This document shows, in pieces, positions 1 to 64,000 of a stretch of DNA of 64,000 nucleotides. Source of the DNA: Isosphaera sp. (GTDB lineage: Bacteria; Planctomycetota; Planctomycetia; Gemmatales; Gemmataceae). The stretch spans positions 1 through 64,000 of the forward strand of contig PNKH01000019.1 of the NCBI GenBank assembly GCA_013822345.1, read 5' to 3'. The notes below the pieces were generated by a model. That model was not told the origin of the DNA, ran no database searches, and was given only the letters and a program-made list of their open reading frames with translations. Within the stretch, counting starts at the first letter, position 1; every line of letters starts with the position of its first letter. The position numbers and the translations under genes are program-made.

Positions 1-61
1 GGCTACACTCGGTCGCCGCTCCGCGGCTGCATGCTTGGAGCCCCGGTAGGGGCGACCGACG

Positions 62-95
62 GTAGCCGGGGGTGGAGCGCAGCGCAACCCCCGGC
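62..95. repeat. GTAG-headed palindromic repeat upstream of glgA
   Basis: The head GTAG is followed by a hairpin with 9-bp arms GCCGGGGGT and ACCCCCGGC around a 13-nt loop. This is the architecture of REP elements, though the stem sequence differs from the main GTAG family later in the window. It lies about 110 bp before the glycogen synthase start. No gene is visible in the first 200 bases. Confidence 0.6.
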
Positions 96-137
96 GGGCG
101 ACGACGAACACCCCGGCGGGCCGCGGTGCGGTTGGCC

Positions 138-166
138 TGTCATTCGCACCCCCCTCACCCTATAGT
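138..166 (+). promoter_or_regulatory. candidate promoter of glgA
   Basis: TATAGT matches the -10 consensus at five of six positions and stands 38 bp before the GTG start. The hexamer 17 bp upstream, TGTCAT, is only a loose -35. AT-rich hexamers are rare in this GC-rich sequence, which gives the -10 some weight, but the assignment is inference. Confidence 0.3.
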
Positions 167-203
167 TCGCTGACGGGATACCGGGTGATGCGGGGGGTCT
201 GCC

Positions 204-1712
204 GTGGCCGGGTTGCGGGTGCTCTTGGCGGCGAGCGAGGTGGCCGGGTTCGCCAAGACCGGCGGGCTGGCCGACGTGGCCGCCGCCCTGCCGCGGGCCC
301 TCGCCCGCCGCGGCCACCCGACCGCCGTCGCCATGCCGTACTACTCGGCCGTCCGCCGGGCCGGGGTGCCGGTCGAGGGGACCGGGATCGTCCTGCCGGT
401 GCCGATGGGGACCCGCGTCCTGGCCTGCCGGGTCCACCGGTCCCGCCTCCCGGGCACCGACGTGCCGGTCTACCTGATCGAGCACCAGCCGTTCTTCGAG
501 CGCGACGACCCGGCGGCCGGCCGCGGGCTGTACCAGCAGACGATGGGCGGGGGGTACAAGTCGGACTACCCGGACAACGCCGAGCGGTTCGTGTTCTTCA
601 GCCGGGCGGTGCTGGAGTTGGTCCCGCACCTCGGGTTCACCCCGGACGTGCTCCACGCGAACGACTGGCAGACCGGCCTGGTCCCGGTGTTCCTGGCCGA
701 GGCGTACCGGGCCAAGGGCGGGTACCAGAAGACGCGGTCGGTGTTCACCATCCACAACATCGCCTACCAGGGGATGTTCGGGCGGGACGTGCTGGGCATG
801 ACCGGGCTGCCCGGCTACCTGTTCAACCACGCCCAGCTCGAGTTCTACGGGCACTTCAACTTCCTGAAGGCGGGGGTCGTGTACGCCGACGCGGTGAACA
901 CGGTCAGCCCGACCTACGCCCGGGAGATCCGGACGGCGGCGTTCGGGTGCGGGCTGGAGGGACTGCTCGGGGGGTTGGGCGGGAAGCTGTCGGGGATCGT
1001 GAACGGGTGCGACTACGACCACTGGGACCCGGCCCGCGACCGGTTCCTGGCGGCGCCGTACACGGCCGAGACGGTGTTCGAGAACAAGCCGGTGTGCAAG
1101 GCGGACCTGCAGCGGCGGTTCGGCCTGCCGGAGGACCCGTCGGCCCCGGTGCTGGGGATGATCGCCCGGCTGGTGAGCCAGAAGGGGATCGACCTCGTGA
1201 TGAGCGCCGCCCCGGGGTTCCTGGACCTGGGGTGCCAGGTGGTGGTGCTCGGGGACGGGGACCGGGAGTTCCACGACCAGCTGCGGGCGTTCCGGGATAA
1301 GCACCCGGACCGGGTCGGGCTGCACCTCGGGTTCGACGAGGGGATCGCGCACCGGATCGAGGCGGGGGCGGACCTGTTCCTGATGCCGAGCCGGTACGAG
1401 CCGTGCGGGCTGAACCAGCTGTACAGCCTGCGGTACGGGACCCCGCCGGTGGTGCGGACGACGGGCGGGCTGGCGGACACGGTGGTGAACGCGACGGAGG
1501 AGAACCTGGCGGCCGGGACGGCGACCGGGTTCGCGTTCGGGGACTACACGGCGAGCGCCCTGTACGAGACGGTGCGGTGGGCGCTGACGCTGTACCGGGA
1601 GCGGCCGGACGACTTCCGGCAGGTGGTGCTGACGGCGATGGCGCAGGACTGGAGCTGGGACCGCAGCGCCGCCGCGTACGAGGCGCTGTACCGGAAGGTG
1701 ACGGGGGCGTGA
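204..1712 (+). CDS. glgA: Glycogen synthase (ADP-glucose, GT5 family)
   Basis: This enzyme transfers glucose from ADP-glucose to the non-reducing end of alpha-1,4-glucan in cytoplasmic glycogen synthesis. The N-terminal glucosyl-donor loop FAKTGGLADV begins at residue 16, and the C-terminal half has the GT-B features ARLVSQKG, PSRYEPCGLNQ and RTTGGLADTV. The length of 502 aa is normal for GlgA. The GTG start is chosen because the protein then begins directly with the first Rossmann strand (AGLRVLLAASEV), and a G-rich stretch about 8 bases upstream can serve as ribosome binding site. No other glycogen gene is adjacent. The next gene follows after about 50 bp with its own promoter. Confidence 0.95.
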   Translation: MAGLRVLLAASEVAGFAKTGGLADVAAALPRALARRGHPTAVAMPYYSAVRRAGVPVEGTGIVLPVPMGTRVLACRVHRSRLPGTDVPVYLIEHQPFFERDDPAAGRGLYQQTMGGGYKSDYPDNAERFVFFSRAVLELVPHLGFTPDVLHANDWQTGLVPVFLAEAYRAKGGYQKTRSVFTIHNIAYQGMFGRDVLGMTGLPGYLFNHAQLEFYGHFNFLKAGVVYADAVNTVSPTYAREIRTAAFGCGLEGLLGGLGGKLSGIVNGCDYDHWDPARDRFLAAPYTAETVFENKPVCKADLQRRFGLPEDPSAPVLGMIARLVSQKGIDLVMSAAPGFLDLGCQVVVLGDGDREFHDQLRAFRDKHPDRVGLHLGFDEGIAHRIEAGADLFLMPSRYEPCGLNQLYSLRYGTPPVVRTTGGLADTVVNATEENLAAGTATGFAFGDYTASALYETVRWALTLYRERPDDFRQVVLTAMAQDWSWDRSAAAYEALYRKVTGA

Positions 1713-1728
1713 GCGCGAACCTTCGGCG

Positions 1729-1757
1729 TTGACAGTATGTCAGATCCGGCATATCGT
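1729..1757 (+). promoter_or_regulatory. Sigma70-type promoter of the toxin-antitoxin pair
   Basis: A perfect -35 TTGACA and a -10-like TATCGT (four of six consensus bases) are separated by 17 bp, just after the glgA stop. Transcription would begin within a few bases of the toxin ATG, so the mRNA may be leaderless or nearly so. No ribosome binding site is visible before that ATG, which fits this reading. Confidence 0.55.
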
Positions 1758-1764
1758 GGGGCAT

Positions 1765-2109
1765 ATGGCGAACGGCCGAAAACCACTCGTTTGGTTACAC
1801 GGCGAGGTGAAGTCGCCGCCGTTCTCGAAGGAAGCTCGGATCGAGGCCGGGACACTGCTCCGGCGGTTGCAGGAGGGTGAGTCGCTCGGGATGCCGCACT
1901 CCCGGCCGATGCCGGGCATCGGTAAGCGGTGTCACGAGTTGCGGGTGCGGGACGAGAACCGAAACTGGCGGATCGTGTACAGGCTGGATGACGACGCGAT
2001 TGTTATCGCCGACGTGTTCGCCAAGACGGCTCAGCAGACGCCGCAGAAAGTCATAAAGGTCTGTCAGCGCCGGCTCGCGAAGTACGACGAAGCGGCCGGG
2101 GAGATTTAA
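1765..2109 (+). CDS. HigB/RelE-type toxin (phage Gp49-like family)
   Basis: The 114-aa basic protein resembles the Gp49/HigB-2 branch of RelE-fold toxins, which are usually ribosome-dependent mRNA interferases. Visible family features are the compact central strand motif RNWRIVYRLDDDAIVIADVF and the following helix with TPQKVI and CQRRLAKY. The internal ATG (MANGRKPLVWL) is preferred over an upstream ATG at 1729, because that codon overlaps the -35 hexamer and would add an atypical leader. The antitoxin begins 3 bp after the stop, in the toxin-first order typical of higBA. Base composition is visibly less GC-rich than the neighbours, which suggests acquisition by transfer. Activity is inferred from the family. 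Confidence 0.85.
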   Translation: MANGRKPLVWLHGEVKSPPFSKEARIEAGTLLRRLQEGESLGMPHSRPMPGIGKRCHELRVRDENRNWRIVYRLDDDAIVIADVFAKTAQQTPQKVIKVCQRRLAKYDEAAGEI

Positions 2110-2112
2110 GCT

Positions 2113-2517
2113 ATGGACGCGACCAAGCGGAAGAAGCTCGAAGCCGCCGGGTTCCGGGTGGGTGACGCCGAAGACTTCCTCGGCCTGACGCCGGAGGAGC
2201 GCGAGTTCGTCGACCTGCGGGTGAAGCTCAGCCGCCTCATCCGGCTCATGCGTGAGAAACTGAAGCTGACGCAGAAGGAACTCGCGACAAGGATCAAGTC
2301 GAGCCAGTCCCGGGTGGCGAAACTGGAGGGCGGGGCCGGCGACGTGTCGCTCGACCTGATGTTCCGGGGGTTGTTTGCGGTCGGAGGGAAGCTCGCGGAC
2401 ATGATCGGCACTGGCAAGCGGAAGAAGACGGCTCGCGGCAAGGCGGTGGGAACGTCGGCGAAACGAACTCCCGGTGCGAGAGAAGTCGTGAGCGAGGTCC
2501 TCATTGAAGAGGTATGA
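2113..2517 (+). CDS. HigA-like antitoxin with Xre-type HTH
   Basis: The 134-aa protein has a helix-turn-helix of the Xre/Cro type around residues 46-90: KLTQKELATRIKSSQSRVAKLE, followed by the DVSLDLMFRGLFAVGGKL helix. This is the usual DNA-binding module of HigA antitoxins. It should neutralise the toxin encoded just upstream and repress the shared promoter. The C-terminus is a basic, low-complexity tail of about 35 residues ending in VLIEEV. The gene converges on the ABC ATPase gene with 12 bp between the stops. Confidence 0.85.
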   Translation: MDATKRKKLEAAGFRVGDAEDFLGLTPEEREFVDLRVKLSRLIRLMREKLKLTQKELATRIKSSQSRVAKLEGGAGDVSLDLMFRGLFAVGGKLADMIGTGKRKKTARGKAVGTSAKRTPGAREVVSEVLIEEV

Positions 2518-2529
2518 TCCGGCGCCTGA

Positions 2530-3930
2530 CTACACCACCTCCGCGACTTCCCCGCGGTCCAGCCGCAGCGTCCGCGTCACCGACCGCGGCAACTCCGCCG
2601 GGTCGTGCGTCACGAACAGCAGCGTCTGGTCGGCGCCCAACTCGCGGTCGAGGTACGCCCGGCACGCCTCCACCCGGCCCGCGTCCAGCGACTGGAACGG
2701 CTCGTCCAGGATCACCAGCGGCGGCCGCTTCACCAGCGCCCGGGCCAACAGCACCAGCCGCTGTTCGCCGGTCGAGAGGTGGCGGAACGGCCGGCCGTGC
2801 AGGTGACTGATCCCGAAGGCGCCGAAGAGTTCGCGTACCCGGGCGTCCTGTTCGGGCGACGTCGGCCGGTCGGTGACGCCGTCGGCGAACCCGGTCGCGG
2901 TGGCCCGGTCGGCGGTCAGCGACTCGGTGAAGTACAGGTGGAACTCCGGCGACACCAGCCCGACGTTCCGCTTCACGTCCCAGACCGTTTCCCCGGTCCC
3001 GCGGCGCCGGCCGAACAGGCGGATGTCGTTCGCGTACGCCTGCGGGTGGTCGCCGCACAAGAGGCTCAGGAGCGTCGTCTTCCCGGACCCGTTCGGCCCG
3101 ACGACCGCCCACCGCTCGCCCGCCCGGACCGTCCACGACACGTCGTCGAGGATGGCGCGGCCGGCGTGGCGGACGGTCACGCCGCGCAGCTCGGCGACGG
3201 GGTCGGGGCGAACCGCGACCGTCAGGGAGCGGGTGTCTTCCCCCCCTGACACCCGCTCCCTGACGGTCGCGGTTCGCCCGGCGAGGTCGAGCACGTCCGT
3301 CACCCACCCCGGGACCGCGTCCGCCCGGCAGATCAGCACCAGCCGCTTCCCTTCCCGGACCAGTTCCCCGAGTAGCGCCGCCAGGTCCGCCCGGCCGGCC
3401 GCGTCCAGCCCGACGAACGGGTCGTCCAGCACCAGCAGTTCCGGGCCGGCGAGCAGGGCGCGGGCGAGCCGGGCCCGCCGCGTCTGCCCGTTCGACAGCG
3501 TCATGAACGGCTGGGAAAGTTGCTCGCGGACGCCGAGCCGGTCGGCGACCGCGGCGACATCGCCGGCCGTCCCGGCGCGGAGGAACTGTTCGAGTGACAG
3601 CGGGCTGTCAGCGTCGGCGAACTCGAACCGCTGCTGGTAGTAGTGGCCGGCGTAGGAGAACAGCCGCGACTCCTCCCGGAACGCGACGTGGGCGACCGCC
3701 TGCGACGGGTAGTCGGCCCCGACCCGGGCGAGGAGCGGCCACCGGACGGCCCCGGCGGTCGGGCGGAGCTTGCCGAGGACGAGTTCGGCGAGCGTCGTCT
3801 TGCCGGACCCGGTCGGCCCGACCACCGCCCACGCCTGGCCGTCGCGGACGGTCCACGTCAGCCCGGCGAAGACGCCGTGCTCGCCGCGCACGACGGCCAC
3901 CTCATCGAGTTCCACCACGGCGTCGGTCAC
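2530..3930 (-). CDS. Duplicated ABC ATPase, ModF-like
   Basis: One 466-aa chain carries two ABC nucleotide-binding domains. Domain 1 has Walker A GPTGSGKTT near residue 38, the signature-like LSNGQTRRARLA and Walker B LLVLDDPF. Domain 2 has Walker A GPNGSGKTT near residue 277, LSTGEQRLVLLA and LVILDEPF. No membrane segment is present. Soluble tandem proteins of this type include ModF, annotated in molybdate transport, but no mod genes are near and the substrate is unknown. The GTG start overlaps the hemC stop by 4 bp (GTGA). A palindromic repeat is translated in frame as the linker between the domains, at about residues 217-242. Confidence 0.85.
   Translation of the reverse strand: MTDAVVELDEVAVVRGEHGVFAGLTWTVRDGQAWAVVGPTGSGKTTLAELVLGKLRPTAGAVRWPLLARVGADYPSQAVAHVAFREESRLFSYAGHYYQQRFEFADADSPLSLEQFLRAGTAGDVAAVADRLGVREQLSQPFMTLSNGQTRRARLARALLAGPELLVLDDPFVGLDAAGRADLAALLGELVREGKRLVLICRADAVPGWVTDVLDLAGRTATVRERVSGGEDTRSLTVAVRPDPVAELRGVTVRHAGRAILDDVSWTVRAGERWAVVGPNGSGKTTLLSLLCGDHPQAYANDIRLFGRRRGTGETVWDVKRNVGLVSPEFHLYFTESLTADRATATGFADGVTDRPTSPEQDARVRELFGAFGISHLHGRPFRHLSTGEQRLVLLARALVKRPPLVILDEPFQSLDAGRVEACRAYLDRELGADQTLLFVTHDPAELPRSVTRTLRLDRGEVAEVV
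3206..3279. repeat. Palindromic repeat, family C, inside the ABC ATPase gene
   Basis: Perfect 32-bp inverted arms beginning GGGCGAACCGCGACCGTC enclose a 10-nt C-rich loop. The same arm recurs near 11.0, 28.9 and 43.9 kb. Here it lies wholly inside a coding sequence without breaking the frame, and encodes a linker containing TATVRERVS and DTRSLTVAVRP. Those peptides match both arms read in one frame, so the linker is repeat-derived. Confidence 0.95.
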
Positions 3931-4853
3931 GGCGCCGGCCCGGGGTCGAGTAACTCGACGGCCCCCTCGGCGACCAGCATCGCGGCCAGCTCCTGCCCGA
4001 CCGCCAGCGGGGCGTCGGCCGGGCCGGCGTGCGTCGCCACCACCCGCCGCCGGCCGTCCCCCGACAGCACCGCCCCGCGGACCGTCAGCACCCCGTCGGC
4101 GACCTTCGAGGTCGTTCCGATCGGCACCAGGCACCCGCCGCCGAGGGCGTACAGCATCGCCCGCTCGGCCGACACCCGGGCGAACGTCGCCGGGTCGCGC
4201 AGCTCCTCCACGAGGTGCTTCGTCTCCTCGTCGGCGGCCCGACACTCCAGCCCGATCGCCCCCTGGCCGACCGCCGGCAGCATCCACGACGGGTCGAGCA
4301 CCTCCGTGATCCGGTCCTGCAGCCCGAGCCGGATCAGCCCCGCTTCCGCCAGGATGATCGCGTCGAGCCCCTGCTCGTCGAGCTTCCGCAGCCGGGTGTC
4401 GACGTTCCCGCGGAGGTCGATGAGCCGCAGGTCGCGGCGGCGGTTCAGCACCTGCGCCCGCCGCCGCAGGCTGCTCGTCCCGACCACCGCCCCGTCCGGC
4501 AGGTCGTCGAACCGGCGGTGCTTCGACGACACGAACGCGTCGCCGGTCGGGCCGCGCGGCGGGACGGCGACCAGTTCCAGCTCCGGCTCCGGGATCGTCG
4601 GCAGGTCTTTGAGGCTGTGGACGGCGACGTCCGCCCGGTTGGCGAGCAAGGCGTTCTGGATCGCCTTGGTGAACACCCCGAACCCGCCCATCGCGGACAG
4701 GGCCGACGCCTGGTCGCGGTCGCCGTCCGTCTCGATCCGGACGAGTGCGACGGCCCGCGGGGCGGCGACCGGGCGGAGGCGGTCGGCGACGTGGTTCGCC
4801 TGCCACAGGGCGAGGGGGCTGCCGCGGGTGCCGAGTCGGAGGGGGGTGTTCAT
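3927..4853 (-). CDS. hemC: Hydroxymethylbilane synthase (porphobilinogen deaminase)
   Basis: HemC polymerises four porphobilinogen molecules into hydroxymethylbilane in haem synthesis. The N-terminus LRLGTRGSPLALWQA is the family hallmark. VHSLKDLPT, GTSSLRRRAQ, LRGNVDTRL and VGQGAIGLECR mark the active-site loops. Cys241 in ALGGGCLVPIG is the residue that carries the dipyrromethane cofactor. The length of 308 aa is normal. The start ATG overlaps the stop of the HIT gene (ATGA) and the stop overlaps the ABC ATPase start (GTGA), so the three are translationally coupled. No other haem gene is visible in the window. Confidence 0.97.
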   Translation of the reverse strand: MNTPLRLGTRGSPLALWQANHVADRLRPVAAPRAVALVRIETDGDRDQASALSAMGGFGVFTKAIQNALLANRADVAVHSLKDLPTIPEPELELVAVPPRGPTGDAFVSSKHRRFDDLPDGAVVGTSSLRRRAQVLNRRRDLRLIDLRGNVDTRLRKLDEQGLDAIILAEAGLIRLGLQDRITEVLDPSWMLPAVGQGAIGLECRAADEETKHLVEELRDPATFARVSAERAMLYALGGGCLVPIGTTSKVADGVLTVRGAVLSGDGRRRVVATHAGPADAPLAVGQELAAMLVAEGAVELLDPGPAP

Positions 4854-5332
4854 GGGGCGGTCGGTGCCCCGTTCGCGGTGAGCCAGTCGCGGAGGCGGGT
4901 CCGGGCCTCGGCGACCGGGACGGTGCCGGCGGTGAGCCGGGCCTTCTCGGCCGGGTCGGCGTCGGCCCGGTCGAGGGCGAACCAGACCGGGCGGAGGCGG
5001 TCCGGGTCGGCGGCGGCCCGCGGGAACAGGTGCCAGTGCAGGTGCGGGACGAGGTTGCCGAGGAGTTCGTAGTTCAGCTTGTGCGGGCGGAAGCACGCCT
5101 CGACGGCGGCCGCGAGCAGCGCCATCTCGTCGAGGAACGCGGCCCGGGCCGGCCCGAGCTGGGACAGCTCGGTGGCGTGGTCGCGGGCCATGAGGACGCA
5201 GTACCCGGTGTAGAACTGCCACGGCCCGAGGTGGGCGACGGAGTGGGGGAAGTGCCAGACGAGGTCGGGCCGGTCGGCGGCGGTGAGGTCGGCGACGGCC
5301 CGGCACATCGGGCAGGCGGGGTCGTGCGTCAT
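4850..5332 (-). CDS. HIT-family hydrolase
   Basis: The 160-aa protein has the histidine-triad signature HLHWHLFPR near residues 95-103, which in this family hydrolyses nucleotidyl or phosphoramidate bonds through the middle histidine. The N-terminal CPMC pair is common in HIT proteins that bind zinc. The substrate cannot be told from sequence. The gene is coupled to hemC by a 4-bp overlap. The start is the ATG giving MTHDPACPMC, about 47 bp after the upstream gene. Confidence 0.88.
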   Translation of the reverse strand: MTHDPACPMCRAVADLTAADRPDLVWHFPHSVAHLGPWQFYTGYCVLMARDHATELSQLGPARAAFLDEMALLAAAVEACFRPHKLNYELLGNLVPHLHWHLFPRAAADPDRLRPVWFALDRADADPAEKARLTAGTVPVAEARTRLRDWLTANGAPTAP

Positions 5333-5379
5333 CCGGTCAGGGTAGCCGGGGCGCAGGGAGCGGAAAGCCCCGGGCGCCG

Positions 5380-6273
5380 TCAGTCCGCCCACCGGACGAT
5401 GCGCGGCTCCTCGGCGACGGTCACCCGCGGGGCGGCGTCCCCCTCGATCCGCATCGCCTCCAGCTCGCCGGCCAGGCGGCGGACGATCACCTCTCTCGCC
5501 TCGACCTCCCGGGCCAAGTTCTCCAGGTCGTCCCGGAACAGCTTCCACCTCACGACCTCCTCCATGAGGTGGTTGAACGTCGCCTCATACGTATTGATCT
5601 TTCCGGCGATTCGGTCACAATCCGCCGGGTTGCCCCGGGCGGCCCTGAGCTCATCCCGGAGGACGGCGAGCTTGGCGGCGACGGATTCCCGTTGCGCCTC
5701 CCGCAACGTGACCATGAAGTTGACGGAGACGACGTAGGGGCACTTCGCGTTGACCGCGTCCAGCCGGTCCTGCAGCTCCTTCAGCCCCGCCTGTGCCTCC
5801 GGGTACTCCTTCTCGAGCTTGGCCCGCCGATCCCGTCGCGGGGCGTTGTCCCGGGCGTGCGACGCGGCCCGGTACGCCCGGTCCACCGCCCCGAGGAGGG
5901 TCAAATACTCGTCCGCCTTGTAGCCCCGGATCGAAACGCTGAACAACCCGGAGGTGCCCTGCACATCGACCTTCAAGCGGCCGGCCAGCCAATCGACGGC
6001 GCCGTCCGCCGGGACGACCGAAAGGCCCCGGACGGCCGGGTCCGCGAGGGCCGCTTCGAGCGTCCGGCGGTCCGTGACCAGGGCCGCCTGCACCCGCTTG
6101 TAGTCGGACAGCGAGGGGCGCGGGGCGGAGAAGCAGCCGTGCTCGGACGCGGCGTGGTACACGACGACCGCCTTCGGCCCGCCGATCCAGCCGGCCGAGC
6201 GGCCCAGACCGACGGCTAGCCCGGCGCCCGCCAGCACAACGCCGACGACATGCCCGGTCGGGATCCGCGCCAT
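5380..6273 (-). CDS. Membrane-anchored coiled-coil protein, shorter paralogue
   Basis: The function is unknown. The 297-aa protein has one N-terminal membrane segment (GHVVGVVLAGAGLAVGL), then a globular part containing KAVVVYHAASEHG, then a charged coiled coil from about residue 130 to 260. It ends in APRVTVAEEPRIV. The next gene upstream shares this plan and the tail motif, so the two are tandem paralogues. The topology recalls polysaccharide chain-length regulators (Wzz-like) or the periplasmic half of an envelope complex, but no diagnostic Wzz motif is seen. Unlike the paralogue it lacks a C-terminal membrane segment. Confidence 0.8.
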   Translation of the reverse strand: MARIPTGHVVGVVLAGAGLAVGLGRSAGWIGGPKAVVVYHAASEHGCFSAPRPSLSDYKRVQAALVTDRRTLEAALADPAVRGLSVVPADGAVDWLAGRLKVDVQGTSGLFSVSIRGYKADEYLTLLGAVDRAYRAASHARDNAPRRDRRAKLEKEYPEAQAGLKELQDRLDAVNAKCPYVVSVNFMVTLREAQRESVAAKLAVLRDELRAARGNPADCDRIAGKINTYEATFNHLMEEVVRWKLFRDDLENLAREVEAREVIVRRLAGELEAMRIEGDAAPRVTVAEEPRIVRWAD

Positions 6274-6295
6274 GGCTGCTCTCCCGGAGGATGGT

Positions 6296-7531
6296 TCACG
6301 ACACGCCGCCGGAATAGTCCGTCGCCGGGGCGGGCGCCGGCCGGGCCGCCCCGCGGGACGACCGCACCGCCGCGGCCGCGCCGAGGAACCCGCCGACCAG
6401 GCCGCACAGCCCGACACCGACCCACGCCCACCACCCCGGGCCGGCCGCCGCGGCCTGGGTCCGCAGCTCGTCGGCCACCACCCGCTGCGGGGTCGGGTCC
6501 TGACCCCGGGCCGTCCGCAGGATGAACGGCTCCTCGGCGACGGTCACCCGGGGGGCGGCGTTCCCCTCGACCCGCATCGTCTCCAGCTCCCCGTACAGCC
6601 GCGCGGAGAGCTGTTCCCGGGACGCGATCTCCTTCTGCAGGGTCTCCAGGTCGATCTTGTACCGGTTCCGCTGGTCCAGCTCCCGCTCGACGTCCTCGAT
6701 CTTCTTCGCCGCCTTCCGGGACTCCGCGACGAGTCGGTCGAACTCCTCCTGGGCCGGGTCCACCTGGACCGGCTTGGGGTCGCGGCCCAGGGTGGCGAGC
6801 CACGACGCCCCGACGAACGCCGCCACCGCCGGCCGGCGGGCCAGGTCGCGCGCCTGGGCCTTTGCGGCGTCGAGGGCGGTCTTGGCGGCGGCCAGGTCGT
6901 CCCGGGCGGCGCTCAGCTTGGCGATGGCGGCCTCCAGCCCGGCCTGCCGGAACTTGTCCATCAGGGCCAGGACGTCGGCGTTCTTCGACCCGAGCTGGCG
7001 GGCGATCGCGTCGATCCGGTCGTTGAAGTCCTTGACCTCGGCCCGGGCGGCGTTGTGCTCCCGCTCCAGCCTGGACCGCCGCTCCAGTTGGCGGGCGTTG
7101 TCCCGCTGGTAGGAGGCGTCCCGGTACGCCCGGTCCACCGCCCCCAGCAGTTCCAGCAACTCGGCCGGCTCGGCCCCCTCGATCGTGACGGAGAAGAACT
7201 CGGACGTGCCGCGCGGGTCGACGGTCAGGCGGTCGCGGAGCCACTCGATCGGGTCGTCCGCCGGGACGATTCCCAGGCCCTTCACCTTCGGGTCCTTGAG
7301 CACCTCGGCCAGGGTCCGGCGGCTCGTCACCAGGGCCGCCTGGATCTCCTTGTACGCGGGGAGCGGAGCGCCCCCGCCGCCGCCCAGGATGGTGGGCTGC
7401 TCGGTCGCGACGTGGTACACCACGACCGCCCTCGGCTTCGCCGCCAGTCCCGTCGCGTGCACCAGGCCGGCGGCCAGCCCGGCCCCCAGAACCACGACAC
7501 CCGCCGCCACTCCGGCCGTGAGCCTCGTCAT
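6296..7531 (-). CDS. Membrane protein with periplasmic coiled coil, longer paralogue
   Basis: This 411-aa protein has an N-terminal membrane segment (TAGVAAGVVVLGAGLAAGL), a domain with RAVVVYHVATEQPTI, and long coiled-coil helices rich in Ala, Arg and Glu. The APRVTVAEEPFIL motif near residue 345 is followed by a second membrane segment (WAWVGVGLCGLVGGFLGAA) and a short Pro/Ala tail. Both ends are therefore membrane-anchored, with the coil outside, as in Wzz-type proteins. It lies 22 bp upstream of its shorter paralogue and downstream of a TPM-domain gene. The three may act together in the envelope, but this is inference from context. Confidence 0.8.
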   Translation of the reverse strand: MTRLTAGVAAGVVVLGAGLAAGLVHATGLAAKPRAVVVYHVATEQPTILGGGGGAPLPAYKEIQAALVTSRRTLAEVLKDPKVKGLGIVPADDPIEWLRDRLTVDPRGTSEFFSVTIEGAEPAELLELLGAVDRAYRDASYQRDNARQLERRSRLEREHNAARAEVKDFNDRIDAIARQLGSKNADVLALMDKFRQAGLEAAIAKLSAARDDLAAAKTALDAAKAQARDLARRPAVAAFVGASWLATLGRDPKPVQVDPAQEEFDRLVAESRKAAKKIEDVERELDQRNRYKIDLETLQKEIASREQLSARLYGELETMRVEGNAAPRVTVAEEPFILRTARGQDPTPQRVVADELRTQAAAAGPGWWAWVGVGLCGLVGGFLGAAAAVRSSRGAARPAPAPATDYSGGVS

Positions 7532-7681
7532 GGGCGTCCCCTCGATGGTGACCGCGGTCGAGGTTTGCACCGCAAACTTCGACCACACGATACCACGTCG
7601 CCGGGCCCGATTCAACACCCGGGAACGGAACGGCCCACCCGATCCCGGGTGGGCCGTGCGTCGCCGCCGCTCGGGCGGGGG

Positions 7682-8665
7682 TCAGAAGTCGCCCCCGAAG
7701 TCCCCGCCGCCGCCGAAGTCGCCGCCCCCGCCGCCGTCGAAGCTGCCGCCGGACCCGGTGTCGCCGCTGAAGTCGCCGTCCCCGGCCGCCCCGGCGTCGC
7801 CGCCGGCGCCGGCGTCCCCGGCGTACGCGTCCGACCCGCCGAACATCCCGCCGGCGCCGAACATGCTGTTGTACAGCCACATCCCGGCCATCGCCCCGAA
7901 CAGCCCACCCAGCAGCGACGCCCCGAACCCGCCGCCCCCGCCGCCGTACCCGCCGCCGCCGGAGAACGCCCGGATCAGCCCGACCACCAGCCACACCCCG
8001 AGCAGCACGCACACCCCGAGGCAGACCCAGTTCCCGACGCTCCACCCCCCGCCCTTCGCCGCCTCGCCCTTCGCCGCAGTCCCGGAGGTGGCCGACGCCG
8101 CCACCGTCGTGTCCTTCAGGTCGGCGACGACTAACCCGACCGCCTCCGCCAGGGCGTCGTCCCGGATCTTGAACTGCTCGGCGTCCGGCCGGCCCGCGGC
8201 CGTCCGGAAGGCGCTCAGCAGGATGTCCGCGAACCGCTTCTCGTCGTCCTTCGAGAACCCGCGGTCGCGGGTCGTCTTGTCCGCGATCACCTCGACGTGC
8301 CCGGGCTTGCGGCAGACCAGGACGTAGATGCCCCGGGCCTTGTCGCCCTCGGCCCGGCTCACCGCCCAGTCGTGGAAGAACTTCGCCTTCCCGGCCTCGT
8401 CGGTCGGGACCGCCTTCCCGTCCGGGGCCTTGGCGTACAGGTCGAAGGTCAGGGTCAGCCCGTGGTCGAACTGGGTCCCGGACACGGCCGCCTCGGCCCG
8501 CCGGACACCGTCCTCGGTGAACAGCTTCGCGTCGCCGTCGTTGCCGTAGACGTGGAGCACCCCGCGCTCCCGCGCCGCCGCCTTCGAGGCGTACGCCGGC
8601 CCCGCCGCCACCAGGCCCCCGCCCAGGAGGGCGACGGCTGCCAACCCCGTCGTCAGTCTCGTCAT
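7682..8665 (-). CDS. Exported TPM-domain protein (YgcG/TPM_phosphatase family)
   Basis: A signal peptide ([17 protein letters not shown]...AYA) precedes a TPM domain of about 150 residues with [24 protein letters not shown] and [10 protein letters not shown]. One membrane helix ([20 protein letters not shown]) is followed by a tail made almost only of Gly, Asp, Ser and Phe. This matches membrane-bound TPM proteins, whose role is usually envelope maintenance or protein quality control and is not settled. The Gly-rich tail ending in [10 protein letters not shown] is typical of the family. The gene starts the minus-strand run and faces away from hslV; the 207 bp between them hold no gene. Confidence 0.85.
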
Positions 8666-8872
8666 GGTCGTCTCCTCGTGAGCGTGAAGGGTGACGTGAG
8701 CCCACCCGGGAGCTACCGCATTGTATGGCGACCGGCGGCCGGCCGTCGCGCCAAATCCGGGCCGCCCGGGTATCATGGTTCGCACCCCCCGGGCCGCGAG
8801 CCGGCGGCCCGGGCGCGTCCGGTTGCCCGTGCGTCGCAAGAGGTATTCGCCCCCCGCGGAGCGTTCTTCACC

Positions 8873-9409
8873 GTGCCCCGAATCCGCGCCACCACGATCC
8901 TCGCCGTCCGCACCGCCGCCGGCGCCGCCCTCGGGGGCGACGGCCAGGTCACCCTCGGCAACATCGTGATGAAGAACGACGCGAAGAAGATCCGCCGGCT
9001 GCACGACGGGAAGGTGCTGGCCGGGTTCGCCGGGGCCGCCGCCGACGCGTTCAGCCTGCTGGAGCGGTTCGAGGCGAAGCTCCGCGACCACCAGGGGTCG
9101 GTCCCGCGGGCGGCGACCGAGCTGGCCAAGGAGTGGCGGACGGACCGGGTCCTGCGGCGGCTGGAGGCGATGCTGGTGGTGCTGGACCGGGACCACCTGC
9201 TGCTGTTGAGCGGGAACGGGGACGTGATCCAGCCGACCGACGACGTGCTGGCGGTCGGGAGCGGCGGGCCGTACGCCCTGGCGGCCGCCCGGGCGCTGAT
9301 GGCCCACACGAAGCTGAAGCCCGCCGAGGTGGTGCGGGCCGGGCTGGAGATCGCCGGCGACATCTGCATCTACACCAACCGCTCGATCGAGGTGATGGAA
9401 CTTTCGTAG
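8873..9409 (+). CDS. hslV: ATP-dependent protease subunit HslV
   Basis: HslV is the proteolytic ring of the HslUV protease. The GTG start gives [17 protein letters not shown]. The TT pair aligns with the N-terminal threonine nucleophile of HslV, so a short propeptide of six or seven residues must be removed. Conserved blocks include [36 protein letters not shown] and [13 protein letters not shown]. The length of 178 aa is normal. The TAG stop lies inside the GTAG head of a REP element (see the repeat that follows). hslU comes next, separated by two repeat copies. Confidence 0.95.
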
Positions 9410-9505
9410 GGTGGGCCGAGCCCGGCTCTGCGGGCGAGTCCCACCGGGCGTTCGTAGCGTTGCGCGGCGGTGGGACTCGCGGGCGAAGCGCCCGCTCGGC
9501 CCTAC
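9406..9505. repeat. REP pair, family A, copy 1 (hslV-hslU spacer)
   Basis: Two GTAG-headed hairpins are arranged tail to tail. Each unit reads GTAGGGTGGGCCGAG, a GC stem, then GTCCCACC closing on GGTGGG. The TAG of the left head is the hslV stop codon. The right head is slightly shortened (GTAGGGCCGAG instead of GTAGGGTGGGCCGAG). Confidence 0.95.
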
Positions 9506-9514
9506 CAGACTTTC

Positions 9515-9606
9515 GTAGGGTGGGCCGAGCCCGGCTCTGCGGGCGAGTCCCACCGGGCGTAGGCGGCGGTGGGACTCGGTCCGAAGCGGACCTCGGCCCA
9601 CCCTAC
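9515..9606. repeat. REP pair, family A, copy 2 (hslV-hslU spacer)
   Basis: A second inverted pair of the same GTAG hairpin follows the first after 9 bp. Its first part repeats copy 1 exactly, including the ACTTTC that precedes the head at 9400. It therefore looks like a tandem duplication with a unit of about 109 bp that took in the last bases of hslV. The pair ends 17 bp before the hslU start. Confidence 0.93.
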
Positions 9607-9623
9607 CAGACAAGGACTACCCC

Positions 9624-10970
9624 GTGGCCGACTCACTCACCCCGCGGCAGATCGTCGCGGAACTCGACAAGTACATCGTCGGGCAGGCGGCCGCCAAGAA
9701 GGCGGTCGCGGTCGCCATCCGCAACCGGTGGCGGCGGCAGCAGCTGCCGCCCGAACTCCGCACCGACGTGACCCCGAAGAACATCATCCTGATCGGCCCG
9801 ACCGGGGTCGGCAAAACGGAGATCGCCCGCCGGCTGGCCCAGCTCGTCGGGGCCCCGTTCGTCAAGGTCGAGGCGACCAAGTTCACCGAGGTCGGGTACG
9901 TCGGCCGGGACGTGGAGAGCATCATCCGCGACCTGACCGAGGCCGGGATCGGCCTGGTCAAGCAGGAGATGCGCGCCCGGGTCCGGGAGAAGGCCGCGGA
10001 GCGGGTCACCGACCGGCTGCTCGACCTCCTCGTCCCGGCCCCGAAGAACAGCCCGTGGGAGCCGGACGGGGAGAAGGAGGAGCTGGAGCGGCGGGCCCGC
10101 ACCCGGGACAAGATGCGCGCCCGGCTGGAGGCCGGCGAGCTGGAGGACCGGGTGGTCGAGCTGACGGTCGAGCAGCGGGCCGTCCCGGTCCAGATCTTCT
10201 CCAACCTCGGGATGGAGAACATGGACGTCGACCTGCAGGGGATGTTCGACAAGATGATGCCGAAGTCCGGGCAGCCCCGGCAGGTCCCGATCCGGGAGGC
10301 CCGGAAGATCCTGACGGAGCAGGAGACGGAGGCCCTGATCGACCGGGCGGCGGTCGCCGAGCAGGCGGTCGACCGGGTCGAGAACCACGGGATCGTGTTC
10401 CTGGACGAGATCGACAAGGTGTGCGGGCCGGCGTCCGGGCACGGGCCGGACGTGTCCCGCCAGGGGGTGCAGCGGGACCTCTTGCCGGTGGTCGAGGGGA
10501 CGACCGTGAACACCAAGCACGGGCCGGTCAAGACGGACCACATCCTGTTCGTCGCCGCCGGGGCGTTTCACGTCTCCAAGCCGGCCGACCTGATGCCCGA
10601 ACTGCAGGGCCGGTTCCCGATCCGGGTCGAGCTGACCGACCTGACCAAGGCCGACTTCCTCCGGGTGCTCACGGAACCCAAGCACGCCCTGACGAAGCAG
10701 TACGCGGAGCTGCTGCGGACCGAGGGGGTGGAGCTGGAGTTCACCCCGGACGGGGTGGAGGCGGTGGCGGACATCGCGTTCGAGGTGAACCGGACGCACC
10801 AGAACATCGGCGCCCGGCGGCTGCACACGGTGCTGGAGAAGGTGGTCGAGGAGGTGAGCTACGAGGGGCCGGACCTGGCCGACAAGCGGGTGGTGGTGGA
10901 CGGCCCGTTCGTCCGGGACAAGCTCGGGTCGATCCTGAGGCGGGAGGACGTGAGCAAGTTCATCCTGTGA
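9624..10970 (+). CDS. hslU: HslU, ATPase subunit of the HslUV protease
   Basis: HslU is the AAA+ unfoldase that feeds substrates to HslV. The N-terminus LTPRQIVAELDKYIVGQ, Walker A IGPTGVGKTEIARRLA (near residue 55), the VGYVGRDVE pore loop, Walker B NHGIVFLDEIDK and the sensor region ELQGRFPIRVEL are all present. The C-terminus EDVSKFIL matches the tail that docks into HslV. The length of 448 aa is normal. The GTG start has AAGGA about 9 bases upstream. The two REP pairs between hslV and hslU could alter the ratio of the two subunits. Confidence 0.97.
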   Translation: MADSLTPRQIVAELDKYIVGQAAAKKAVAVAIRNRWRRQQLPPELRTDVTPKNIILIGPTGVGKTEIARRLAQLVGAPFVKVEATKFTEVGYVGRDVESIIRDLTEAGIGLVKQEMRARVREKAAERVTDRLLDLLVPAPKNSPWEPDGEKEELERRARTRDKMRARLEAGELEDRVVELTVEQRAVPVQIFSNLGMENMDVDLQGMFDKMMPKSGQPRQVPIREARKILTEQETEALIDRAAVAEQAVDRVENHGIVFLDEIDKVCGPASGHGPDVSRQGVQRDLLPVVEGTTVNTKHGPVKTDHILFVAAGAFHVSKPADLMPELQGRFPIRVELTDLTKADFLRVLTEPKHALTKQYAELLRTEGVELEFTPDGVEAVADIAFEVNRTHQNIGARRLHTVLEKVVEEVSYEGPDLADKRVVVDGPFVRDKLGSILRREDVSKFIL

Positions 10971-11160
10971 CCGGGCGTGGCGCCGGGGCGGGGCGACCGA
11001 CCGGGCGAACCGCGACCGTCAGGGAGCGGGTGTCGGCCCCACCCGCTCCCTGACGGTCGCGGTTCGCCCGGCGCGCGGCGGCGGCCTCCCGCTCGGCCTC
11101 GTCGGCGGTCAGGAACGGGTCGAGGAGGAGGCGGGTCAGGGCGTCGCTGGTGTTCTCCAT
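10960..11160 (-). CDS. Small protein with a repeat-derived C-terminus
   Basis: This 66-aa reading frame starts at an ATG with a strong ribosome binding site (GGAGGA, 8-9 bases upstream). The first 32 residues (beginning MENTSDALTRLLLDPFL) look like a genuine short helical protein. From there on the frame runs through a family C palindrome, giving NRDRQGAG and DTRSLTVAVRP, and ends 11 bp inside the 3' end of hslU on the opposite strand. I do not recognise the family. The original stop may have been lost when the repeat inserted. Whether it is expressed is unknown. Confidence 0.45.
   Translation of the reverse strand: MENTSDALTRLLLDPFLTADEAEREAAAARRANRDRQGAGGADTRSLTVAVRPVGRPAPAPRPVTG
11001..11071. 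repeat. Palindromic repeat, family C
   Basis: Perfect 32-bp arms starting CCGGGCGAACCGCGACC surround a 7-nt loop, 30 bp after the hslU stop. The position would suit a transcription terminator-like hairpin for hslVU, although no T-tract follows. It also forms the translated tail of the small minus-strand ORF. Confidence 0.95.
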
Positions 11161-11217
11161 GGCGGTCCGTCCTCCGTGCGGGAAAGAACTACCGGGCGGC
11201 TTGAAAGAGTTACCGGG

Positions 11218-11343
11218 TCAGCCCGGCAGGTCGACCCGGCCGAGGTCGAGCCACCAGTCGCCCATGTCGTCGGGGGCGTTGAAGTCGGCGTCGAGGAACT
11301 GCGGGCGGAGGGCGTCGTCGGGGCGGGTGGGGTCGGCGGTCAC
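11218..11343 (-). CDS. Very small acidic ORF
   Basis: A 41-codon frame starts at GTG with GAGGA about 8 bases upstream. It encodes an acidic peptide with DADFNAPDDMGDWWLDLG near the middle and ends in VDLPG. It is followed after 57 bp by the other small ORF on the same strand. Composition (Asp, Trp, Leu) is unlike frame-shadow translations in this GC-rich genome, which are dominated by Arg, Gly and Pro, so it may be real. No family is recognised. Confidence 0.4.
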   Translation of the reverse strand: MTADPTRPDDALRPQFLDADFNAPDDMGDWWLDLGRVDLPG

Positions 11344-11454
11344 GGGTCGGTCCTCGCGGGGCCGGGTGGGTCAACCTGACCCCATCTCACGCAGTGGCCG
11401 TGCCGGCGGGGCGGCCGATCGCCGCGCGCCGCGGTCCGGCCGGCCGCGCGACCG

Positions 11455-12477
11455 CTACCGCTTCCCTGCGCCCCGCGCCTCGCCCAGTTCCCCGCGGGCC
11501 AACTGTACCACCCGCCCGGCGCGGCGGGCTGACACCCCGCCCGGGAAGTCCCACCCGGCGACCTCGCCCCGGGCCACCGCGCACGCCCGGTCCCAGGCGT
11601 CGGCCCCCATGTCGTCCGCCGGCCAACCCTCCCGCTCCCACACCAGCCGCAGCACCGCCCGGGTCACCGGCGGCGGCCCGAGCGCCGCGGCGTCCAGCAC
11701 CACCGTGGCCCCGACCCGCGGCCGCTCGGCCGCCGCCAGCACCTCGGCGGCCTTTTCCAGGATGATCGCGTGGGCGTCGGCGGCGTGCTCGGCGAGGCGG
11801 GCGAGGGCGGTCACCACGTCCGGGTTGAACGCCCGCAGGAGTGGCAGGAGTTCGTGCCGGATGCGGTTGCGGGTGAACCGCGGGTCGGCGTTCGACGCGT
11901 CCTCCCGGAACGGCTGGCCGAGTCCGGCGAGGTGGGCGAGCACGTCGGCCCGGGTGACCGTGAGGAGCGGGCGAACGATGTCCGTCCGAGCCGGAAACGT
12001 CCGTGACGGGTCGTCGCCTTGCCGTCGCTCACGCGTCCGGCTCGGACGGATCCCGCTCAGCCCCCCGATCCCCGTCCCGCGGACGATCCGGTGCAGCACC
12101 GTCTCGGCCTGGTCGTCGGCGGTGTGCCCGGTGGCGACCCACCCGGCCCCGACCTCGGCCGCGACCTCGGCGAAGAACCCGTACCGCACCGCCCGGGCCG
12201 CCGCCTCCAGGTTCCCGCCGAGCGTCGCCACGTCGGCCGACTTCACCCGACACTCCAGCCCGAGGCCGGCCGCCAGGTCGCGCACGAACTGCTCGTCCGC
12301 GTCGGACTCCGTGCCGCGGAGGCGGTGGTTGACGTGGGCGACGGTCAGCGGGCCGGTCGGGCACGCCGCCAGCGCCCGCAGCAGCGCGACGCTGTCCGCC
12401 CCGCCGGACACCGCCACCACGCCCGGGCCGGCCAGGCCCGCCGCCGCCCGCCGCACCTCGCGCAGCACCCGCGTCAC
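11455..12477 (-). CDS. tilS: tRNA(Ile)-lysidine synthase
   Basis: TilS converts C34 of the CAU-anticodon tRNA(Ile) to lysidine, so that it reads AUA. The PP-loop SGGADSVALL lies near residue 24, followed by AHVNHRLRGTES, ATGHTADDQAETVL and the DASNADPRFTRNRIRHELLPLL block that recognises tRNA. The length of 340 aa is moderate, with a reduced C-terminal part. The chain is interrupted at about residues 143-164, between GGLSGIRP and IVRPLL, by a family B palindrome translated in frame. This loop follows the catalytic domain and probably tolerates insertion. The GTG start gives MTRVLREVRRA. Confidence 0.93.
   Translation of the reverse strand: MTRVLREVRRAAAGLAGPGVVAVSGGADSVALLRALAACPTGPLTVAHVNHRLRGTESDADEQFVRDLAAGLGLECRVKSADVATLGGNLEAAARAVRYGFFAEVAAEVGAGWVATGHTADDQAETVLHRIVRGTGIGGLSGIRPSRTRERRQGDDPSRTFPARTDIVRPLLTVTRADVLAHLAGLGQPFREDASNADPRFTRNRIRHELLPLLRAFNPDVVTALARLAEHAADAHAIILEKAAEVLAAAERPRVGATVVLDAAALGPPPVTRAVLRLVWEREGWPADDMGADAWDRACAVARGEVAGWDFPGGVSARRAGRVVQLARGELGEARGAGKR
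11984..12047. repeat. Palindromic repeat, family B, inside tilS
   Basis: A 64-bp imperfect palindrome begins GTCCGAGCCGGAAACGTC and ends GCGTCCGGCTCGGAC. The same element occurs inside two other genes in this window. It contains no stop in the tilS frame and adds about 21 residues rich in Arg, Thr and Pro. Confidence 0.93.
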
Positions 12478-12591
12478 CGCACGCCCCCCGGTAGAATGTG
12501 TCCGTCCATCGTGGCGGATCGGCCGGGCGGGGGAAAGTCCGCTTGCGTCGCCCGGCCGCGGTCGCTATGCCGTCTGCCCGAGAACCGACCC

Positions 12592-13086
12592 ATGAGTCCG
12601 GACCCGAAAGACCTGCCGGTGGCCCGGCCGGCCGTGCCGCGGCGGGCGCCCCGGACCGGGCTGATCGTCCGGCTCGGGCTGCTGACGGTCGCCGCCCTGC
12701 TGGCCGGGGTGTTCGCCGTCGCCGCGCGGCTCGACCCGTACGAGGCGGACGGCCGGCCGCGGACGATGGCGACGCACACCCAGCTCGGGATGCCGCCGTG
12801 CGGGTTCGTGCTGGCGACCGGGAGGCCGTGCCCGGCGTGCGGGATGACGACCAGCTTCGCCCTGCTGGTCCGGGGGGACGTGGGGGCGTCGCTGCGGGCG
12901 AACTGGGCCGGGACGGTGATCGCGGTGCTGTGGGCCGGGGCGCTGGTCTGGGCGGTGGTGAGCGGGGTGAAGGGCCGGCCGCTGTTCGTCCCGCGCGGCC
13001 GCGGCGAGCTGGTGCTGACGGCCGCCGTCGGGGTGGTGCTGCTGCTGATGCTGTTGCGGTGGGGGATCGTCTTACTGAGTTCCTAG
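12592..13086 (+). CDS. DUF2752 membrane protein
   Basis: The 164-aa protein has three predicted membrane helices and the DUF2752 signature PCGFVLATGRPCPACGMTTSF (CPxCG motif) between helices 1 and 2. The molecular role of the family is unknown; the cysteines suggest metal or redox chemistry. The gene diverges from tilS. Its stop codon lies in a GTTCC-type repeat, so its last residues (LSS) are encoded by repeat sequence. Confidence 0.85.
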   Translation: MSPDPKDLPVARPAVPRRAPRTGLIVRLGLLTVAALLAGVFAVAARLDPYEADGRPRTMATHTQLGMPPCGFVLATGRPCPACGMTTSFALLVRGDVGASLRANWAGTVIAVLWAGALVWAVVSGVKGRPLFVPRGRGELVLTAAVGVVLLLMLLRWGIVLLSS

Positions 13087-13153
13087 TTCCCAGTTCCAGG
13101 TTCCAAGCTCGGGACCGACCCGGACCGCGGGCGACGGTCTGGAACCTGGAACT
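13081..13153. repeat. GTTCC-type inverted repeat after the DUF2752 gene
   Basis: Short GTTCC units run in tandem at 13088-13104. The segment AGTTCCAGGTTCCA (13092-13105) is perfectly complementary to TGGAACCTGGAACT (13140-13153). The TAG stop of the upstream gene is embedded at its left edge. It could fold into a long hairpin and end transcription before the lipoprotein gene. Confidence 0.75.
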
Positions 13154-13177
13154 CCGAACGAACCGGGGGGTTCACGG

Positions 13178-13885
13178 ATGAGCCGGAGCCGGACGCGGCG
13201 CGGGGTGTGGGCCCGCCGGGCGGTGTGGGGGACGCTGGCGGTGGTGGCCGCGACCGGGTGCAACCCGCTCACCACCATCGCGTTCCTGACCCACAAGGAC
13301 GTGAAGGTGCCGGCCGAAGCCCCGCTGGCGTTCGCCGAGGGGCCGAAGAAGAACAAGGAAGAGGTCGTGGTCGCCCTGTTCATCAACCAGGCGGCCGGGC
13401 ACAACCTGGAGTTCGCCCAGGCCGAGGCGACGCTCGCGTCCGAGCTGGCCCGGCGGCTGCCGGAGATGTCGAAGGACGGGAAGCAGAAGATCGCGGTCGT
13501 CCCGCCGAAGGACGTGAACCGGTACAAGATGAAGAACCCGGGGTGGCGGACGACCGACTTCAGCAAGCGGGGGAGGGAGCTGGGGGCGGACTTCGTCCTG
13601 GACATCAACCTGGACAAGATGGCGATGTTCCAGCCGGGGAGCCAGAACAACGTGTACGAGGGGCGGGCGGACGTGACGGTGGACGTGTACGACGTGGACG
13701 CCGGGCCGGGGGAGCCGAAGCACGCCTGCGTCCACGGGTTCTCGTACCCGAGGACCGGGTTCCGGGACGCCGGCAGCATGCCCCAGAGCGCGTTCCGCAA
13801 GCTGTTCCTGGAGAACCTCGCGGTCGAGATCGCCCGCCTGCACGTCGACCACAAGCCGACCAGCGGGATCGCCGAGGGTCGGTAG
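13178..13885 (+). CDS. Putative lipoprotein of unknown function
   Basis: The 235-aa protein starts with an Arg-rich signal sequence followed by WGTLAVVAATGC, a good lipobox with Cys at residue 28, so it is probably a lipoprotein. The mature part has EEVVVALFINQAAGH, then LGADFVLDINLDKMAMFQ and VDVYDVDAG. This arrangement is reminiscent of planctomycete lipoproteins that resemble outer-membrane assembly factors, but I cannot name a family. The stop lies at the edge of the repeat that precedes nuoI. Confidence 0.75.
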   Translation: MSRSRTRRGVWARRAVWGTLAVVAATGCNPLTTIAFLTHKDVKVPAEAPLAFAEGPKKNKEEVVVALFINQAAGHNLEFAQAEATLASELARRLPEMSKDGKQKIAVVPPKDVNRYKMKNPGWRTTDFSKRGRELGADFVLDINLDKMAMFQPGSQNNVYEGRADVTVDVYDVDAGPGEPKHACVHGFSYPRTGFRDAGSMPQSAFRKLFLENLAVEIARLHVDHKPTSGIAEGR

Positions 13886-14015
13886 TGGATAATGGGTAGT
13901 CGAGAGGACTCGCCCCGGGCCGCCCCGGGGTGTTTTCGCGCGCACGTCGGATACAACGAACCACATGCGCGCGACCGCCCGGCCCGACCGACCACTGACT
14001 ACTGACCACTGACCA
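13883..14015. repeat. TGGTAG/GACCACT repeat tract before nuoI
   Basis: The gap holds GGTAGTGGATAATGGGTAG on the left and a run of GACCACTGACTACTGACCACT units on the right, which are imperfectly complementary to one another. The right-hand run ends 3 bases before the nuoI ATG, so no Shine-Dalgarno sequence is present. A GC-rich segment including GCCCCGGGCCGCCCCGGGG lies between the two. No gene is visible here. Confidence 0.6.
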
Positions 14016-14018
14016 CTC

Positions 14019-14576
14019 ATGAAGACCTGGCTCCGGAACGTGGCCCGCGCGGTCGGCACCCTCGCCGGCGGGATGCACGTCACCCTGCGGTACTTCGTCG
14101 GGTCGTTCCGCCGGGGGTCGTTCACCGGGCACTTCGAGTACCCGGAGCGGCCGGTCCCGGTCCGGCCGCGGTACCGCGGGTTCCACCGGTTCGACCTGAC
14201 CACGTGCATCGGGTGCGACAAGTGCGCCCGGGCGTGCCCGGTGGACTGCATCTACATCGACAAGCAGAAGGCGGCCCCGCCGGCGAAGGGGTTCGTGGTG
14301 ACCGGGTTCGCGATCGACTACACCAAGTGCATGTTCTGCGCCCTGTGCGTCGACCCGTGCCCGGTGGACTGCATCTTCATGGGGTCGAACTTCGACCTGA
14401 GCACGTTCGGCCGGGACGGGTGCGTGGTCGACTTCGCCAAGCTGCCGCTGGAGGTGGCGTGGGGCCAGGCGACGCTCAACCCGACCGCGGTGCACGAGTC
14501 GAAGCGGGTGTCGCTGCCGGTGTGGAAGAAGCCCCCGGAGCCGCCCAAGCCCGCCGCCGACCCGAAGCCCGTTTAG
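14019..14576 (+). CDS. nuoI: NADH-quinone oxidoreductase subunit I
   Basis: NuoI carries two [4Fe-4S] clusters in the peripheral arm of respiratory complex I. The ligands are visible as CIGCDKCARACPVDC and CMFCALCVDPCPVDC. The N-terminus has the short amphipathic region GGMHVTLRYFVGSF that contacts the membrane arm. The length of 185 aa includes a Lys/Pro-rich tail ending PKPAADPKPV. The gene opens a short nuo group. There is no Shine-Dalgarno motif, because a GACCACT repeat directly precedes the ATG. Confidence 0.96.
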   Translation: MKTWLRNVARAVGTLAGGMHVTLRYFVGSFRRGSFTGHFEYPERPVPVRPRYRGFHRFDLTTCIGCDKCARACPVDCIYIDKQKAAPPAKGFVVTGFAIDYTKCMFCALCVDPCPVDCIFMGSNFDLSTFGRDGCVVDFAKLPLEVAWGQATLNPTAVHESKRVSLPVWKKPPEPPKPAADPKPV

Positions 14577-14602
14577 CCGCGACCCGAAGGGGAGCGTGTG
14601 GC

Positions 14603-15103
14603 ATGCCCGAACTCGTCCTCGTCGTGCTGATCTTCCTGGCCGCCGGGCTGACGCTCCTGGCCGCGAACCTCGTCGTCGGCCGGCTGATCCGGCCGGACCG
14701 GCCGAGCCCGGAGAAGGGGGAGGTGTACGAGTGCGGGGAGGTGCCGGTGGGGTCGGCGTGGGTGCAGTTCGACCTGCGGTTCTACGTGGTGGCGCTGTTG
14801 TTCGTGATCTTCGACGTGGAGCTGGCGTTCTTCTTCCCGTGGGCGGTGGTGTTCGGCAGCGCGGCCCGGGCGGCCCGGGGCGACGCCGAGGCGGCGGGGA
14901 ACCTTCAACCGCTCGGCGGGCCGGCGACCGGGGCGGTGGACGCGGGGGCGGCGGACGGGCTGGCGTGGGTGGCGTTCGCGGACATCCTGGTGTTCTTCGG
15001 GGTGCTGCTGGTCGGGTTCGCGTACCTGTGGCGGCGCGGCGACCTGGAGTGGGTGCGGAGCACGGCGGCGCAGAACGGCTACGCGCCGGGGGCTGACCGA
15101 TGA
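14603..15103 (+). CDS. nuoA: NADH-quinone oxidoreductase subunit A
   Basis: NuoA is a small membrane subunit of complex I with three helices. The family motifs YECGEVPVGSAWVQFDLRFYVVALLFVIFDVELAFFFPWA are present in order from residue 43. The loop between helices 2 and 3 is longer than usual and Ala/Gly-rich (about 40 residues), giving 166 aa against about 120-145 in most bacteria. The stop overlaps the start of the kinase gene by 4 bp (ATGA), where nuoB would normally follow. Confidence 0.95.
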   Translation: MPELVLVVLIFLAAGLTLLAANLVVGRLIRPDRPSPEKGEVYECGEVPVGSAWVQFDLRFYVVALLFVIFDVELAFFFPWAVVFGSAARAARGDAEAAGNLQPLGGPATGAVDAGAADGLAWVAFADILVFFGVLLVGFAYLWRRGDLEWVRSTAAQNGYAPGADR

Positions 15104-17745
15104 GCGACCCGATCCTCACCCAGCCGGCCGCGGACGGCACCTGGGCCCACGAACCGGCGGCCGGGGTGGGCCCGCCGGTCGCAGCCGCCGGCCCGCCCGG
15201 GTACGAACTGCTGGACGAGGTCGGGCGGGGCGGGATGGGGGTCGTGTACCGGGCCCGGGACGCGGCCCTCGGCCGGGACGTGGCGGTCAAGGTGCTGCGG
15301 GACCGGTACGGCCCGGGCTCCGCGGCGGCCGTTCGGTTCGTGGAGGAGGCCCGGATCACCGGGCAGTTGCAGCACCCCGGGATCCCGGCCGTGTACCAGG
15401 TCGGGGCCATGGCCGGCGGGCGGCCGTTCCTGGCGATGAAGCTGATCCGCGGCCGTACCCTCGACCACCTGCTGCGGGCCGGCGAGGCGGTGGACGTGCC
15501 GGCCGTGTTCGAGGGGGTGTGCCAGGCGGTCGGGTACGCGCACTCGGTCGGGGTGGTGCACCGGGACCTGAAGCCGGCCAACGTCATGGTCGGGGCGTTC
15601 GGCGAGGTCCAGGTCATGGACTGGGGGCTGGCCAAGGTGCTGACCGGCCCGCCGCGCCGGCAAGGGCCGGCCGCCGACCCGGAGGCCCCCGCCGCCCGGC
15701 CGGAGGTCCCGACCGCCCGCGACCCGGAGGGTGCGCTCACCGAGTACGGGAGCGTCCTCGGGACCCCGGCGTTCATGGCCCCGGAGCAGGCGGCCGGGGA
15801 GTCGGACCGGGTCGGCACCCGGTCCGATGTGTTCGGCCTCGGGGCCATCCTGTGTGCCCTGCTCACCGGGCGGCCGCCGTTCGGCGGGACGGCCGGCGAG
15901 GAGGTGCGGAGGAACGCCGCGGCCGGGCGGACCGAGGAGGCGCTCGTCCGGCTGGGCGCCTGCGGGGCAGACCCGGGGTTGGTCGCCCTCTGCCGGCGGT
16001 GTCTGGCGCCCGACCCGGCGGACCGCCCGGGGACGGCGGACGAGGTGGCGGCGGCGGTGGCGGCCTTGCGGCGGTCGGCCGACGACCGGGCCCGGCAGGC
16101 GGAGCGGGACAAGCTGGCGGCGGAGGTGCGGGCGGCGGAGCAGGCGAAGCGGCGGCGGGCGGTGCAGTGGGCGGCCGGGGCGGTGGCGGCGGTGCTGCTG
16201 GCCGGGGTGGCCGGGACGACGGCCGGGCTGGTCCGGGCGAACGCGGCGCGCGCGGACGCCGACACGGCCCGCGGGGAGGCGGAGGCCGCCCGGCTGGCGG
16301 AGGCCGACCAGCGGCGGAGCGCCGAGGACAAGGCGGCGGAGGCGGGGGCGGTGGCCACCTTCCTCGAGGACCGGGTGTTCGCCGCCGCCCGCCCGAAGGG
16401 CCAGGACGGCGGGCTCGGCAAGGATGTCACCCTCCGGGACGCCATCACCGCTAGCCTGCCGGCCCTCGGCGCCGGGTTCGCCGACCGGCCGCTGGTCGAG
16501 GCCCGACTGAGGAGGACGGTCGGCGGCACCTTCTACTACCTCGGGGAAGCCCGGGCGGCGGCCGAACAGTGCGAGCGGGCGCGGGCGGTCTACGCCGACC
16601 GGCTGGGCCCGGACCACCCGGACGCGCTGGCGAGTGCCCACGACCTCGCCAACTGCTACGCCGCCCTCGGCCGGCTCGCCGACGCCCTCCGGCTGCGGGA
16701 GGAGGTGGCGGCCGGGCGCCGCCGGGTGCTGGGCCCGGGCCACCCGGACACCCTGGCCGGGTTACAGAACCTCGCCAACAGTCACGCCGCCCTGGGCCGG
16801 TTCCCCGAGGCGGTGGGCCTCCACGAGGAGGTGCTGGCCGCCTGCCGCCGAGTTCTCCCCCCCGACCACCCGGACACGTTGCGGGCGATGAGCAACCTGG
16901 CCGTCGGCCTCGCCGGCCTCGGCCGGTACGCGGACGCGGTCGAGCTCGCCGGGCAGGTCCTGTCCGCCCGCCGCCGGCTCCTCCCGCCCGACCACCCGCA
17001 CACCCTGGCGAGCCTCCACAACTCGGCCGCCATCTCCGCCGCCGCCGGCCGGCACGCCGAGGGGCTGGTGCTGTACGAGGAGGCGCTGGCCGGCCGCCGG
17101 CGGGTACTCGGGCCGGACCACCCGGACACCGTCGCCAGTCTGACCGGCGCGGCCGGCAGCTCCGCCGCCGTCGGTCGGCACGCCGAGGCGGTCGCCCTGG
17201 AGCACGAGATCCTGGCCGCCCACCGGCGCACCCTCCCGGCGGACCACCCGGAGGCCCTGGCGAGGATGTGGGAGTTCTCCCTCTACCTGGCCAAACTGGG
17301 CCGCCCGACCGAGGCGGTCCCGATCATCGACGAGTGCCTGTCGCGGGCGGCCGGCAAGGCCGTGGACCCCCGGTTGGTCCCGGGGGTGTTCGACCTCCGG
17401 GCCCGGTGCTGCCGGGCCGCCGCCGACCCGGACGGCTGCCGGGCCACGGCCGTGATGTGGGAGGCGCTGGCCCGCCCTGACCCCGGTAGCCTGTACAATG
17501 CCGCGTGCTGGCGGGCCGTGGCCGCCGGCGCATACGCCGAGGCCGGCCGGCCGGACGAGGCGGCGGCCGACGCCGACCGGGCGGTGGGCTGGCTCCGGAA
17601 GGCCGTCGACGCCGGGTGGAGGAGCCGCGCCCACACGGAGGCGGACCAGGATCTCGAGTTCCTCCGCGGCCGGGACGACTTCCGCAAGCTGGTCGCGTCG
17701 CTGCCGTACCTCGCCCCGCCGCCCCGACCCCAGTTGGAGAGGTGA
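15100..17745 (+). CDS. Ser/Thr protein kinase with TPR tail, within the nuo group
   Basis: The 881-aa protein has a Hanks-type kinase domain at residues 35-330: GRGGMGVVYRA, VAVKVL, HRDLKPANV (near 154) and VMDWGLAK. DWG replaces DFG, as in many planctomycete kinases. A charged stretch and a membrane helix (AVAAVLLAGVAGTTAGLV, near residue 365) follow, then kinesin-light-chain-like TPR repeats of about 42 residues marked by GPDHPDTL (about 490-745). The last 110 residues match those of the second kinase in this window. Translation is coupled to nuoA by ATGA, and nuoB follows after 3 bp. It may therefore be made together with complex I subunits, but its substrate is unknown. Confidence 0.93.
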   Translation: MSDPILTQPAADGTWAHEPAAGVGPPVAAAGPPGYELLDEVGRGGMGVVYRARDAALGRDVAVKVLRDRYGPGSAAAVRFVEEARITGQLQHPGIPAVYQVGAMAGGRPFLAMKLIRGRTLDHLLRAGEAVDVPAVFEGVCQAVGYAHSVGVVHRDLKPANVMVGAFGEVQVMDWGLAKVLTGPPRRQGPAADPEAPAARPEVPTARDPEGALTEYGSVLGTPAFMAPEQAAGESDRVGTRSDVFGLGAILCALLTGRPPFGGTAGEEVRRNAAAGRTEEALVRLGACGADPGLVALCRRCLAPDPADRPGTADEVAAAVAALRRSADDRARQAERDKLAAEVRAAEQAKRRRAVQWAAGAVAAVLLAGVAGTTAGLVRANAARADADTARGEAEAARLAEADQRRSAEDKAAEAGAVATFLEDRVFAAARPKGQDGGLGKDVTLRDAITASLPALGAGFADRPLVEARLRRTVGGTFYYLGEARAAAEQCERARAVYADRLGPDHPDALASAHDLANCYAALGRLADALRLREEVAAGRRRVLGPGHPDTLAGLQNLANSHAALGRFPEAVGLHEEVLAACRRVLPPDHPDTLRAMSNLAVGLAGLGRYADAVELAGQVLSARRRLLPPDHPHTLASLHNSAAISAAAGRHAEGLVLYEEALAGRRRVLGPDHPDTVASLTGAAGSSAAVGRHAEAVALEHEILAAHRRTLPADHPEALARMWEFSLYLAKLGRPTEAVPIIDECLSRAAGKAVDPRLVPGVFDLRARCCRAAADPDGCRATAVMWEALARPDPGSLYNAACWRAVAAGAYAEAGRPDEAAADADRAVGWLRKAVDAGWRSRAHTEADQDLEFLRGRDDFRKLVASLPYLAPPPRPQLER

Positions 17746-17748
17746 CCG

Positions 17749-18360
17749 ATGGGAGTGCTGGAAGGCCGGATGGAGGACGGGTTCGTCGTCACCTCCCTGG
17801 AGGCGGCGATCAACTGGGCGCGCGAGTCGTCCCTCTGGCCGATGACGTTCGGCCTCGCCTGCTGCGCGATCGAGATGATGGCCACCGGGGCCCCGCGGTA
17901 CGACATCGACCGGTTCGGGGCCGGGGCGTTCCGCGCCACCCCCCGCCAGGCCGACCTGATGATCGTCGCCGGGACCGTCAACCTGAAGATGGCCGACCGC
18001 GTCCGCCGCCTCTACAACCAGATGCCCGACCCGAAGTTCGTCATCGCCATGGGCGCCTGCACCTGTGGCGGCGGGCCGTACTACAAGTACGGGTACAACG
18101 TCGCTAAGGGCGTCGACCTCGTCGTCCCGGTGGACGTGTACGTCCCCGGCTGCCCGCCGCGCCCGGAGGCCCTGCTGGAGGGGCTGATGCGGGTGCAGGA
18201 CAAGATCCGGCGGATGCGCGAGCTGACGAAGGGGAAGCCGGCCGAGTTGCCGGTCCCGGCCCGGACCGGGGGCGTGCTGCTGCCGGACGAGCTCGCCACC
18301 CCCGAGAAGGCGGTCGAGTTCCTGGCGGCGAACAAGGAGGCGGCGAAGCCCGCGAAGTGA
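17749..18360 (+). CDS. nuoB: NADH-quinone oxidoreductase subunit B
   Basis: NuoB holds cluster N2, the last electron carrier before quinone. The N2 ligand regions are visible in [28 protein letters not shown] and [15 protein letters not shown]. The length of 203 aa includes a C-terminal extension ending NKEAAKPAK. In most genomes nuoB directly follows nuoA; here a 2.6-kb kinase gene separates them. The start ATG lies 3 bp after the kinase stop and has GGAGAGG about 7 bases upstream. Confidence 0.96.
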
Positions 18361-18370
18361 GGCCCCGCCC

Positions 18371-19942
18371 ATGCCCGGCCGCGTCTTCCTCTGGTCCCTC
18401 GTCTCCGCCCTCGCCGGGTTCCTGTTCGGGTTCGACACCGTCGTCATCTCCGGCGCCGAGAAGACCATCCAGGCCCTGTGGGACCTGTCCCCCGCCCTCC
18501 ACGGGCTGGCGATGGGCGCCGCCCTGTGGGGCACCGTCCTCGGGGCCGTCCTCGGCGGGTGGCCGACCGACCGCCTCGGCCGCAAGCGCACCCTCCTGCT
18601 GATCGGCGGGCTGTTCGTCGTCGGGTCGGTCTGGTCGGCCGTCGCCGACGGCGTCTACTCGTTCATGGCCGCCCGGTTCCTCGGCGGGGTCGGGATCGGC
18701 GTCTCGACCGTCGCCGCCCCGCTGTACATCGCCGAGATCGCCCCGCCGGACCGCCGCGGCCGGCTCGCCGGGATGTTCCAGTTCAACATCGTGTCCGGCA
18801 TCCTGGTCGCGTTCCTGTCGAACTACCTCCTGGCCGGGCTGGGCGAGGGGGCGTGGCGGTGGATGCTCGGGGTGATGGCGGTGCCGTCCGTCGTCTACAC
18901 CGCCGCCTGCCTGGCCATCCCCGAGAGCCCGCGGTGGCTGATCGCCCGCCGCGGCGACCGGGCCGCCGGCGCCGCGGTGCTCCGCCTCGTCTACCCGACC
19001 GCGACGCCGGCCGAGATCGACGCGAAGGTGTCCGAGATCGCCGCCCAGCCCGGCGAGTCGAGCGGCGGCGGGTTCTGGACGCGGCGGCTGCGGACCCCGA
19101 TCTTGCTCGCGTTTCTGATCGCGTTCTTCAACCAACTCTCCGGGATCAACGCCGTCCTGTACTTCGCCCCGCGGATCTTCGGGCTGACCGGCAGCGAGAA
19201 CGCCCTGGCCCAGTCGGTCGGGATCGGGGTGACGAACCTGGTGTTCACGTTCGTCGGGCTGTACCTGATCGACCGCCTCGGCCGGCGGACGCTGCTGGTC
19301 GTCGGGTCGGTCGGGTACATCCTGTCGCTCGGGCTGTGCGCCGCGGCGTTCTTCCACTGGGCGCCGCCGTTCCGGGCGGCGGCCGCGGCGGTGGACGTGA
19401 AGGCGGCGGCCGCGGCGCTCGCCGACGCGAACCCGGCGCGGGCGGAGCAGGCCGCCCGCCAGCTCGACGCCGCGAAGGCGGCGCTGACCGCCGCGTCGGC
19501 CGACCCGTCGGCCGGGGTGGCGCCGGTCCGGTTCAGCCCCGGGGCGTCGCCGGCCGACGCGGCGCGGGTCGCGGACGCCGCGCTGCGGGAGGCGTCGGCG
19601 GCGGCGGGTTCGGGCGGGTTGCTGGTGCTGGTGTGCGTGTTCGCGTTCATCGCCGCCCACGCGGTCGGGCAGGGGGCGGTGATCTGGGTGTTCATCTCGG
19701 AGATCTTCCCGACGCGGCACCGGGCGTCCGGGCAGGCCCTCGGCAGCGCCACCCACTGGGTGTTCGCGGCCCTGCTGACGACCGTCTTCCCGGTGATGAT
19801 CGCGGCCCTCGCCCCCGGCACCGTGTTCGCGTTCTTCTGCGGGATGATGGTGCTGCAACTGCTGTGGGTGCGGCTGATGGTGGTGGAGACGAAGGGGGTG
19901 CCGCTGGAGGAGATGGAGAGGAAGCTCGGGACCGACCCATGA
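18371..19942 (+). CDS. Sugar porter family MFS transporter with long loop
   Basis: The 523-aa protein has twelve predicted helices and sugar-porter signatures: GFDTVVISG in helix 1, DRLGRKRTLL in loop 2-3, PESPRWLIARRG after helix 6, NQLSGINAVLYFAPRIF in helix 7 and DRLGRRTLL in loop 8-9. It should be a proton- or facilitator-type hexose transporter. An Ala-rich, probably helical insert at about residues 337-416 lies between helices 9 and 10 and is absent from usual members. VETKGVPLEEME near the end is the classical C-terminal motif. The stop overlaps the sigma factor start by 4 bp. Confidence 0.92.
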   Translation: MPGRVFLWSLVSALAGFLFGFDTVVISGAEKTIQALWDLSPALHGLAMGAALWGTVLGAVLGGWPTDRLGRKRTLLLIGGLFVVGSVWSAVADGVYSFMAARFLGGVGIGVSTVAAPLYIAEIAPPDRRGRLAGMFQFNIVSGILVAFLSNYLLAGLGEGAWRWMLGVMAVPSVVYTAACLAIPESPRWLIARRGDRAAGAAVLRLVYPTATPAEIDAKVSEIAAQPGESSGGGFWTRRLRTPILLAFLIAFFNQLSGINAVLYFAPRIFGLTGSENALAQSVGIGVTNLVFTFVGLYLIDRLGRRTLLVVGSVGYILSLGLCAAAFFHWAPPFRAAAAAVDVKAAAAALADANPARAEQAARQLDAAKAALTAASADPSAGVAPVRFSPGASPADAARVADAALREASAAAGSGGLLVLVCVFAFIAAHAVGQGAVIWVFISEIFPTRHRASGQALGSATHWVFAALLTTVFPVMIAALAPGTVFAFFCGMMVLQLLWVRLMVVETKGVPLEEMERKLGTDP

Positions 19943-20448
19943 ACCCGCCGCCCGCGTTCGCCGAGGTGTACGCCGAGCTGCGGCGGATCGCGGCCGCCCG
20001 GCTCGCGGCGGAGTCGCCCGGCCAGACGCTCGACGCCACCGCCCTCGTCCACGAGGCGTACCTCCGCCTGTTCGCCGACCGCCCGGCCCGCGACTTCGCC
20101 GACCGCACCCACCTCCTCGCCGCGGCCGCCGAGGTCGTCCGCCACATCCTGATCGACCGCGCCCGGTCGAAGGGCCGGACGAAGCACGGCGGCGGCCGCA
20201 CCCGCCTCGACCTGCGCCACCCGGTCCCGGTCCACGACCTGCCGCCGGACGACCTCCTCGACCTCGCCGACGCCCTCGACGCCCTCGCCGCAGAGGACCC
20301 GGCGAAGGCCGAGTTGGTGCGGCTGCGGTTCTTCGGCGGGCTGTCGGTGGAGGAGGCGGCCGGGGTGCTCGGGGTGTCCCGGGCGACCGCCGACCGGCAC
20401 TGGGCGTACGCCCGGGCCTGGCTCCACGACCGCCTGTGCTCGCACTGA
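19939..20448 (+). CDS. ECF-type sigma factor, planctomycete group
   Basis: The 169-aa protein fits the ECF-like family common in planctomycetes and acidobacteria (TIGR02999 type). Region 2 contains TALVHEAYLRLF and HLLAAAAEVVRHILIDRARSKGR. Region 4 is VRLRFFGGLSVEEAAGVLGVSRATADRHWAYARAWL, a helix-turn-helix that should bind -35 elements. There is no anti-sigma gene; a kinase gene follows 82 bp downstream, and in this group kinases are thought to control such sigma factors. The start ATG overlaps the sugar porter stop (ATGA). Confidence 0.93.
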   Translation: MNPPPAFAEVYAELRRIAAARLAAESPGQTLDATALVHEAYLRLFADRPARDFADRTHLLAAAAEVVRHILIDRARSKGRTKHGGGRTRLDLRHPVPVHDLPPDDLLDLADALDALAAEDPAKAELVRLRFFGGLSVEEAAGVLGVSRATADRHWAYARAWLHDRLCSH

Positions 20449-20530
20449 CATTTTTTCCGGAAGCCGTGAGGCGCGGCACCGCCGGACGACGCTTCCGGGG
20501 ATAATCACCGCCGTCCCCGGAGGCCGACCG

Positions 20531-23500
20531 ATGCCCGCCGACCCCCGCCGCGTCGAGACGATCTTCAACGCCGCCGTGGCCGTCCCGGCCGCCGACCGGG
20601 CCGGGTTCCTGGCGTCGGAGTGCGACGGCGACGCCGACCTGCGGGAGCGGGTCGAGCGGCTGCTGGCCGCCCACGAGGAGCTGGGCGACCCGGCGACCAC
20701 CGACCTGCCGGCGGACCCGCCGACGGCCACGTCCGGCGACCCCGACGGGACCGAGGATCACGCCCCGCGGCCGGACACCGGCACCGTGATCGCCGGGAAG
20801 TACAAGCTGGTCGAGGAGATCGGCGGGGGCGGGATGGGCACCGTCTGGATGGCCCAGCAGACCGAGCCCGTCAAGCGACTCGTCGCGGTGAAGCTGGTCA
20901 AGGCCGGGATGGACACCCGGCAGGTGCTCGCCCGGTTCGAGGCGGAGCGGCAGGCGCTGGCCCTGATGGACCACCCGAACATCGCCACCGTCCTCGACGC
21001 GGGGGCGACGCCCGACGGCCGGCCGTTCTTCGTGATGGAGCTGGTCAAGGGCGTGCCGATCACGACGTTCTGCGACGACCGGCGGCTGACCCCGCGGGAG
21101 CGGCTGGAGCTGTTCGTGCCGGTCTGCCAGGCGGTCCAGCACGCCCACCAGAAGGGCGTCATCCACCGGGACCTCAAGCCCAGCAACGTCCTGGTGGCGC
21201 TGTACGACGACAAGCCCGTCCCGAAGGTGATCGACTTCGGGGTGGCGAAGGCGGCCGGCGCGGCGCTGACGGACAAGACCCTACACACCGGGTTCGGCGG
21301 GGTGGTCGGGACCCCGGAGTACATGAGCCCGGAGCAGGCCAGCTTCAACAACCTGGACGTCGACACCCGGAGCGACGTGTACGCCCTCGGGGTGCTGCTG
21401 TACGAGCTGCTCGCCGGGTCCCCGCCGTTCTCGCGGAAGGAGTTGGAGAAGGCCGGGCTGCTGGAGATCCTGCGGGTGGTCCGGGAGCAGGAGCCGCCGC
21501 GCCCGAGCGCCAGGCTGTCCACCGCCGACGCCCTGCCGACGCTCTCCGCCAACCGGGGGACGGAGCCGGCGAAGCTGACCCGGCTGGTCCGCGGGGAGCT
21601 GGACTGGATCGTGATGCGGGCCCTGGAGAAGGACCGGACCCGCCGGTACGAGACGGCGAACGGGTTCGCCGCCGACGTGCAGCGGTACCTGGCCGGGGAG
21701 CCGGTCCTGGCCCACCCGCCGAGCACCGGCTACCGGCTGCGGAAGTTCCTGCGGCGGAACCGCGGGCCGGTGGTCGCCGTTGCCCTCCTGGTGGCGGTAC
21801 TCGTCGCGGGTGTGGTCGGGACGTCGGTCGGGCTGGTGCGGGCCGCGGACGAGCGGAACCGGGCGGTCGGGGCGGAGGCGGACGCCCGGAACTCGGAGGC
21901 ACGGGCGGTCGAGCGGGAGGGGCGGGAGAAGACGGCCCGGGAGGAGGCCGAGCGGCAGAAGCGGACGGCGGAAGCGGTCAGCGGCTTTCTCAACGACGTC
22001 CTGCGGCAGGGTGACCCGGACTGGCAACTGGACCAGGCGGGCGAGGCCGACCCGAACCTGACACTCCGGCAAGCCATCGACCGGGCCGCGGAGCGGTTGG
22101 AGGGCCGGTTCCGCGACCAACCGCGGGTCGAGGCCGACGTCCGCCTGGCACTGGGGAATGCGTACCTCGGCCTCGGGCTCTTCGACCCGGCCGTGCCGCA
22201 GTTCCGCCGCGCCGTCGCGCTGCAGCGCGAACACCTCGGTCCCACCGCCCTCGAGACCCTGGACGCGATTTCCTCGCTGGCCCGGTCGCTCGCGTGGGCC
22301 GATCGCATGGAGGAGGCGCTCACCCTGTACCGCGAGGTGCTCGACGCTCGCGAGCGGATCCAGGGCCCCAACCACCCGGACACGTTGCGGGCTCTCGAAT
22401 TCCTCGCGAATGTCCACATCGCGCTGGGACAGGCTCCCCCTGCCGAGAAACTGCTCCTGCGGAATCTGGACGCCGTCCGCACGGTGTACGGACCCGACCA
22501 CGTCCGCGTGGCCAAGGCGCAGTGGCTACTCGGGAGTCTCTACACCGGGCGCGACAACAAACGGGCGTGGCCCTACCTCCAAGACGCCCTGGCGGGCATG
22601 CGGAAGGCCTACCCCGACCCCCACCCCGATCTGTTCGACGCGCTCTTGGCGGTCGGGTATTGCGGCTTCCGGGACGGTCGGTACGACGACGCTGAGCCCT
22701 ACGTGCGGGAGGCCATCGACGGGATGCGGAAGTACTATCGCGCGGGGCACCCGAAGACCCTGCGGGTCGTGAAACTACTCGGCCAGGTGGGAATTCAACG
22801 GGGTGTGGCGGGGCTGGCGCGGGGCGACCGGGCGGGCGGCGTGCGGTCGATCGAGACGGCCTTCTCGGAGGTCCGGCGGAATGCCGGCGACCGGCACTAC
22901 TCCACGCTCCTCATGCTCCACTGGGCCGCGGGCGCGCTGGTCCGGTACCGGCAGACGGAGACCGCCGAAGCGCTCAGTCGGGATCTGCTCGTGGCCCTGG
23001 AGCGCAACCCGCAGGACGACTGGCAATTCCACCACGCCCGGGCCGTCCTCGGCTGGGTTCTGCTGAGCCAGAAGCGCGACCAGGAGGCCGAGCCACTCCT
23101 CGTCGGCGGAACCAAAGGACTGATCCGCCTCCAGGCGACGATTTCCCCGAGGTACGTGTTTGGATCGACGGTGCCGGAGGCGCTGCGCTGGGCCGGTGAG
23201 TTCCACACCCGGCAGGGAAAGCCGGGCGAGGCGGTCCCGCTGATCGACGAGTGTCTGCGGCTCACGACCGACATGAGGGTCGATCCCGCGGCGGTCGCGG
23301 GGGTTCTGATTCAGCGGCTGCGGTGCTGCCAGCGCGCGGCGGACCCGGCGGGGTGCCGGGCCACGGCGGAGATGTTTGAGAAACTGGACCGCGCCGACGC
23401 CGGTCACCTGTACGACGCCGCGTGCGTGCGGGCCGTCGCCGCCTCGGTGTACGCCGGGAAGAACCAGCCGGCCGAGGCGACCGCCGACGCCGACCGGGCG

Positions 23501-23659
23501 ATGGCGTGGCTGGGAAAGGCCGTCGCCGCCGGTTGGAGTAAACGTGCCCATACGGAGACGGACGCGGATTTGGTCTTCCTCCGCGGCCGGGCGGACTTCC
23601 GGAAGTTGCTCGCCTCGCTCCCGTACCCGGCACCGCCGCCGCGCGAGGTGAAGCGGTGA
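20531..23659 (+). CDS. Ser/Thr protein kinase with TPR tail, paired with the ECF sigma factor
   Basis: The 1042-aa protein begins with a short region seen in ECF-linked kinases (VETIFNAAVAVPAADRAGFLASEC). The kinase domain spans about residues 91-390: GGGGMGTVW, VAVKLVKAGMD, HRDLKPSNV (near 212), DFGVAK and GTPEYMSPEQ. A membrane helix (VVAVALLVAVLVAGVVGTSV) lies near residue 425, and a TPR-rich extracytoplasmic half follows. The last 110 residues are clearly related to the tail of the kinase in the nuo group. The second half seems less GC-rich than the first. It probably senses an envelope signal and acts on the sigma factor encoded upstream. Confidence 0.93.
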   Translation: MPADPRRVETIFNAAVAVPAADRAGFLASECDGDADLRERVERLLAAHEELGDPATTDLPADPPTATSGDPDGTEDHAPRPDTGTVIAGKYKLVEEIGGGGMGTVWMAQQTEPVKRLVAVKLVKAGMDTRQVLARFEAERQALALMDHPNIATVLDAGATPDGRPFFVMELVKGVPITTFCDDRRLTPRERLELFVPVCQAVQHAHQKGVIHRDLKPSNVLVALYDDKPVPKVIDFGVAKAAGAALTDKTLHTGFGGVVGTPEYMSPEQASFNNLDVDTRSDVYALGVLLYELLAGSPPFSRKELEKAGLLEILRVVREQEPPRPSARLSTADALPTLSANRGTEPAKLTRLVRGELDWIVMRALEKDRTRRYETANGFAADVQRYLAGEPVLAHPPSTGYRLRKFLRRNRGPVVAVALLVAVLVAGVVGTSVGLVRAADERNRAVGAEADARNSEARAVEREGREKTAREEAERQKRTAEAVSGFLNDVLRQGDPDWQLDQAGEADPNLTLRQAIDRAAERLEGRFRDQPRVEADVRLALGNAYLGLGLFDPAVPQFRRAVALQREHLGPTALETLDAISSLARSLAWADRMEEALTLYREVLDARERIQGPNHPDTLRALEFLANVHIALGQAPPAEKLLLRNLDAVRTVYGPDHVRVAKAQWLLGSLYTGRDNKRAWPYLQDALAGMRKAYPDPHPDLFDALLAVGYCGFRDGRYDDAEPYVREAIDGMRKYYRAGHPKTLRVVKLLGQVGIQRGVAGLARGDRAGGVRSIETAFSEVRRNAGDRHYSTLLMLHWAAGALVRYRQTETAEALSRDLLVALERNPQDDWQFHHARAVLGWVLLSQKRDQEAEPLLVGGTKGLIRLQATISPRYVFGSTVPEALRWAGEFHTRQGKPGEAVPLIDECLRLTTDMRVDPAAVAGVLIQRLRCCQRAADPAGCRATAEMFEKLDRADAGHLYDAACVRAVAASVYAGKNQPAEATADADRAMAWLGKAVAAGWSKRAHTETDADLVFLRGRADFRKLLASLPYPAPPPREVKR

Positions 23660-23674
23660 CCCCGCCCCGGCCGG

Positions 23675-24502
23675 TCAGGCGGCCCGGTACAGCCGGAGTT
23701 GGCCCTCTAGCCAGCGGACCCGGTCGGTCAGCTCCGCCCGCTCCCGCTCCCACCCGGCCCGTGCCGACGCCCACGCCTGCTGCTCCGCCGACCGCTCCGC
23801 CCACTCCCGCCACCGGTCGGCGGTCACGTGGTACTCGTCGAACAGGTTGATCGGCACCCGCAGCCGCGGCACCAGCCGGTCCGCGTCCTCCGCCCGGACG
23901 TAGAACCGGTTCAGCCCGTCGAACGTCGCGAACCGGTAGTCGGCGGCCAGCACCAGGTGTTCCCACGCCGCGTGGTTCGGGGTCGGGCTCTCCGCCTCCG
24001 TCGCCTCCACCAGCAGCACCACCGGCCGCCACCGGGCGAAGTCCGCCCCGCGCAGCACCGCCGGCTCGTGCCCCTCCACGTCGATCTTCAGGAAGTCGAT
24101 CGGGCCGCGGACGTGCCGCTCGCAGATCTCGGCCAGGGTCAGCGCCGGCACCGCCCGCGCCACCACCCGCTCCCCGGCCGCCCGGTACTTCGCCGCCAGG
24201 TTCGCGTCCGGGGTGGACAGGAGCGGGTGGTCGGGGAACTCGTAGAACGTCACCTCCCCGGGGCCGTCGGACGCCACCGCGTTCACGTTCACGTCCCGCG
24301 GCCGGGCGGCCGACAGGGCCGCGAAGTACCCCGGCTGCGGCTCGACGTTCACCCCGCTCCACCCGCGGTCGTAGAACCACTTGGTGACCGACAGCTCGAC
24401 CGGGTCGGCCGCCCCGACATCGAGGTAGAACCCGGCCGGCCCGGGGAACACCCGGCTCAGCAGCACGTCCTCGCGGTTCTGGGCGTACGAGACGTTCGGC
24501 AT
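23675..24502 (-). CDS. FkbM-family methyltransferase
   Basis: The 275-aa protein has the FkbM features GFYLDVGAADPVELSVTKWFYDRGW (SAM-binding motif I), GVNVEPQP and DFLKIDVEGHEPAVLRG. These enzymes methylate hydroxyl groups of sugars or polyketides; the substrate here is unknown. The C-terminal 70 residues form a charged coiled coil (ERSAEQQAWASARAGWERE). The same family recurs on the other strand at 25.0-25.8 kb. It converges with the kinase gene with 15 bp between the stops. Confidence 0.9.
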   Translation of the reverse strand: MPNVSYAQNREDVLLSRVFPGPAGFYLDVGAADPVELSVTKWFYDRGWSGVNVEPQPGYFAALSAARPRDVNVNAVASDGPGEVTFYEFPDHPLLSTPDANLAAKYRAAGERVVARAVPALTLAEICERHVRGPIDFLKIDVEGHEPAVLRGADFARWRPVVLLVEATEAESPTPNHAAWEHLVLAADYRFATFDGLNRFYVRAEDADRLVPRLRVPINLFDEYHVTADRWREWAERSAEQQAWASARAGWERERAELTDRVRWLEGQLRLYRAA

Positions 24503-24549
24503 CGGTGCTCCCGCGGTGGGGCGGCCGTCAGGCCGGGCGGTCTCGGTGT

Positions 24550-24607
24550 GGGAGGGCGAGGCTCCCGCCGAGCCTCCGCCCCGGCTCGGCGGGAGCCTCG
24601 CCCTCCC
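24550..24607. repeat. Palindromic repeat, GGGAGGGCGAGG family
   Basis: Perfect 25-bp arms starting GGGAGGGCGAGGCTCCCG flank an 8-nt loop. The element stands between the FkbM start and the end of a small upstream ORF on the same strand. Related copies with C-to-T changes that keep the stem paired occur near 40.6 kb. Confidence 0.95.
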
Positions 24608-24624
24608 GAACTGGGGCGGTACCG

Positions 24625-24846
24625 TCAGGCCGCGCGGCTGGACTGGCGCCGGAGGTCGGCCACCAGCCGCTCCAGCTCGAACAGCCGGGCCCGGTCCTCC
24701 GCCTGCCGGTCGTACAGCCGCTGGAGCTGGCCCTCGAACCCGGCCACCAGCGGGCGGAGCAGCCGCACCAGGACCACCCGGGTCGGGCGGGCGACCCGCC
24801 GGGCCGCCGCCCGCGCCAGCCTCCGGACCCGTCCGGCAAGACCCAT
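24625..24846 (-). CDS. Small basic coiled-coil protein upstream of fkbM
   Basis: The 73-aa protein has a perfect AGGAGG ribosome binding site 7 bases before its ATG. It is Arg- and Leu-rich: a basic amphipathic N-terminus (MGLAGRVRRLARAAARR) is followed by a heptad-like coil (LYDRQAEDRARLFELERLVADL). The coil resembles the C-terminal coil of the FkbM protein encoded next, so the two may interact. No family is recognised. A palindromic repeat separates the two genes. Confidence 0.6.
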   Translation of the reverse strand: MGLAGRVRRLARAAARRVARPTRVVLVRLLRPLVAGFEGQLQRLYDRQAEDRARLFELERLVADLRRQSSRAA

Positions 24847-25014
24847 CGTCGGCCTCCTGGTGCGCGCCACGATCGGCGTGAGGATGGGGGTTTACCACCC
24901 GCCCCCGGCGGGCCGCAAGGCCGAGTCGGCGGGGCAACCCGGGCGGGCCCGGCGGCTGCCCTTGCACCGCGGCCGGGTCCCGCCCTATACCCGGGCGACC
25001 CCCGAGGAGCACGG

Positions 25015-25809
25015 ATGAAGACGATCGTCAACGGCGTACTCAGGCGGCTCGGGTACGAGCTCCGCCGCGCCGGGTCGCGGCCGGTCGTGTCCGCTGCCCC
25101 GCCCCCGCCGCCGTTGCCGGCCCCCCCGCCGTTGCCGGACGCGTTCGCCGAGCAGGCCCGGCTCCTCCGGGACCGCCCGCCGGCCGTCGTGTTCGACATC
25201 GGGGCGCACCACGGGCAGACGGCGCGGACGTACCGGGCCCTGTTCCCCGGGGCGGCGGTCCACAGCTTCGAGCCGTTCCCGGAGTCGTTCGCCGCGCTGG
25301 CGGCGACGGCGGCCGAGGTGGGCGGGGTGCGGGCCCACCGGGTCGCCCTGTCGGACCGGGTCGGGGAGGCGGAGTTGCACGCGAACGCCTTCGCCCCGAC
25401 CAACTCGCTCCTCCCGACCGCCCCGACCGCGGGGGCGGTGTGGGGCGGCGGGCTGGTCGACACGGTCGCCCGGGTGCGGGTCCCGACCGCCACCCTGGAC
25501 GAGTTCTGCCGGGAACACGGGGTGGCCGCGATCGACCTGCTGAAGATCGACGTGCAGGGGGCCGAGTCGCGGGTGCTGAGGGGCGGCGAGGGGCTGCTGC
25601 GGGCCGGCCGGGTGCGGCTGGTGTACACCGAGATCATCACCCTGCCGACGTACGCCGGGCAGCCGGAGTTGGACGAGTTCCTGGCCCTGATGCGCGGGTA
25701 CGGGTTCGGGCTGTTCAACCTGTTCAACCCGTCGGCGACGGCGGGCGGCCGGCTCCGCCAGGTGGACGCGATCTTCCTGTCCGCCGCCGAGGCCGCGCGG
25801 GTCGGGTGA
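25015..25809 (+). CDS. FkbM-family methyltransferase
   Basis: The 264-aa protein has PAVVFDIGAHHGQTARTYRALFPGA (SAM-binding motif I), VHSFEPFPESF and DLLKIDVQGAESRVLRGG, typical of FkbM. A Pro-rich linker (residues 28-40) follows the short basic N-terminus MKTIVNGVLRRLGYELRR, which is common in methyltransferases near glycan genes. GAGGAG stands 5 bases before the ATG. It is a distant paralogue of the divergent FkbM gene and probably works on the same pool of surface glycans. The 168 bp upstream hold no gene. Confidence 0.9.
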   Translation: MKTIVNGVLRRLGYELRRAGSRPVVSAAPPPPPLPAPPPLPDAFAEQARLLRDRPPAVVFDIGAHHGQTARTYRALFPGAAVHSFEPFPESFAALAATAAEVGGVRAHRVALSDRVGEAELHANAFAPTNSLLPTAPTAGAVWGGGLVDTVARVRVPTATLDEFCREHGVAAIDLLKIDVQGAESRVLRGGEGLLRAGRVRLVYTEIITLPTYAGQPELDEFLALMRGYGFGLFNLFNPSATAGGRLRQVDAIFLSAAEAARVG

Positions 25810-25897
25810 CCGGCCGGGAGTGCCCGCCCCCGCCCCGGACGCTACGATACCCGCAGCCCCTCCGGTCGCTCACGCCCCCGGCCCGCCAGGACCCGCC

Positions 25898-26428
25898 ATG
25901 GCCCCCGCCGAGATCGTCCCGCTCCTCCAGGACGCGTTCCCGGACGCCGTCACCGGCGTGTCCGGCGGCCCCGACCTCGCCGCCGCCGTCGATCCCGCCC
26001 GCCTCGTCGCCGTCTGCACCTTCCTCCGCGACGACCCGCGGCTCCGGTTCGAGATCCTCAACGACATCTCCGGCGTCGACTACCTGGAGGCCGACCCGAA
26101 GAAGGCCGCCAGGGCCGGGTTCGAGCCGCACCTCGAGGTCGTCTACCACCTGTCCAGCTTCAGCTCCCCCGGCCGGCGGTTCACCCTCAAGGTGGTGCTC
26201 CCGCGGTGGAAGGACGACGTGCCCGGGCAGCTCCCGGAGGTGCCGACGCTGTGCGGGGTGTGGCGGACGGCCGACTGGCAGGAGCGGGAGGTGTACGACC
26301 TGGTCGGGGTGCGGTTCACCGGCCACCCGGACCCGACCCGCATCCTGCTGAACGACGACTGGGTCGGGCACCCGCTCCGCAAGGACTACGAGTTCCCGCT
26401 CGAGTACCACGACATCCGCTGCCGGTAG
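25898..26428 (+). CDS. nuoC: NADH-quinone oxidoreductase subunit C
   Basis: NuoC is the 30-kDa-type subunit of the peripheral arm of complex I. The family motif appears as DWQEREVYDLVGVRFTGHPDPTRILLNDDWVGHPLRKDYEFP (residues about 126-166). The length of 176 aa is normal for an unfused NuoC. The ATG giving MAPAEIVPLLQDAFPD is chosen over upstream in-frame codons because CAGGA lies 7 bases before it. It lies 7.5 kb from nuoB and no nuoD follows, so the complex I genes are dispersed. Its TAG stop is part of a GTAG repeat head. Confidence 0.94.
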   Translation: MAPAEIVPLLQDAFPDAVTGVSGGPDLAAAVDPARLVAVCTFLRDDPRLRFEILNDISGVDYLEADPKKAARAGFEPHLEVVYHLSSFSSPGRRFTLKVVLPRWKDDVPGQLPEVPTLCGVWRTADWQEREVYDLVGVRFTGHPDPTRILLNDDWVGHPLRKDYEFPLEYHDIRCR

Positions 26429-26534
26429 GGTGCGGTCGAGCCGGGCGCTTCGCCCGGCGACGACGCACCGCGCCACGCGGGCGCCGGGGGTGGTGCGTCG
26501 TCGGCCGCGAAGCGCGGCCTCGACGGCACCCTAC
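26425..26534. repeat. REP pair, family A variant, after nuoC
   Basis: The inverted pair has units reading GTAGGGTGCGGTCGAG ... CGACGACGCACC. Compared with the copies near 9.4 kb, the stem changes on both sides (GGTGGGCC/GTCCCACC becomes GGTGCGGTC/GACGCACC), so pairing is kept by paired substitutions. The TAG in the left head is the nuoC stop. The right head ends 10 bp before the stop of the convergent BBP7 gene. Confidence 0.93.
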
Positions 26535-26544
26535 GGGCCGCCGC

Positions 26545-28203
26545 TCACCACCGGTACTCCAGCCCGAACTGCACCCCGGTCACCAGCAGGTCCGACTGCC
26601 GGAACAGCGGCCGCGGCCGGTTCCGCCCGGACGGCGGGACCGCCGGGGCGTTCGGCACGAACGTCAGGTCGACCACCCGGTCGACCTGGTCGCCGGGCCG
26701 GATCACGTCGGTCCAGTACAGGACGTTGTACCCGACGAACGCCTTCAGGCTCGGGGTCAGGAAGTACCCGAGGTTGACCGTCGCCTCCGGGACGACCGAG
26801 AACCGGTCGCGGGTGAAGGTGCCGAGGTTCGGGCCGGCGGCCAGGAGCCCGCCGCGGAACCCCATCGGGGCCATCCCCGGCCGGACCCGCCGCTGGAACC
26901 CGTCGATCTCCAGCTCCTGGTGCGTCACCCCGAGGGCGACGGACGTCCGCAGGTCGAGCGCCAGGCGGCCGCGCCGCCGCTCGTAGGTGAGACCGAGTTG
27001 CCCGCCGTGGAACTCGTTCCGGGTCTCGAACCGGTCCTGCACCACGACCACCGTGCCGACCGGGTCGGTGACCGTGATCAGGCCCGCCCCGGCCCCGACC
27101 ACGTTGATGTTCTCGGTGACCGTCAGCGACTCCGACAGGTTCAGGTGGCGGTACCCGACGAACCCGGTCAGCCGGGAGTCGCACCCGCTCGCCAGGCACT
27201 TCCGCAGGTTCACGTCCGCCCCCCACAGCTCGCTCTCCGCCCGGGCCGACAGCGACCCGGTCAACAGCCCGGGGATGGTCACCGCCTCCCCGGTCTCGCC
27301 GATCACCCCGCCGCCCGGGGCCGGGTTCGGGCTGAACACCGGGCGGGTGATGGTCGGGAACCGGTCCGAGGTGAGCACGGTGTCGGCGGTGCGGCGGCCG
27401 AGGAAGAAGTACCCGGCGTCGACGGCGCACGACCCGTGCTCGCCGAACCAGTACCCGCCGCGGACCCGGAACCCCTGGCGGAACGACCCGAGGAACTCCC
27501 CCGGGCCGAGGACCGGGGCCGTCCCCGGCTCGCCGAGGAACCCGAGCCCGCCGGCCGTGTTCGTCGTCCCGAGAACGGGGACGTTCAGGTCGCGCATCCA
27601 CCACAGCAGGTACTCGGCCGAGACGTACCCGCGCGGCGGGCCGTCGGCCGGCCCGGCCTTGTCACGGACCGACCCGCCGAGGAGGTCCCAGAAGCTCGGG
27701 TAGTCGCGGCCCAGGCGGACCGGCGGCGACCCGAACGGGGCGTGCTGGTGCGGCACGGCCCACCCGGCGGGGGTCATCAGCTCCGGCGGGGCGACGGGGA
27801 GGTCGGCGGGCGGGGGCGTCTCCGGCCGCGGAGCGGGGAGGACGCCCGGGGGCGGGGTCGGCTTCGGCATCGGCCGGACCGGCTCGACCGGGCTGTCGGA
27901 CGACCGGGGCGGGGGGATCGGCTGCACCGGCCTGGCCGGGACGGCGACCGGCACCGGCTTCGGGACCGGGAGCGGCGGGAGGGGCGTCGCGACCTCGACC
28001 CGCGGGGCGGCCGGGAACCAGCGCGGCTCCGGGTCGGCCGCGTCGACCCGGACCTCGGCGGGCAGCAGGGCGGGCGCGGCGGTGGCGACGTGGGCCGGCG
28101 GGTCCGGGCGGCGGGCCGGCCGCCACTCGCCGTCCGAACCGACCGCCGCCCCGGCCAGCGCCGCGACCCCGACCCCGACGAGCCCGACCCGGGAGCGCTT
28201 CAT
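26545..28203 (-). CDS. BBP7-family outer-membrane beta-barrel protein
   Basis: The 552-aa protein has a signal peptide (MKRSRVGLVGVGVAALAGAAVG), a long Pro-rich linker (about residues 30-150), and a C-terminal barrel beginning at GYVSAEYLLWWMRD, the hallmark of the planctomycete BBP7 family. Alternating aromatic strands such as GFVGYRHLNLSES and VNLGYFLTPSLKAFVGYNVLYW follow, and the protein ends in FGLEYRW, a typical outer-membrane C-terminus with terminal aromatic. The function is thought to be structural or porin-like and is not known in detail. Confidence 0.88.
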   Translation of the reverse strand: MKRSRVGLVGVGVAALAGAAVGSDGEWRPARRPDPPAHVATAAPALLPAEVRVDAADPEPRWFPAAPRVEVATPLPPLPVPKPVPVAVPARPVQPIPPPRSSDSPVEPVRPMPKPTPPPGVLPAPRPETPPPADLPVAPPELMTPAGWAVPHQHAPFGSPPVRLGRDYPSFWDLLGGSVRDKAGPADGPPRGYVSAEYLLWWMRDLNVPVLGTTNTAGGLGFLGEPGTAPVLGPGEFLGSFRQGFRVRGGYWFGEHGSCAVDAGYFFLGRRTADTVLTSDRFPTITRPVFSPNPAPGGGVIGETGEAVTIPGLLTGSLSARAESELWGADVNLRKCLASGCDSRLTGFVGYRHLNLSESLTVTENINVVGAGAGLITVTDPVGTVVVVQDRFETRNEFHGGQLGLTYERRRGRLALDLRTSVALGVTHQELEIDGFQRRVRPGMAPMGFRGGLLAAGPNLGTFTRDRFSVVPEATVNLGYFLTPSLKAFVGYNVLYWTDVIRPGDQVDRVVDLTFVPNAPAVPPSGRNRPRPLFRQSDLLVTGVQFGLEYRW

Positions 28204-28305
28204 ACCGGCACGCCTCGCGTGTGACGACCACCGGTTGTTTCGGCCGGCCGGCGGCGCGACCCGCACGGTTTCTCGGATTGTCAGGACGCGGGCAACCGGT
28301 GCCGA

Positions 28306-28331
28306 CCCCGCAAGTTACCCAGGTTGCGGGG
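28306..28331. repeat. Hairpin in the leader of the PEP-CTERM gene
   Basis: CCCCGCAA and TTGCGGGG form a perfect 8-bp stem with a 10-nt loop in the 217-bp divergent region. TTGACA follows at 28345, but no convincing -10 hexamer stands at the right distance. The rest of the region shows no gene. Confidence 0.4.
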
Positions 28332-28420
28332 CGGCGGACCGTGGTTGACACCGCCGCGGGGGTTTGGAATGACCCGCCCCGGTTGGGGGCCAGTTCGCCG
28401 CCGGGCGGAGGTGGTGCGGG

Positions 28421-28855
28421 ATGCGGAAGCGACGCGGGGCGTGGTGGGCGTGGGCGGCCGCGGTGGCCGGGGTGGCGGCCGCCGCCGGCCCGGCCGGGGC
28501 GTTCTACTGGTTCGCCATGCCGGAGCGGACGGTGATCCCGCCCGCGGACCAGGGCAAGCCGGGGAACCCGCCCGGGAGCGGCGGCAGCCCGGGCGGGCCG
28601 TCATCCCCGGGCGGGGTGACGACCCCCCCGGGCGGCGGGAACGGTTCGCCCCCGCCGGGCAGCCAGGCTCCGCCGGGCGGGTCGGTCCCGCCGCCGATCC
28701 CGGGGGAGGTGAAGGGCGAGTCGCCGCCGGGCGTCTTCGTCCCCGAGGGCCCGGGGGCGCCGCCGGGCGTCCCGGAGCCGGGGACGCTGCTGGCGGCGGC
28801 GGCCGGGCTGGGGGCGGTGGTCGCCGGCCGGGCCTGGCGGGGTCGGGGGAAGTGA
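28421..28855 (+). CDS. Pro/Gly-rich exported protein with PEP-CTERM tail
   Basis: The 144-aa protein has a signal-like start (WAWAAAVAGVAAAAGPAGA) and a middle part made almost only of Pro, Gly and Ser (about residues 40-115). It ends with VPEPGTLL, then the hydrophobic AAAAGLGAVVAGRAW and the basic RGRGK. That end fits the PEP-CTERM sorting signal, which is cleaved by an exosortase before surface delivery. No exosortase gene is in this window. Family function is unknown. A family C palindrome follows the stop directly. Confidence 0.75.
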   Translation: MRKRRGAWWAWAAAVAGVAAAAGPAGAFYWFAMPERTVIPPADQGKPGNPPGSGGSPGGPSSPGGVTTPPGGGNGSPPPGSQAPPGGSVPPPIPGEVKGESPPGVFVPEGPGAPPGVPEPGTLLAAAAGLGAVVAGRAWRGRGK

Positions 28856-28856
28856 A

Positions 28857-28932
28857 CCGGGCGAACCGCGACCGTCAGGGAGCGGGTGTCGGGAGTGCAA
28901 CACCCGCTCCCTGACGGTCGCGGTTCGCCCGG
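28857..28932. repeat. Palindromic repeat, family C
   Basis: Perfect 33-bp arms (CCGGGCGAACCGCGACC at the left end) surround a 10-nt loop. The element starts one base after the TGA of the PEP-CTERM gene and ends 15 bp before the stop of the convergent small secreted protein, so it is placed to act as a two-way terminator. Confidence 0.95.
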
Positions 28933-28947
28933 CCGCCGGCCCGGACC

Positions 28948-29268
28948 TCACTCGTCCCCGCCCTTCTTGAACTTCCCCTTGAACTTCTCCGGGTCGAACC
29001 CGCCCTTCCCCTTGAACTTCTCCTTCAGCTCCTTCAGCTTCTCCGGGTCGAAGTTCTTGAACTTCTCCTTCAGCGCCTCCAGCTTCTCCGGGTCGATCTT
29101 CCCCTTGAACTTCTCCGGGTCGAACTTGCCCCCGAACTTCCCGCCGGGGCCGCCGGCCTTCTTGCCGTCGGCCGGGCGCGGGGCCGGGGCCTCGTCGGCC
29201 GCGTCGGCCGCCAGGGTGAGCGAGAGGGCCGCCACGAACAGGGCGGCCGCGAGCAGCTTGCGGAACAT
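28948..29268 (-). CDS. Small secreted Lys-rich repeat protein
   Basis: The 106-aa protein has a clear signal peptide (LLAAALFVAALSLTLAADA) and a strong ribosome binding site (GGAGGAAGG). The mature part is a short-period repeat of DPEK, F or L, and K-rich blocks: FDPEKFKGK, IDPEKLEALKEKFKN, FDPEKLKELKEKFKG, FDPEKFKGKF. It is highly charged and likely helical. I recognise no family. Tandem DPEK units suggest repeat-length variation; similar Lys-rich secreted proteins may bind polyanions, but that is speculation. Confidence 0.7.
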   Translation of the reverse strand: MFRKLLAAALFVAALSLTLAADAADEAPAPRPADGKKAGGPGGKFGGKFDPEKFKGKIDPEKLEALKEKFKNFDPEKLKELKEKFKGKGGFDPEKFKGKFKKGGDE

Positions 29269-29392
29269 GCCTTCCTCCGGGCTTCGAGGTGGACCGGGTG
29301 CCTACCCACGACTAAACCCGGCCGCCGGCGGAAGGTTACACCCGGCCGCCTGATAAACTGCTGAGAACCGTCCCGCGGCGAGGCCGACCCCG

Positions 29393-30307
29393 ATGCCCGA
29401 CCTGTCCGTGACCCTCGGCCGGCTCACCCTCCGCAACCCCGTCCTGGTCGCGTCCGGGACGTTCGGGTACGCCCGGGAGATGGCGCCGTTCGTCGACTTC
29501 GCCCGGCTCGGCGGGGTCATCCCGAAGACGGTCACCGCCGCCCCGCGGGCCGGCAACCCGCCGCCGCGGACGGTCGAGACGGCGTCCGGGATGCTGAACG
29601 CCATCGGCCTCGACAACGACGGCCTCGAGCACTTCCTGGCGCATCACCTGCCGTACCTCCGGACGCTGCCGACGGCGGTGGTCGGGAACGTCGCCGGGAA
29701 GAGCGAGGACGAGTTCGTGGCGATGGCCGGGCGGGTGCGCGAGGCCGGGGCCGGCCTGGCGGCGCTGGAGCTGAACCTGTCGTGCCCGAACGTGTCCGGC
29801 GGGCTCGACTTCGCCACCGACCCGGACGTGACGCGGCGGATCGTCCGCCGCTGCCGCGACGCCTGCCCGGACCTGCCGCTGGTCGCCAAGCTGACGCCGA
29901 ACGTGACGGACATCACGGCGATCGCCCGGGCGGCGGCGGACGGCGGGGCGGACGCGGTGAGTGCGGTGAACACGTTCGTCGGGATGGCGGTGGACTGGCG
30001 GCGGCGGCGGCCGATCCTGGGGAACGTGACGGGCGGCTTGAGCGGGCCGGCGGTGAAGCCGCTGGCGCTGCGGGCGGTGTGGCGGATCGCGAAGCTGGGG
30101 GCGGTGCCGGTGGTCGCGGTCGGCGGGATCGCGACCCTCGACGACGTGATGGAGTTCCTGGTGGCGGGGGCGAGTGCGGTGCAGATCGGGACGGCGAACT
30201 TCTACGACCCGACGGCGAGCGTGCGGGTGGTGGACGGGCTGCCCGGCGCGCTGGCGGCGCTCGGCGCCGACCGCGTCGCGGACGTGGTGGGGACGCTCCG
30301 AACGTAG
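29393..30307 (+). CDS. pyrD: Dihydroorotate dehydrogenase, class 1B catalytic subunit
   Basis: PyrD oxidises dihydroorotate to orotate in pyrimidine synthesis, with FMN. The motifs [43 protein letters not shown] and [31 protein letters not shown] are all present. Cys131 in NLSCPN is the catalytic base of class 1 enzymes, and the overall fit is to the 1B type, which normally pairs with an electron-transfer subunit PyrK. No pyrK is in this window. The length of 304 aa is normal. The TAG stop is part of a GTAG repeat head. Confidence 0.95.
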
Positions 30308-30393
30308 GGTGGGCCGAGCCCGGCTCTGCGGGCGAGTCCCACCAACGGTACGCGGGTGGGACTCGGTCCGAAGCGGACCTCGGCCCACCCTAC
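30304..30393. repeat. REP pair, family A, ending both pyrD and its convergent neighbour
   Basis: The inverted pair of GTAGGGTGGGCCGAG hairpins is 90 bp long. The left GTAG supplies the pyrD stop on the plus strand; the right GTAG, read on the minus strand, supplies the TAG stop of the next gene. The element fills the whole gap between the two convergent genes and overlaps each by the four bases of its head. Confidence 0.95.
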
Positions 30394-30821
30394 GCTGACC
30401 CCGCCGGGCCGGCCGGCCTCGGCGGGACCTCCTCCCAGAACAGCTCGCGGCCGGCGGCGAACGCCTCGCTGGCCCGGTAGTCGAACACCTGGGCCACCTC
30501 GGTCGGCTCCAGCCCGAGCGAGTCCAGCGACACGTAGAACAGCCCCTTCAGGTACGCCACCCGGGCGTCCGCGATCCGGGCCTTCGGCTGGCTCGGCCGC
30601 ATCTGCAGCCGGAACTCCTCGACGCCCTCCAGCCGGATCACCAGCCGGACGGGACGCGGGTCGGCGCCGAGCGCCCTGACCGGCTCCCGGGCGGTGACGT
30701 GGAACTCGACCGCGACCTCCTTCGGCCGCGGGTACAGCACCTTCACCCGGCGGATGCGGCCGCCGGGCAGGCGGAACCGGCGGAGGAAGGCGGCGGTGTC
30801 GTGCGGGGGGATGCGGTTCAT
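30390..30821 (-). CDS. Conserved-looking protein of unknown function
   Basis: The 143-aa protein starts at the ATG giving MNRIPPHDTAAFLRRF. It has an alternating beta-rich middle part (RRVKVLYPRPKEVAVEFHVTARE, LVIRLEGVEEFRLQMRPS), then a helix and VAQVFDYRASEAFAAG. This looks like a compact alpha/beta domain. I recognise no family. The last residues (GPAGSA) lie next to a REP pair whose head is the stop codon. Confidence 0.65.
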   Translation of the reverse strand: MNRIPPHDTAAFLRRFRLPGGRIRRVKVLYPRPKEVAVEFHVTAREPVRALGADPRPVRLVIRLEGVEEFRLQMRPSQPKARIADARVAYLKGLFYVSLDSLGLEPTEVAQVFDYRASEAFAAGRELFWEEVPPRPAGPAGSA

Positions 30822-30891
30822 GGGTGGTGGCCCGTCGGGCCGCGGGCGGGCGGGGCGTCCGCCGGCACCCATCATACCGGGCCGGCCGGGG

Positions 30892-31206
30892 TCACACCAG
30901 CGAGTCGAACACCCGGACGGCGGCCCAGTTCGCCTTGTTCTCGGCGATGAACCGGTCGTGGGTGGCGTCCTCCTGGTAGGCGTCGTGGGCGGCCTTGTCG
31001 ACGAACACCAGGTGGAGCCCGACGTCCCAGTCCCGGTCGTTGACCGGGCGGTCTAACTCGGCGCAGAGCGAGCCGGCGGCGAAGAACACGATCCCGGGCT
31101 GGACGTTCAGGTACTTCTTGCAGGCGTCGACCAACTCCTGCACCCGCGCCGGGGCGTTGTCCGTGAGCTTGAAGAAGACGTTGTGGGCGAGCCGCGGGCC
31201 GGGCAT
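30892..31206 (-). CDS. Dabb-family stress-response protein
   Basis: The 104-aa protein fits the dimeric alpha/beta-barrel (Dabb) fold: AHNVFFKLTDNAPARVQELVDACKKYL, then DRDWDVGLHLVFVDKAAHDAYQEDATHDRFI. Family members are small dimers implicated in stress response or small-molecule catalysis. The substrate is unknown. Confidence 0.85.
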   Translation of the reverse strand: MPGPRLAHNVFFKLTDNAPARVQELVDACKKYLNVQPGIVFFAAGSLCAELDRPVNDRDWDVGLHLVFVDKAAHDAYQEDATHDRFIAENKANWAAVRVFDSLV

Positions 31207-31317
31207 GGGTGGACCTCGGGGTGGGGCGTGTCCGGTCGTGATACGACTGCCGCCGAATTGCGGCACCGCCGCGGCGGGCTTACAATCCGGGTACCGCTCA
31301 CCCCACGGGGGCCGGCC

Positions 31318-31611
31318 ATGACCGTCGACGAGTTCAACGCCAACGAGTTCATCCGGAACCAGAACGCCTACCCGACGGGGGAGCTCCTCCGCTACGCCGG
31401 AAAGCACGTCGCGTGGTCGGGGGACGGGACGACGATCCTCCTCGCCGCCGACACCGGCGAGGAGCTGATCGACCTGAGCGACTCCCGCCTCCCGCCGGAC
31501 GAGTTCTTCGTCCTCAGCTACGTCCCGGCCGACTGGGACGGGAAGCACGACCGGCCGTTCCGCCCCGCCCCGATCCCGGCCGGCAGCGGGTCGAACGGAG
31601 CCGCTCCGTGA
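31318..31611 (+). CDS. DUF5678-like small protein
   Basis: The 97-aa protein contains LLRYAGKHVAWSGDGTTILLAADTGEELIDL. This resembles the short DUF5678 module (YAGKWVAL...GEEV) often encoded next to retroviral-type aspartic proteases. The stop overlaps the start of such a gene by 4 bp (GTGA). Function is unknown. A Pro-rich C-terminal tail (FRPAPIPAGSGSNGAAP) follows the domain. Confidence 0.65.
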   Translation: MTVDEFNANEFIRNQNAYPTGELLRYAGKHVAWSGDGTTILLAADTGEELIDLSDSRLPPDEFFVLSYVPADWDGKHDRPFRPAPIPAGSGSNGAAP

Positions 31612-32096
31612 CGTTCACGCTGACCGACGACCCGCTCGTCAACACGGCCACCAACAACCCCACCCGGCGCCAGCCCCGCCCGCTCATCCCTCTGCTGGTG
31701 GCCGGGCCGAACGGACGCCTGTGGCCCGTCCGCGGGTTGGTCGATACCGGCGCGGACGAGGTGCTGTTCCCCGACTACCTATTGAAGGGCTTCGGGTTCG
31801 CCGCGGGGTCCGGGATCAGCCGCGGCACCTCCGGCGTCGGCGGGCGGAGCCAGGTCGTCTACCACCCGGTCCGGCTCGAGATCCGCGCCGCCCCTAACGA
31901 CCGGGTCGCCTGGAACACGACCGTCGGCTTCACGCAACTCGCCCACAACGTCGCCCTGTTCGGCGTCGCCGGCGGGCTGGAGTTCTTCCACACCACCCTG
32001 AACGTGATCGACAACCACCTCGGCCTGTTCCCGCACCCGACCGTTCCGCTCGCCGGGCCGTGCGTCGCGCCCCACGCCCCGTTCCCCGTCCCGTGA
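31608..32096 (+). CDS. Retropepsin-like aspartic protease
   Basis: The 162-aa protein carries WPVRGLVDTGADEVLFPDYL near residue 40, matching the D-T/S-G-A motif of retropepsin-type single-domain aspartic proteases, which act as dimers. Downstream VRLEIRAAPNDRV and FGVAGGLEFFHTTLNVID are compatible with the fold, the latter as the flap and second strand pair. The GTG start overlaps the DUF5678-like gene (GTGA). Such pairs occur across bacteria; targets are unknown. Confidence 0.75.
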   Translation: MTFTLTDDPLVNTATNNPTRRQPRPLIPLLVAGPNGRLWPVRGLVDTGADEVLFPDYLLKGFGFAAGSGISRGTSGVGGRSQVVYHPVRLEIRAAPNDRVAWNTTVGFTQLAHNVALFGVAGGLEFFHTTLNVIDNHLGLFPHPTVPLAGPCVAPHAPFPVP

Positions 32097-32099
32097 CCC

Positions 32100-32813
32100 A
32101 TGCGCCTCCTCGACCTCACCGCCCCCGCCCCGGCCGACGACCTCGCCCTCGACGAAGCCCTCCTCCTCGCGGCCGAGGGCGCCGGCGCCGGCGAGGTTCT
32201 GCGGCTGTGGGAACTCGCCGCCCCGGCGGTGGTGGTCGGGGCCGGCGGGTCGGTCGCGATCGACGTGAACCTCGCCGCGTGCGCCGCCGACGGCGTCCCG
32301 GTGCTGCGGCGGGCGAGCGGCGGCGGGACGGTCGTGCTCGGCCCCGGGTGCCTGTGCTTCAGCCTCGTCCTCGCCTACGACCGCGCCCCCGGGCTGAACG
32401 AGATTCCCGCGTCGAACCGGTACGTCCTCGGGCGGGTACTGACCGCCCTCCGGCCGCTGGCCGCGGCCGGGATCGAGGGGACCAGCGACCTCGCGGCCGG
32501 CGGGGTGAAGTTCTCCGGGAACGCCCAGCAGCGGAAGCGGCGGCACTTCCTCCACCACGGCACCCTGCTGTGCGGCTTCGACCTCGGCCTCATCCCGCGC
32601 TATCTGAACGCCCCGGAGCGGCAGCCGGACTACCGCCGCGGCCGGCCGCACGCCGAGTTCGTCGCCAACCTGCCGGCGACGGTCGCGGAAGCGAAGCGGT
32701 TGCTGGCGGAGGAGTGGCGACCGGACGGGGAGTACGAGCCGGTGCCGTGGGACGCGGTGCGGGCGCTGGTGTCGGAGAAGTACGGCCGGGAGGAGTGGAA
32801 CCGGCGGCGGTAG
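32100..32813 (+). CDS. Lipoate/biotin protein ligase family protein
   Basis: The 237-aa protein has the LplA/BPL catalytic-domain motifs RRASGGGTVVLGPGCLCFSLV (adenylate-binding loop), GTSDLAAGGVKFSGNAQQRK, containing the catalytic Lys, and HHGTLLCGFDL. It should activate lipoate or octanoate and attach it to E2 or GcvH, or act as an octanoyltransferase of the LipM type; sequence alone does not decide. It begins 3 bp after the retropepsin gene. Confidence 0.88.
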   Translation: MRLLDLTAPAPADDLALDEALLLAAEGAGAGEVLRLWELAAPAVVVGAGGSVAIDVNLAACAADGVPVLRRASGGGTVVLGPGCLCFSLVLAYDRAPGLNEIPASNRYVLGRVLTALRPLAAAGIEGTSDLAAGGVKFSGNAQQRKRRHFLHHGTLLCGFDLGLIPRYLNAPERQPDYRRGRPHAEFVANLPATVAEAKRLLAEEWRPDGEYEPVPWDAVRALVSEKYGREEWNRRR

Positions 32814-32818
32814 GACCA

Positions 32819-32873
32819 CGAGCCCGCGGCGCGAGCAAGGGCTTCGCCGGCCCTTGCTCGCGCCGCGGGCTCG
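32819..32873. repeat. Palindromic element after the lipoate ligase gene
   Basis: Perfect 24-bp arms starting CGAGCCCGCGGCGCGAGC surround a 7-nt loop (TTCGCCG). It lies 5 bp after one stop and 9 bp before the other, between convergent genes, and can serve as a bidirectional terminator. No second copy was noticed here. Confidence 0.9.
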
Positions 32874-32882
32874 TCGGCAGGG

Positions 32883-33308
32883 TCACACCTCCGGGATGTC
32901 GATATCGGCGAGCGGGTCGGGTTCGGCCCGCGGCACCGGCGGCAGCGCCTTCACCGCCTCCCAGTCGACCGCGGCGAACACCTCGTCCATCCCGCGGACC
33001 ACCCCGAGCAGGCTGGCGGCGGCCATCTCGAAGTTGGTGTGCGGGGAGAACGCCCGGAAGTGGGCGGCGAAGTGGTCGGCGGCGCGGCGGACCTTCGCCA
33101 GCTTCCCCTTCAGCCGGCGGAGGTAGTCGGCGAGGTCGCCGCGCTGGCGGGCGGGTTCCACCGCCCGGGTCGCGTCGTACAGCGTGCGCGGCACGTCGAG
33201 CATGTCCTCGTCCGCCTGGATCTCGTCCGCGTGCTTCAGGAACGTGCGGACCATCCAGGCGTGGGCCAGGAGCGCGTCCAACCGCTCGACGGCGTCGTGC
33301 GGCGCCAT
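32883..33308 (-). CDS. Helical protein of unknown function
   Basis: The 141-aa protein is mostly alpha-helical by composition: AVERLDALLAHAWMVRTFLKHADEI, then YLRRLKGKLAKVRRAADHFAAHFRAF, with an acidic Pro-rich end (EPDPLADIDIPEV). No enzyme motif is visible and I recognise no family. The start ATG overlaps the stop of the upstream membrane protein gene (ATGA), so the two are co-translated and may work together. Confidence 0.7.
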   Translation of the reverse strand: MAPHDAVERLDALLAHAWMVRTFLKHADEIQADEDMLDVPRTLYDATRAVEPARQRGDLADYLRRLKGKLAKVRRAADHFAAHFRAFSPHTNFEMAAASLLGVVRGMDEVFAAVDWEAVKALPPVPRAEPDPLADIDIPEV

Positions 33309-33931
33309 CACCTCACTGGGGGTACGGTTTCCGACGGGACCGGGGCGGGCTTCGGCGGGCCGCCCTTCGCCGCCTCCAGGTCCTCCTTCGACATCAGCAC
33401 CAGGAACGTGCCGACGGCCACCAGGAGGATGCCGACCGGCAGCTTCCACCCCGGCACCTCGAACCCGAAGTGCCACGGGTCGCCCGGCCTCGGGTGCCAG
33501 ACCAGGCTGAGCACGGTGTTGACGGCCGGGGCCAGGGCGAAGATCAGCGGGGCGATGAACACCCGGTACGTCGCCGGGTCCACCCCGTCGGACAAGGCCT
33601 GGTCGACCGCCGCCTTGCTGGCGAAGATCACGCAGATCGCCCCGACGGCCCCGGCGACCCCGGCCAGGGAGGCGAACACCAGCCCGGACGTCTTCCATAC
33701 CGCGGCCGCGTCCGCCCGGGTGCTCATCAGGGCCAGCGGGATCAGCACGGCGAGGAAGAAGTACGCCACCCCGACGCACAGGATCGACGCGAGCCGCCCG
33801 CCCACCCCGACCGGCCGGCCGGTCGGGCCGACGGGGCTCAGCTCCGTCCCGCCGTAGAAGATGATCGGAACGTAGGTCCCCCAGGCCAGCCCCGCCAGGA
33901 TCACGTACCCCCACCACGGCATGTTGCTCAT
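33308..33931 (-). CDS. Five-helix membrane protein
   Basis: The 207-aa protein has five predicted membrane helices: GYVILAGLAWGTYVPIIFY, LASILCVGVAYFFLAVLI, FASLAGVAGAVGAICVIF, FIAPLIFALAPAVNTVL and LPVGILLVAVGTFLVLMS. The start and the LAWGTY motif recall half of a drug/metabolite-type (EamA/GRP-like) transporter, but there is only one such half. The tail is Pro-rich (KGGPPKPAPVPSETVPPV). It is coupled to the next gene by ATGA. The substrate is unknown. Confidence 0.75.
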   Translation of the reverse strand: MSNMPWWGYVILAGLAWGTYVPIIFYGGTELSPVGPTGRPVGVGGRLASILCVGVAYFFLAVLIPLALMSTRADAAAVWKTSGLVFASLAGVAGAVGAICVIFASKAAVDQALSDGVDPATYRVFIAPLIFALAPAVNTVLSLVWHPRPGDPWHFGFEVPGWKLPVGILLVAVGTFLVLMSKEDLEAAKGGPPKPAPVPSETVPPVR

Positions 33932-34029
33932 CGGCCGACGGTCTCCCTACCCGGGGGACCGACTCGGCCCGCGCCCGGCGGGTGATGTCCTAGACCCCGG
34001 GCGCGGCGCCGTCAAGCGCGGGCGGGGCG

Positions 34030-34121
34030 GTAGGGTGGGCCGAGCCCGGCTTTGCGGGCGAGTCCCACCGCGCCGGGGGTGGTGGGACTCGCGGGCGAAG
34101 CGCCCGCTCGGCCCACCCTAC
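34030..34121. repeat. REP pair, family A
   Basis: An inverted pair of GTAGGGTGGGCCGAG hairpins, 92 bp, lies about 100 bp upstream of the 33.3-33.9 kb membrane protein gene. Its right-hand end is 6 bp from the stop of the di-haem oxidoreductase gene, so it probably terminates that transcript. Confidence 0.95.
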
Positions 34122-34127
34122 CCCGAC

Positions 34128-35474
34128 TCACCGCCGCCCGAGCCGGGTGACCGACGGGTCGCGCAGCGGGGTCGCGTCCGGCGGGGCCTTCAGCGTCCCG
34201 AGGAACGCCACCACCGCCGCCTGGTCGTCGGCCGACAGCCCCTTGAACCGTTCCGTCACGGTCTTTGCGTCCGCCCGGTGCTTCAGGATCGCGTCCCGCA
34301 GCGTCGCCGCCGACCCGTCGTGCAGGTACGGGGCGCTGTCGGCCACGCCCCACAGCGGCGGCGTCTTCCACTCCTGCGGCCGCGGCTCGTCCTCCGGCCG
34401 GTCCGGCAGGTTCAGCTGCGGCGGCGGCTCGGTCCCGTACCCGCCCCCGCCGCCGCCCGGGGGCGGCGGGTCCTCCAGCGTGTACAGCAGGAAGTCCGAG
34501 TACACGCCCTTCACCCCGCCCATGTCGGGCACGTGGCAGACGGCGCACCCGACCGCCCCGAACAGCTCCTTCCCGCGGGCCGCCGGCGCCCCGCCGTCGA
34601 CCTCGACCGGCCGCGGCAGCGTCTTGACGAACGCCATCAGGTTGCGGAACTGCTTCTCGTCCAGGTCCGGGCCGGCGGTGCGGTTCGGGTCGGCGATCGG
34701 CCGGGCCTGCTCGGTCGTCGGGGTGCCCAGCCCGAGTTCGTTCGCGCACGCAGCCGCGACGAACTCCGACAGGCTGGCGAACTGGCCCTTCCAGCCGAAC
34801 TTCCCGACCCCGCCGGCGACGTGCCGGACCCGCCCGACCGGGATGTTGTCGAACTCGCCCTGCAGCTCCCGGGCGGCGGCGCGGAGGCCGCGGCTGCGGG
34901 CGTTGCGGATGATCGCCCGGTCGGAGATCAGGTCGACCCACCCGGCGCCGAACAGGGCGGTGGTCTGGACCGAGTCGGTCCGGACCGGGTCGAAGTCGGG
35001 GATGACGGTGATGGTCGGGCAGTTGTCCGGGCCGGTGCGGGTGGTCCGGCCGAGGACGGTCGGGAACTGTTTCTTGACGACCCCGACGGTCTCCTTGTGG
35101 GCCGGGTCGACGCTGAAGTGGTGGACGGTGCCGGCCTTGAAGGTGGGGTCGGCGGGGCGGGGCAGAACCTCGAACGCGGTGACGTTGTGCTCGCGGCCGC
35201 CGCCGCCGCCGAGTCCGCCCTGGAAGTGGCAGGCGGCGCACGACCGGGCGTTGAACACCGGGCCGAGGCCGTCGCCGCGGGCGAGCGGGTCGTTCGGCTG
35301 CCACTCGTGCTCGAACAGGTCGCGGCCGGCGGCCACCTCGGACGCCCGGGCGGACGGCCCCCAGAGGATCGGGAACCCGTCGGAGAGGAAGTAGTAGTAC
35401 CCGGCGGCGGCGGCGACGGCGAGGACGCCGGTGCCGACGAGGCGGCGCTGGGCGGACGGCGAGAGGCGGTGCAT
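34128..35474 (-). CDS. Exported di-haem oxidoreductase (DHOR / thiol-oxidoreductase family)
   Basis: The 448-aa protein has an N-terminal membrane segment or uncleaved signal (LVGTGVLAVAAAAGYYYFL). It carries two haem c sites: CAACH at residues 79-83 and CAVCH at 310-314. Blocks ARGDGLGPVFNARSCAACHFQGG, TALFGAGWVDLI and LWGVADSAPYLHDGSAATLRDAI match the putative di-haem oxidoreductase family related to cytochrome c peroxidases. The electron acceptor is unknown. The DUF1501 gene lies upstream on the same strand. Confidence 0.9.
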   Translation of the reverse strand: MHRLSPSAQRRLVGTGVLAVAAAAGYYYFLSDGFPILWGPSARASEVAAGRDLFEHEWQPNDPLARGDGLGPVFNARSCAACHFQGGLGGGGGREHNVTAFEVLPRPADPTFKAGTVHHFSVDPAHKETVGVVKKQFPTVLGRTTRTGPDNCPTITVIPDFDPVRTDSVQTTALFGAGWVDLISDRAIIRNARSRGLRAAARELQGEFDNIPVGRVRHVAGGVGKFGWKGQFASLSEFVAAACANELGLGTPTTEQARPIADPNRTAGPDLDEKQFRNLMAFVKTLPRPVEVDGGAPAARGKELFGAVGCAVCHVPDMGGVKGVYSDFLLYTLEDPPPPGGGGGGYGTEPPPQLNLPDRPEDEPRPQEWKTPPLWGVADSAPYLHDGSAATLRDAILKHRADAKTVTERFKGLSADDQAAVVAFLGTLKAPPDATPLRDPSVTRLGRR

Positions 35475-35563
35475 TGGAGGCTCCGCGACGGGTCGGGCGG
35501 GCGACCGGGCTCCCTCAAGGACGGCGGCCGGCGACGGCCATTTCGCGCCCGCCGGTCGCCGGC

Positions 35564-36961
35564 TCACACCAGCTCGCGGATCACCTCGCCGTACGGCAAC
35601 AGCGGCATCGGCCGGCCGGTCCCGTCCGGGAACGACGTGCCGTCGAAGTCGATGTCCAGGTGGCGGAACACCGTCGCCCACAGGTCGTTCGGGGTCAGCG
35701 GACGATCTTTCGGCACCTCCGCCCGCGCCGTCGTGCTCCCGACCACCACCCCCGTCTTGCACGCCCCGCTCACCAGGACGCTCTGCGCCTGCGGCCAGTG
35801 GTCGCGGCCCGGCTGCGTCACCTTCGTCTGCGTCCCGACCGAGTACTCGACCTTCGGCGTCCGCCCGAACTCCCCGGTCACCACCACGAGCACCCGCCGG
35901 TCCAGCCCGCGGGCGTACAGATCCTCGATGAGGGCTGAGACGGCTTGGTCCAGGAACCCGAGCTTGTACTCGGTGTCCTCGAAGATGTGGCAGTTGACCG
36001 CGTGCGAGTCCCAGTTGTAGCTGTGGCTCTTCTTCAGAGCCTCGCCCGGCGGGGTCGCGTTCTCCATCACCACCGTCACCCAGCTCGCCCCGTGCTCGAC
36101 CAGCCGGCGGGCCAGCAGCGCCCGCTGCCCGTACCGGTGCATCCCGTACCGGTCGCGCAGCCGGGTCGGCTCCCGCGACAGGTCGAACGCCCGCCGGGCC
36201 GCGTCCCCGCCGACCAGGTCGAGCGCCCGGCCGCGGAGCGCGTCGATCCCGCTCGCGGTGCCGGACAGGTCCGGGCCGGCGAGCGGCTTGTCCAGCCCGC
36301 CGAGCAGGGCCACCCGGTCCGCCAGCTTCTCGCCGGCGCCGGCCACCGGCGACAGCCCGCGGACCTCGAACTTCGCGTCGGCCGGGTCGCCGGCCACCGT
36401 GTACGGGTGCGACCGCGGGCCGAGGTACGCCGACCCGAAGCTGAACACGTCGATCCCCTGCCGCCCGCCGTCCACCACCGACACGTAGTTCGGCACCGCC
36501 GCCCGCCGCCCCTTCCACACCTCCGCCGCCATCGACCCGACCATCGGGGTGTCGTTCACGAACCCGGTCGGCTGCTTCGGGTCCCGGCCGGTCAGGAACC
36601 GCTTGTGCCCGCCGCCGTGGTCCGCGAAGTGGTGCGCGACCGACCGGATCAGGCTGAACTTGTCGGCCAGGCCGGCGAGCTTCGGCAGGTGCTCGCAGAC
36701 GCGGACGCCGGGGACGGTGGTGTCGGTCGGGCGGAACGCCCCGCGGTACTCGGCCGGGGCGTCCGGCTTCAGGTCGAACGTGTCCTGGTGCGGCGGCCCG
36801 CCCGGGAGCCAGACGAAGATGACGGCCGGGTCGTTGGTGGTGCGGTCCGGCTCGCCGGCGGCGAGGGCGGTGGCCGGGGCCAGAGCGCTGCCGGCGACGG
36901 CGACGGACCCGAACCGGAGGACATCGCGGCGGGTCGGGCCGGGGCAGGGGCGGGCGGGCAT
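35564..36961 (-). CDS. Tat-exported DUF1501 protein
   Basis: The 465-aa protein begins with a twin-arginine signal (TRRDVLRFGSVAVAGSALA) and belongs to the DUF1501 family, related to sulfatase/phosphatase folds. It carries FVWLPGGPPHQDTFDLKPDAP, HHFADHGGGHKRFLTG, WDSHAVNCHIFEDTEYKLGFLDQAVSALIEDL and TGEFGRTPKVE. The families are massively expanded in planctomycetes and their substrates are unknown. It lies 89 bp upstream of the di-haem oxidoreductase gene, as DUF1501 genes often do with haem proteins. Confidence 0.92.
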   Translation of the reverse strand: MPARPCPGPTRRDVLRFGSVAVAGSALAPATALAAGEPDRTTNDPAVIFVWLPGGPPHQDTFDLKPDAPAEYRGAFRPTDTTVPGVRVCEHLPKLAGLADKFSLIRSVAHHFADHGGGHKRFLTGRDPKQPTGFVNDTPMVGSMAAEVWKGRRAAVPNYVSVVDGGRQGIDVFSFGSAYLGPRSHPYTVAGDPADAKFEVRGLSPVAGAGEKLADRVALLGGLDKPLAGPDLSGTASGIDALRGRALDLVGGDAARRAFDLSREPTRLRDRYGMHRYGQRALLARRLVEHGASWVTVVMENATPPGEALKKSHSYNWDSHAVNCHIFEDTEYKLGFLDQAVSALIEDLYARGLDRRVLVVVTGEFGRTPKVEYSVGTQTKVTQPGRDHWPQAQSVLVSGACKTGVVVGSTTARAEVPKDRPLTPNDLWATVFRHLDIDFDGTSFPDGTGRPMPLLPYGEVIRELV

Positions 36962-37043
36962 GGGACGGGCTCCGCGGCGGGATGGTCGGCAGGATGTTGA
37001 GCGTACCGGCCGGGGGCCGGCGGGTCAAACGCGAAACCGGGGG

Positions 37044-37856
37044 TCAGGCGGTGAGCCGGCGGAAGGCGTCGATCGTCTGCCGGGCGGCCGCGTCCGGGTC
37101 GGGGAGCGGGAACACCTCCGCCGACAGGTAGCCGTCGTAGCCGGCGGCGCGGAGGGCCGCGACGACCGGGGCGAAGTCGGTGTGCCCCATCCCGGCGGCC
37201 CGGCGGTTCGAGTCGGCGAGGTGGACGTGGCCGACGGCCTTCCCGGCCGCCCGGAGTGCGGCCGCGATGTCCACCTCCTCGATGTTCATGTGGAACAGGT
37301 CGGCGAGCAGCCTCACGTTCGACGCGCCGAGCCCGCGGAGCAGTGCCGCCCCGTCGGCGAGGGTGTTGACCAGGTTCGTCTCGTACCGGTTGAGCGGCTC
37401 GTACAGCAGGGTGGTGCCGAGGTCGGCGGCGTGCTCGTCGAGCTTGAACAGGGCGTTCCCGAGGTAGCGGAGGGCGACCGGCCGGGTCACCGCCCCGTCG
37501 GCCCGGCCCTGCATCGACCCGATGATGGCGGGCGCGCCGAACGCGGCGGCGAGGTCCATGACCCGCTGCACGAACGCGACGGCCTTGTCGCGGGTCGCGT
37601 CGTCCGGGGCGGTGAGGCTGAGCTGGTGCCTCACCCACCCGGCCCCGGTGCCGACGGCGGCGAGTGACAGCCCGTTGTCGTCGAGCAGGGAGCGCAGCTC
37701 GGCGACCCCCACCGCGTCCGGGCCGGGCGGGAACAGCTCGACCGCGTCGAACCCGAGGTCCTTGGCCTTCCGGCACGCGGCCGGGAGGTCGTCGTGGAAC
37801 ACGAACGGCCCGCCCCGGGCCTCGGGCACCAGCGACACGGTGACGGCGGACTTCAT
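37044..37856 (-). CDS. Sugar phosphate isomerase/epimerase-like TIM barrel
   Basis: The 270-aa protein fits the xylose-isomerase-like TIM barrel (AP endonuclease 2) family. Metal-ligand regions are LLYEPLNRYETNLVNT, LLADLFHMNIEE, GHVHLADSNRRAAGMGHTDF and YLSAEVFPLPDP. These enzymes isomerise or epimerise sugars, hydroxypyruvate or inositol derivatives; the substrate is open. The ATG giving MKSAVTVSLVPEA is chosen, because the longer frame upstream runs through a palindromic repeat. Confidence 0.88.
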   Translation of the reverse strand: MKSAVTVSLVPEARGGPFVFHDDLPAACRKAKDLGFDAVELFPPGPDAVGVAELRSLLDDNGLSLAAVGTGAGWVRHQLSLTAPDDATRDKAVAFVQRVMDLAAAFGAPAIIGSMQGRADGAVTRPVALRYLGNALFKLDEHAADLGTTLLYEPLNRYETNLVNTLADGAALLRGLGASNVRLLADLFHMNIEEVDIAAALRAAGKAVGHVHLADSNRRAAGMGHTDFAPVVAALRAAGYDGYLSAEVFPLPDPDAAARQTIDAFRRLTA

Positions 37857-37868
37857 GGGTACCCTCGG

Positions 37869-37937
37869 GGCGAACCCGGAGCGTGAGCGACGGGGTGTGG
37901 CTGCCAACCACCCCGTCGCTCACGCTCCGGGTTCGCC
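37869..37937. repeat. Palindromic repeat between ilvE and the isomerase gene
   Basis: Perfect 29-bp arms starting GGCGAACCCGGAGCGTGAGC enclose an 11-nt loop. The outer part resembles family C (GGCGAACC) and the inner part resembles family B (AGCGTGAGCGACGGG), so it may be a link between the two. It ends 2 bp before the ilvE stop and starts 12 bp before the isomerase start. Confidence 0.93.
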
Positions 37938-37939
37938 GG

Positions 37940-38800
37940 TCACATCCGCACCAGCGCCGCGTAGTCGTCCTTCAGCTGCCGGGTGACCGGGCCGACCGGG
38001 TACTCCCGCCCGTCGATCGCCCCGACCGGCTGCACCTCCACCGCCGTCCCGGTCAGGAACACCTCGGTCGCCCGCGCCAGCTCGTCCGGCCAGATCTCCC
38101 GCTCGACCACCTTGACCCCCCGCTTCCGGGCCAGGTCCATCACCGTCAGCCGGGTGATGCCGTTCAGGATCGTCTCCGTCGTCGGGGTGTGCAGCTCGCC
38201 GTCGATGAGGAGGAACAGGTTCGCCCCGGTCGCCTCGGACAGCCGGCCCTTGTAGTCGTGCATCAGCGCGTCCTGCGCCCCGGCGGCGAGGGCCTCGTCC
38301 TTCGCCAGTGTGCAGATGATGTACAGGCCCGCCGCCTTGCTCCCGGCCGGGGACGACTCCGGGCTCGGCCGCTTCCACCGGCTGGTGACCAGCCGGATCG
38401 CCTTCTGGTCGTAGTACGCCCCCCACGGGAACGCGGCGATCGCGACGTGCACCTTCGTCCCCTTCGCCGACACCCCGATCACCTCCGCCCCGCGCCACGC
38501 GACCGGGCGCACGTACCCCGCCTCCAGCTTGTTCTCGGCGACGACGCGGCGGGTCGCGGCGTCGAGTTCCTCGACCGAGTACGGCAGCTCGTAGGCGAGC
38601 ATGTTGGCCGATCGGTGGAGCCGGGCCGAGTGCTCGGTCAGCTTGAACACCTTCCCGCCGTAGACGCGCTCGCCCTCGAACACGCCGTTGCCGTAGTGCA
38701 TGCTGTGCGTGAGGACGTGGAACCTGGCGTCGCGCCACGGGACGAGGTCGCCGTTGTACCAGATGACGCCGTCGCGGTCGTCCATCGGCGGGCTGCTCAT
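37940..38800 (-). CDS. ilvE: Branched-chain amino acid aminotransferase
   Basis: This PLP fold-type IV enzyme transfers the amino group in Val, Leu and Ile metabolism. HYGNGVFEGERVYGGKVFKLTEHSARLHRSANML is the N-terminal hallmark. Lys155 in SKAAGLYIICTLAKDEA is the likely PLP lysine, and SEATGANLFLLIDGELHTP and LNGITRLTVMDLARKRGVKVVERE complete the site. The length of 286 aa is normal. LYIICTLA replaces the usual NYxxSxLA near the active site, a modest deviation. Confidence 0.92.
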   Translation of the reverse strand: MSSPPMDDRDGVIWYNGDLVPWRDARFHVLTHSMHYGNGVFEGERVYGGKVFKLTEHSARLHRSANMLAYELPYSVEELDAATRRVVAENKLEAGYVRPVAWRGAEVIGVSAKGTKVHVAIAAFPWGAYYDQKAIRLVTSRWKRPSPESSPAGSKAAGLYIICTLAKDEALAAGAQDALMHDYKGRLSEATGANLFLLIDGELHTPTTETILNGITRLTVMDLARKRGVKVVEREIWPDELARATEVFLTGTAVEVQPVGAIDGREYPVGPVTRQLKDDYAALVRM

Positions 38801-38912
38801 GACCGACTCCTGGGGAGAGGACGTGGGTAGTTTATCACCCGGCCCGGGTCGGGGTGAACCCGGCTGGCTCGGGCGGACGCCGGGCGGTACTGTTGCGGAA
38901 GGAGGACGACGC

Positions 38913-39527
38913 ATGGCGACGACGATGCCGCTCCCGCCCGCCCCGCCGGCCGCCCACGCGCCGCGGCCGCTGGTCATGCGGTGGACAGTGGAGCAGTTCC
39001 ACCGGATGGGGAGTATGGGCTGGTTCGAGGGCCGCCGGCCGTTCCTACTCGACGGGGTCATCTGGGAGCAAGGGCCGATGAACCCGCCGCACGCCAGCGC
39101 CGTGTACGTGACCACCGAACTGCTCCGGCCGATCTTCGCGGCGGGGTGGGTCGTCCGGGGCCAGATGCCGTTGGTCGTGGACGAGGACAACGACCCGTTA
39201 CCTGACGTGGCCGTTTGCCCCGGAAAGGCGAGCGACTTCTTCGCCGCCCACCCGACCACGGCCGCCCTCGTGGTCGAGGTGGCCGACACCAGCCTTCGCG
39301 AAGACCTGACCGAGAAGGCCGAGCGGTACGCGACCGCCGGCGTCGCCGACTACTGGGTGCTCGACCTGGACGGCCGCCGGCTGCTGGTGTTCCGCGGCCC
39401 GCAACCGCTCCCGAAGGGCCTCGGGGCGACTGCCTACCCCACGCAGACCACCCACGGCCCGGCCGACCGCGTCACCCCGCTCGCCGCCCCGAACTCTTCC
39501 GTGCTGGTGAGCGACCTGCTCCCGTAG
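38913..39527 (+). CDS. Uma2-family putative endonuclease
   Basis: The 204-aa protein fits the Uma2 (DUF820) family with a PD-(D/E)xK-type fold: FEGRRPFLLDGVIWEQGPMNPPHA, PLPDVAVCPG, AALVVEVADTSLREDLTEKAERYATAGVADYWVLDLDGRRLLVFRGP. The D, E and downstream K/E residues are in place. The biological role of this expanded family is unknown. GGAAGGAGG stands 7 bases before the ATG, a very strong ribosome binding site. rsmH follows after 9 bp. Confidence 0.92.
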   Translation: MATTMPLPPAPPAAHAPRPLVMRWTVEQFHRMGSMGWFEGRRPFLLDGVIWEQGPMNPPHASAVYVTTELLRPIFAAGWVVRGQMPLVVDEDNDPLPDVAVCPGKASDFFAAHPTTAALVVEVADTSLREDLTEKAERYATAGVADYWVLDLDGRRLLVFRGPQPLPKGLGATAYPTQTTHGPADRVTPLAAPNSSVLVSDLLP

Positions 39528-39536
39528 AATCCCGGC

Positions 39537-40526
39537 ATGTCCGACGATTCCGCGCCGAAGAAGAAGCGGCGGCCGTTCTGGCGGAAGCGCGTCCGCCGGT
39601 CCACCCCCGACGGCGGGCACCAGCCCGTCCTGCTCGCCGAGGTCCTCGCCGCCCTCGACCCGCGGCCCGGCCAGGTCGTCGTCGACTGCACCCTCGGGTT
39701 CGCCGGCCACGCGGCCGAGTTGCTGAAGCGCGTCGCCCCGGACGGCCTCCTGATCGCCACCGACCTCGACCCCGGGAACGTCGAGCCGGCGCGGGCGAAG
39801 CTCGAAGCGGTCGGCGGGCTGTTCGCCCTCCACCACGCGAACTTCGCCGGCCTCGTCGGGGTGATCGCCGCCGAGGGCGTCGCGCAGGTCGACGGCCTCC
39901 TCGCCGACCTCGGGATGTCGAGCATGCAGGTGGACGACCGCCGCCGCGGGTTCTCGTTCATGCGCGACGGGCCGCTCGACATGCGGATGGACCCGACCCG
40001 CGGCCGCACCGCCGCCGACCTCCTCAACACCCTGCCGGCCGACGGACTGGCCGCCGCCTTCCGCGACCTCGGCGACGAGCCGCGGGCCGAGCAGATCGCC
40101 CTCGCGGTCGTCTCGCACCGGAAGGCGAAGCCGCTGGAGCGGACGAAGGAGCTGCGGGAGCTGATCGAGGCGGCGGCCCCGGTGCGGGTGGACCGCGGGC
40201 CCGGCGCCCCGCCGGAGCGGAAGCAGCTCCTCGGCCCGGCCACCCGCGTCTTCCAGGCCCTCCGCATCCTGGTGAACCGCGAACTCGCGAACCTCGCCCA
40301 CCTCCTGCGGGTGCTGCCGGCGGTGCTGAAGCCCGGCGGGGTCGCCGCGGTGATCAGCTTTCACAGCGGCGAGGACCGGCTGGTGAAGGCGGCGTTCCGC
40401 GACGGGCTGCGGACCGGCATCTACGCGGCCGTCTCGCCGGACGCGGTCCGGCCGGCGTTCGAGGAGCGGACGGCGAACCCGCGGTCGCGGTCGGCGAAGC
40501 TGCGGTGGGCCAGGCGATCCGCGTAG
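39537..40526 (+). CDS. rsmH: 16S rRNA (cytosine-1402-N4)-methyltransferase
   Basis: RsmH (MraW) methylates C1402 in the ribosomal P site. Visible motifs are HQPVLLAEVLAAL, VVDCTLGFAGHAAELL (SAM-binding), DGLLADLGMSSMQVDDRRRGFSF, PLDMRMDP and AVISFHSGEDRLVKAAF. The length of 329 aa is slightly over the usual 310 because of a basic N-terminal tail (APKKKRRPFWRKRVRR). The gene is usually in the mra/dcw cell-division cluster; none of those genes is here. Confidence 0.96.
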   Translation: MSDDSAPKKKRRPFWRKRVRRSTPDGGHQPVLLAEVLAALDPRPGQVVVDCTLGFAGHAAELLKRVAPDGLLIATDLDPGNVEPARAKLEAVGGLFALHHANFAGLVGVIAAEGVAQVDGLLADLGMSSMQVDDRRRGFSFMRDGPLDMRMDPTRGRTAADLLNTLPADGLAAAFRDLGDEPRAEQIALAVVSHRKAKPLERTKELRELIEAAAPVRVDRGPGAPPERKQLLGPATRVFQALRILVNRELANLAHLLRVLPAVLKPGGVAAVISFHSGEDRLVKAAFRDGLRTGIYAAVSPDAVRPAFEERTANPRSRSAKLRWARRSA

Positions 40527-40553
40527 TGCGTCCGGTCGGGGCGTGGCGGGTGT

Positions 40554-40657
40554 GGGAGGGCGAGGCTCCTGCCGAGCCGTGGGGCTCCGGCCCGGCAGGA
40601 GCCTCGCCCTCCCTCCCACAGCCGCGGGGCCCGGCTCGGCAGGAGCCTCGCCCTCCC
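40554..40657. repeat. Three-copy cluster of the GGGAGGGCGAGG palindrome
   Basis: Three copies of GGGAGGGCGAGGCTCC (one forward, two inverted, the middle one shorter) follow rsmH by about 27 bp. They match the element near 24.6 kb except for CTGCC in place of CCGCC, with the complementary change in the opposite arm. The run ends 42 bp before the next gene. Confidence 0.9.
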
Positions 40658-40699
40658 GGACGGAAGCCGCCCGCGACGATATTCACCCCGAGGTGACCC

Positions 40700-41287
40700 A
40701 TGGCCGACGTCGAGGTGCCCGACCCGAAGGAAGTCGGGGAGAAGGCCGCCGACCCGTTCACCCGCCAGGTCGCCCTGAGCGTGGCCGTGTACGCGGTCGC
40801 CCTGGCGGTCACCGCGCTCGGCGGGAGCAACGCCGGCAAGGACATGATGATGGCCCAGCAGCAGGCCACCAACGAGTGGGCGTACTACCAGGCCAAGGTG
40901 GTCCGCGAGAACCTGTACCAGGTCGAGGCCGAGAAGCTCGACCTGGAACTCGAACTCCGCGGCGCGGAACTGACCGAGGCGGCCCGCCGGCGGGTCGAAA
41001 AGACCCGCGACCAGTACCGCGAGCGGGCCGCCCGGTACACCCGGGAGAAGGAGGAGATCAAGGCGAGGGCCGAGGGGCTGGAGAAGGACCGGGACGTGGC
41101 CGGGCGCCGGGACCCGTACTTCGACTACGCCGAGGTGCTGCTCCAGATCGCGATCGTCCTGGCGTCGGTCGCGATGCTGTCCGGCAAGCCGTGGCCGTAC
41201 TACGCGAGCCTCGCGGTGGCCGGCCTCGGCCTGGCTCTGTGCGTCAACGGGTACGGGCTGTTCGTGCGGGTGCCGGGGCTGGAGTAG
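40700..41287 (+). CDS. DUF4337-family membrane protein
   Basis: The 195-aa protein has a short acidic N-terminus, a helix (QVALSVAVYAVALAVTALG), a long charged coiled coil (about residues 50-135), and two closing helices (LLQIAIVLASVAMLSG and YYASLAVAGLGLALCVNGYGLF). The motif NEWAYYQAKVVRENLYQVEAEKLDLE is typical of DUF4337. Function is unknown. It converges on the exported superoxide dismutase gene across a long hairpin. Confidence 0.85.
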   Translation: MADVEVPDPKEVGEKAADPFTRQVALSVAVYAVALAVTALGGSNAGKDMMMAQQQATNEWAYYQAKVVRENLYQVEAEKLDLELELRGAELTEAARRRVEKTRDQYRERAARYTREKEEIKARAEGLEKDRDVAGRRDPYFDYAEVLLQIAIVLASVAMLSGKPWPYYASLAVAGLGLALCVNGYGLFVRVPGLE

Positions 41288-41294
41288 CGGGGGA

Positions 41295-41386
41295 GTGTGA
41301 GTGCGAGTGCGAGTGCGAGGAAGGACAGAAGACCCGAGTCGGTGCCGGTCTTCTGTCTTTCCTCGCACTCGCAGTCGCACTCACAC
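41295..41386. repeat. Long hairpin between DUF4337 and superoxide dismutase genes
   Basis: Arms of 40 bp, nearly perfect, contain a run of GTGCGA hexamers (GAGTGCGAGTGCGAGTGCGAG) and AGGACAGAAGACC. The loop is 12 nt. The element sits between convergent stops and should terminate both transcripts. Its sequence, much less GC-rich than the surroundings, is unlike the other repeat families here. Confidence 0.9.
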
Positions 41387-41396
41387 TTTCCCCGCG

Positions 41397-42104
41397 TCAC
41401 TTCTTCCCGGCCTTCGCGAACAGGTCGGCGACGAAGTCCCAGTTCACCACCCCGTACCACGCCTCGACGTACTTCGCCCGCAGGTTCCGGTACTTCAGGT
41501 AGTACGCGTGCTCCCACACGTCCACGCCCAGGAGCGGCGTCTGCCCGTCCATCACCGGGTTGTCCTGGTTCGCCGTCTTCGCCACCGCCAGCGGCTTGTC
41601 CTTCCCGACCACCAGCCACGCCCACCCGCTCCCGAACTGGCCGGTCGCCGCGGCCAGGAACTCCTTCTTGAACCCGTCCACGGTGCCGAAGCTGGCGTCG
41701 ATCGCCTTGGCCAGGTCGCCCTTCGGCCCGGCCCCGCCCGGCTTGGTCATCATCTGCCAGAACCAGGTGTGGTTCAGGTGCCCGCCGCCGTTGTTCCGGA
41801 CCGCCGTCTGCACCTTCTCCGGCAGCTTCTTGTAGTCCCGGACCAGCTCGACCAGGTCCTTCCCGAGGGCGTCCGGGGCGTCGGCCGCCAGCGCCTTGTT
41901 CAGGTTGTCGACGTACGCCTGGTGGTGCTTGGTGTGGTGGATGGTCATCGTCTCGGCGTCGACGACCGGCTCCAGCGCCTCGTAGGCGTACGGCAGCTTC
42001 GGGAGGGTGAACTCCTTCTTCTGCCCGGCGCGGGCGAGCGGCGGGACGGCCAGGGCGGCAGCCCCGGCGGCGGCGGACCGGAGCACGTCACGGCGGGTGA
42101 GCAT
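41397..42104 (-). CDS. Exported Fe/Mn superoxide dismutase
   Basis: The 235-aa protein has a twin-arginine signal (TRRDVLRSAAAGAAALAVPPLARA) followed by a complete Fe/Mn superoxide dismutase: LPYAYEALEPVVDAETMTIHHTKHHQAYVDNLN, NNGGGHLNHTWFW, FGSGWAWLV and DVWEHAYYLKYRN. The metal ligands (His, His, Asp, His) are in place. It should detoxify superoxide outside the cytoplasm. The ATG with GGAG 8 bases upstream is preferred over a GTG nine bases earlier, which leaves no space for a ribosome binding site. Confidence 0.93.
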   Translation of the reverse strand: MLTRRDVLRSAAAGAAALAVPPLARAGQKKEFTLPKLPYAYEALEPVVDAETMTIHHTKHHQAYVDNLNKALAADAPDALGKDLVELVRDYKKLPEKVQTAVRNNGGGHLNHTWFWQMMTKPGGAGPKGDLAKAIDASFGTVDGFKKEFLAAATGQFGSGWAWLVVGKDKPLAVAKTANQDNPVMDGQTPLLGVDVWEHAYYLKYRNLRAKYVEAWYGVVNWDFVADLFAKAGKK

Positions 42105-42209
42105 GGCGGACACTCCAGGGGACGGGAGGCGCGAGGGGGCGGGCGACGATGAGATGGTAGCGACCGGCGCGCCGCCCGGTTAGCGACGCTCCGGAGAAGC
42201 GTCGCGCCG

Positions 42210-43091
42210 TCAGTCCCGGTCCCACAGCTCGTCGGTGGCGCCGAGGTCGAAGACGCGCTCGGCGTCGCGCAGGGCGAGGATCGCCGGCGGGTCGCCGGGC
42301 GGGGGCGGGTTCCGGGTCCGGTCCGTCCGCCCCTCGACGTGCCCGTCCAGGAACGCCACGTTCGCGATCCCGCCGAAGAACCGGTGGTGGACGGTCGGGA
42401 ACTGCCGGCCCGGCGGCTCCGCCCCGCCGACCTCGACCAGCCCCGGCCCGCCGGTCAGCGGGGAGGCGGTGCTCGTCCCGACCGCGGTCACGAAGCAGAC
42501 GGTCTGGCTGGTGCTCGCGACGTGGTCGAGCCGCACCCGGTCCCACACCTCGCCGCCGGGGGTGGTTCGGATCGGGGCGAGGTACCGGTAGTTGTACCCG
42601 TACCCGCCGGTCCCGCCGTCGAACGTCAGGTACACCTTCCCGGGGGCCTTGGCCGGGGTCCGCAGGGCGTGCTGGCTGTTCTCCAGGTACGGCATCAGGT
42701 GCCCGTCCCGGTGGTCGACCAGGTTCCCCGCGGCGTCGGCCGACCCGAACCACCACCGGAACCCGCCGCCCGGCTCCGCCGTCCGCAGCGGCGGGAGGAC
42801 GCTCCCGTTCGCCGACGCGTAGTTCTGGACCGCCAGCCCGAGCTGCTTCAGGTTGTTCTGGTCCGCGGTCCGGATGCTCGCGGCCCGGACCTTCTGGACG
42901 GCCGGCAGGAGCAGCCCGACCAGGACGGCGATGATCGCCATGACGACGAGCAGTTCGACCAGGGTGAACCCCCCTGGAGCGCGGCCGTCCCGGCCGCTGC
43001 CCGGCGAAGAGCGGCCGGGACGGCCGCGGTCCCAGGGGGGGGTGAACGCGCGGCGGGGCACGGGTCGGACCTCCGGGCGGGGCACGTCCAT
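42210..43091 (-). CDS. DUF1559 prepilin-type protein with a repeat-extended leader
   Basis: The 293-aa protein has a type IV prepilin motif, [53 protein letters not shown], and the DUF1559 tail with [12 protein letters not shown]. Such proteins are abundant in planctomycetes; their assembly role is unclear. The leader before GFTLVE is about 42 residues, against a usual 5-15, because a 70-bp palindrome stands in it. RRAFT and GGFT flank the insert as an 8-bp direct repeat at DNA level. The start codon is uncertain: two ATGs lie next to each other, and neither has a clear ribosome binding site. Confidence 0.88.
42962..43047. mobile_element. Palindromic element (MITE-like) with 8-bp direct repeats in the prepilin leader
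   Basis: The direct repeats GGGTGAAC stand at 42962-42969 and 43040-43047. The 70 bp between them form an inverted repeat, with CCCCCTGG and AGCGCGGCCGTCCCGGCC on the left and the complement on the right. Insert plus one repeat is 78 bp, a multiple of three, so the frame is kept. Removing it restores [12 protein letters not shown], the normal prepilin motif. This is what a recent insertion with target-site duplication would look like. Confidence 0.8.
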
Positions 43092-43236
43092 CATGTCCCG
43101 CGGCGGGCCGGCGGGCAACCGCCGACCCGCCCCTTGCTTTCGGCCGACCCCCGGCCGACAATGCCCCGTGCCCGGGTCCGCCCGGGCTCCCGCCGGTTCG
43201 ACCCACGTTCCCGCACCCCGCTTACCGGAGTCACGC

Positions 43237-43800
43237 ATGCTGCGCTTCGCTGCCCGGGCCGCCGCCGTCGCGGCCGCCGTCGCCCTGGCCGGGTCCGTCG
43301 CCCTGGCCGACGACACCAAGCTGAAGGTGAAGGAGGGGGACAAGTTCCCGAACGTCGAGCTGAAGGCCGCCCAGGTGGACAAGCTGGCGGGGAAGAAGGC
43401 CGGCGACTCGGTCAGCATCGCCGACCTGAAGGGGAAGACGGTGGTGGTGTTCTTCTACCCGCGGGCCCTGACGGGCGGCTGCACGGTCGAGTCGTGCGGG
43501 TTCCGGGACCAGGTGAAGGCGGGGCTGCCGAAGGACGTGGTGATCCTCGGGGCGAGCAACGACGGGACGGAGCTGCAGCAGAAGTTCATCGACAAGAACG
43601 AGCTCCCCTACCCGCTGCTGTGCGACACCGAGTTCAAGCTGATCCGGGAGCTGGGGATCGCCAACGCCGAGAAGGCGACGGCGGCCAAGCGGGTGACGTT
43701 CGTGGTCGACAAGGAGGGGAAGATCGCGAAGATCTACGACAAGGTGACCCCGGCGTCGCACCCGAAGGAAGTGATCGAGTTCGTCAAGACGCTGAAGTGA
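43237..43800 (+). CDS. Exported peroxiredoxin (AhpC/TSA family, Bcp-like)
   Basis: The 187-aa protein has a signal peptide ([21 protein letters not shown]) and a thioredoxin-fold peroxidase domain. [12 protein letters not shown] holds Cys82, in the peroxidatic position, and Cys87, in the second position used by BCP-type enzymes. [16 protein letters not shown] and [25 protein letters not shown] are further family marks. It should reduce peroxides in the periplasm with a thioredoxin-like donor. It lies near the exported superoxide dismutase, with the prepilin gene between. Confidence 0.92.
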
Positions 43801-43814
43801 CCCGCGCCCCCGCG

Positions 43815-43892
43815 TAGCCGCGACGCGGAGTCCTCGGAGCGGAGCGCGACGCACCCGTCGCGCTCCGCTCCGAGGACTCCGCGTCGCGGCTA
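43815..43892. repeat. GTAG-headed 37-bp inverted repeat after the peroxiredoxin gene
   Basis: Perfect 37-bp arms starting TAGCCGCGACGCGGAGTC flank a 4-nt loop; a G before the left arm gives a GTAG head. It follows the stop by 14 bp and is well placed as a terminator. Together with the next repeat it fills most of a 330-bp stretch (43801-44130) in which I see no gene. Confidence 0.93.
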
Positions 43893-43928
43893 AACGGTTG
43901 CCCGGGCCGTTTCGTTCTCAGCGGAGTT

Positions 43929-44003
43929 GTCGCACCCGCTCCCTGACGGTCGCGGTTCGCCAGCCGACACGGCGAACCGCGACCGTCAGGGAGCGGGTGC
44001 GAC
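43929..44003. repeat. Palindromic repeat, family C, reversed order of arms
   Basis: The 33-bp arms are the same unit as in the other family C copies, but each half points the other way: the CACCCGCTCCCTGACGG ends lie outside and the GGCGAACC ends face the loop (9 nt). The unit can thus pair in both orientations, as in bacterial interspersed mosaic elements. Confidence 0.93.
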
Positions 44004-44130
44004 ACCCCCCAGACCACCTGACCTCACGACACGAACCAAACGGCCCTGAACGGTTGCGAAGTGCCCTTGCATCTCTCGGTCGGCGTCCGCTACCGTGTCA
44101 ATTCGTCCCCGAACAAGGAGGTTCCGGGCC

Positions 44131-44352
44131 ATGATCGTTTCCGACCCGTCCGTCTTCGTCCACGACGCCCCCGCCGCCGACATCGACCCGACGGAAGCCC
44201 GGTGGGCGGCCGAGTACCTGTCGCTGATGATCGACCGCCTCGGCCCGGACTCGCCGGTCGGGATGGTGCTGCGGCAGACGCGGCGCGAGCTGGCGAGCCT
44301 GACCCAGGCCGCCCCGGCGACGGTCATCGGCCCGCTCCGGATCGCCGCCTGA
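44131..44352 (+). CDS. Small protein of unknown function
   Basis: The 73-aa protein has a perfect AAGGAGG ribosome binding site 9 bases before its ATG. It contains DPTEARWAAEYLSLMIDRLGPDSPVGMVLRQTRRELASL, probably two helices. No family is recognised. It converges on the TIGR02996 gene with 5 bp between the stops. The upstream 127 bp to the repeat show no gene. Confidence 0.6.
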   Translation: MIVSDPSVFVHDAPAADIDPTEARWAAEYLSLMIDRLGPDSPVGMVLRQTRRELASLTQAAPATVIGPLRIAA

Positions 44353-44357
44353 CCGCG

Positions 44358-45716
44358 TCACCGCCGCACGCCGTGCCGGAGCCGGTCGCCGAGCTGCCGG
44401 GCGAGTTCGTCGAGCCCCGGCATGTCGTGGTCCGGGGCGAACGCGAACGTCTCGATCCGGTCGAGGTCGAGCATCTGCGGCAGCCGCCGCAGGTCCGCTC
44501 GCGACACCCCGTCCACGCCCCAGGCCGAGATCGCCAGGTGTCGGAGTTGCTTGAGCAGCGGCGACCGGACGAAGAGGTCGATCACCTCGCGGCTGAGGAA
44601 CACCGACACGAGCCGCAACTCGTCCAGGTCCGGCAGGGTCGCGCCGCCGAGCAGCCCCGCGAGTTGGTCGGCGTGCAGGTCGGCCTCGACGGTCAGCTTC
44701 CGCAGCCCTGCCCAGGCCGGGCCGGTGGTCAGCGGGCGGAACACGTCGGGGGGGTCGGGGGTGCGGACCCACTCGGCGAAGGAGTCGACGCCGGAGGGGA
44801 CCACGACCCTCAGCTCCCGGAGGCCGGCCAGCCGGGGCGAGCGCGCCAGCACCCCGGGCCGGCCCCCGCCCGGGTCGGCGTCCGCGTGGAGCTCGACGTC
44901 CAGGGCCTCCAGCCGGGCGAGGTCGGCGGCGGCCACTGCGGCGGCGGCGTGGTCGCTCCGGACCGGGACGGCCAGCCGCCGGAGTCGGCACACCCGCGGC
45001 GACCCGAGGGCGGCGGACAACTCCCACGGGCCGGCGGACGGCAGCCGCAACTCGTCCAGCCGGTCCAGGCTCGGGTGGTCGAGGGCGAGGCGGAGTTCGC
45101 CGGAGCCGGCCCTCGACACGGAGAGGGTTCGCAACCCGACGGGGTACGGGCCCGGGCCGCCGAAGTAGGAGGCGACCGTGTGGAGGAACGTGAGCGGGTT
45201 GGTGCCCAGCCAGCAGGCCAGCACGGGGTCGGGGCCCGGCTCCGCCGGCCGGTCGTACGACAGCGACTCCGGGAATCCGCGGCGGAACCCGACGAAAGGG
45301 AACCGTACGACCTCCCGGTGCTCCCTCATGTTCTGCCAGACGCCGGTCCTGACCCCGTCGAACGTCTCGGTCGTCGCGTACGGCTGGCCGGGCGCGCGTC
45401 GGACCCCGAACCAGCCCGCGACCTTCCCCAGCCGCCCCGCCGGCTTCGGCGCGGGCGGCCGCAGCCCGACCGCCGCGCACACCTCGCCCCACCAGTCGAC
45501 CCAGTGCTCGGCGAACAGCGCCCCGGCCCGCTCCTCCAGCGCCGCCCGGGCGTTCGAGTCCGGGTGCAGCCGCTCCGCCTCGATCTGCACCCGGATGAAC
45601 TCCGCCCGCGCCGCGTTTCCGCCCTCCTCGATACAGTCGGCGTACGCCAGCCGGACGGTGTCGTCGGCCGGGTCGGCCACGACCGCCGCCAACAGTGCCC
45701 GCTCGTCCGCGGTCAT
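44358..45716 (-). CDS. TIGR02996-domain protein with leucine-rich repeats
   Basis: The 452-aa protein starts with the planctomycete TIGR02996 module: MTADERALLAAVVADPADDTVRLAYADCIEE, followed by ARAEFIRVQIEAERL. The rest consists of irregular leucine-rich repeats of about 25 residues, e.g. LRTLSVSRAG, LDELRLPSAG, LAGLRELRVVVPSG and LDELRLVSV. No catalytic site is seen; LRR proteins of this group are expected to bind other proteins. The ATG overlaps the stop of the upstream transglutaminase-like gene (ATGA), so they are co-translated. Confidence 0.85.
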   Translation of the reverse strand: MTADERALLAAVVADPADDTVRLAYADCIEEGGNAARAEFIRVQIEAERLHPDSNARAALEERAGALFAEHWVDWWGEVCAAVGLRPPAPKPAGRLGKVAGWFGVRRAPGQPYATTETFDGVRTGVWQNMREHREVVRFPFVGFRRGFPESLSYDRPAEPGPDPVLACWLGTNPLTFLHTVASYFGGPGPYPVGLRTLSVSRAGSGELRLALDHPSLDRLDELRLPSAGPWELSAALGSPRVCRLRRLAVPVRSDHAAAAVAAADLARLEALDVELHADADPGGGRPGVLARSPRLAGLRELRVVVPSGVDSFAEWVRTPDPPDVFRPLTTGPAWAGLRKLTVEADLHADQLAGLLGGATLPDLDELRLVSVFLSREVIDLFVRSPLLKQLRHLAISAWGVDGVSRADLRRLPQMLDLDRIETFAFAPDHDMPGLDELARQLGDRLRHGVRR

Positions 45717-47485
45717 TTCCCGCCCTTCACCCGGGCCAGGTTCTGCTCCACCTGCGCCGCCTCCTTCGGGTGGTTCGTCTCCTTCAGGTACGCCAGCGCC
45801 TGCTCGTGCAGCCGGACGCAGTACTCGCTCACCATGTTCCCGCGGCGGGTCGGCACCTTCGGCAGCAGCTCCAGGTAGAACTTCGCCATCAAGGCGTCCC
45901 CGCCCTTCAGCTCCTTCGCCACCTCCTGCATCCGGGCCACCATCCGCGGCACGTACCGCCCCTCGTCCGGGAACTTCTTCACCGTGAACGCCAGCCCGTT
46001 GAACGCCCCGATGAAGTCCTTCCCGTCGGCCAGGTACTCGGCCAGCTTCAGCCGGGCGTCGCACGCCAGGTCCGGCCGGCCCAGGTTCTCGTACCCGCCG
46101 ACCGCCTTCAGGAACGTCGCCGCCCGCGACCGCTTGTCCTTCACCGGCGTCAACAGGTCGTCCAGGAGCCGCCACGAGAAGTCCGGGAACTTCACGAACG
46201 TGACCAACAGCTTGTCCGCCAGCCGGGTCGCCTCGACCGGGTCGACCAGCTTCCCGTCGTCGTGCAGCCGGGCCAGCTCCCGCCACGCCCCCTCGCACAT
46301 CGGGTACAGCGCCAGCACCTTGTTCAGGTACGCCACCTGCTGCTTCGGGGTGTACCCCTTGCCGTCCGACACCACCGGGTACGCCCGCATCAACAGGTCG
46401 GCGTGCCGGCTGTTCGCCGGGGCGGTCCCGACCGCCGTCAGCCGCCGCTCCATGTCCCGGTCGGTCGTTTCCCGCCCGGTCTTCGGGTCGCGGAAGGAGC
46501 CGACGTAGTAGTGGTCGATGTTGTACCGCCCGAACGACTCCAGGGTGAACGTCACCGCCTCCTTGTTCACCGCCTTCACCTCGGCCCACATCACCCAGGC
46601 GTGGAGCCCCCCGGAGTTCCCCTCCCCGTGGATGTACTCGGCCGGGACCAGCACCGACTTCGCCACCCGGGCGGCGAAGTCGGCCTGCATCGCGCACACC
46701 CCGCCGTGCTCCCTGATGCTCGGCAGGGTGTACGGCTTGCCGTTCAGCTTGCACACCTCCGACCGTGTCTGGAGCATCACCGTGTCGTACACGATCTCCT
46801 TGTAGATCGAGCCGATCCCGGACCGCTTCTTCAGGTAGTTCGTCACCGCCCAGTCCCGCTCGTCGACCGGGGTCCGGTGGTTCACGGCGTGGACCTGGAA
46901 CTCCCACGGGAGCTGCTGCTGCGGCCCCTTCAGCTTCGCCTGCCGGTCCAGGGCGTACCTGAAGTTGTCGACCGCCCCGACCTTCGCGACGGTTTCCGGC
47001 AGGGTGCTCTTCGTCCGGACCTGGTGCATCCGGTAGTCGTACACCCCGGCCGGGTTGTCCCAGACGACGGCGACGGCGACGGCCAGCTCGTCGTTCGCCT
47101 TCACCGCCGCCGGGTCCGCCCTCCACAGGTCGCGGAACACGGCCATCGCCGCGGCCGGCTTGTCGTCCAGCGGGTCGATGGCGGTGAACAGCGTCTCCCG
47201 GACCTCGGCGTTCTCCGCCAGGAACGCGAACAGCGGGTCGGCGTCGGCCCCGAGGTCGACCTTCAGCGCGTCCCCGTGCCGGGCCTCGAAGTACCGGGCG
47301 AACGCCGCCCGGACCGCCTTGTACTCGCCCTTGGCGAACGCCTTCTCGCTCAGCCCGTCGGCCGGGCCGACGATCAGGTCGACGAGCGCCTTCTCGGCGT
47401 CCGGCGGGGCGGACCGGGCGGTCGGGGAGAGGAGCGGGAGGAGGCCGGCGGCGAGGGCGGCCGCGGCCAGGTGACGGGCGCGCAT
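45713..47485 (-). CDS. Exported transglutaminase-like protein
   Basis: The 590-aa protein has a signal peptide (HLAAAALAAGLLPLLSPTARS). A transglutaminase-type core is suggested by EHGGVCAMQADFAARVAKSVLVPAEYIHGEGNSGGLHAWVMW, near residues 265-310, with Cys and His in the order of the papain-like triad. The N-terminal 250 residues and C-terminal 250 residues are helical; the latter may be TPR-like (QVAYLNKVLALYPMCEGAWRELARL). The substrate is unknown. It is joined to the next gene by ATGA. Confidence 0.75.
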   Translation of the reverse strand: MRARHLAAAALAAGLLPLLSPTARSAPPDAEKALVDLIVGPADGLSEKAFAKGEYKAVRAAFARYFEARHGDALKVDLGADADPLFAFLAENAEVRETLFTAIDPLDDKPAAAMAVFRDLWRADPAAVKANDELAVAVAVVWDNPAGVYDYRMHQVRTKSTLPETVAKVGAVDNFRYALDRQAKLKGPQQQLPWEFQVHAVNHRTPVDERDWAVTNYLKKRSGIGSIYKEIVYDTVMLQTRSEVCKLNGKPYTLPSIREHGGVCAMQADFAARVAKSVLVPAEYIHGEGNSGGLHAWVMWAEVKAVNKEAVTFTLESFGRYNIDHYYVGSFRDPKTGRETTDRDMERRLTAVGTAPANSRHADLLMRAYPVVSDGKGYTPKQQVAYLNKVLALYPMCEGAWRELARLHDDGKLVDPVEATRLADKLLVTFVKFPDFSWRLLDDLLTPVKDKRSRAATFLKAVGGYENLGRPDLACDARLKLAEYLADGKDFIGAFNGLAFTVKKFPDEGRYVPRMVARMQEVAKELKGGDALMAKFYLELLPKVPTRRGNMVSEYCVRLHEQALAYLKETNHPKEAAQVEQNLARVKGGK

Positions 47486-47514
47486 GAGCGGGACTCCGGG
47501 GGAGGAAACGGCCA

Positions 47515-48651
47515 TTATGCCCGGTCCGGGCCGCTGTTTCCACCCCCGGGCCGGACCGCGACCCGCACCGGCCGCTCGGCCTCGGCGAACCGGAACGCGG
47601 CGTCGACGGCGTCGAGCGGGAAGGTGTCGGCGACCAGCCCGGCGAACGGGTAGCAGGCGTGGTGGGCGCCGAGGAAATGCACCGCGGCGGCGAGGTCCGG
47701 CGGGGCGTAGTTGTGGACCCCGACCAAGGTGAGGCACCGGCGGACGACCGCCTCCGGCTCGACCGGCACCGTCCCGACCGGGGACACCGCCCCGACCCAC
47801 ACGACCGTCCCGCCGACCCGCGCCGCGGCCAGCGACAAGGCGGCTGCGTCGGCCGACCCGCTCAGCTCCAGCACCACGTCGGCCCCGCGGCCGGCGGTGA
47901 GCGCCTTCGCCGCGTCAACCAGGTCGGCCGGCTTCGCGAGGTGAGCCGCCCCGAACCGCGACGCCTGTGACAGCCGGGCGTCACTCACGTCGCAGGCCAG
48001 GACGGTGTAGCCATCCGACGCGGCCGCCGCGCAGGCCGTCAGCCCGAGCATGCCGAGACCGACGACGGCGACCGTGCCGTCCGAGCCGGAAGCGTCAGCG
48101 ACGGGTCGAGGTGGGCCGTCGCTGACGCTTCCGGCTCGGACGGCGCGGAAGGCCGCCATGACCGTCGCGGTGGCGCACCCGGCCGGGGCGGCGACCGCGT
48201 CCGGCAGCTGCGGCGGCACCTTCACCACCGCCGTTCCCGGCAGCAGCCGGCAGTGCGTCGCCAGCCCGCCGAGCGGCGCGTCGCCGTCGGCGTGCGGCTC
48301 GTGCCCGTACTTCCGGAGCGATTCGCACTTCTGCGGCAGTCCGCGGGTGCAGAAGAAGCACCGGCCGCACCCGACCGCCACCGCCCACACCACCCGGTCG
48401 CCGACCCGCACCGGCTCGCCCGCCACGTCGCGGAGTTCACCGTTCACCTCTTCCACCACGCCGACCGGCTCGTGCCCCAGTACCGACGGCGTCGGCTGGG
48501 TGCGGCGGCCGGCGAACGTGTGGAGGTCGCTGCCGCAGACGGTGCAGAGCGCGACGCGGACGAGCGCCTCGCCGGGGCCGGGCCGCGGCGCGGCCGAGCA
48601 CCCGAACCGGAACGGCTTCCCGGGGCCGTCGAACACGGCGGCGCGGATCAT
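47515..48651 (-). CDS. Zinc-dependent alcohol dehydrogenase (MDR family)
   Basis: The 378-aa protein has MDR features: VALCTVCGSDLHTFAGRR, with catalytic zinc Cys, and GHEPVGVVEEV. CGRCFFCTRGLPQKC is the four-cysteine structural zinc site. GTVAVVGLGMLGLTACAAA is the NAD(P)-binding Rossmann loop. The fold resembles MDR dehydrogenases linked to phosphonate breakdown, but no phn genes are near, so the substrate is open. A family B palindrome is translated in frame at about residues 170-191, just before the Rossmann strand. The start overlaps the transporter gene (ATGA). Confidence 0.88.
   Translation of the reverse strand: MIRAAVFDGPGKPFRFGCSAAPRPGPGEALVRVALCTVCGSDLHTFAGRRTQPTPSVLGHEPVGVVEEVNGELRDVAGEPVRVGDRVVWAVAVGCGRCFFCTRGLPQKCESLRKYGHEPHADGDAPLGGLATHCRLLPGTAVVKVPPQLPDAVAAPAGCATATVMAAFRAVRAGSVSDGPPRPVADASGSDGTVAVVGLGMLGLTACAAAASDGYTVLACDVSDARLSQASRFGAAHLAKPADLVDAAKALTAGRGADVVLELSGSADAAALSLAAARVGGTVVWVGAVSPVGTVPVEPEAVVRRCLTLVGVHNYAPPDLAAAVHFLGAHHACYPFAGLVADTFPLDAVDAAFRFAEAERPVRVAVRPGGGNSGPDRA
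48079..48141. repeat. Palindromic repeat, family B, inside the alcohol dehydrogenase gene
   Basis: The 63-bp palindrome starts GTCCGAGCCGGAAGCGTC and ends GACGCTTCCGGCTCGGAC. It adds 21 residues containing GSVSDGPPRP and ASGSDG between AAFRAVRA and TVAVVGLG without a stop. Confidence 0.95.
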
Positions 48652-49952
48652 GGGACCTCCGGTCGCTCCCGCTCCCGGCTCGCCTGCCGCTCCTCCAGCA
48701 CCCAGTAGGCGACGCCCACGGCGAGGGTCGCGGCGGACAGCCAGAACAGTACGTCGAGCAGCGGGCCGAACCCGTACGCCTTCACCAGCCGGCCGGCCAC
48801 CTCCCCGGTGACCACCGCCCCGCACAGATACCCGGCGGCGTCGATCACCCCGGCGGCCGCCGCGCCGGCCCGCTGCCCGCCGAGGTTCAGGGCGAGCACC
48901 CCGGAGCAGAACGTGTACGGCCCCATGACGAACAGGGCCACCCCGGCGATCAGGGCCAGGGCCAGCCCGGCCCGGCCGTGCAGGTCGGCCCGGGCGAACG
49001 CCCACAGGCAGGCGGTGGTGAGGGCCAGGAGCGGGACGATCAGCCGGCCGAACCGCCCGCGGAGCCGGTCCGCCCCCCACCCGGCGGCCAGGCAGGCGAC
49101 CGCCCCGCACAGCGGGAACAGGGCGGCGAGCAGCCCGACGTCGTCCCGGTGGAGGCCGACGCCTACCTCCAGGTACCGCGGGGTCCAGGCGTTGAACGTC
49201 TCGCGGATCGCGGTCAGCCCCATGTTCATGGTGCACACCAGCCAGAACATCGGGGACGCGAACAGCGGGCCGAGCAGCCGCCGCAGCGACACCCGCCCGC
49301 GGCCGTCGTCGCCGACCCCGAACACGTTCCGCGGCGGCGGCGGCGGCTCCGGCAGCCCGACCGCCCGGGGCGTGTCGCGGAGCACCAGGGCGCACCCGGC
49401 GGCGATCACCAGGAGGGTGCCGGCGGCGACCAGGAACAGGTCGCGCCACCCGACCCCGGCCTTGGTGAGCGCCCCGAGGTACGCCTGGGCGGCGGCCGCC
49501 CCGAACAGGTAGCTGAGCGACAGCACCGCCATGACGGTCGCCAGCCGGGCGGGGGTGAACCACCGCCCGGCGACCCGGACCAGCGCCCCCCACCCCATCG
49601 ACTGGACGAACCGGTTCGCGGCCCACAGCACGAGCATGGCGGTCGTCCCGGCGGTCAGGCCGAACGCAGCGACGCACCCGGCCGACAGGACCATGCCGAG
49701 GACGAACATGGCCCGCCCGCCGGCGTACTCGGTGAGGACGCCGTTGAGCAGCTTGCCGGCCGCGTACAGGTAGATGCCGGCGGCGAGGAGGCGGCCGTAG
49801 GCGACCTCGTCGACGCCGGAGTCGGGGTCGTTCATCATCCCGGTGGAGGCGACCGGGAGGACGGTGCGGCAGACGTAGTACCCGGCGTACCCGGCGAACA
49901 GGGCGGCGACGGTGGCGCCCTGCCAGCGGCGGAGGCGGGCGTCGTCGGGCAC
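48648..49952 (-). CDS. OPA-type MFS transporter (GlpT/UhpC-like)
   Basis: The 434-aa protein has twelve predicted helices and the organophosphate antiporter family start GYAGYYVCRTVLPVA, followed by GRLLAAGIYLYAAGKLLNGVLTEYAGGRAMFVLGMVLSA and NRFVQSMGWGALVRVAGRWFTPARL. Such carriers exchange organic phosphates for phosphate or act as sensors; the substrate here is unknown. It is joined to the alcohol dehydrogenase gene by ATGA, so the two may serve one pathway. The GTG start is chosen as the first codon before the first helix. Confidence 0.88.
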   Translation of the reverse strand: MPDDARLRRWQGATVAALFAGYAGYYVCRTVLPVASTGMMNDPDSGVDEVAYGRLLAAGIYLYAAGKLLNGVLTEYAGGRAMFVLGMVLSAGCVAAFGLTAGTTAMLVLWAANRFVQSMGWGALVRVAGRWFTPARLATVMAVLSLSYLFGAAAAQAYLGALTKAGVGWRDLFLVAAGTLLVIAAGCALVLRDTPRAVGLPEPPPPPRNVFGVGDDGRGRVSLRRLLGPLFASPMFWLVCTMNMGLTAIRETFNAWTPRYLEVGVGLHRDDVGLLAALFPLCGAVACLAAGWGADRLRGRFGRLIVPLLALTTACLWAFARADLHGRAGLALALIAGVALFVMGPYTFCSGVLALNLGGQRAGAAAAGVIDAAGYLCGAVVTGEVAGRLVKAYGFGPLLDVLFWLSAATLAVGVAYWVLEERQASRERERPEVP

Positions 49953-50036
49953 GGGGCGGCTCCGGGCGGGGGAGGGGCGGTCCCGGTAGGGATACGCGGC
50001 GGCCCGGGCGGCGGGGTGAAGATCGGGTTAAGGGGA

Positions 50037-50423
50037 TCACCCGCCCGGCAGGAGCGTCTGGTCGGCGGCCGGGGAGGCGGTGCCGTTCGCCCCGGCGGGG
50101 GTGACCGGGACGCGGCAGGAGAACCCGCCGTCCGGGTAGATCTGGACGTCGGCGGCCGGGACGGCCCGCCCGCCCCCGGCCGGGCGGACCGTGACCCCGA
50201 GCCGGGCGACGGCCGCCTCCGCCTGGTCGAGGAAGCTGAACGACTGCTGCCCGACCACCTCCGCGAAGAACCGGAAGACCGGCTCCACCGCGGGGTAGTC
50301 CGGGCCCGGCGTGAAGTCGCCCACGAACAGCCCGTCCTCGCGCCGCCCGACGGCGACCCGGCCGAGGTCCCGGCCGGCGGCGTCGGACAGGTGCAGGTCG
50401 GTCGCGGCGGCGAGCGGCGTCAT
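50037..50423 (-). CDS. Unknown protein B of the 50-kb pair
   Basis: The 128-aa protein starts MTPLAAATDLHLSDAAGRDLGRVAVG and contains FVGDFTPGPDYPAVEPVFRFFAEVVGQQSFSFLDQAE. Two beta-rich stretches are visible (LHLSDAAGRDLGRVAVGRR, VQIYPDGGFSCRVPV). No family is recognised. An upstream GTG at 50432 is possible. It starts just at the end of unknown protein A, and the frame relation between the two is odd (see that entry). Confidence 0.6.
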   Translation of the reverse strand: MTPLAAATDLHLSDAAGRDLGRVAVGRREDGLFVGDFTPGPDYPAVEPVFRFFAEVVGQQSFSFLDQAEAAVARLGVTVRPAGGGRAVPAADVQIYPDGGFSCRVPVTPAGANGTASPAADQTLLPGG

Positions 50424-50425
50424 GG

Positions 50426-50796
50426 TCAGCACCCGTGGTGGTCCGGAAGGCGGTAGACAGCCGGGCGAGGTCCGCGTCGGTGAACCCGGCGGCCCCGGCC
50501 GGGTGGACGATCCGGGCGTGGTTCGGCAGCTTGCGGGTGGGGTTCTCGATCACGTCGAACCCGGCCGCCCGGATGTCCGCCACGGTCGCCGACCCGACCG
50601 TGCCGGCGATCGCCTGCCACTTCTGCGACGGGAACACGGCCCGCATCTGGGCCGCGGCCGCCTCAGGGGTCCCGCAGGAGAGCACCGACAGCCCCGGCGG
50701 GGTGGCGGCCGCGTCGAGCGAGCTGAGCCGCAGACCCGGCACGGTCGCGCCGCCCACCCGGTGGACGACCGCGTCGTCCGGTAGAGGTATTGTCAC
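50426..50796 (-). CDS. Unknown protein A, reading frame disturbed at its 3' end
   Basis: The frame from the GTG reads MTIPLPDDAVVHRVGG, then FDVIENPTRKLPNHARIVHP and FTDADLARLSTAFRTTTG, which looks like a real short protein of about 120 residues. In its own frame no stop is found for the next 2.9 kb, where it becomes the shadow of other genes. A TGA at 50426-50428 lies in the next frame, right before the start of protein B. A single-base insertion or deletion near the end, a sequencing error, or a +1 frameshift into protein B would explain this. No family is recognised. Confidence 0.5.
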
Positions 50797-50828
50797 CGGT
50801 CGGGCCTCCCGGGTTCAACCGCGATCGG

Positions 50829-52073
50829 TCAGAACCGCAGGCCCATCCCCTTCAGCCGGGACACCGTCTCGGCCATCAGTGCGTCCTCCTCGGCCTCGTC
50901 GGCCGCCAGGTACGTCACCGAGAACCGCAGGTACGCCCCGGCGTCGTCCCACGGCACACAGCACACGCTCTGGTCGTGGATCAGGTACTGACTCGCCTCC
51001 TCCGCGTTGGCGAAGGTGCGGTCGCCGGCCGCCTTCGGGGCCGCCGCGTACAGGAAGTACGTCCCGCCCGGCATCGCACAGCGGAACCCGACCTGCTTCA
51101 GCGCCGCCACCAGCTTCTCCAGCCGGCGGCGGTACTTCGCCCGCACCTGCACCGGGATCTCGGGCGCCCGCAGCGCCGCCGCCGCCGCGTGCTGGATCGC
51201 CATGAACTGCCCGCTGTCGCTGTTGTCCTTCACGTCGGCGTAGGCCTGGACGATCTTCGGGTGCCCGCACACCCACCCGAGCCGCCAGCCGATCATGTTG
51301 AACCCCTTCGACATCGAGTGCACCTCGACGCCGACCTCCTTCGCCCCGTCGACCTGCAGGAAGCTGAGCGGCTCGGCCGCGTAGCTCAGGAGGATGTGGG
51401 CCGCGTCTTGCACCACCACCACGCGGTTCTTGTGCGCGAACTCGATGACGCGCCGGTAGAAGTCGCGGGTGGCGACCGCCCCGGTCGGCGAGTTCGGGTA
51501 GTTGATCACCAGCAGCTTCGCCCGCTCCTTCACGTCCGCCGGGATGCCGTCCAGGTCCGGGAAGAAACCGTTCGCTTCGAGGAGCGGGAGCCGGTGGACC
51601 TGGCCGCCGAGGTAGCGCGTCCAGGTGCCGGCGACCGGGTAGCCCGGGACGGTCATCAGGGTCACGTCCCCGGGGTTGACGAACACCGCCGGGAGCATGG
51701 CGTAGGCCGGCTTACTCCCGATGCAGTGACACACCTCCGTCACCGGGTCGAGGGCGACGCCGAACTGCCGCCGCATGAACTCGGCGGCCGCGTCCTTGTA
51801 GTTCTGGACGCCGTTGTCCGCGTACCCGCGGTTCTCGACCTTGTCCGCCTCCCGGGCGAGGGCCAGGCGGACCGCCGGGTCGGCCATGTCGTCGTTCTCC
51901 CCGATCCCGAAGTCGAGGAGCTTGCGCCCGGGGTGGTCGGCGAGGGCCTTCCGCTTCGCCCGCTTGATCTTCTCGAACTTGTAGATGTCGGTCGACTTGC
52001 CGTAGGCGGCCCCGCCGATCCGGTCGGCGAAGAGGGTCTGGAACCAGGGGTCGGCGGGTGCGGACGCGGACAT
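50829..52073 (-). CDS. dapL: LL-diaminopimelate aminotransferase
   Basis: DapL makes LL-diaminopimelate directly from tetrahydrodipicolinate for lysine and peptidoglycan synthesis, a route known in Chlamydiae, plants and planctomycetes. The N-terminus FADRIGGAAYGKSTDIYKFEKIKRAK, the block DFGIGENDDMADPAV, INYPNSPTGAVA and HSMSKGFNMIGWRLGWVCG are typical. Lys256 is the PLP lysine. The length of 414 aa fits. Protein A follows 32 bp downstream. Confidence 0.93.
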   Translation of the reverse strand: MSASAPADPWFQTLFADRIGGAAYGKSTDIYKFEKIKRAKRKALADHPGRKLLDFGIGENDDMADPAVRLALAREADKVENRGYADNGVQNYKDAAAEFMRRQFGVALDPVTEVCHCIGSKPAYAMLPAVFVNPGDVTLMTVPGYPVAGTWTRYLGGQVHRLPLLEANGFFPDLDGIPADVKERAKLLVINYPNSPTGAVATRDFYRRVIEFAHKNRVVVVQDAAHILLSYAAEPLSFLQVDGAKEVGVEVHSMSKGFNMIGWRLGWVCGHPKIVQAYADVKDNSDSGQFMAIQHAAAAALRAPEIPVQVRAKYRRRLEKLVAALKQVGFRCAMPGGTYFLYAAAPKAAGDRTFANAEEASQYLIHDQSVCCVPWDDAGAYLRFSVTYLAADEAEEDALMAETVSRLKGMGLRF

Positions 52074-52144
52074 GCCGGGACTCCGTGCGGGGACGAATCC
52101 CGGTGTTGTAGCGGCGGGGGGGGCACGGGTCAGCCGCGGGCGGG

Positions 52145-53035
52145 TCACCGGCCGGCCAACTTGATGGCGAAGAACTGGTAGGCGGTCCGCTGCCAGACCG
52201 GAACGACCTTGGTGTCCGCGGCGACTAGGGCGGCGGTGCTTCCATTGCCCGCGTTGGCGATCATCGTCGTCGGCCAGTCCCCGCCGCCGGCCGGGGCCAC
52301 GGCGAACACGTGCCCGTGGGTGTACTCCGCGTGATCCTGGAGCTTCTGGTTCTTCGGGCTGGCGGCCTTCGCGGCGGCCAGCGCCTTGTTCAGCTCGTCT
52401 GACGAGGTCACCCCGATCACCAGGTATCCATCCGCGGCGAGTTGGTTCGCCCGCTCGACCGCGGACGCCGCCGGCCCGTCCTTGCCCGCTGGCCGGGCGT
52501 CGACCCGCTCCCACCCGTCCTCCCCCGCCGTCGTGTTGAAGTACCCCCACAGTTCGTCCGCCTTCCGGCCGGCGAGCCCGGGCGCCTTGGCGGCCGCCCC
52601 GATGTCCCGGACCAGGAAGTTGCACCGGTCGGTCTTCTTCTCCAGCCCGGCCAGGATCGGCCCCCACACCCGCCGGGCCTTCGGCGGCAGATCCTCGACC
52701 CGGCTGAGCCGGGGGGCGCCGGTGATCTGGACGTACTTGACCCACGTCCAGCCCTGCACCTTCGGGTCCTTGCCGTCGCCGTGGGCAACCCGGTTGGAGG
52801 CCAACTTGGCGTCCGCGGCCGCCCGTGCGGCGGCGAAGGTCTTGTAGGTGGACAACGACCCCATGCTCGGCTTCTCGTCGTCCCGCAGTGCCCAGTCGAC
52901 GGACCACTCGTAGGACGGCACCTTGCCGTCCTCGGGCTCCGGCAGGGGGAGGGCCACGACGCGGACATCCGCGGGCGCGGGCGCGGGCGGCGGTGCGGCC
53001 GCGGCCGCCAGGACCACCACGATGTGCCGGACCAT
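52145..53035 (-). CDS. Probably exported protein of unknown function
   Basis: The 296-aa protein starts MVRHIVVVLAAAAAPPPAPAPA, a short hydrophobic signal-like sequence. Conserved-looking parts are VPSYEWSVDWALRDDEKPSMGSLSTYKTFAAARAAADA, WGYFNTTAGEDGWERVDA and NQLAADGYLVIGVTSSDELNKALAAAKAAS. No motif of a known enzyme is visible and no family is recognised. It lies upstream of dapL, with 71 bp between. Confidence 0.65.
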   Translation of the reverse strand: MVRHIVVVLAAAAAPPPAPAPADVRVVALPLPEPEDGKVPSYEWSVDWALRDDEKPSMGSLSTYKTFAAARAAADAKLASNRVAHGDGKDPKVQGWTWVKYVQITGAPRLSRVEDLPPKARRVWGPILAGLEKKTDRCNFLVRDIGAAAKAPGLAGRKADELWGYFNTTAGEDGWERVDARPAGKDGPAASAVERANQLAADGYLVIGVTSSDELNKALAAAKAASPKNQKLQDHAEYTHGHVFAVAPAGGGDWPTTMIANAGNGSTAALVAADTKVVPVWQRTAYQFFAIKLAGR

Positions 53036-53152
53036 TCGTGCCTCCGGAACGAGGGGCCGCCGCCCGGGGCGGCGCGAGCATTCTACCAGGGGCCGGGCCG
53101 GAGTGTCACGGGTCAGGATGCGTACCGGTTCAGACATACGGGCGGTTTTTGC

Positions 53153-53181
53153 TTGACACGATTGCGGCGATCGCAACGATG
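53153..53181 (+). promoter_or_regulatory. Candidate promoter before the exported-protein group
   Basis: A perfect TTGACA is followed, at 17 bp, by the weak -10 candidate ACGATG. Within the spacer a near-palindrome TTGCGGCGATCGCAA could be an operator. The 222-bp divergent region otherwise shows no gene. The -35 is convincing; the -10 is not. Confidence 0.35.
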
Positions 53182-53257
53182 CGGGGTTATGGATGGGATG
53201 GGTAGGTTACGGACGGCCGGTTCCCCGTCGTTGCCCCGAGCACTCGGAGGTGTCGAG

Positions 53258-53584
53258 ATGAGGAGCAACCGCCAGCCCGCCGTGCTCGCCCTGGTCGTGG
53301 CGGCCGGTTTGGCCGCGGCCGCGGACGCCCAGGCCTGCCAGCTGTTCCGCCGCCGCGCCCAGTCGTGCCAGCCGGTGCACTGCCAGCCGATGCCGCCCTG
53401 CCAACCGATGGTGTACGGCCCGCCGGTGCCGTACTGCGTCCCCGCCCCGCCGCACCACCAGGATCCGTCCAACCCGAACAACCCGGCGACCCCGAAGGAC
53501 CCCCAGGCGTTGCCGAAGCTGGACGACCTCCCGCCGGAGCCGCCCAAGATCATCCGCCCGGACATCCTGAAGGAGAAGAAGTGA
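53258..53584 (+). CDS. Small secreted Cys/Pro-rich protein
   Basis: The 108-aa protein has a signal peptide (QPAVLALVVAAGLAAAADA) and a mature part with CQLFRRRAQSCQPVHCQPMPPC and more CxxP units, then a Pro-rich stretch ending KIIRPDILKEKK. Cys-rich YTV-type or related secreted proteins are common in planctomycetes, but no named family fits. GGAGG lies 8 bases before the ATG. Two further exported proteins follow on the same strand. Confidence 0.7.
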   Translation: MRSNRQPAVLALVVAAGLAAAADAQACQLFRRRAQSCQPVHCQPMPPCQPMVYGPPVPYCVPAPPHHQDPSNPNNPATPKDPQALPKLDDLPPEPPKIIRPDILKEKK

Positions 53585-53642
53585 CAGCCCAGGCCGGCGG
53601 TCGCCCGACCCCGGTCTGTCCCCAACCCGTCAGGAGGAACCC

Positions 53643-54749
53643 GTGAAAGCGCCCGTCCTCTTCCTCGCCGGCGCGGCCGTCCTGCTGCACGTGTCGGCCG
53701 GCCGGACTCAGCACAAGGCCCGGCCCAGTGACCAGATCGCCCGCGACTACAACACCGACGCGATGAAGCTCCAGGACGAGCTTTACGCACTGCGGACGAA
53801 GCTCAACAACCCCAACCTGAGCAGTTCCGAGGCGAACGCCGTTGTCGAGGAGATGAGCCGTCTCCAGAAGAGGGCGGACAACTCGTGGGCCGCGACACAG
53901 AAGGAGATCAACGAGTCGTTCAGCTACAAGCGGCAGGAGATGAACGCGTTCAACCAGGAGACCAAGAAGATGGCGTTCGAGTCGGCCGTCGCCGGCTCCC
54001 GGATCGACCTGCTGAACAACGTCGGCAAGTATCCGGAGAAGGCCGAGTTCGAGAAGAACAAGGACGCCCTGAGCAAGGCCTGGGAGCAGACCTACGGGTC
54101 CCGGCTCCAGCCGTTCGGGAAGGAGTTCGCCGAGAGCCGGGACGCCTACTTCAAGTCGATGAAGGAGAAGTACGGGCTCGACTTCGAGAAGGACGGGTAC
54201 GCCCGGATCGGGACGTACAACCCGTACACCGGGGAGGTGTATTACAAGTACTACGGGAAGGACGGGAAGCTCGAGGTCCTGCAGTGGGAGAACGACGCCA
54301 AGGGGTGGGAGAAGTACCGGGAGGACTCGCAGACGTACTGGCGGCGGCGGCGGGACGAGAAGGAGGCACTGGAGAAGGACGCCGCCCAGTTGACGAAGGA
54401 CGGGGCCGCGGTAAAGGCCACCCAGAAGACCCTGTCGGGCACCCTGACCACACTCGAGATCGCGACGAAGCGGGTGAACTTCGCCGGTGGCTGGAGCGGC
54501 CGGGATAACCTCGGTAACTCGGTCCGGCTGACCCTGAACCCCGCCGGCTCGATGACCTACTCCTTCACGGAGAGGGGCAGGACGTACTCGTCGGGGGGGA
54601 GTTGGTCTCAGGCAGGCCGGCAGATCACGGCCCGGACCAGCGATGGGGCGTGGACGTTGAAGAGCACCATCACCGAGGAGTTCAAGTTAGAGTTCGACGC
54701 GATCCGCGGGTCCGACGGTGAGACCTTCCGTGACTACCTCAACCGCTGA
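53643..54749 (+). CDS. Secreted coiled-coil protein of unknown function
   Basis: The 368-aa protein has a signal peptide (VLFLAGAAVLLHVSAG), then a coil-rich part (residues about 30-130: IARDYNTDAMKLQDELYALRTKLNN, EEMSRLQKRADN). YNPYTGEVYYKYYGKDGKLEVLQWENDAKGWEKYRED looks like a beta-rich segment. The last 90 residues (FAGGWSGRDNLGNSVRLTLNPAGSMTYSF ... TWTLK-like) resemble a small beta-barrel. No family is recognised. Codon choice is slightly less GC-rich than neighbours. Confidence 0.7.
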   Translation: MKAPVLFLAGAAVLLHVSAGRTQHKARPSDQIARDYNTDAMKLQDELYALRTKLNNPNLSSSEANAVVEEMSRLQKRADNSWAATQKEINESFSYKRQEMNAFNQETKKMAFESAVAGSRIDLLNNVGKYPEKAEFEKNKDALSKAWEQTYGSRLQPFGKEFAESRDAYFKSMKEKYGLDFEKDGYARIGTYNPYTGEVYYKYYGKDGKLEVLQWENDAKGWEKYREDSQTYWRRRRDEKEALEKDAAQLTKDGAAVKATQKTLSGTLTTLEIATKRVNFAGGWSGRDNLGNSVRLTLNPAGSMTYSFTERGRTYSSGGSWSQAGRQITARTSDGAWTLKSTITEEFKLEFDAIRGSDGETFRDYLNR

Positions 54750-54770
54750 CCCGACGCGTGACACTTCGTC

Positions 54771-54802
54771 CGGCCCGGGGAGCGTTCGAGCGCCCCGGGC
54801 CG
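54771..54802. terminator. GC-rich hairpin after the coiled-coil protein gene
   Basis: A 10-bp stem CGGCCCGGGG/CCCCGGGCCG with a 12-nt loop lies 22 bp after the stop. It is a strong hairpin but lacks a T-tract, as is common in GC-rich genomes. The next gene starts 51 bp later. Confidence 0.5.
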
Positions 54803-54853
54803 TCTGGACCCGCGACCCCATCGCCCGTGGGTCGGGAACCCGGAGGTAATACC

Positions 54854-55672
54854 ATGCGACCACGCGGCCACATTCCGTTGGGTGGGCGGCTGTCCGGGGT
54901 GGTGCTGGCGTTCGCGGTGATCCCCCTCGCCGCCCAGCAACCGCCGCCCGCTAAGAAATCGGAGTTCGAGTCGCCAGCGGTCGAGGACTTCAAGAAGTAC
55001 CTGGCGACCGGTGGGATCGACCGCCGGCCGCGGGCCGCCCCGGACACCTTCCTCCCGCCCGGCAACCGCCGGACGTCGGAGCCGGGGGCCGTCCGGGTGT
55101 ACAAGAAGGACGAAGACGGGAAGAAACTCGACCCGCAGCCGAAGGGGTTCCCGCACACCGTCGACCCGGCCGAGTACAAGCCGGCCGAGGACGAGTTCGT
55201 CCGGGTCCACGAGGGGATCGACTACTCCAGCAGGGACGCCAAGGGGGTGGTCCGGCCGCTCGACTTCAAGGCCGGGGTGTACGGGAAGGTGACCGGCGTC
55301 GGGACCGGGGACGCCCTCGGCCGGATCACGGTCGAGGTCGACGAGCGTGGGAACCGGGTGGAGTACCTGCACACCTCCAAGACGTTCGTCAAGGTCGGCG
55401 ACCCGGTGAAGCCGGACACCCCGCTCGGGATGACCGGGGACACCGGGGCGGGCGGGCAGATCCACCTCCACGTCCAGGCCCGGAACAAGGACAACAAGGC
55501 GATTAACCCGGACGAGGTGGTGGTGTACGCCAGGAAGCCGCCGGCCGACCGGAAGGTGGCCGAGTTCTTCGTGCCGTTGAAGTGGCGGGAAGGGCTCACC
55601 CCGGCGTCGGCCGACCGCCCGCCGCCGGCACCGCCGACCCCGACCCCGGATGCGCCTCCGAAACTCCCCTGA
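54854..55672 (+). CDS. Exported M23/LytM-type peptidase
   Basis: The 272-aa protein has a signal-like start (LSGVVLAFAVIPLAAQ) and a LytM-like domain: FVRVHEGIDYSSRDAKGVVRPL, with H and D in the order of the zinc ligands; VYGKVTGVGTGDALGRITVEVDERG; and GAGGQIHLHVQARN, with an HxH motif. That fits metallopeptidases that cut peptidoglycan cross-links. Planctomycetes have a thin peptidoglycan, so a role in wall remodelling is plausible. A Pro-rich tail follows. Confidence 0.8.
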   Translation: MRPRGHIPLGGRLSGVVLAFAVIPLAAQQPPPAKKSEFESPAVEDFKKYLATGGIDRRPRAAPDTFLPPGNRRTSEPGAVRVYKKDEDGKKLDPQPKGFPHTVDPAEYKPAEDEFVRVHEGIDYSSRDAKGVVRPLDFKAGVYGKVTGVGTGDALGRITVEVDERGNRVEYLHTSKTFVKVGDPVKPDTPLGMTGDTGAGGQIHLHVQARNKDNKAINPDEVVVYARKPPADRKVAEFFVPLKWREGLTPASADRPPPAPPTPTPDAPPKLP

Positions 55673-55688
55673 TCGGGGGACCGGGTGC

Positions 55689-55973
55689 TCAGAACCACCC
55701 GGACGCGGCCCCGGGCGGGCGGACCGGGTTGCCGTCCGGCGACGTCGACACCGCCAGCAGCCGGCCGTCCGGGCCGTAGCTCCGCAGGGTGAACCCGCGC
55801 CCGGTCCGCACCCGGGCGATCAGCACCACCGGGACCGGCCGCCCGTCGCGGCCGGCCGCGAACCGCGCCCACTCCGGCAGGGCGTCGGCCGACTGCACCG
55901 TTTCCGTCCCGTCGGGCGCGACCACGGTGACGCGGCCGGGGTGGTTGGGCGGGGAGGGGTGGGCCGGGGGCAT
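55689..55973 (-). CDS. Small protein of unknown function
   Basis: The 94-aa frame contains GRVTVVAPDGTETVQSADALPEWARFAAGRDGRPVPVVLIARVRTGRGFTLRSYGPDGRLLAVSTSPDG, a beta-rich sequence with clear coding character. The start is uncertain because no good ribosome binding site is visible; the ATG before PPAHPSPPNHPGRV is the first reasonable codon. No family is recognised. It lies downstream of the Hsp70 gene. Confidence 0.5.
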   Translation of the reverse strand: MPPAHPSPPNHPGRVTVVAPDGTETVQSADALPEWARFAAGRDGRPVPVVLIARVRTGRGFTLRSYGPDGRLLAVSTSPDGNPVRPPGAASGWF

Positions 55974-56065
55974 GGGCAAGGTTCCGTTCGGGTCGCCCCG
56001 GCCGCTCCGCCGCCGGGTACGCGGCTGGAACGCACCGGTGCACACCCCTTGCGCGGCCGCCGGGG

Positions 56066-58957
56066 TTACGCCCCGGCGGAGAGTTTCAGCCCGATCGGCA
56101 GCCCCTCCCCGAACATCCGCGACGCCTCCTCCCCCTCGTTCGCCACCACCTCCTCCACCATCCGCCGCCACGCCCCCGGGCACGGGTGCGCCCGCAGCAC
56201 CCCGAGCACCCGGTTCCGGGCCGGGTCCGACACGTCGACCGCCCGCAGCCCGCTCTGCCGGGCCAACTGCGACAGGCAGAACAGCCACCCGTTCCGCTCG
56301 CTGTCGTTCCCCGGGGCGAACGGCAACAGCTCATCGACCCACCCCTCGGCCACGTCCGGGTGGACGACCGAGTTCAGCGGGCCGTACAGCTGCACCCGCG
56401 CCCCGAGCCGGGTCAGCGCCCAGAACGCGTGCGTCGGCACCGGCGACTTCTTGCAGTCGCGCACTGCCGCGTGCCCGAGCTGCTCCTTGGTCCGGGCGTC
56501 GAGCCGCTCCAGGCTCGCGGCCGCCCGCCACATCTCCGCGAACTCGCCCGCCGGCGGCCGGCTGTACGCCTTCCCCTTCACCGGCAGCAGCGCCGGCCGG
56601 AGCCGGGTGAACAAAGCCTGCTGCAGCGCCGCGTTCAGCCCGCCGGCGACCCGACGCCACATGATCCAGTAGTCGGCCCCGCCCTCCGGCACGACCGGCG
56701 GCTTCTTCCCCCCGCTCCCGACCGCCGGCTGGCTCGCCCCGGCGGTGATCAGCTTCCACAAGGCTTCGACGCGGTACCGGTCGACCGGGTCGCCGAACCC
56801 CGGCCGGAGCACGAACCCGGTCAGGTTGTACCACCGGGCCAGGTGCGCCGGCGACTTCCCGCGCCCCGCCGCGTGGCGTTCGAGGAACTCCCACACCCGC
56901 CGGCACAGCCCGGTCGGCCAGTCCCCGCGCGGCGACTCCAGGGCGGCTTCGAGCAGCTTCGGCAGGTCGGAGGTCGTGGGCGGGGCGTCCGAGCCGGAAG
57001 CGTGAGCGACGGGGGCGCGGGCCGTCGCTGACGCATCCGGCTCGGACGGCCGGTCGCCGAACACCTGCGCGACCAGCGCCCCGGCGGCCTGCACCTTCTC
57101 CTCCGGGAACACGTCGACCACCGCCCCGGCGGCCGCCGCGTCCGCCTCCTCGTCCTCCGCCGTCGGTTCCCGGAGCACGTCCCGGACGTTGAACTCCAGC
57201 CGCCACCGGTTCCCGTCCTTCGACTCGCAGTACAGCTCCAGCGTCCCGATCTCGGTGCACTTCGCGGCGAGCGTGACCGGCACCCGTTTCGCCCCGGCTC
57301 GCTTCCCGCCGCGCAGCACCGTGTGCAGCGGCGGCAGCCGCAACAGCGACTCGGGCGGCAGCCGCAGCACCTGGCCGGCCTTGTCGTCGCCGCGCACCGT
57401 CGACGTGTACAGCGGGAACAGCACCGGCTCCCCGAGCGCCAGCTCGAGCACCGGCGCGGGCATGTGGACCTCTTCGCCCTCCTGCAGCCGCCGCGGGACG
57501 ACGCACAGCACCGGGACGCTGTGGGCGTGGATCCCCCGGCCCGGCGTATCGGTCTCGATGGCGACGTAGTAGGAGCGCGGGATGCCGCCGCCGATCCGCC
57601 GCCCGCCGGAGTGCCGCAGCCACGCGAAGTACGCCGCCCCCCAGGCGACCGCCAGGTCCAGCGACGGGCTGGTCAGCACCAGCGGTTCCCACTTCTGCTG
57701 CGGCCCGGTGAACCACGGCCGCATCACCTCGACCACCCGCTCCCGCAGCACCCCCGGCTGGAACACCCCGCCGTTGAACAGGATCGCGTCCACCGCCTCG
57801 CCGGCCGGGACGTGCTGCCGGACGAACGCCGCCAGGTGCCGCGACACGGCCGGGTCGGAGACGTACGGCAGGCCCATCTCCTGGAGGCCGGCGCGGGCCC
57901 CGCGGGCCGGCTCGGCGTCGAACGCGGCGGCCGGGAAGAACCCGTCGAACAGGGCGGCGGTCACGTCGCCCGGGGTGATGTTCACCGACACCGTCCCGCC
58001 GACGACCGACCGGCCGCGGCCCATGACGGTGACCGGGACGGTGGCCGGGGCCGGGGTCGCCAGGAGCGATTCCTTCGCCGCCCGGCACGCCTGCACCAGC
58101 GACCCGAACTGGGCCGCGTCGAGCCGCCCGCCGGGCAGCTTCGCCTCGACCGCCTTCGCCAGGGCCAGGTCCATGTTGTCGCCGCCGAGCAGGAGGTGCT
58201 CGCCGACCGCGTCCCGGACGAACGTCAGTTCCCCCTTCTCCTCCCCGGCCCGGATCAGGCTGAAGTCGGACGTCCCGCCGCCGACGTCCACCACCAGGCA
58301 GCGCATGCCCGGCTTGAGCATCCCGGCCTCGGCCGGGGAGTGGGTGCCGAGCCAGGCGTAGAACGCCGCCTGCGGCTCCTCCAGCAGGGTGACGTTCTTC
58401 AGCCCGGCCTGCTTCGCCGCCTCGGCGGTCAGGTTGCGGGCCACGTCGTCGAACGACGCCGGCACGGTGACCACGACCGTCTGCTCTTCGAGCCTGTCGT
58501 CCGCCTTGCGGTTCGGGGCGGCGTTCCACGCCTCGACGAGGTGCTTGAGGTACCGGGCGCTGACCTCCAGCGGCGACAGCCGCGGCACGTCCGGCGGCCC
58601 GGCCCACGGCAGGAGCGGGGCGGTGCGGTCGACGCCGGGGTGGCTGAGCCACGACTTCGCGCTGGTCACCTGCCGGCCGGGGACCTTGGCCCCGTGGTTC
58701 CGGGCGAACAGGCCGACGGTGTCCGGCGGGTTCTTTTTCCACGGCAGGTCGATCGACCCGGGGGCGAGGTCGTGCGGGCCGGGGAGGTAGAGGAACGACG
58801 GCAGCAGCGGGTGCTCCTGCACCTGGCCGGCGGCGACGACCTGCGGGACGTTGAAGGTGCGGAGCTGCGGCCCGCCGGCCGCCTTGGCGGCGGTGTCGAC
58901 GTAGGCGACGGCGGTGTTGGTGGTGCCGAGGTCGATCCCGACGAGGAAGCGAGACAT
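56066..58957 (-). CDS. Large Hsp70-family protein
   Basis: The 963-aa protein has an Hsp70 ATPase domain: RFLVGIDLGTTNTAVAYVD at the start, VVVTVPASFDDVARNLTAEAAKQAGL, LVVDVGGGTSDFSLI and HLLLGGDNMDLALAKAVEAKL. The second half is unlike DnaK and fits the long Hsp70-like proteins with a C-terminal DUF3731-type domain, whose role is unknown. It is not the main DnaK. A family B palindrome is translated in frame at about residues 637-657. It diverges from the mfnF-like gene with a gap of only 34 bp. Confidence 0.88.
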   Translation of the reverse strand: MSRFLVGIDLGTTNTAVAYVDTAAKAAGGPQLRTFNVPQVVAAGQVQEHPLLPSFLYLPGPHDLAPGSIDLPWKKNPPDTVGLFARNHGAKVPGRQVTSAKSWLSHPGVDRTAPLLPWAGPPDVPRLSPLEVSARYLKHLVEAWNAAPNRKADDRLEEQTVVVTVPASFDDVARNLTAEAAKQAGLKNVTLLEEPQAAFYAWLGTHSPAEAGMLKPGMRCLVVDVGGGTSDFSLIRAGEEKGELTFVRDAVGEHLLLGGDNMDLALAKAVEAKLPGGRLDAAQFGSLVQACRAAKESLLATPAPATVPVTVMGRGRSVVGGTVSVNITPGDVTAALFDGFFPAAAFDAEPARGARAGLQEMGLPYVSDPAVSRHLAAFVRQHVPAGEAVDAILFNGGVFQPGVLRERVVEVMRPWFTGPQQKWEPLVLTSPSLDLAVAWGAAYFAWLRHSGGRRIGGGIPRSYYVAIETDTPGRGIHAHSVPVLCVVPRRLQEGEEVHMPAPVLELALGEPVLFPLYTSTVRGDDKAGQVLRLPPESLLRLPPLHTVLRGGKRAGAKRVPVTLAAKCTEIGTLELYCESKDGNRWRLEFNVRDVLREPTAEDEEADAAAAGAVVDVFPEEKVQAAGALVAQVFGDRPSEPDASATARAPVAHASGSDAPPTTSDLPKLLEAALESPRGDWPTGLCRRVWEFLERHAAGRGKSPAHLARWYNLTGFVLRPGFGDPVDRYRVEALWKLITAGASQPAVGSGGKKPPVVPEGGADYWIMWRRVAGGLNAALQQALFTRLRPALLPVKGKAYSRPPAGEFAEMWRAAASLERLDARTKEQLGHAAVRDCKKSPVPTHAFWALTRLGARVQLYGPLNSVVHPDVAEGWVDELLPFAPGNDSERNGWLFCLSQLARQSGLRAVDVSDPARNRVLGVLRAHPCPGAWRRMVEEVVANEGEEASRMFGEGLPIGLKLSAGA
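56987..57047. repeat. Palindromic repeat, family B, inside the Hsp70-family gene
   Basis: The 61-bp palindrome starts GTCCGAGCCGGAAGCGTG and ends GACGCATCCGGCTCGGAC. In the reading frame it yields SEPDASATARAPVAHASGSD, placed in a low-conservation linker between VFGDRP and PPTTSDLPKLLEAAL. Confidence 0.95.
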
Positions 58958-58991
58958 AGTCACCCGTCGTAGAGACGACTACCCTGGCCGC

Positions 58992-60032
58992 ATGGCCACA
59001 CCGACCGTTTTAGGACTCGACATCGGCGGGGCGAACCTGAAGGCGGCGACCCGGGACAAGCGGGCGGCGTCGGTCCCGTTCGCCCTGTGGAAGCAACCGG
59101 ACAAGCTGCCGGCCGCCCTCGCCGACCTGGTGGCGAAGTTCCCGGACGCGGAGGAGCTGGCGGTCACGATGACCGGCGAGCTGTGCGACTGCTTCGAGAC
59201 GAAGCGGGACGGGGTGGCCGCGATCCTCGCGGCGGTGCGGTTCGCGAGCGGCGGGCGGCGGATCCGGGTGTGGAGCACGGACGGGGTGTTCGTGACCGCG
59301 GACGAGGCGAAGGCGGACCACCTGAAGGTGGCGGCGGCGAACTGGCACGCGCTGGCGACGTTCGCCGGGCAGTACACGTTCAACCGCCCCGGCATCCTGA
59401 TCGACACCGGCTCGACCACGACCGACGTCATCCCGCTCTTGCACGGGAAGCCGATGGCGCGCGGGCGGACGGACCGGGAGCGGCTGCGGTCGGGCGAGTT
59501 GGTGTACACCGGGGTGCGGCGGACGCCGGTGGCCGCGGTCCTCGGCAGTACGGTCGCGGCCGAGTACTTCGCCACGACCCACGACGCCTACCTGCTGCTC
59601 GGGAAGGTGGCCGAGGACCCGGCGGACCGGGACACCGCCGACGGCCGCCCGGCGACGCTCCCGTTCGCCCACGCCCGGCTGGCCCGGATGATCGGCGGGG
59701 ACGCGGAGACGGTGACCCGGGAGGAGGCGGCCGGGCTGGCGGAGGAGGTGATGGACAAGCAGATCCGGCTGATCGAGTACGGGATCGCCCAGGCCGGCGG
59801 CACCCTGCGCTCGATCCTCCGCGCGTCGGAACTGCCGGCCGGGGTGCGATTCGTCGTGTCCGGGTCGGGCGAGTTCGTCCTCCGGGAGTTGTTCGCCCGC
59901 GGGCTCAAGCTCGACCGGGACGTGGTCGGGCTGGGCCAGGTCCGGTCGCTGACCGACCAGCTCGGGCCGGCGGTGTCGGCATGCGCCCCGGCATACGCGG
60001 TCGCGGTGTTGGCGGCGGAGTCGCGGTCGTGA
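58992..60032 (+). CDS. MfnF-like / H4MPT-linked C1-transfer pathway protein
   Basis: The 346-aa protein fits the ASKHA-fold family TIGR03123: VLGLDIGGANLKAATRD at the start, GILIDTGSTTTDVIPLLHGKP, GELVYTGVRRTPVAAVLGS and VVSGSGEFVLRELFARG. In methanogens the related MfnF condenses building blocks of methanofuran; bacterial relatives accompany tetrahydromethanopterin-dependent C1 genes. The MfnE-like kinase gene overlaps the stop (GTGA), which supports the role. No other C1 gene is in this window. Confidence 0.82.
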   Translation: MATPTVLGLDIGGANLKAATRDKRAASVPFALWKQPDKLPAALADLVAKFPDAEELAVTMTGELCDCFETKRDGVAAILAAVRFASGGRRIRVWSTDGVFVTADEAKADHLKVAAANWHALATFAGQYTFNRPGILIDTGSTTTDVIPLLHGKPMARGRTDRERLRSGELVYTGVRRTPVAAVLGSTVAAEYFATTHDAYLLLGKVAEDPADRDTADGRPATLPFAHARLARMIGGDAETVTREEAAGLAEEVMDKQIRLIEYGIAQAGGTLRSILRASELPAGVRFVVSGSGEFVLRELFARGLKLDRDVVGLGQVRSLTDQLGPAVSACAPAYAVAVLAAESRS

Positions 60033-60565
60033 TCGTGGTGAAGGTCGGCGGGAGCCTGTTCGACCACCCCCGGCTCGGGCCGGGGCTGCGGGCGTACCTC
60101 GCCGCCCTCGCCCCGGCCGACGTCCTCCTCGTCCCCGGCGGCGGGCCGGTCGCCGACGCGGTCCGGCAGCTCGACCGCGCCCACGGCCTCGGCGAGGAGG
60201 CCGCCCACTGGCTCGCCCTGCGGGCGCTCGCCGTGACGGCGGCGTTTCTTCGCGCGCTCCCCTTCGGGTCGCGGCTCAACGTCCTGGACTGCTTCGCGTT
60301 CGCGGCCGAAGACGAGGGGCGGCCCGGGGCGCTGCCGCACACCTGGGACGTGACCACCGACAGCATCGCCGCCCGGGTCGCGGTCGTGAACCGGGCCGAC
60401 CGGCTGGTGCTGCTGAAGTCGGTGGACGTGCCGCCGGGGGTGTTGTGGGACCAGGCCGCCGACCGCGGGTGGGTGGACCGACACTTCCCGACGGTCGCGG
60501 CCGGGCTGGCGTGCCCGGTCGAGGTGGTGAACTTCCGCCGGGCGCTCGACTCACTTCCCGCGTAA
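60029..60565 (+). CDS. MfnE-like amino acid kinase family protein
   Basis: The 178-aa protein has the amino acid kinase fold: MIVVKVGGSLFDHP, VLLVPGGGPVADAVRQLD and TWDVTTDSIAARVAVVNRADRLVLLKSVDV. Such short kinases next to mfnF-like genes fit MfnE, which phosphorylates (aminomethyl)furan-methanol phosphate in methanofuran synthesis. The pair probably makes the furan part of methylofuran. It overlaps mfnF-like by 4 bp and the convergent hydrolase gene by 15 bp. Confidence 0.8.
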   Translation: MIVVKVGGSLFDHPRLGPGLRAYLAALAPADVLLVPGGGPVADAVRQLDRAHGLGEEAAHWLALRALAVTAAFLRALPFGSRLNVLDCFAFAAEDEGRPGALPHTWDVTTDSIAARVAVVNRADRLVLLKSVDVPPGVLWDQAADRGWVDRHFPTVAAGLACPVEVVNFRRALDSLPA

Positions 60566-62785
60566 CTGCTCCGCCAGCCACTCGGCCACCTCCGCCGGGG
60601 ACGGCGGCTTCACCAGCTGCGAGGCGTCGGACCGGTTCCAGGCGTCCACCCGGGCGGTGTGGTAGACGCGGTCCACCAGGCGCCAGTTGAGCCAGACGTA
60701 GTCCGGCACCGGGACGGCCGCGTCGTGCGGCACGTACAGGTACGGCGACCGCCACAGGTCGGTGCCGGTGAACACCCCGCCGCGGGTGGAGACCTGGGCC
60801 ACGCCGTCCTCGTACAGCGCCGCGAGCGCGGCCAGCACCGCCGCCCCCGGCTCCGCGACCCCCGGCGACTCGGCGTCGAGCGGCCGCGCGAACCGGACGC
60901 CCCGGTCGTTCAGCGGGGCGAACGAGTCGCCCCAGACCGCGAGCCGCTTCCCGTCGACCCCGGCGCGGGCCTGGAGCCAGCGGAGCACCGTCCGCAGGTC
61001 GCGCAGCTGCGCCCCGAGCACCGGCCGGCCGAGGATCTGGTTCGTCTGCGAGACCGAGGTGCGGGAACTGGTGCGGTCGGCGGAGTCGCCCGGCCGCGTC
61101 TCGCCGGTGCCGCGGACGTCCGGCAGGCACACCGCCACGCCCGCCTTCAGGAACGCCGCGACCACCTCGCCGCGCTCCTTCAGGAACCCGGCCTTCCCGC
61201 CCTGCGCCACCATCACCACGACCGGCACCTTCCCCTTCGCGTCCTTCGGGGTGATCAGCAGCAGCGGCACCACGACGCCGGGGTCCGGCTCCAGCACGAC
61301 CCGCGCCAGCGTCCCGCCGGGAACCTCCTCGGACTTCCCCTCGGTCGCCTTCGGGGCCGCGGCCCGGTCGACCCCGCCGAGCAGCGCCGCCCAGTCCCGC
61401 CGCAGCGTCGCCGTCCGCTCGTCCGGCGTCAGGCGCTCGAGTCGGTCGTCGACCGCCGCGCCCCGCTCCCGCACCACCTCCCGCAGCACCTGGTGCAGCT
61501 TCTTCGGCTTCAGCTCCTTCGTCGCCTCGTCGGTCCAGCACATCAGGTCGTCGGCGGGGAGCCGCTTGCTGTACTCCTCGGGGATCGGCATCCCGAACCA
61601 GTCCTTCAGAGCCGGGTAGATCATCTTCCGGTGAACCGCCCCGACGTGCGTGCAGTGCGTGTTCTCCGGGCCGCCCGGCCCGGTCACCTTCCCCGCCCCG
61701 TGCGCCACCCGCAGCGCGTCCTTCGCCCCGTAGAAGTCGAACACCTTTTGCAACCGCGGCCACGCCGGATCGGTCTTCCCGTCCCAGGCGAACTCGTGGG
61801 CGTAGATCACCTTCCGCGGGGCGACCGAGCCGACGATGACGAAGTGGGCGAACCCGTCGCGGGCGCCGTTCCGCAGCCCGCGGGTGCTCTCCCAGTACCC
61901 GTCGCCGAACCACGCGAAGTCGCGGTCCGGGTTCTCCAGCACCCGCGACTCCGGCTGCCACCCGCCGAAGTTGAACGGCACCACGCACGCGATCCGCGGG
62001 TCGAGGGCCGCTGTCACCCCGGCCGGGTCGCCGCCGCCGGCCACCGCCCCGAGCAGGATGATCCGGTCCCGGTCGATCGCCGGCTGCTTCAGGAGCACGT
62101 CGACGCCGCGCATCAGGTCCCACACCATCCAGCCCATCAGCGACTCGCCGGCCGCCGTAAGCTGCAGGCCGGCGTTGTACCGGAAGTAGTAGTCCTGGCG
62201 CGACACGCGGAACGGCTTGTCGTAGTCCTTCTCGGTCCGGAAGTCGTGCTGCCGCCGCTCGCCGTGGCCGAGGTGGTCGGGGACCAGCACCGCGGTGCCG
62301 GCCCGCGCCCACGTCATCCCCATGTCCTGCAGCTCACCGTGCGTCTTCGGGGTGTGGTGCGAGTGCGAGATGAGGATTCCCGGCATCTTCGCCGGCGGCT
62401 TCGCGGGGAGGTACAGGTTCGCGCTGACCCACAGGCCCGGCCGCGACTCGTACAGGATGTTGTTGATGACGAACCCGTCGCCGTCGATCTTGCGGGTGAC
62501 CTCGACCCGCATGTCCTTCGGCGGGTCGGGCCACGCCCCGAGCGACTCCCGCAGCTTCCGGATCCGCACGTCGCGGTACTGTGTCCACTGCTCCTTCGTC
62601 GCCACCTCCGCGAACGCCTTCGACTCGCGCAGGTTCGCCTCCTGCATCCGGCGGCGGGCGTCGGCCGCCATCATCTTCGGGAGGTCCTTGGTGCGCGGGT
62701 CGTCCGGGCCGAAGACGTTCGGGTTGACGTCCGCGAAGTCGGCGGCGACGGACGACAGGGCGAGGCAGAGGGCGAAGAGTCGCAC
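60551..62785 (-). CDS. Exported protein with two alpha/beta-hydrolase domains
   Basis: The 744-aa protein has a short signal sequence (VRLFALCLALSSVAA) and two alpha/beta-hydrolase-like halves. In the first, PGILISHSHHTPKTHGELQDMGMTWARAGTAVLVPDHLGHGERRQHDF leads to DRIILLGAVAGGGDPAG, where the usual GxSxG nucleophile is missing. In the second, VPVVVMVAQGGKAGF and VAVCLPDVRGTGETRPGD lead to GKRLAVWGDSFAPLN with a Ser in place. It probably hydrolyses esters, e.g. of plant polysaccharides, as in planctomycete acetyl-xylan esterase-like proteins. The GTG start lacks a clear ribosome binding site. Confidence 0.8.
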   Translation of the reverse strand: MRLFALCLALSSVAADFADVNPNVFGPDDPRTKDLPKMMAADARRRMQEANLRESKAFAEVATKEQWTQYRDVRIRKLRESLGAWPDPPKDMRVEVTRKIDGDGFVINNILYESRPGLWVSANLYLPAKPPAKMPGILISHSHHTPKTHGELQDMGMTWARAGTAVLVPDHLGHGERRQHDFRTEKDYDKPFRVSRQDYYFRYNAGLQLTAAGESLMGWMVWDLMRGVDVLLKQPAIDRDRIILLGAVAGGGDPAGVTAALDPRIACVVPFNFGGWQPESRVLENPDRDFAWFGDGYWESTRGLRNGARDGFAHFVIVGSVAPRKVIYAHEFAWDGKTDPAWPRLQKVFDFYGAKDALRVAHGAGKVTGPGGPENTHCTHVGAVHRKMIYPALKDWFGMPIPEEYSKRLPADDLMCWTDEATKELKPKKLHQVLREVVRERGAAVDDRLERLTPDERTATLRRDWAALLGGVDRAAAPKATEGKSEEVPGGTLARVVLEPDPGVVVPLLLITPKDAKGKVPVVVMVAQGGKAGFLKERGEVVAAFLKAGVAVCLPDVRGTGETRPGDSADRTSSRTSVSQTNQILGRPVLGAQLRDLRTVLRWLQARAGVDGKRLAVWGDSFAPLNDRGVRFARPLDAESPGVAEPGAAVLAALAALYEDGVAQVSTRGGVFTGTDLWRSPYLYVPHDAAVPVPDYVWLNWRLVDRVYHTARVDAWNRSDASQLVKPPSPAEVAEWLAEQLRGK

Positions 62786-62811
62786 GGGGCACCGGGGGAA
62801 GGGGCGTGGGG

Positions 62812-63315
62812 TCAGACGGCCGCCGGCTCGGGGTCGTCGGTCCGGGACTTCTGATACCGGCCGACCAGTTCGGCCGTCCCGAGGACGTGGCCGTCCATCG
62901 CCCGCAGCAGGTCCGCCTTCGTCGGCCGGCCGAGGTCGGGCAGCTCGCGGTCGAGGGCGAACAGCTTGAAGAAGTACCGGTGCCGGCCGACCGGCGGGGC
63001 CGGGCCGCCGTACCTGACGTTCCCCCAGTCGTTGGTCCCGGTGCGGGCGCCGTCCGGCAGGTCGTCGCGGTCGGCCGCCTCCGCCAGCCGGGCGGTCCCG
63101 GCCGGGAGGTTGTACACGACCCAGTGGACCCAGGTCCGCTTCGGGGCGGCCGGGTCCGGGGCGTCGGGGTCGTCGACGATGAGGGCGAACGACTCCGTCC
63201 CGGGCGGGGGGTCGGACCAGTCGAGCGGCGGGGACACGTCCCCGGCCTCGCAGGTGTAGTCGACCGGGATGTCGCGGCCGGCGGCGAACGCCGGGGACGA
63301 GAGGGTGAAGGGCAC
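62812..63315 (-). CDS. YbhB/YbcL (PEBP) family protein
   Basis: The 167-aa protein has the PEBP signature DDPDAPDPAAPKRTWVHWVVYNLPAG and GGPAPPVGRHRYFFKLFALDREL. The fold binds phosphate or phospholipid head groups; in bacteria the function is not settled. The GTG start gives MPFTLSSPAFAAGRDIPVDYTCEAGDVSPPLDW, the normal beginning of the family. It lies 26 bp upstream of the hydrolase gene. Confidence 0.9.
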   Translation of the reverse strand: MPFTLSSPAFAAGRDIPVDYTCEAGDVSPPLDWSDPPPGTESFALIVDDPDAPDPAAPKRTWVHWVVYNLPAGTARLAEAADRDDLPDGARTGTNDWGNVRYGGPAPPVGRHRYFFKLFALDRELPDLGRPTKADLLRAMDGHVLGTAELVGRYQKSRTDDPEPAAV

Positions 63316-63383
63316 GGTCCGCCTCCGGGGAGATGTGACGGGGCGGCCGCCAGCGTACCACCTCCCCGGCCCGGGGGCAACGG

Positions 63384-64000
63384 TCACTCCCCGCCGCGGC
63401 CGAGCGACTTCTCGAGCGCCCGGATCGCGTCCCGGAGGTGCTCGAGGGCGGGGTTGATGTCCAGGGCGGTGCGGTACGCCCGGATCGCGGCCCGCGGCTT
63501 GCCGAGCTTCGCCAGGCACTGGCCGAGCCCGGCGGCGGCCCCGAAGTGGAACGGGTTGAGCCGCAGGACCGCCTCGCAGTCCTCGGCGGCCCGGGCGAAC
63601 TCGCCGCGGCGGAAGAACCAGATGGCCCGCTGGTTCCGGGCCTCGGCGAAGGCCGGGGCCTGGCGGATCAGGGCGTCGAACTCGGCCCGGGCGGCGGGCG
63701 CGTCCGGGTCCTCGGCCGCCTCCCGGAGGCGGCGGGTCTGGTCGGCGGTGCCGCCGCGGAACCACAGCTCCCACAGGGCGTCGGCGGCGAACCGCTGGAC
63801 GACCGGGTCCGGGTCGTGCAGGGCGGCGGCGGCGGCCGGGTTCGAGTCCATCCCGCCGACCAGCCCGAGGGCGAGGGCGGCGGCCCGCCGGCACCTGGTG
63901 TCCTGGGAGGCGAGGACCCGCTGGAGCGTCCCCTCGGTGTACCGGTCGCGGACCGCCGACCGGAACTCGCGGAGGGCGTCCTGCGCCCCGGCCGCCCACA
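63384..64000 (-). CDS. HEAT/TPR repeat protein, 5' end outside the window
   Basis: The visible 205 residues are the C-terminal part of a longer protein; the frame is open to the window edge, and an internal ATG at 63851 is not needed as start. HEAT-like segments (ALALGLVGG...DPDPVVQRFAADALWEL) are followed by TPR helices: AEARNQRAIWFFRRGEFARAAEDCEAVLRLNPFHFGAAAGLGQCLAKLGKPRAAIRAYRTALDINP. It is probably a scaffold or interaction protein. Confidence 0.8.
   Translation of the reverse strand, partial: WAAGAQDALREFRSAVRDRYTEGTLQRVLASQDTRCRRAAALALGLVGGMDSNPAAAAALHDPDPVVQRFAADALWELWFRGGTADQTRRLREAAEDPDAPAARAEFDALIRQAPAFAEARNQRAIWFFRRGEFARAAEDCEAVLRLNPFHFGAAAGLGQCLAKLGKPRAAIRAYRTALDINPALEHLRDAIRALEKSLGRGGE

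Follow-up and report, generated by a model that had tools for sequence, protein, structure and literature searches.

Several described systems of short palindromic repeats come close to the element treated here, and they are compared as far as excerpts of the sources describe them. The REPIN/RAYT system (PMC3116915) combines two inverted arms and a spacer with many extragenic copies and with Y1 genes nearby. According to the excerpts of PMC3733652, REPs lie within 20 bp of the ends of open reading frames (ORFs), where they can supply stop codons; many genes, among them those for tRNA pseudouridine synthases, have a REP in frame, and in recB of two Xanthomonas species REPs are found at about the same site. 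The same excerpts state that no CGTC REPs turned up in Planctomycetes and that this type had no transposase. Class-3 TnpA_Y1 enzymes are described mainly from Planctomycetes, together with CnGA-footed palindromes, and carry the motifs NHVH, W[TA] and Y----Q (excerpts of PMC6006769, which also describe in-frame REPs within transposase genes and suggest loops as harmless sites). Finally, Rickettsia palindromic elements (RPE, as presented in the excerpts of PMC3733652) are in-frame palindromes in genes of conserved proteins.

The palindrome studied here, called family B, shares features with each of these. As in the excerpted account of REPINs, there are two inverted arms with a spacer, many extragenic copies and Y1 genes in the neighbourhood; unlike them, family B has no GTAG tag and no exact cognate transposase was found, some copies are in frame in genes, and the stems are long and mostly perfect. 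With the GTAG/CGTC REPs, as excerpted, it has in common the placement at ORF ends, the supply of stop codons and the in-frame cases, with recB as a precedent for reuse of one site, but the recurrence at the same linkers here extends over four genes and a genus. The likeness to class-3 TnpA_Y1, as far as its excerpts go, lies in the signature of one transposase (locus L252) and in the CnGA (CCGA/CGGA) contained both in the palindromes flanking it and in family B; this link is made by sibling sequence only, and the CnGA motif is short and our own reading. RPE, as excerpted, differ in host and in sequence, and only about 5% of the examined family B copies are in genes.

The most probable account of the data, which we put at about 0.7, is that family B belongs to the REP/REPIN kind of elements: a short mobile palindrome, non-autonomous and with a variable loop between its arms, situated mostly just behind stop codons and spread by a Y1 (HUH) transposase of class-3 type. 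Insertions would persist at places where they do little harm, namely at gene ends and, if length and frame fit, in flexible loops of proteins. Such loops would have been colonised repeatedly, often by other palindrome families, as in the linkers of TilS and three other proteins of sister species.

Earlier work has described in-frame REPs, mostly scattered ones; what looks new is that the same linkers have been colonised repeatedly across a genus. A single genus here provides many insertions that can be compared, in the same loops of core enzymes, TilS among them. Comparisons between species and simple enzyme assays can thus test whether they are chance survivors, targeted insertions or the origin of new stretches of protein. 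Neither the excerpts of PMC3733652 nor those of PMC6006769 describe a genus in which the same linkers of four conserved proteins are reused. Literature searches on repeats of Gemmata and planctomycetes, palindromes in TilS and same-site RPEs returned mostly unrelated papers and nothing closer than the excerpts of these two sources, which does not establish absence from print.

The palindrome in tilS and its copies

The window is the whole stretch of 64,000 nucleotides that was analysed. The features around the element are as follows.

11455..12477, minus strand: tilS, tRNA(Ile)-lysidine synthetase, 340 aa (TIGR02432, E 1.1e-47; PF01171, Pfam ATP_bind_3)
11984..12047, minus strand: palindrome studied, in frame in tilS (pattern, copy and reading-frame evidence)
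11981..12050, no strand given: palindrome in tilS with its stem lengthened by TCC/GGA on either side

The element at 11984-12047 reads GTCCGAGCCGG-N42-CCGGCTCGGAC, with arms of 26 nt each and a loop of 12 nt. CC to the left of the arms and GG to their right are common among family B copies. An earlier reading of the sequence alone had described a dispersed palindrome in frame in tilS, and this holds: the genome (G000; 7,468,024 bases in 226 contigs) contains 97 palindromes with exactly these ends, compared with none for the reversed pattern, and the ORF stays open from GI to IVRPLL, reading as RPSRTRERRQGDDPSRTFPARTD in between. Flanks were examined for 83 of the 97 copies. In an alignment of 44 of the 83, the arms pair in 97.4% of cells and co-vary, with both sides changed in 29 cells against a shuffled mean of 9.6 (0 of 500 shuffles were as high). 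The copy number and the co-varying arms together place the element far beyond chance.

Family B has two of the features by which REPINs are recognised, namely two inverted, hairpin-capable arms with a spacer and many dispersed copies that are mainly extragenic. The GTAG-type tag usual for REPs is absent from the arm ends of the 83 copies. CGTC is formed at one arm end where C precedes GTCC (69/83) or G follows GGAC (70/83), and so is not universal. The short motif CnGA, a candidate foot, is seen as CCGA in GTCCGAG and CGGA in GTCGGAG. Direct repeats of 2-5 nt at the ends of the 83 copies show no excess and hence no target duplication, which rules out a MITE of the kind that duplicates its target. 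A known RNA family was likewise rejected, as Rfam at the gathering threshold gives no match in the window. The exact ends are absent from 98 genomes of relatives apart from one occurrence, in G005. A search with a structure model, in which up to 150 candidates per genome were scored, detects related elements in 14 of 18 genus mates (E at most 0.001).

The linker in TilS is 69 nt long and almost wholly made of the element. It measures 33 nt, or 11 residues, in five family-level relatives and 18 nt in one member of the genus. Of the 21 or so residues that the element had been thought to add, the net gain is therefore only about 12-17. In tilS one copy occupies the loop between RGTGIGGLSGI and IVRPLL, where it is presumably translated. 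Alignments with the solved TilS chains 3a2k and 1wy5 both show a gap at the insert. An AlphaFold model of TilS (23 aligned sequences) has a mean pLDDT of 91.2, with low confidence confined to the middle of the insert: block 151-160 scores 53 and the flanking blocks 85 and 84. Judged by this dip, the insert probably forms a flexible loop in its middle part.

The arms of the tilS copy mismatch at 5 of 26 positions. Folded on the top strand, its predicted stem (-40.5 kcal/mol) is weaker than that of any other of the 83 copies; among the 79 intergenic copies the weakest reaches -42.2 and the median -60.2 kcal/mol. The arms are identical in 61 of these 79. The idea that the tilS copy is uniquely decayed was dropped: most of its arm differences are common to two intergenic copies (L076 and L070), so the weaker stem is largely a trait of a subtype.

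Copies at gene ends and within genes

Most copies lie outside genes. Calls from a codon-usage gene caller, trained on sampled DNA that was chosen around family B copies, place 79 of the 83 outside genes and four inside; some of the 79 overlap the end of a gene, and one (L047) overlaps a called gene on its start side. The 79 have tandem genes as neighbours in 46 cases, convergent genes in 28 and divergent genes in 5. At a stop codon, either overlapping it or no more than 21 nt behind it, are 69 of the 79, where random placement between genes expects 14%. The element's own TGA closes a called ORF at 11 gene edges. Family B is a REPIN-like repeat of gene ends that is tolerated now and then within genes.

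The four copies in genes are all in frame, in TilS, a dehydrogenase, an HSP70-like protein and a FwdB-like protein, and all three reading frames are used across them. Three of the four lie in the window, the second and third as listed here.

47515..48651, minus strand: Zn-dependent dehydrogenase, TIGR03366 family (E 1.4e-122)
48079..48141, minus strand: second in-gene copy, in frame in the dehydrogenase
56066..58957, minus strand: HSP70-like protein with DUF3731, 963 aa (PF12531, E 5e-67; PF00012, E 7e-16)
56987..57047, minus strand: third in-gene copy, in frame in the HSP70-like protein

The sequence-only reading was thus correct that the family is inside two further genes of the window. It had also seen no intergenic copy, which is true within the window and false for the genome. 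Its explanation, that the repeat has no stop in the frames used, holds in part: two frames are nearly always open (156/166 and 153/166), but the third is open in only 25/166, owing to an internal TGA. The copy in the HSP70-like protein is read in this usually closed frame and has TCA in place of the consensus TGA.

From these copies two proposals had been drawn. Tolerance in coding linkers is supported by the four in-frame copies and by the other palindromes that the same linkers hold in relatives. A preference for coding linkers, in contrast, is refuted and now deserves almost no credence. The impression arose because each of the three exact-end copies of the window falls in a gene; with a coding share of 88.7% in the sampled DNA, however, four in-gene copies among 83 have a binomial probability of 1.8e-69. 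The many intergenic copies are an outcome that the sequence-only reading had itself named as refuting its view.

The placement could instead mean that the hairpins are functional signals at 3' ends, such as terminators or transcript stabilisers, kept by selection, and that the in-gene copies are strays. Tight placement behind stop codons speaks for this, as do the 28 of 83 copies between convergent genes, the very stable predicted stems and the pairing maintained by two-sided changes. It leaves unexplained why the element was copied into four coding linkers and why unrelated palindromes are found at the same linkers, and as a full account we consider it unlikely. Since a role at 3' ends is compatible with mobility, it is in part not a true rival of the mobile-palindrome account.

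The same linkers in sister species

TilS was detected in 15 of 18 genus mates, and 14 of the linkers could be resolved. Seven of the 14 are self-complementary beyond all 200 shuffles. Linkers at the same sites of the other proteins are self-complementary in 5 of 13 resolved relatives for the dehydrogenase, 5 of 17 for the HSP70-like protein and 3 of 9 for the FwdB-like protein. Over the four genes this gives 20 significantly self-complementary linkers out of 53, compared with 6 of 600 control windows from the same loci (60 shuffles each, with the linkers not excluded from the windows). Left out for a missing flank were TilS and the dehydrogenase of G006, FwdB of G010 and the HSP70-like protein of G018. 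Species in which the dehydrogenase or FwdB is represented by distant paralogues alone were left out as well. The remaining 33 of 53 linkers are without significant self-complementarity, and some are plain and short; many species thus have no intact palindrome at these linkers. Linker length is divisible by three in 50 of 53 cases, the exceptions being TilS of G010 and the dehydrogenases of G010 and G016.

In G010 both of the exceptional linkers (TilS, L201; dehydrogenase, L319) contain stops; the genes may be broken, the proteins split, or the sequence in error. G004, listed as 100% complete, has no TilS match at E 0.001.

Dispersed repeats sampled from the genomes match 10 of the 14 TilS linkers of other species, compared with 2 of 140 control windows in TilS. 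Over all four genes 32 of 53 linkers match; the corresponding controls (100, then 66 of 519) come out too high, since the sampled DNA includes orthologues and paralogues, and for this reason we rely on the TilS control only. Among the TilS linkers that carry repeats, six groups without matches between them can be told apart: G000 has family B, G009, G014 and G003 each have a linker of their own, G016 has another, and six species share a CCCCTCCC-type. Some repeat hits at the same linkers may partly be due to inheritance within clades, for example in G008, G010 and G013. In the HSP70-like linkers of G008, G010 and G007 (L289, L291 and L296), the peptide PGTAGVPPA...GGTPAVP comes from another palindrome family and is encoded by strongly self-complementary DNA.

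An ancestral, conserved segment of TilS, the other outcome that the sequence-only reading had named as refuting its view, is rejected, as the segment is neither ancestral nor conserved. The linkers could still have been filled once in an ancestor and have diverged since. Certain linkers of relatives do match one another, as in the CCCCTCCC-type group and in the family-B-like HSP70 linkers of G000, G001, G004, G014 and G015. G000, G009 and G014, however, form a clade (support 100/99 in a tree of the HSP70-like protein from 16 species), and their three TilS linkers are mutually unmatched while each matches dispersed repeats elsewhere, which makes a single filling improbable. An assembly artefact has hardly any probability: the genome is in 226 contigs, and contig ends cut some of the relatives' genes, but the frames are open into conserved sequence on either side and the pattern is also found in relatives assembled as 1-4 contigs (G008, G014 and G016).

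A further possibility, about which we are doubtful, is that certain linkers are true landing sites, at which a resident palindrome attracts palindromes of other families or is exchanged for them. The hairpin might then act, for example, as a single-stranded target for Y1 transposases, and the same protein loop would be rewritten repeatedly from the pool of dispersed repeats. For annotators the observations carry a caution, since a variable linker in one of these proteins may consist of repeat DNA.

Transposases and other palindromes of the genus

Y1 transposase genes bear on the proposed mobility, for which one genome per species was compared; neither movement nor an empty site within a species was observed. 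G000 has five Y1_Tnp genes. The 450-nt flanks match each other (score at least 23) at four of them, compared with 2 of 400 random intervals, and at three of these four there are hairpins on both sides. Exact family B copies are found beside none of the five, and its siblings beside L252 only, where they flank the gene, which encodes a Y1 (HUH) protein, on both sides. This protein has the motifs NHVH, W-T and Y----Q, which form the class-3 TnpA_Y1 signature in the excerpts of PMC6006769, and it scores under the NCBIfam cut-off for IS200. Judged by the sibling sequences, an enzyme of class-3 type may move family B.

Among relatives, 20 strong Y1 loci show matching flanks in 14 cases, mostly without hairpins. 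Two species, G012 and G017, have neither a Y1_Tnp match nor a match to the structure model, and their linkers are plain at the three sites that were looked at, as would be expected if Y1 enzymes have a role. G008 counts against such a role, as it has palindromes although it has no Y1_Tnp match. Another Y1 transposase gene (L248), with the motif YIANQ, lies between the palindromes GTAGCCAGGGGTGGAG and CTCCACCCCTGGCTAC, which do have the GTAG tag.

Palindromes are common in the genome. A hairpin scan of 530 kb of G000, whose loop limit the tilS copy does not reach, found 167 long hairpins, nine of them within called genes; one of the nine (at 11001) is in an ORF whose coding score is very low. 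Samples of 13 genus mates yielded 71 hairpins, four within genes and 67 elsewhere, 42 of the latter overlapping a stop codon or lying no more than 25 nt behind one. The scan gave none in the samples of G012 and G003. Of three family-level outgroups, two had no hairpins in 100 kb and the third had one in 25 kb.

The window itself contains a second family, with GGGCGAACCGCGACCGTCAGGGAGCGGGTG arms and stems of 32-34 bp, at 3206-3279, 11001-11071, 28857-28932 and 43928-44004. Its copy at 3206 falls within the ORF of an ABC-transporter ATPase (2530-3930).

A sister family with GAGCCGGGAGCGT arms (for example at G000 C1:140878-140936) has perfect arms and variable loops. There are 82 exact copies of it in G000, 29 in G014 and one or two each in G004, G006, G009 and G015. 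A version of the outer stem in G004 occurs there twice, one copy being the HSP70-like linker, and it is absent from 18 other genomes. A separate dialect of the outer stem in every species is thus borne out only in part: the G004 version is private, and the second related family is found in several species.

In G015, near-perfect palindromes stand at gene ends, at positions 18-159 of L258 (stem of 61 bp) and 15569-15693 of L256 (stem of 51 bp).
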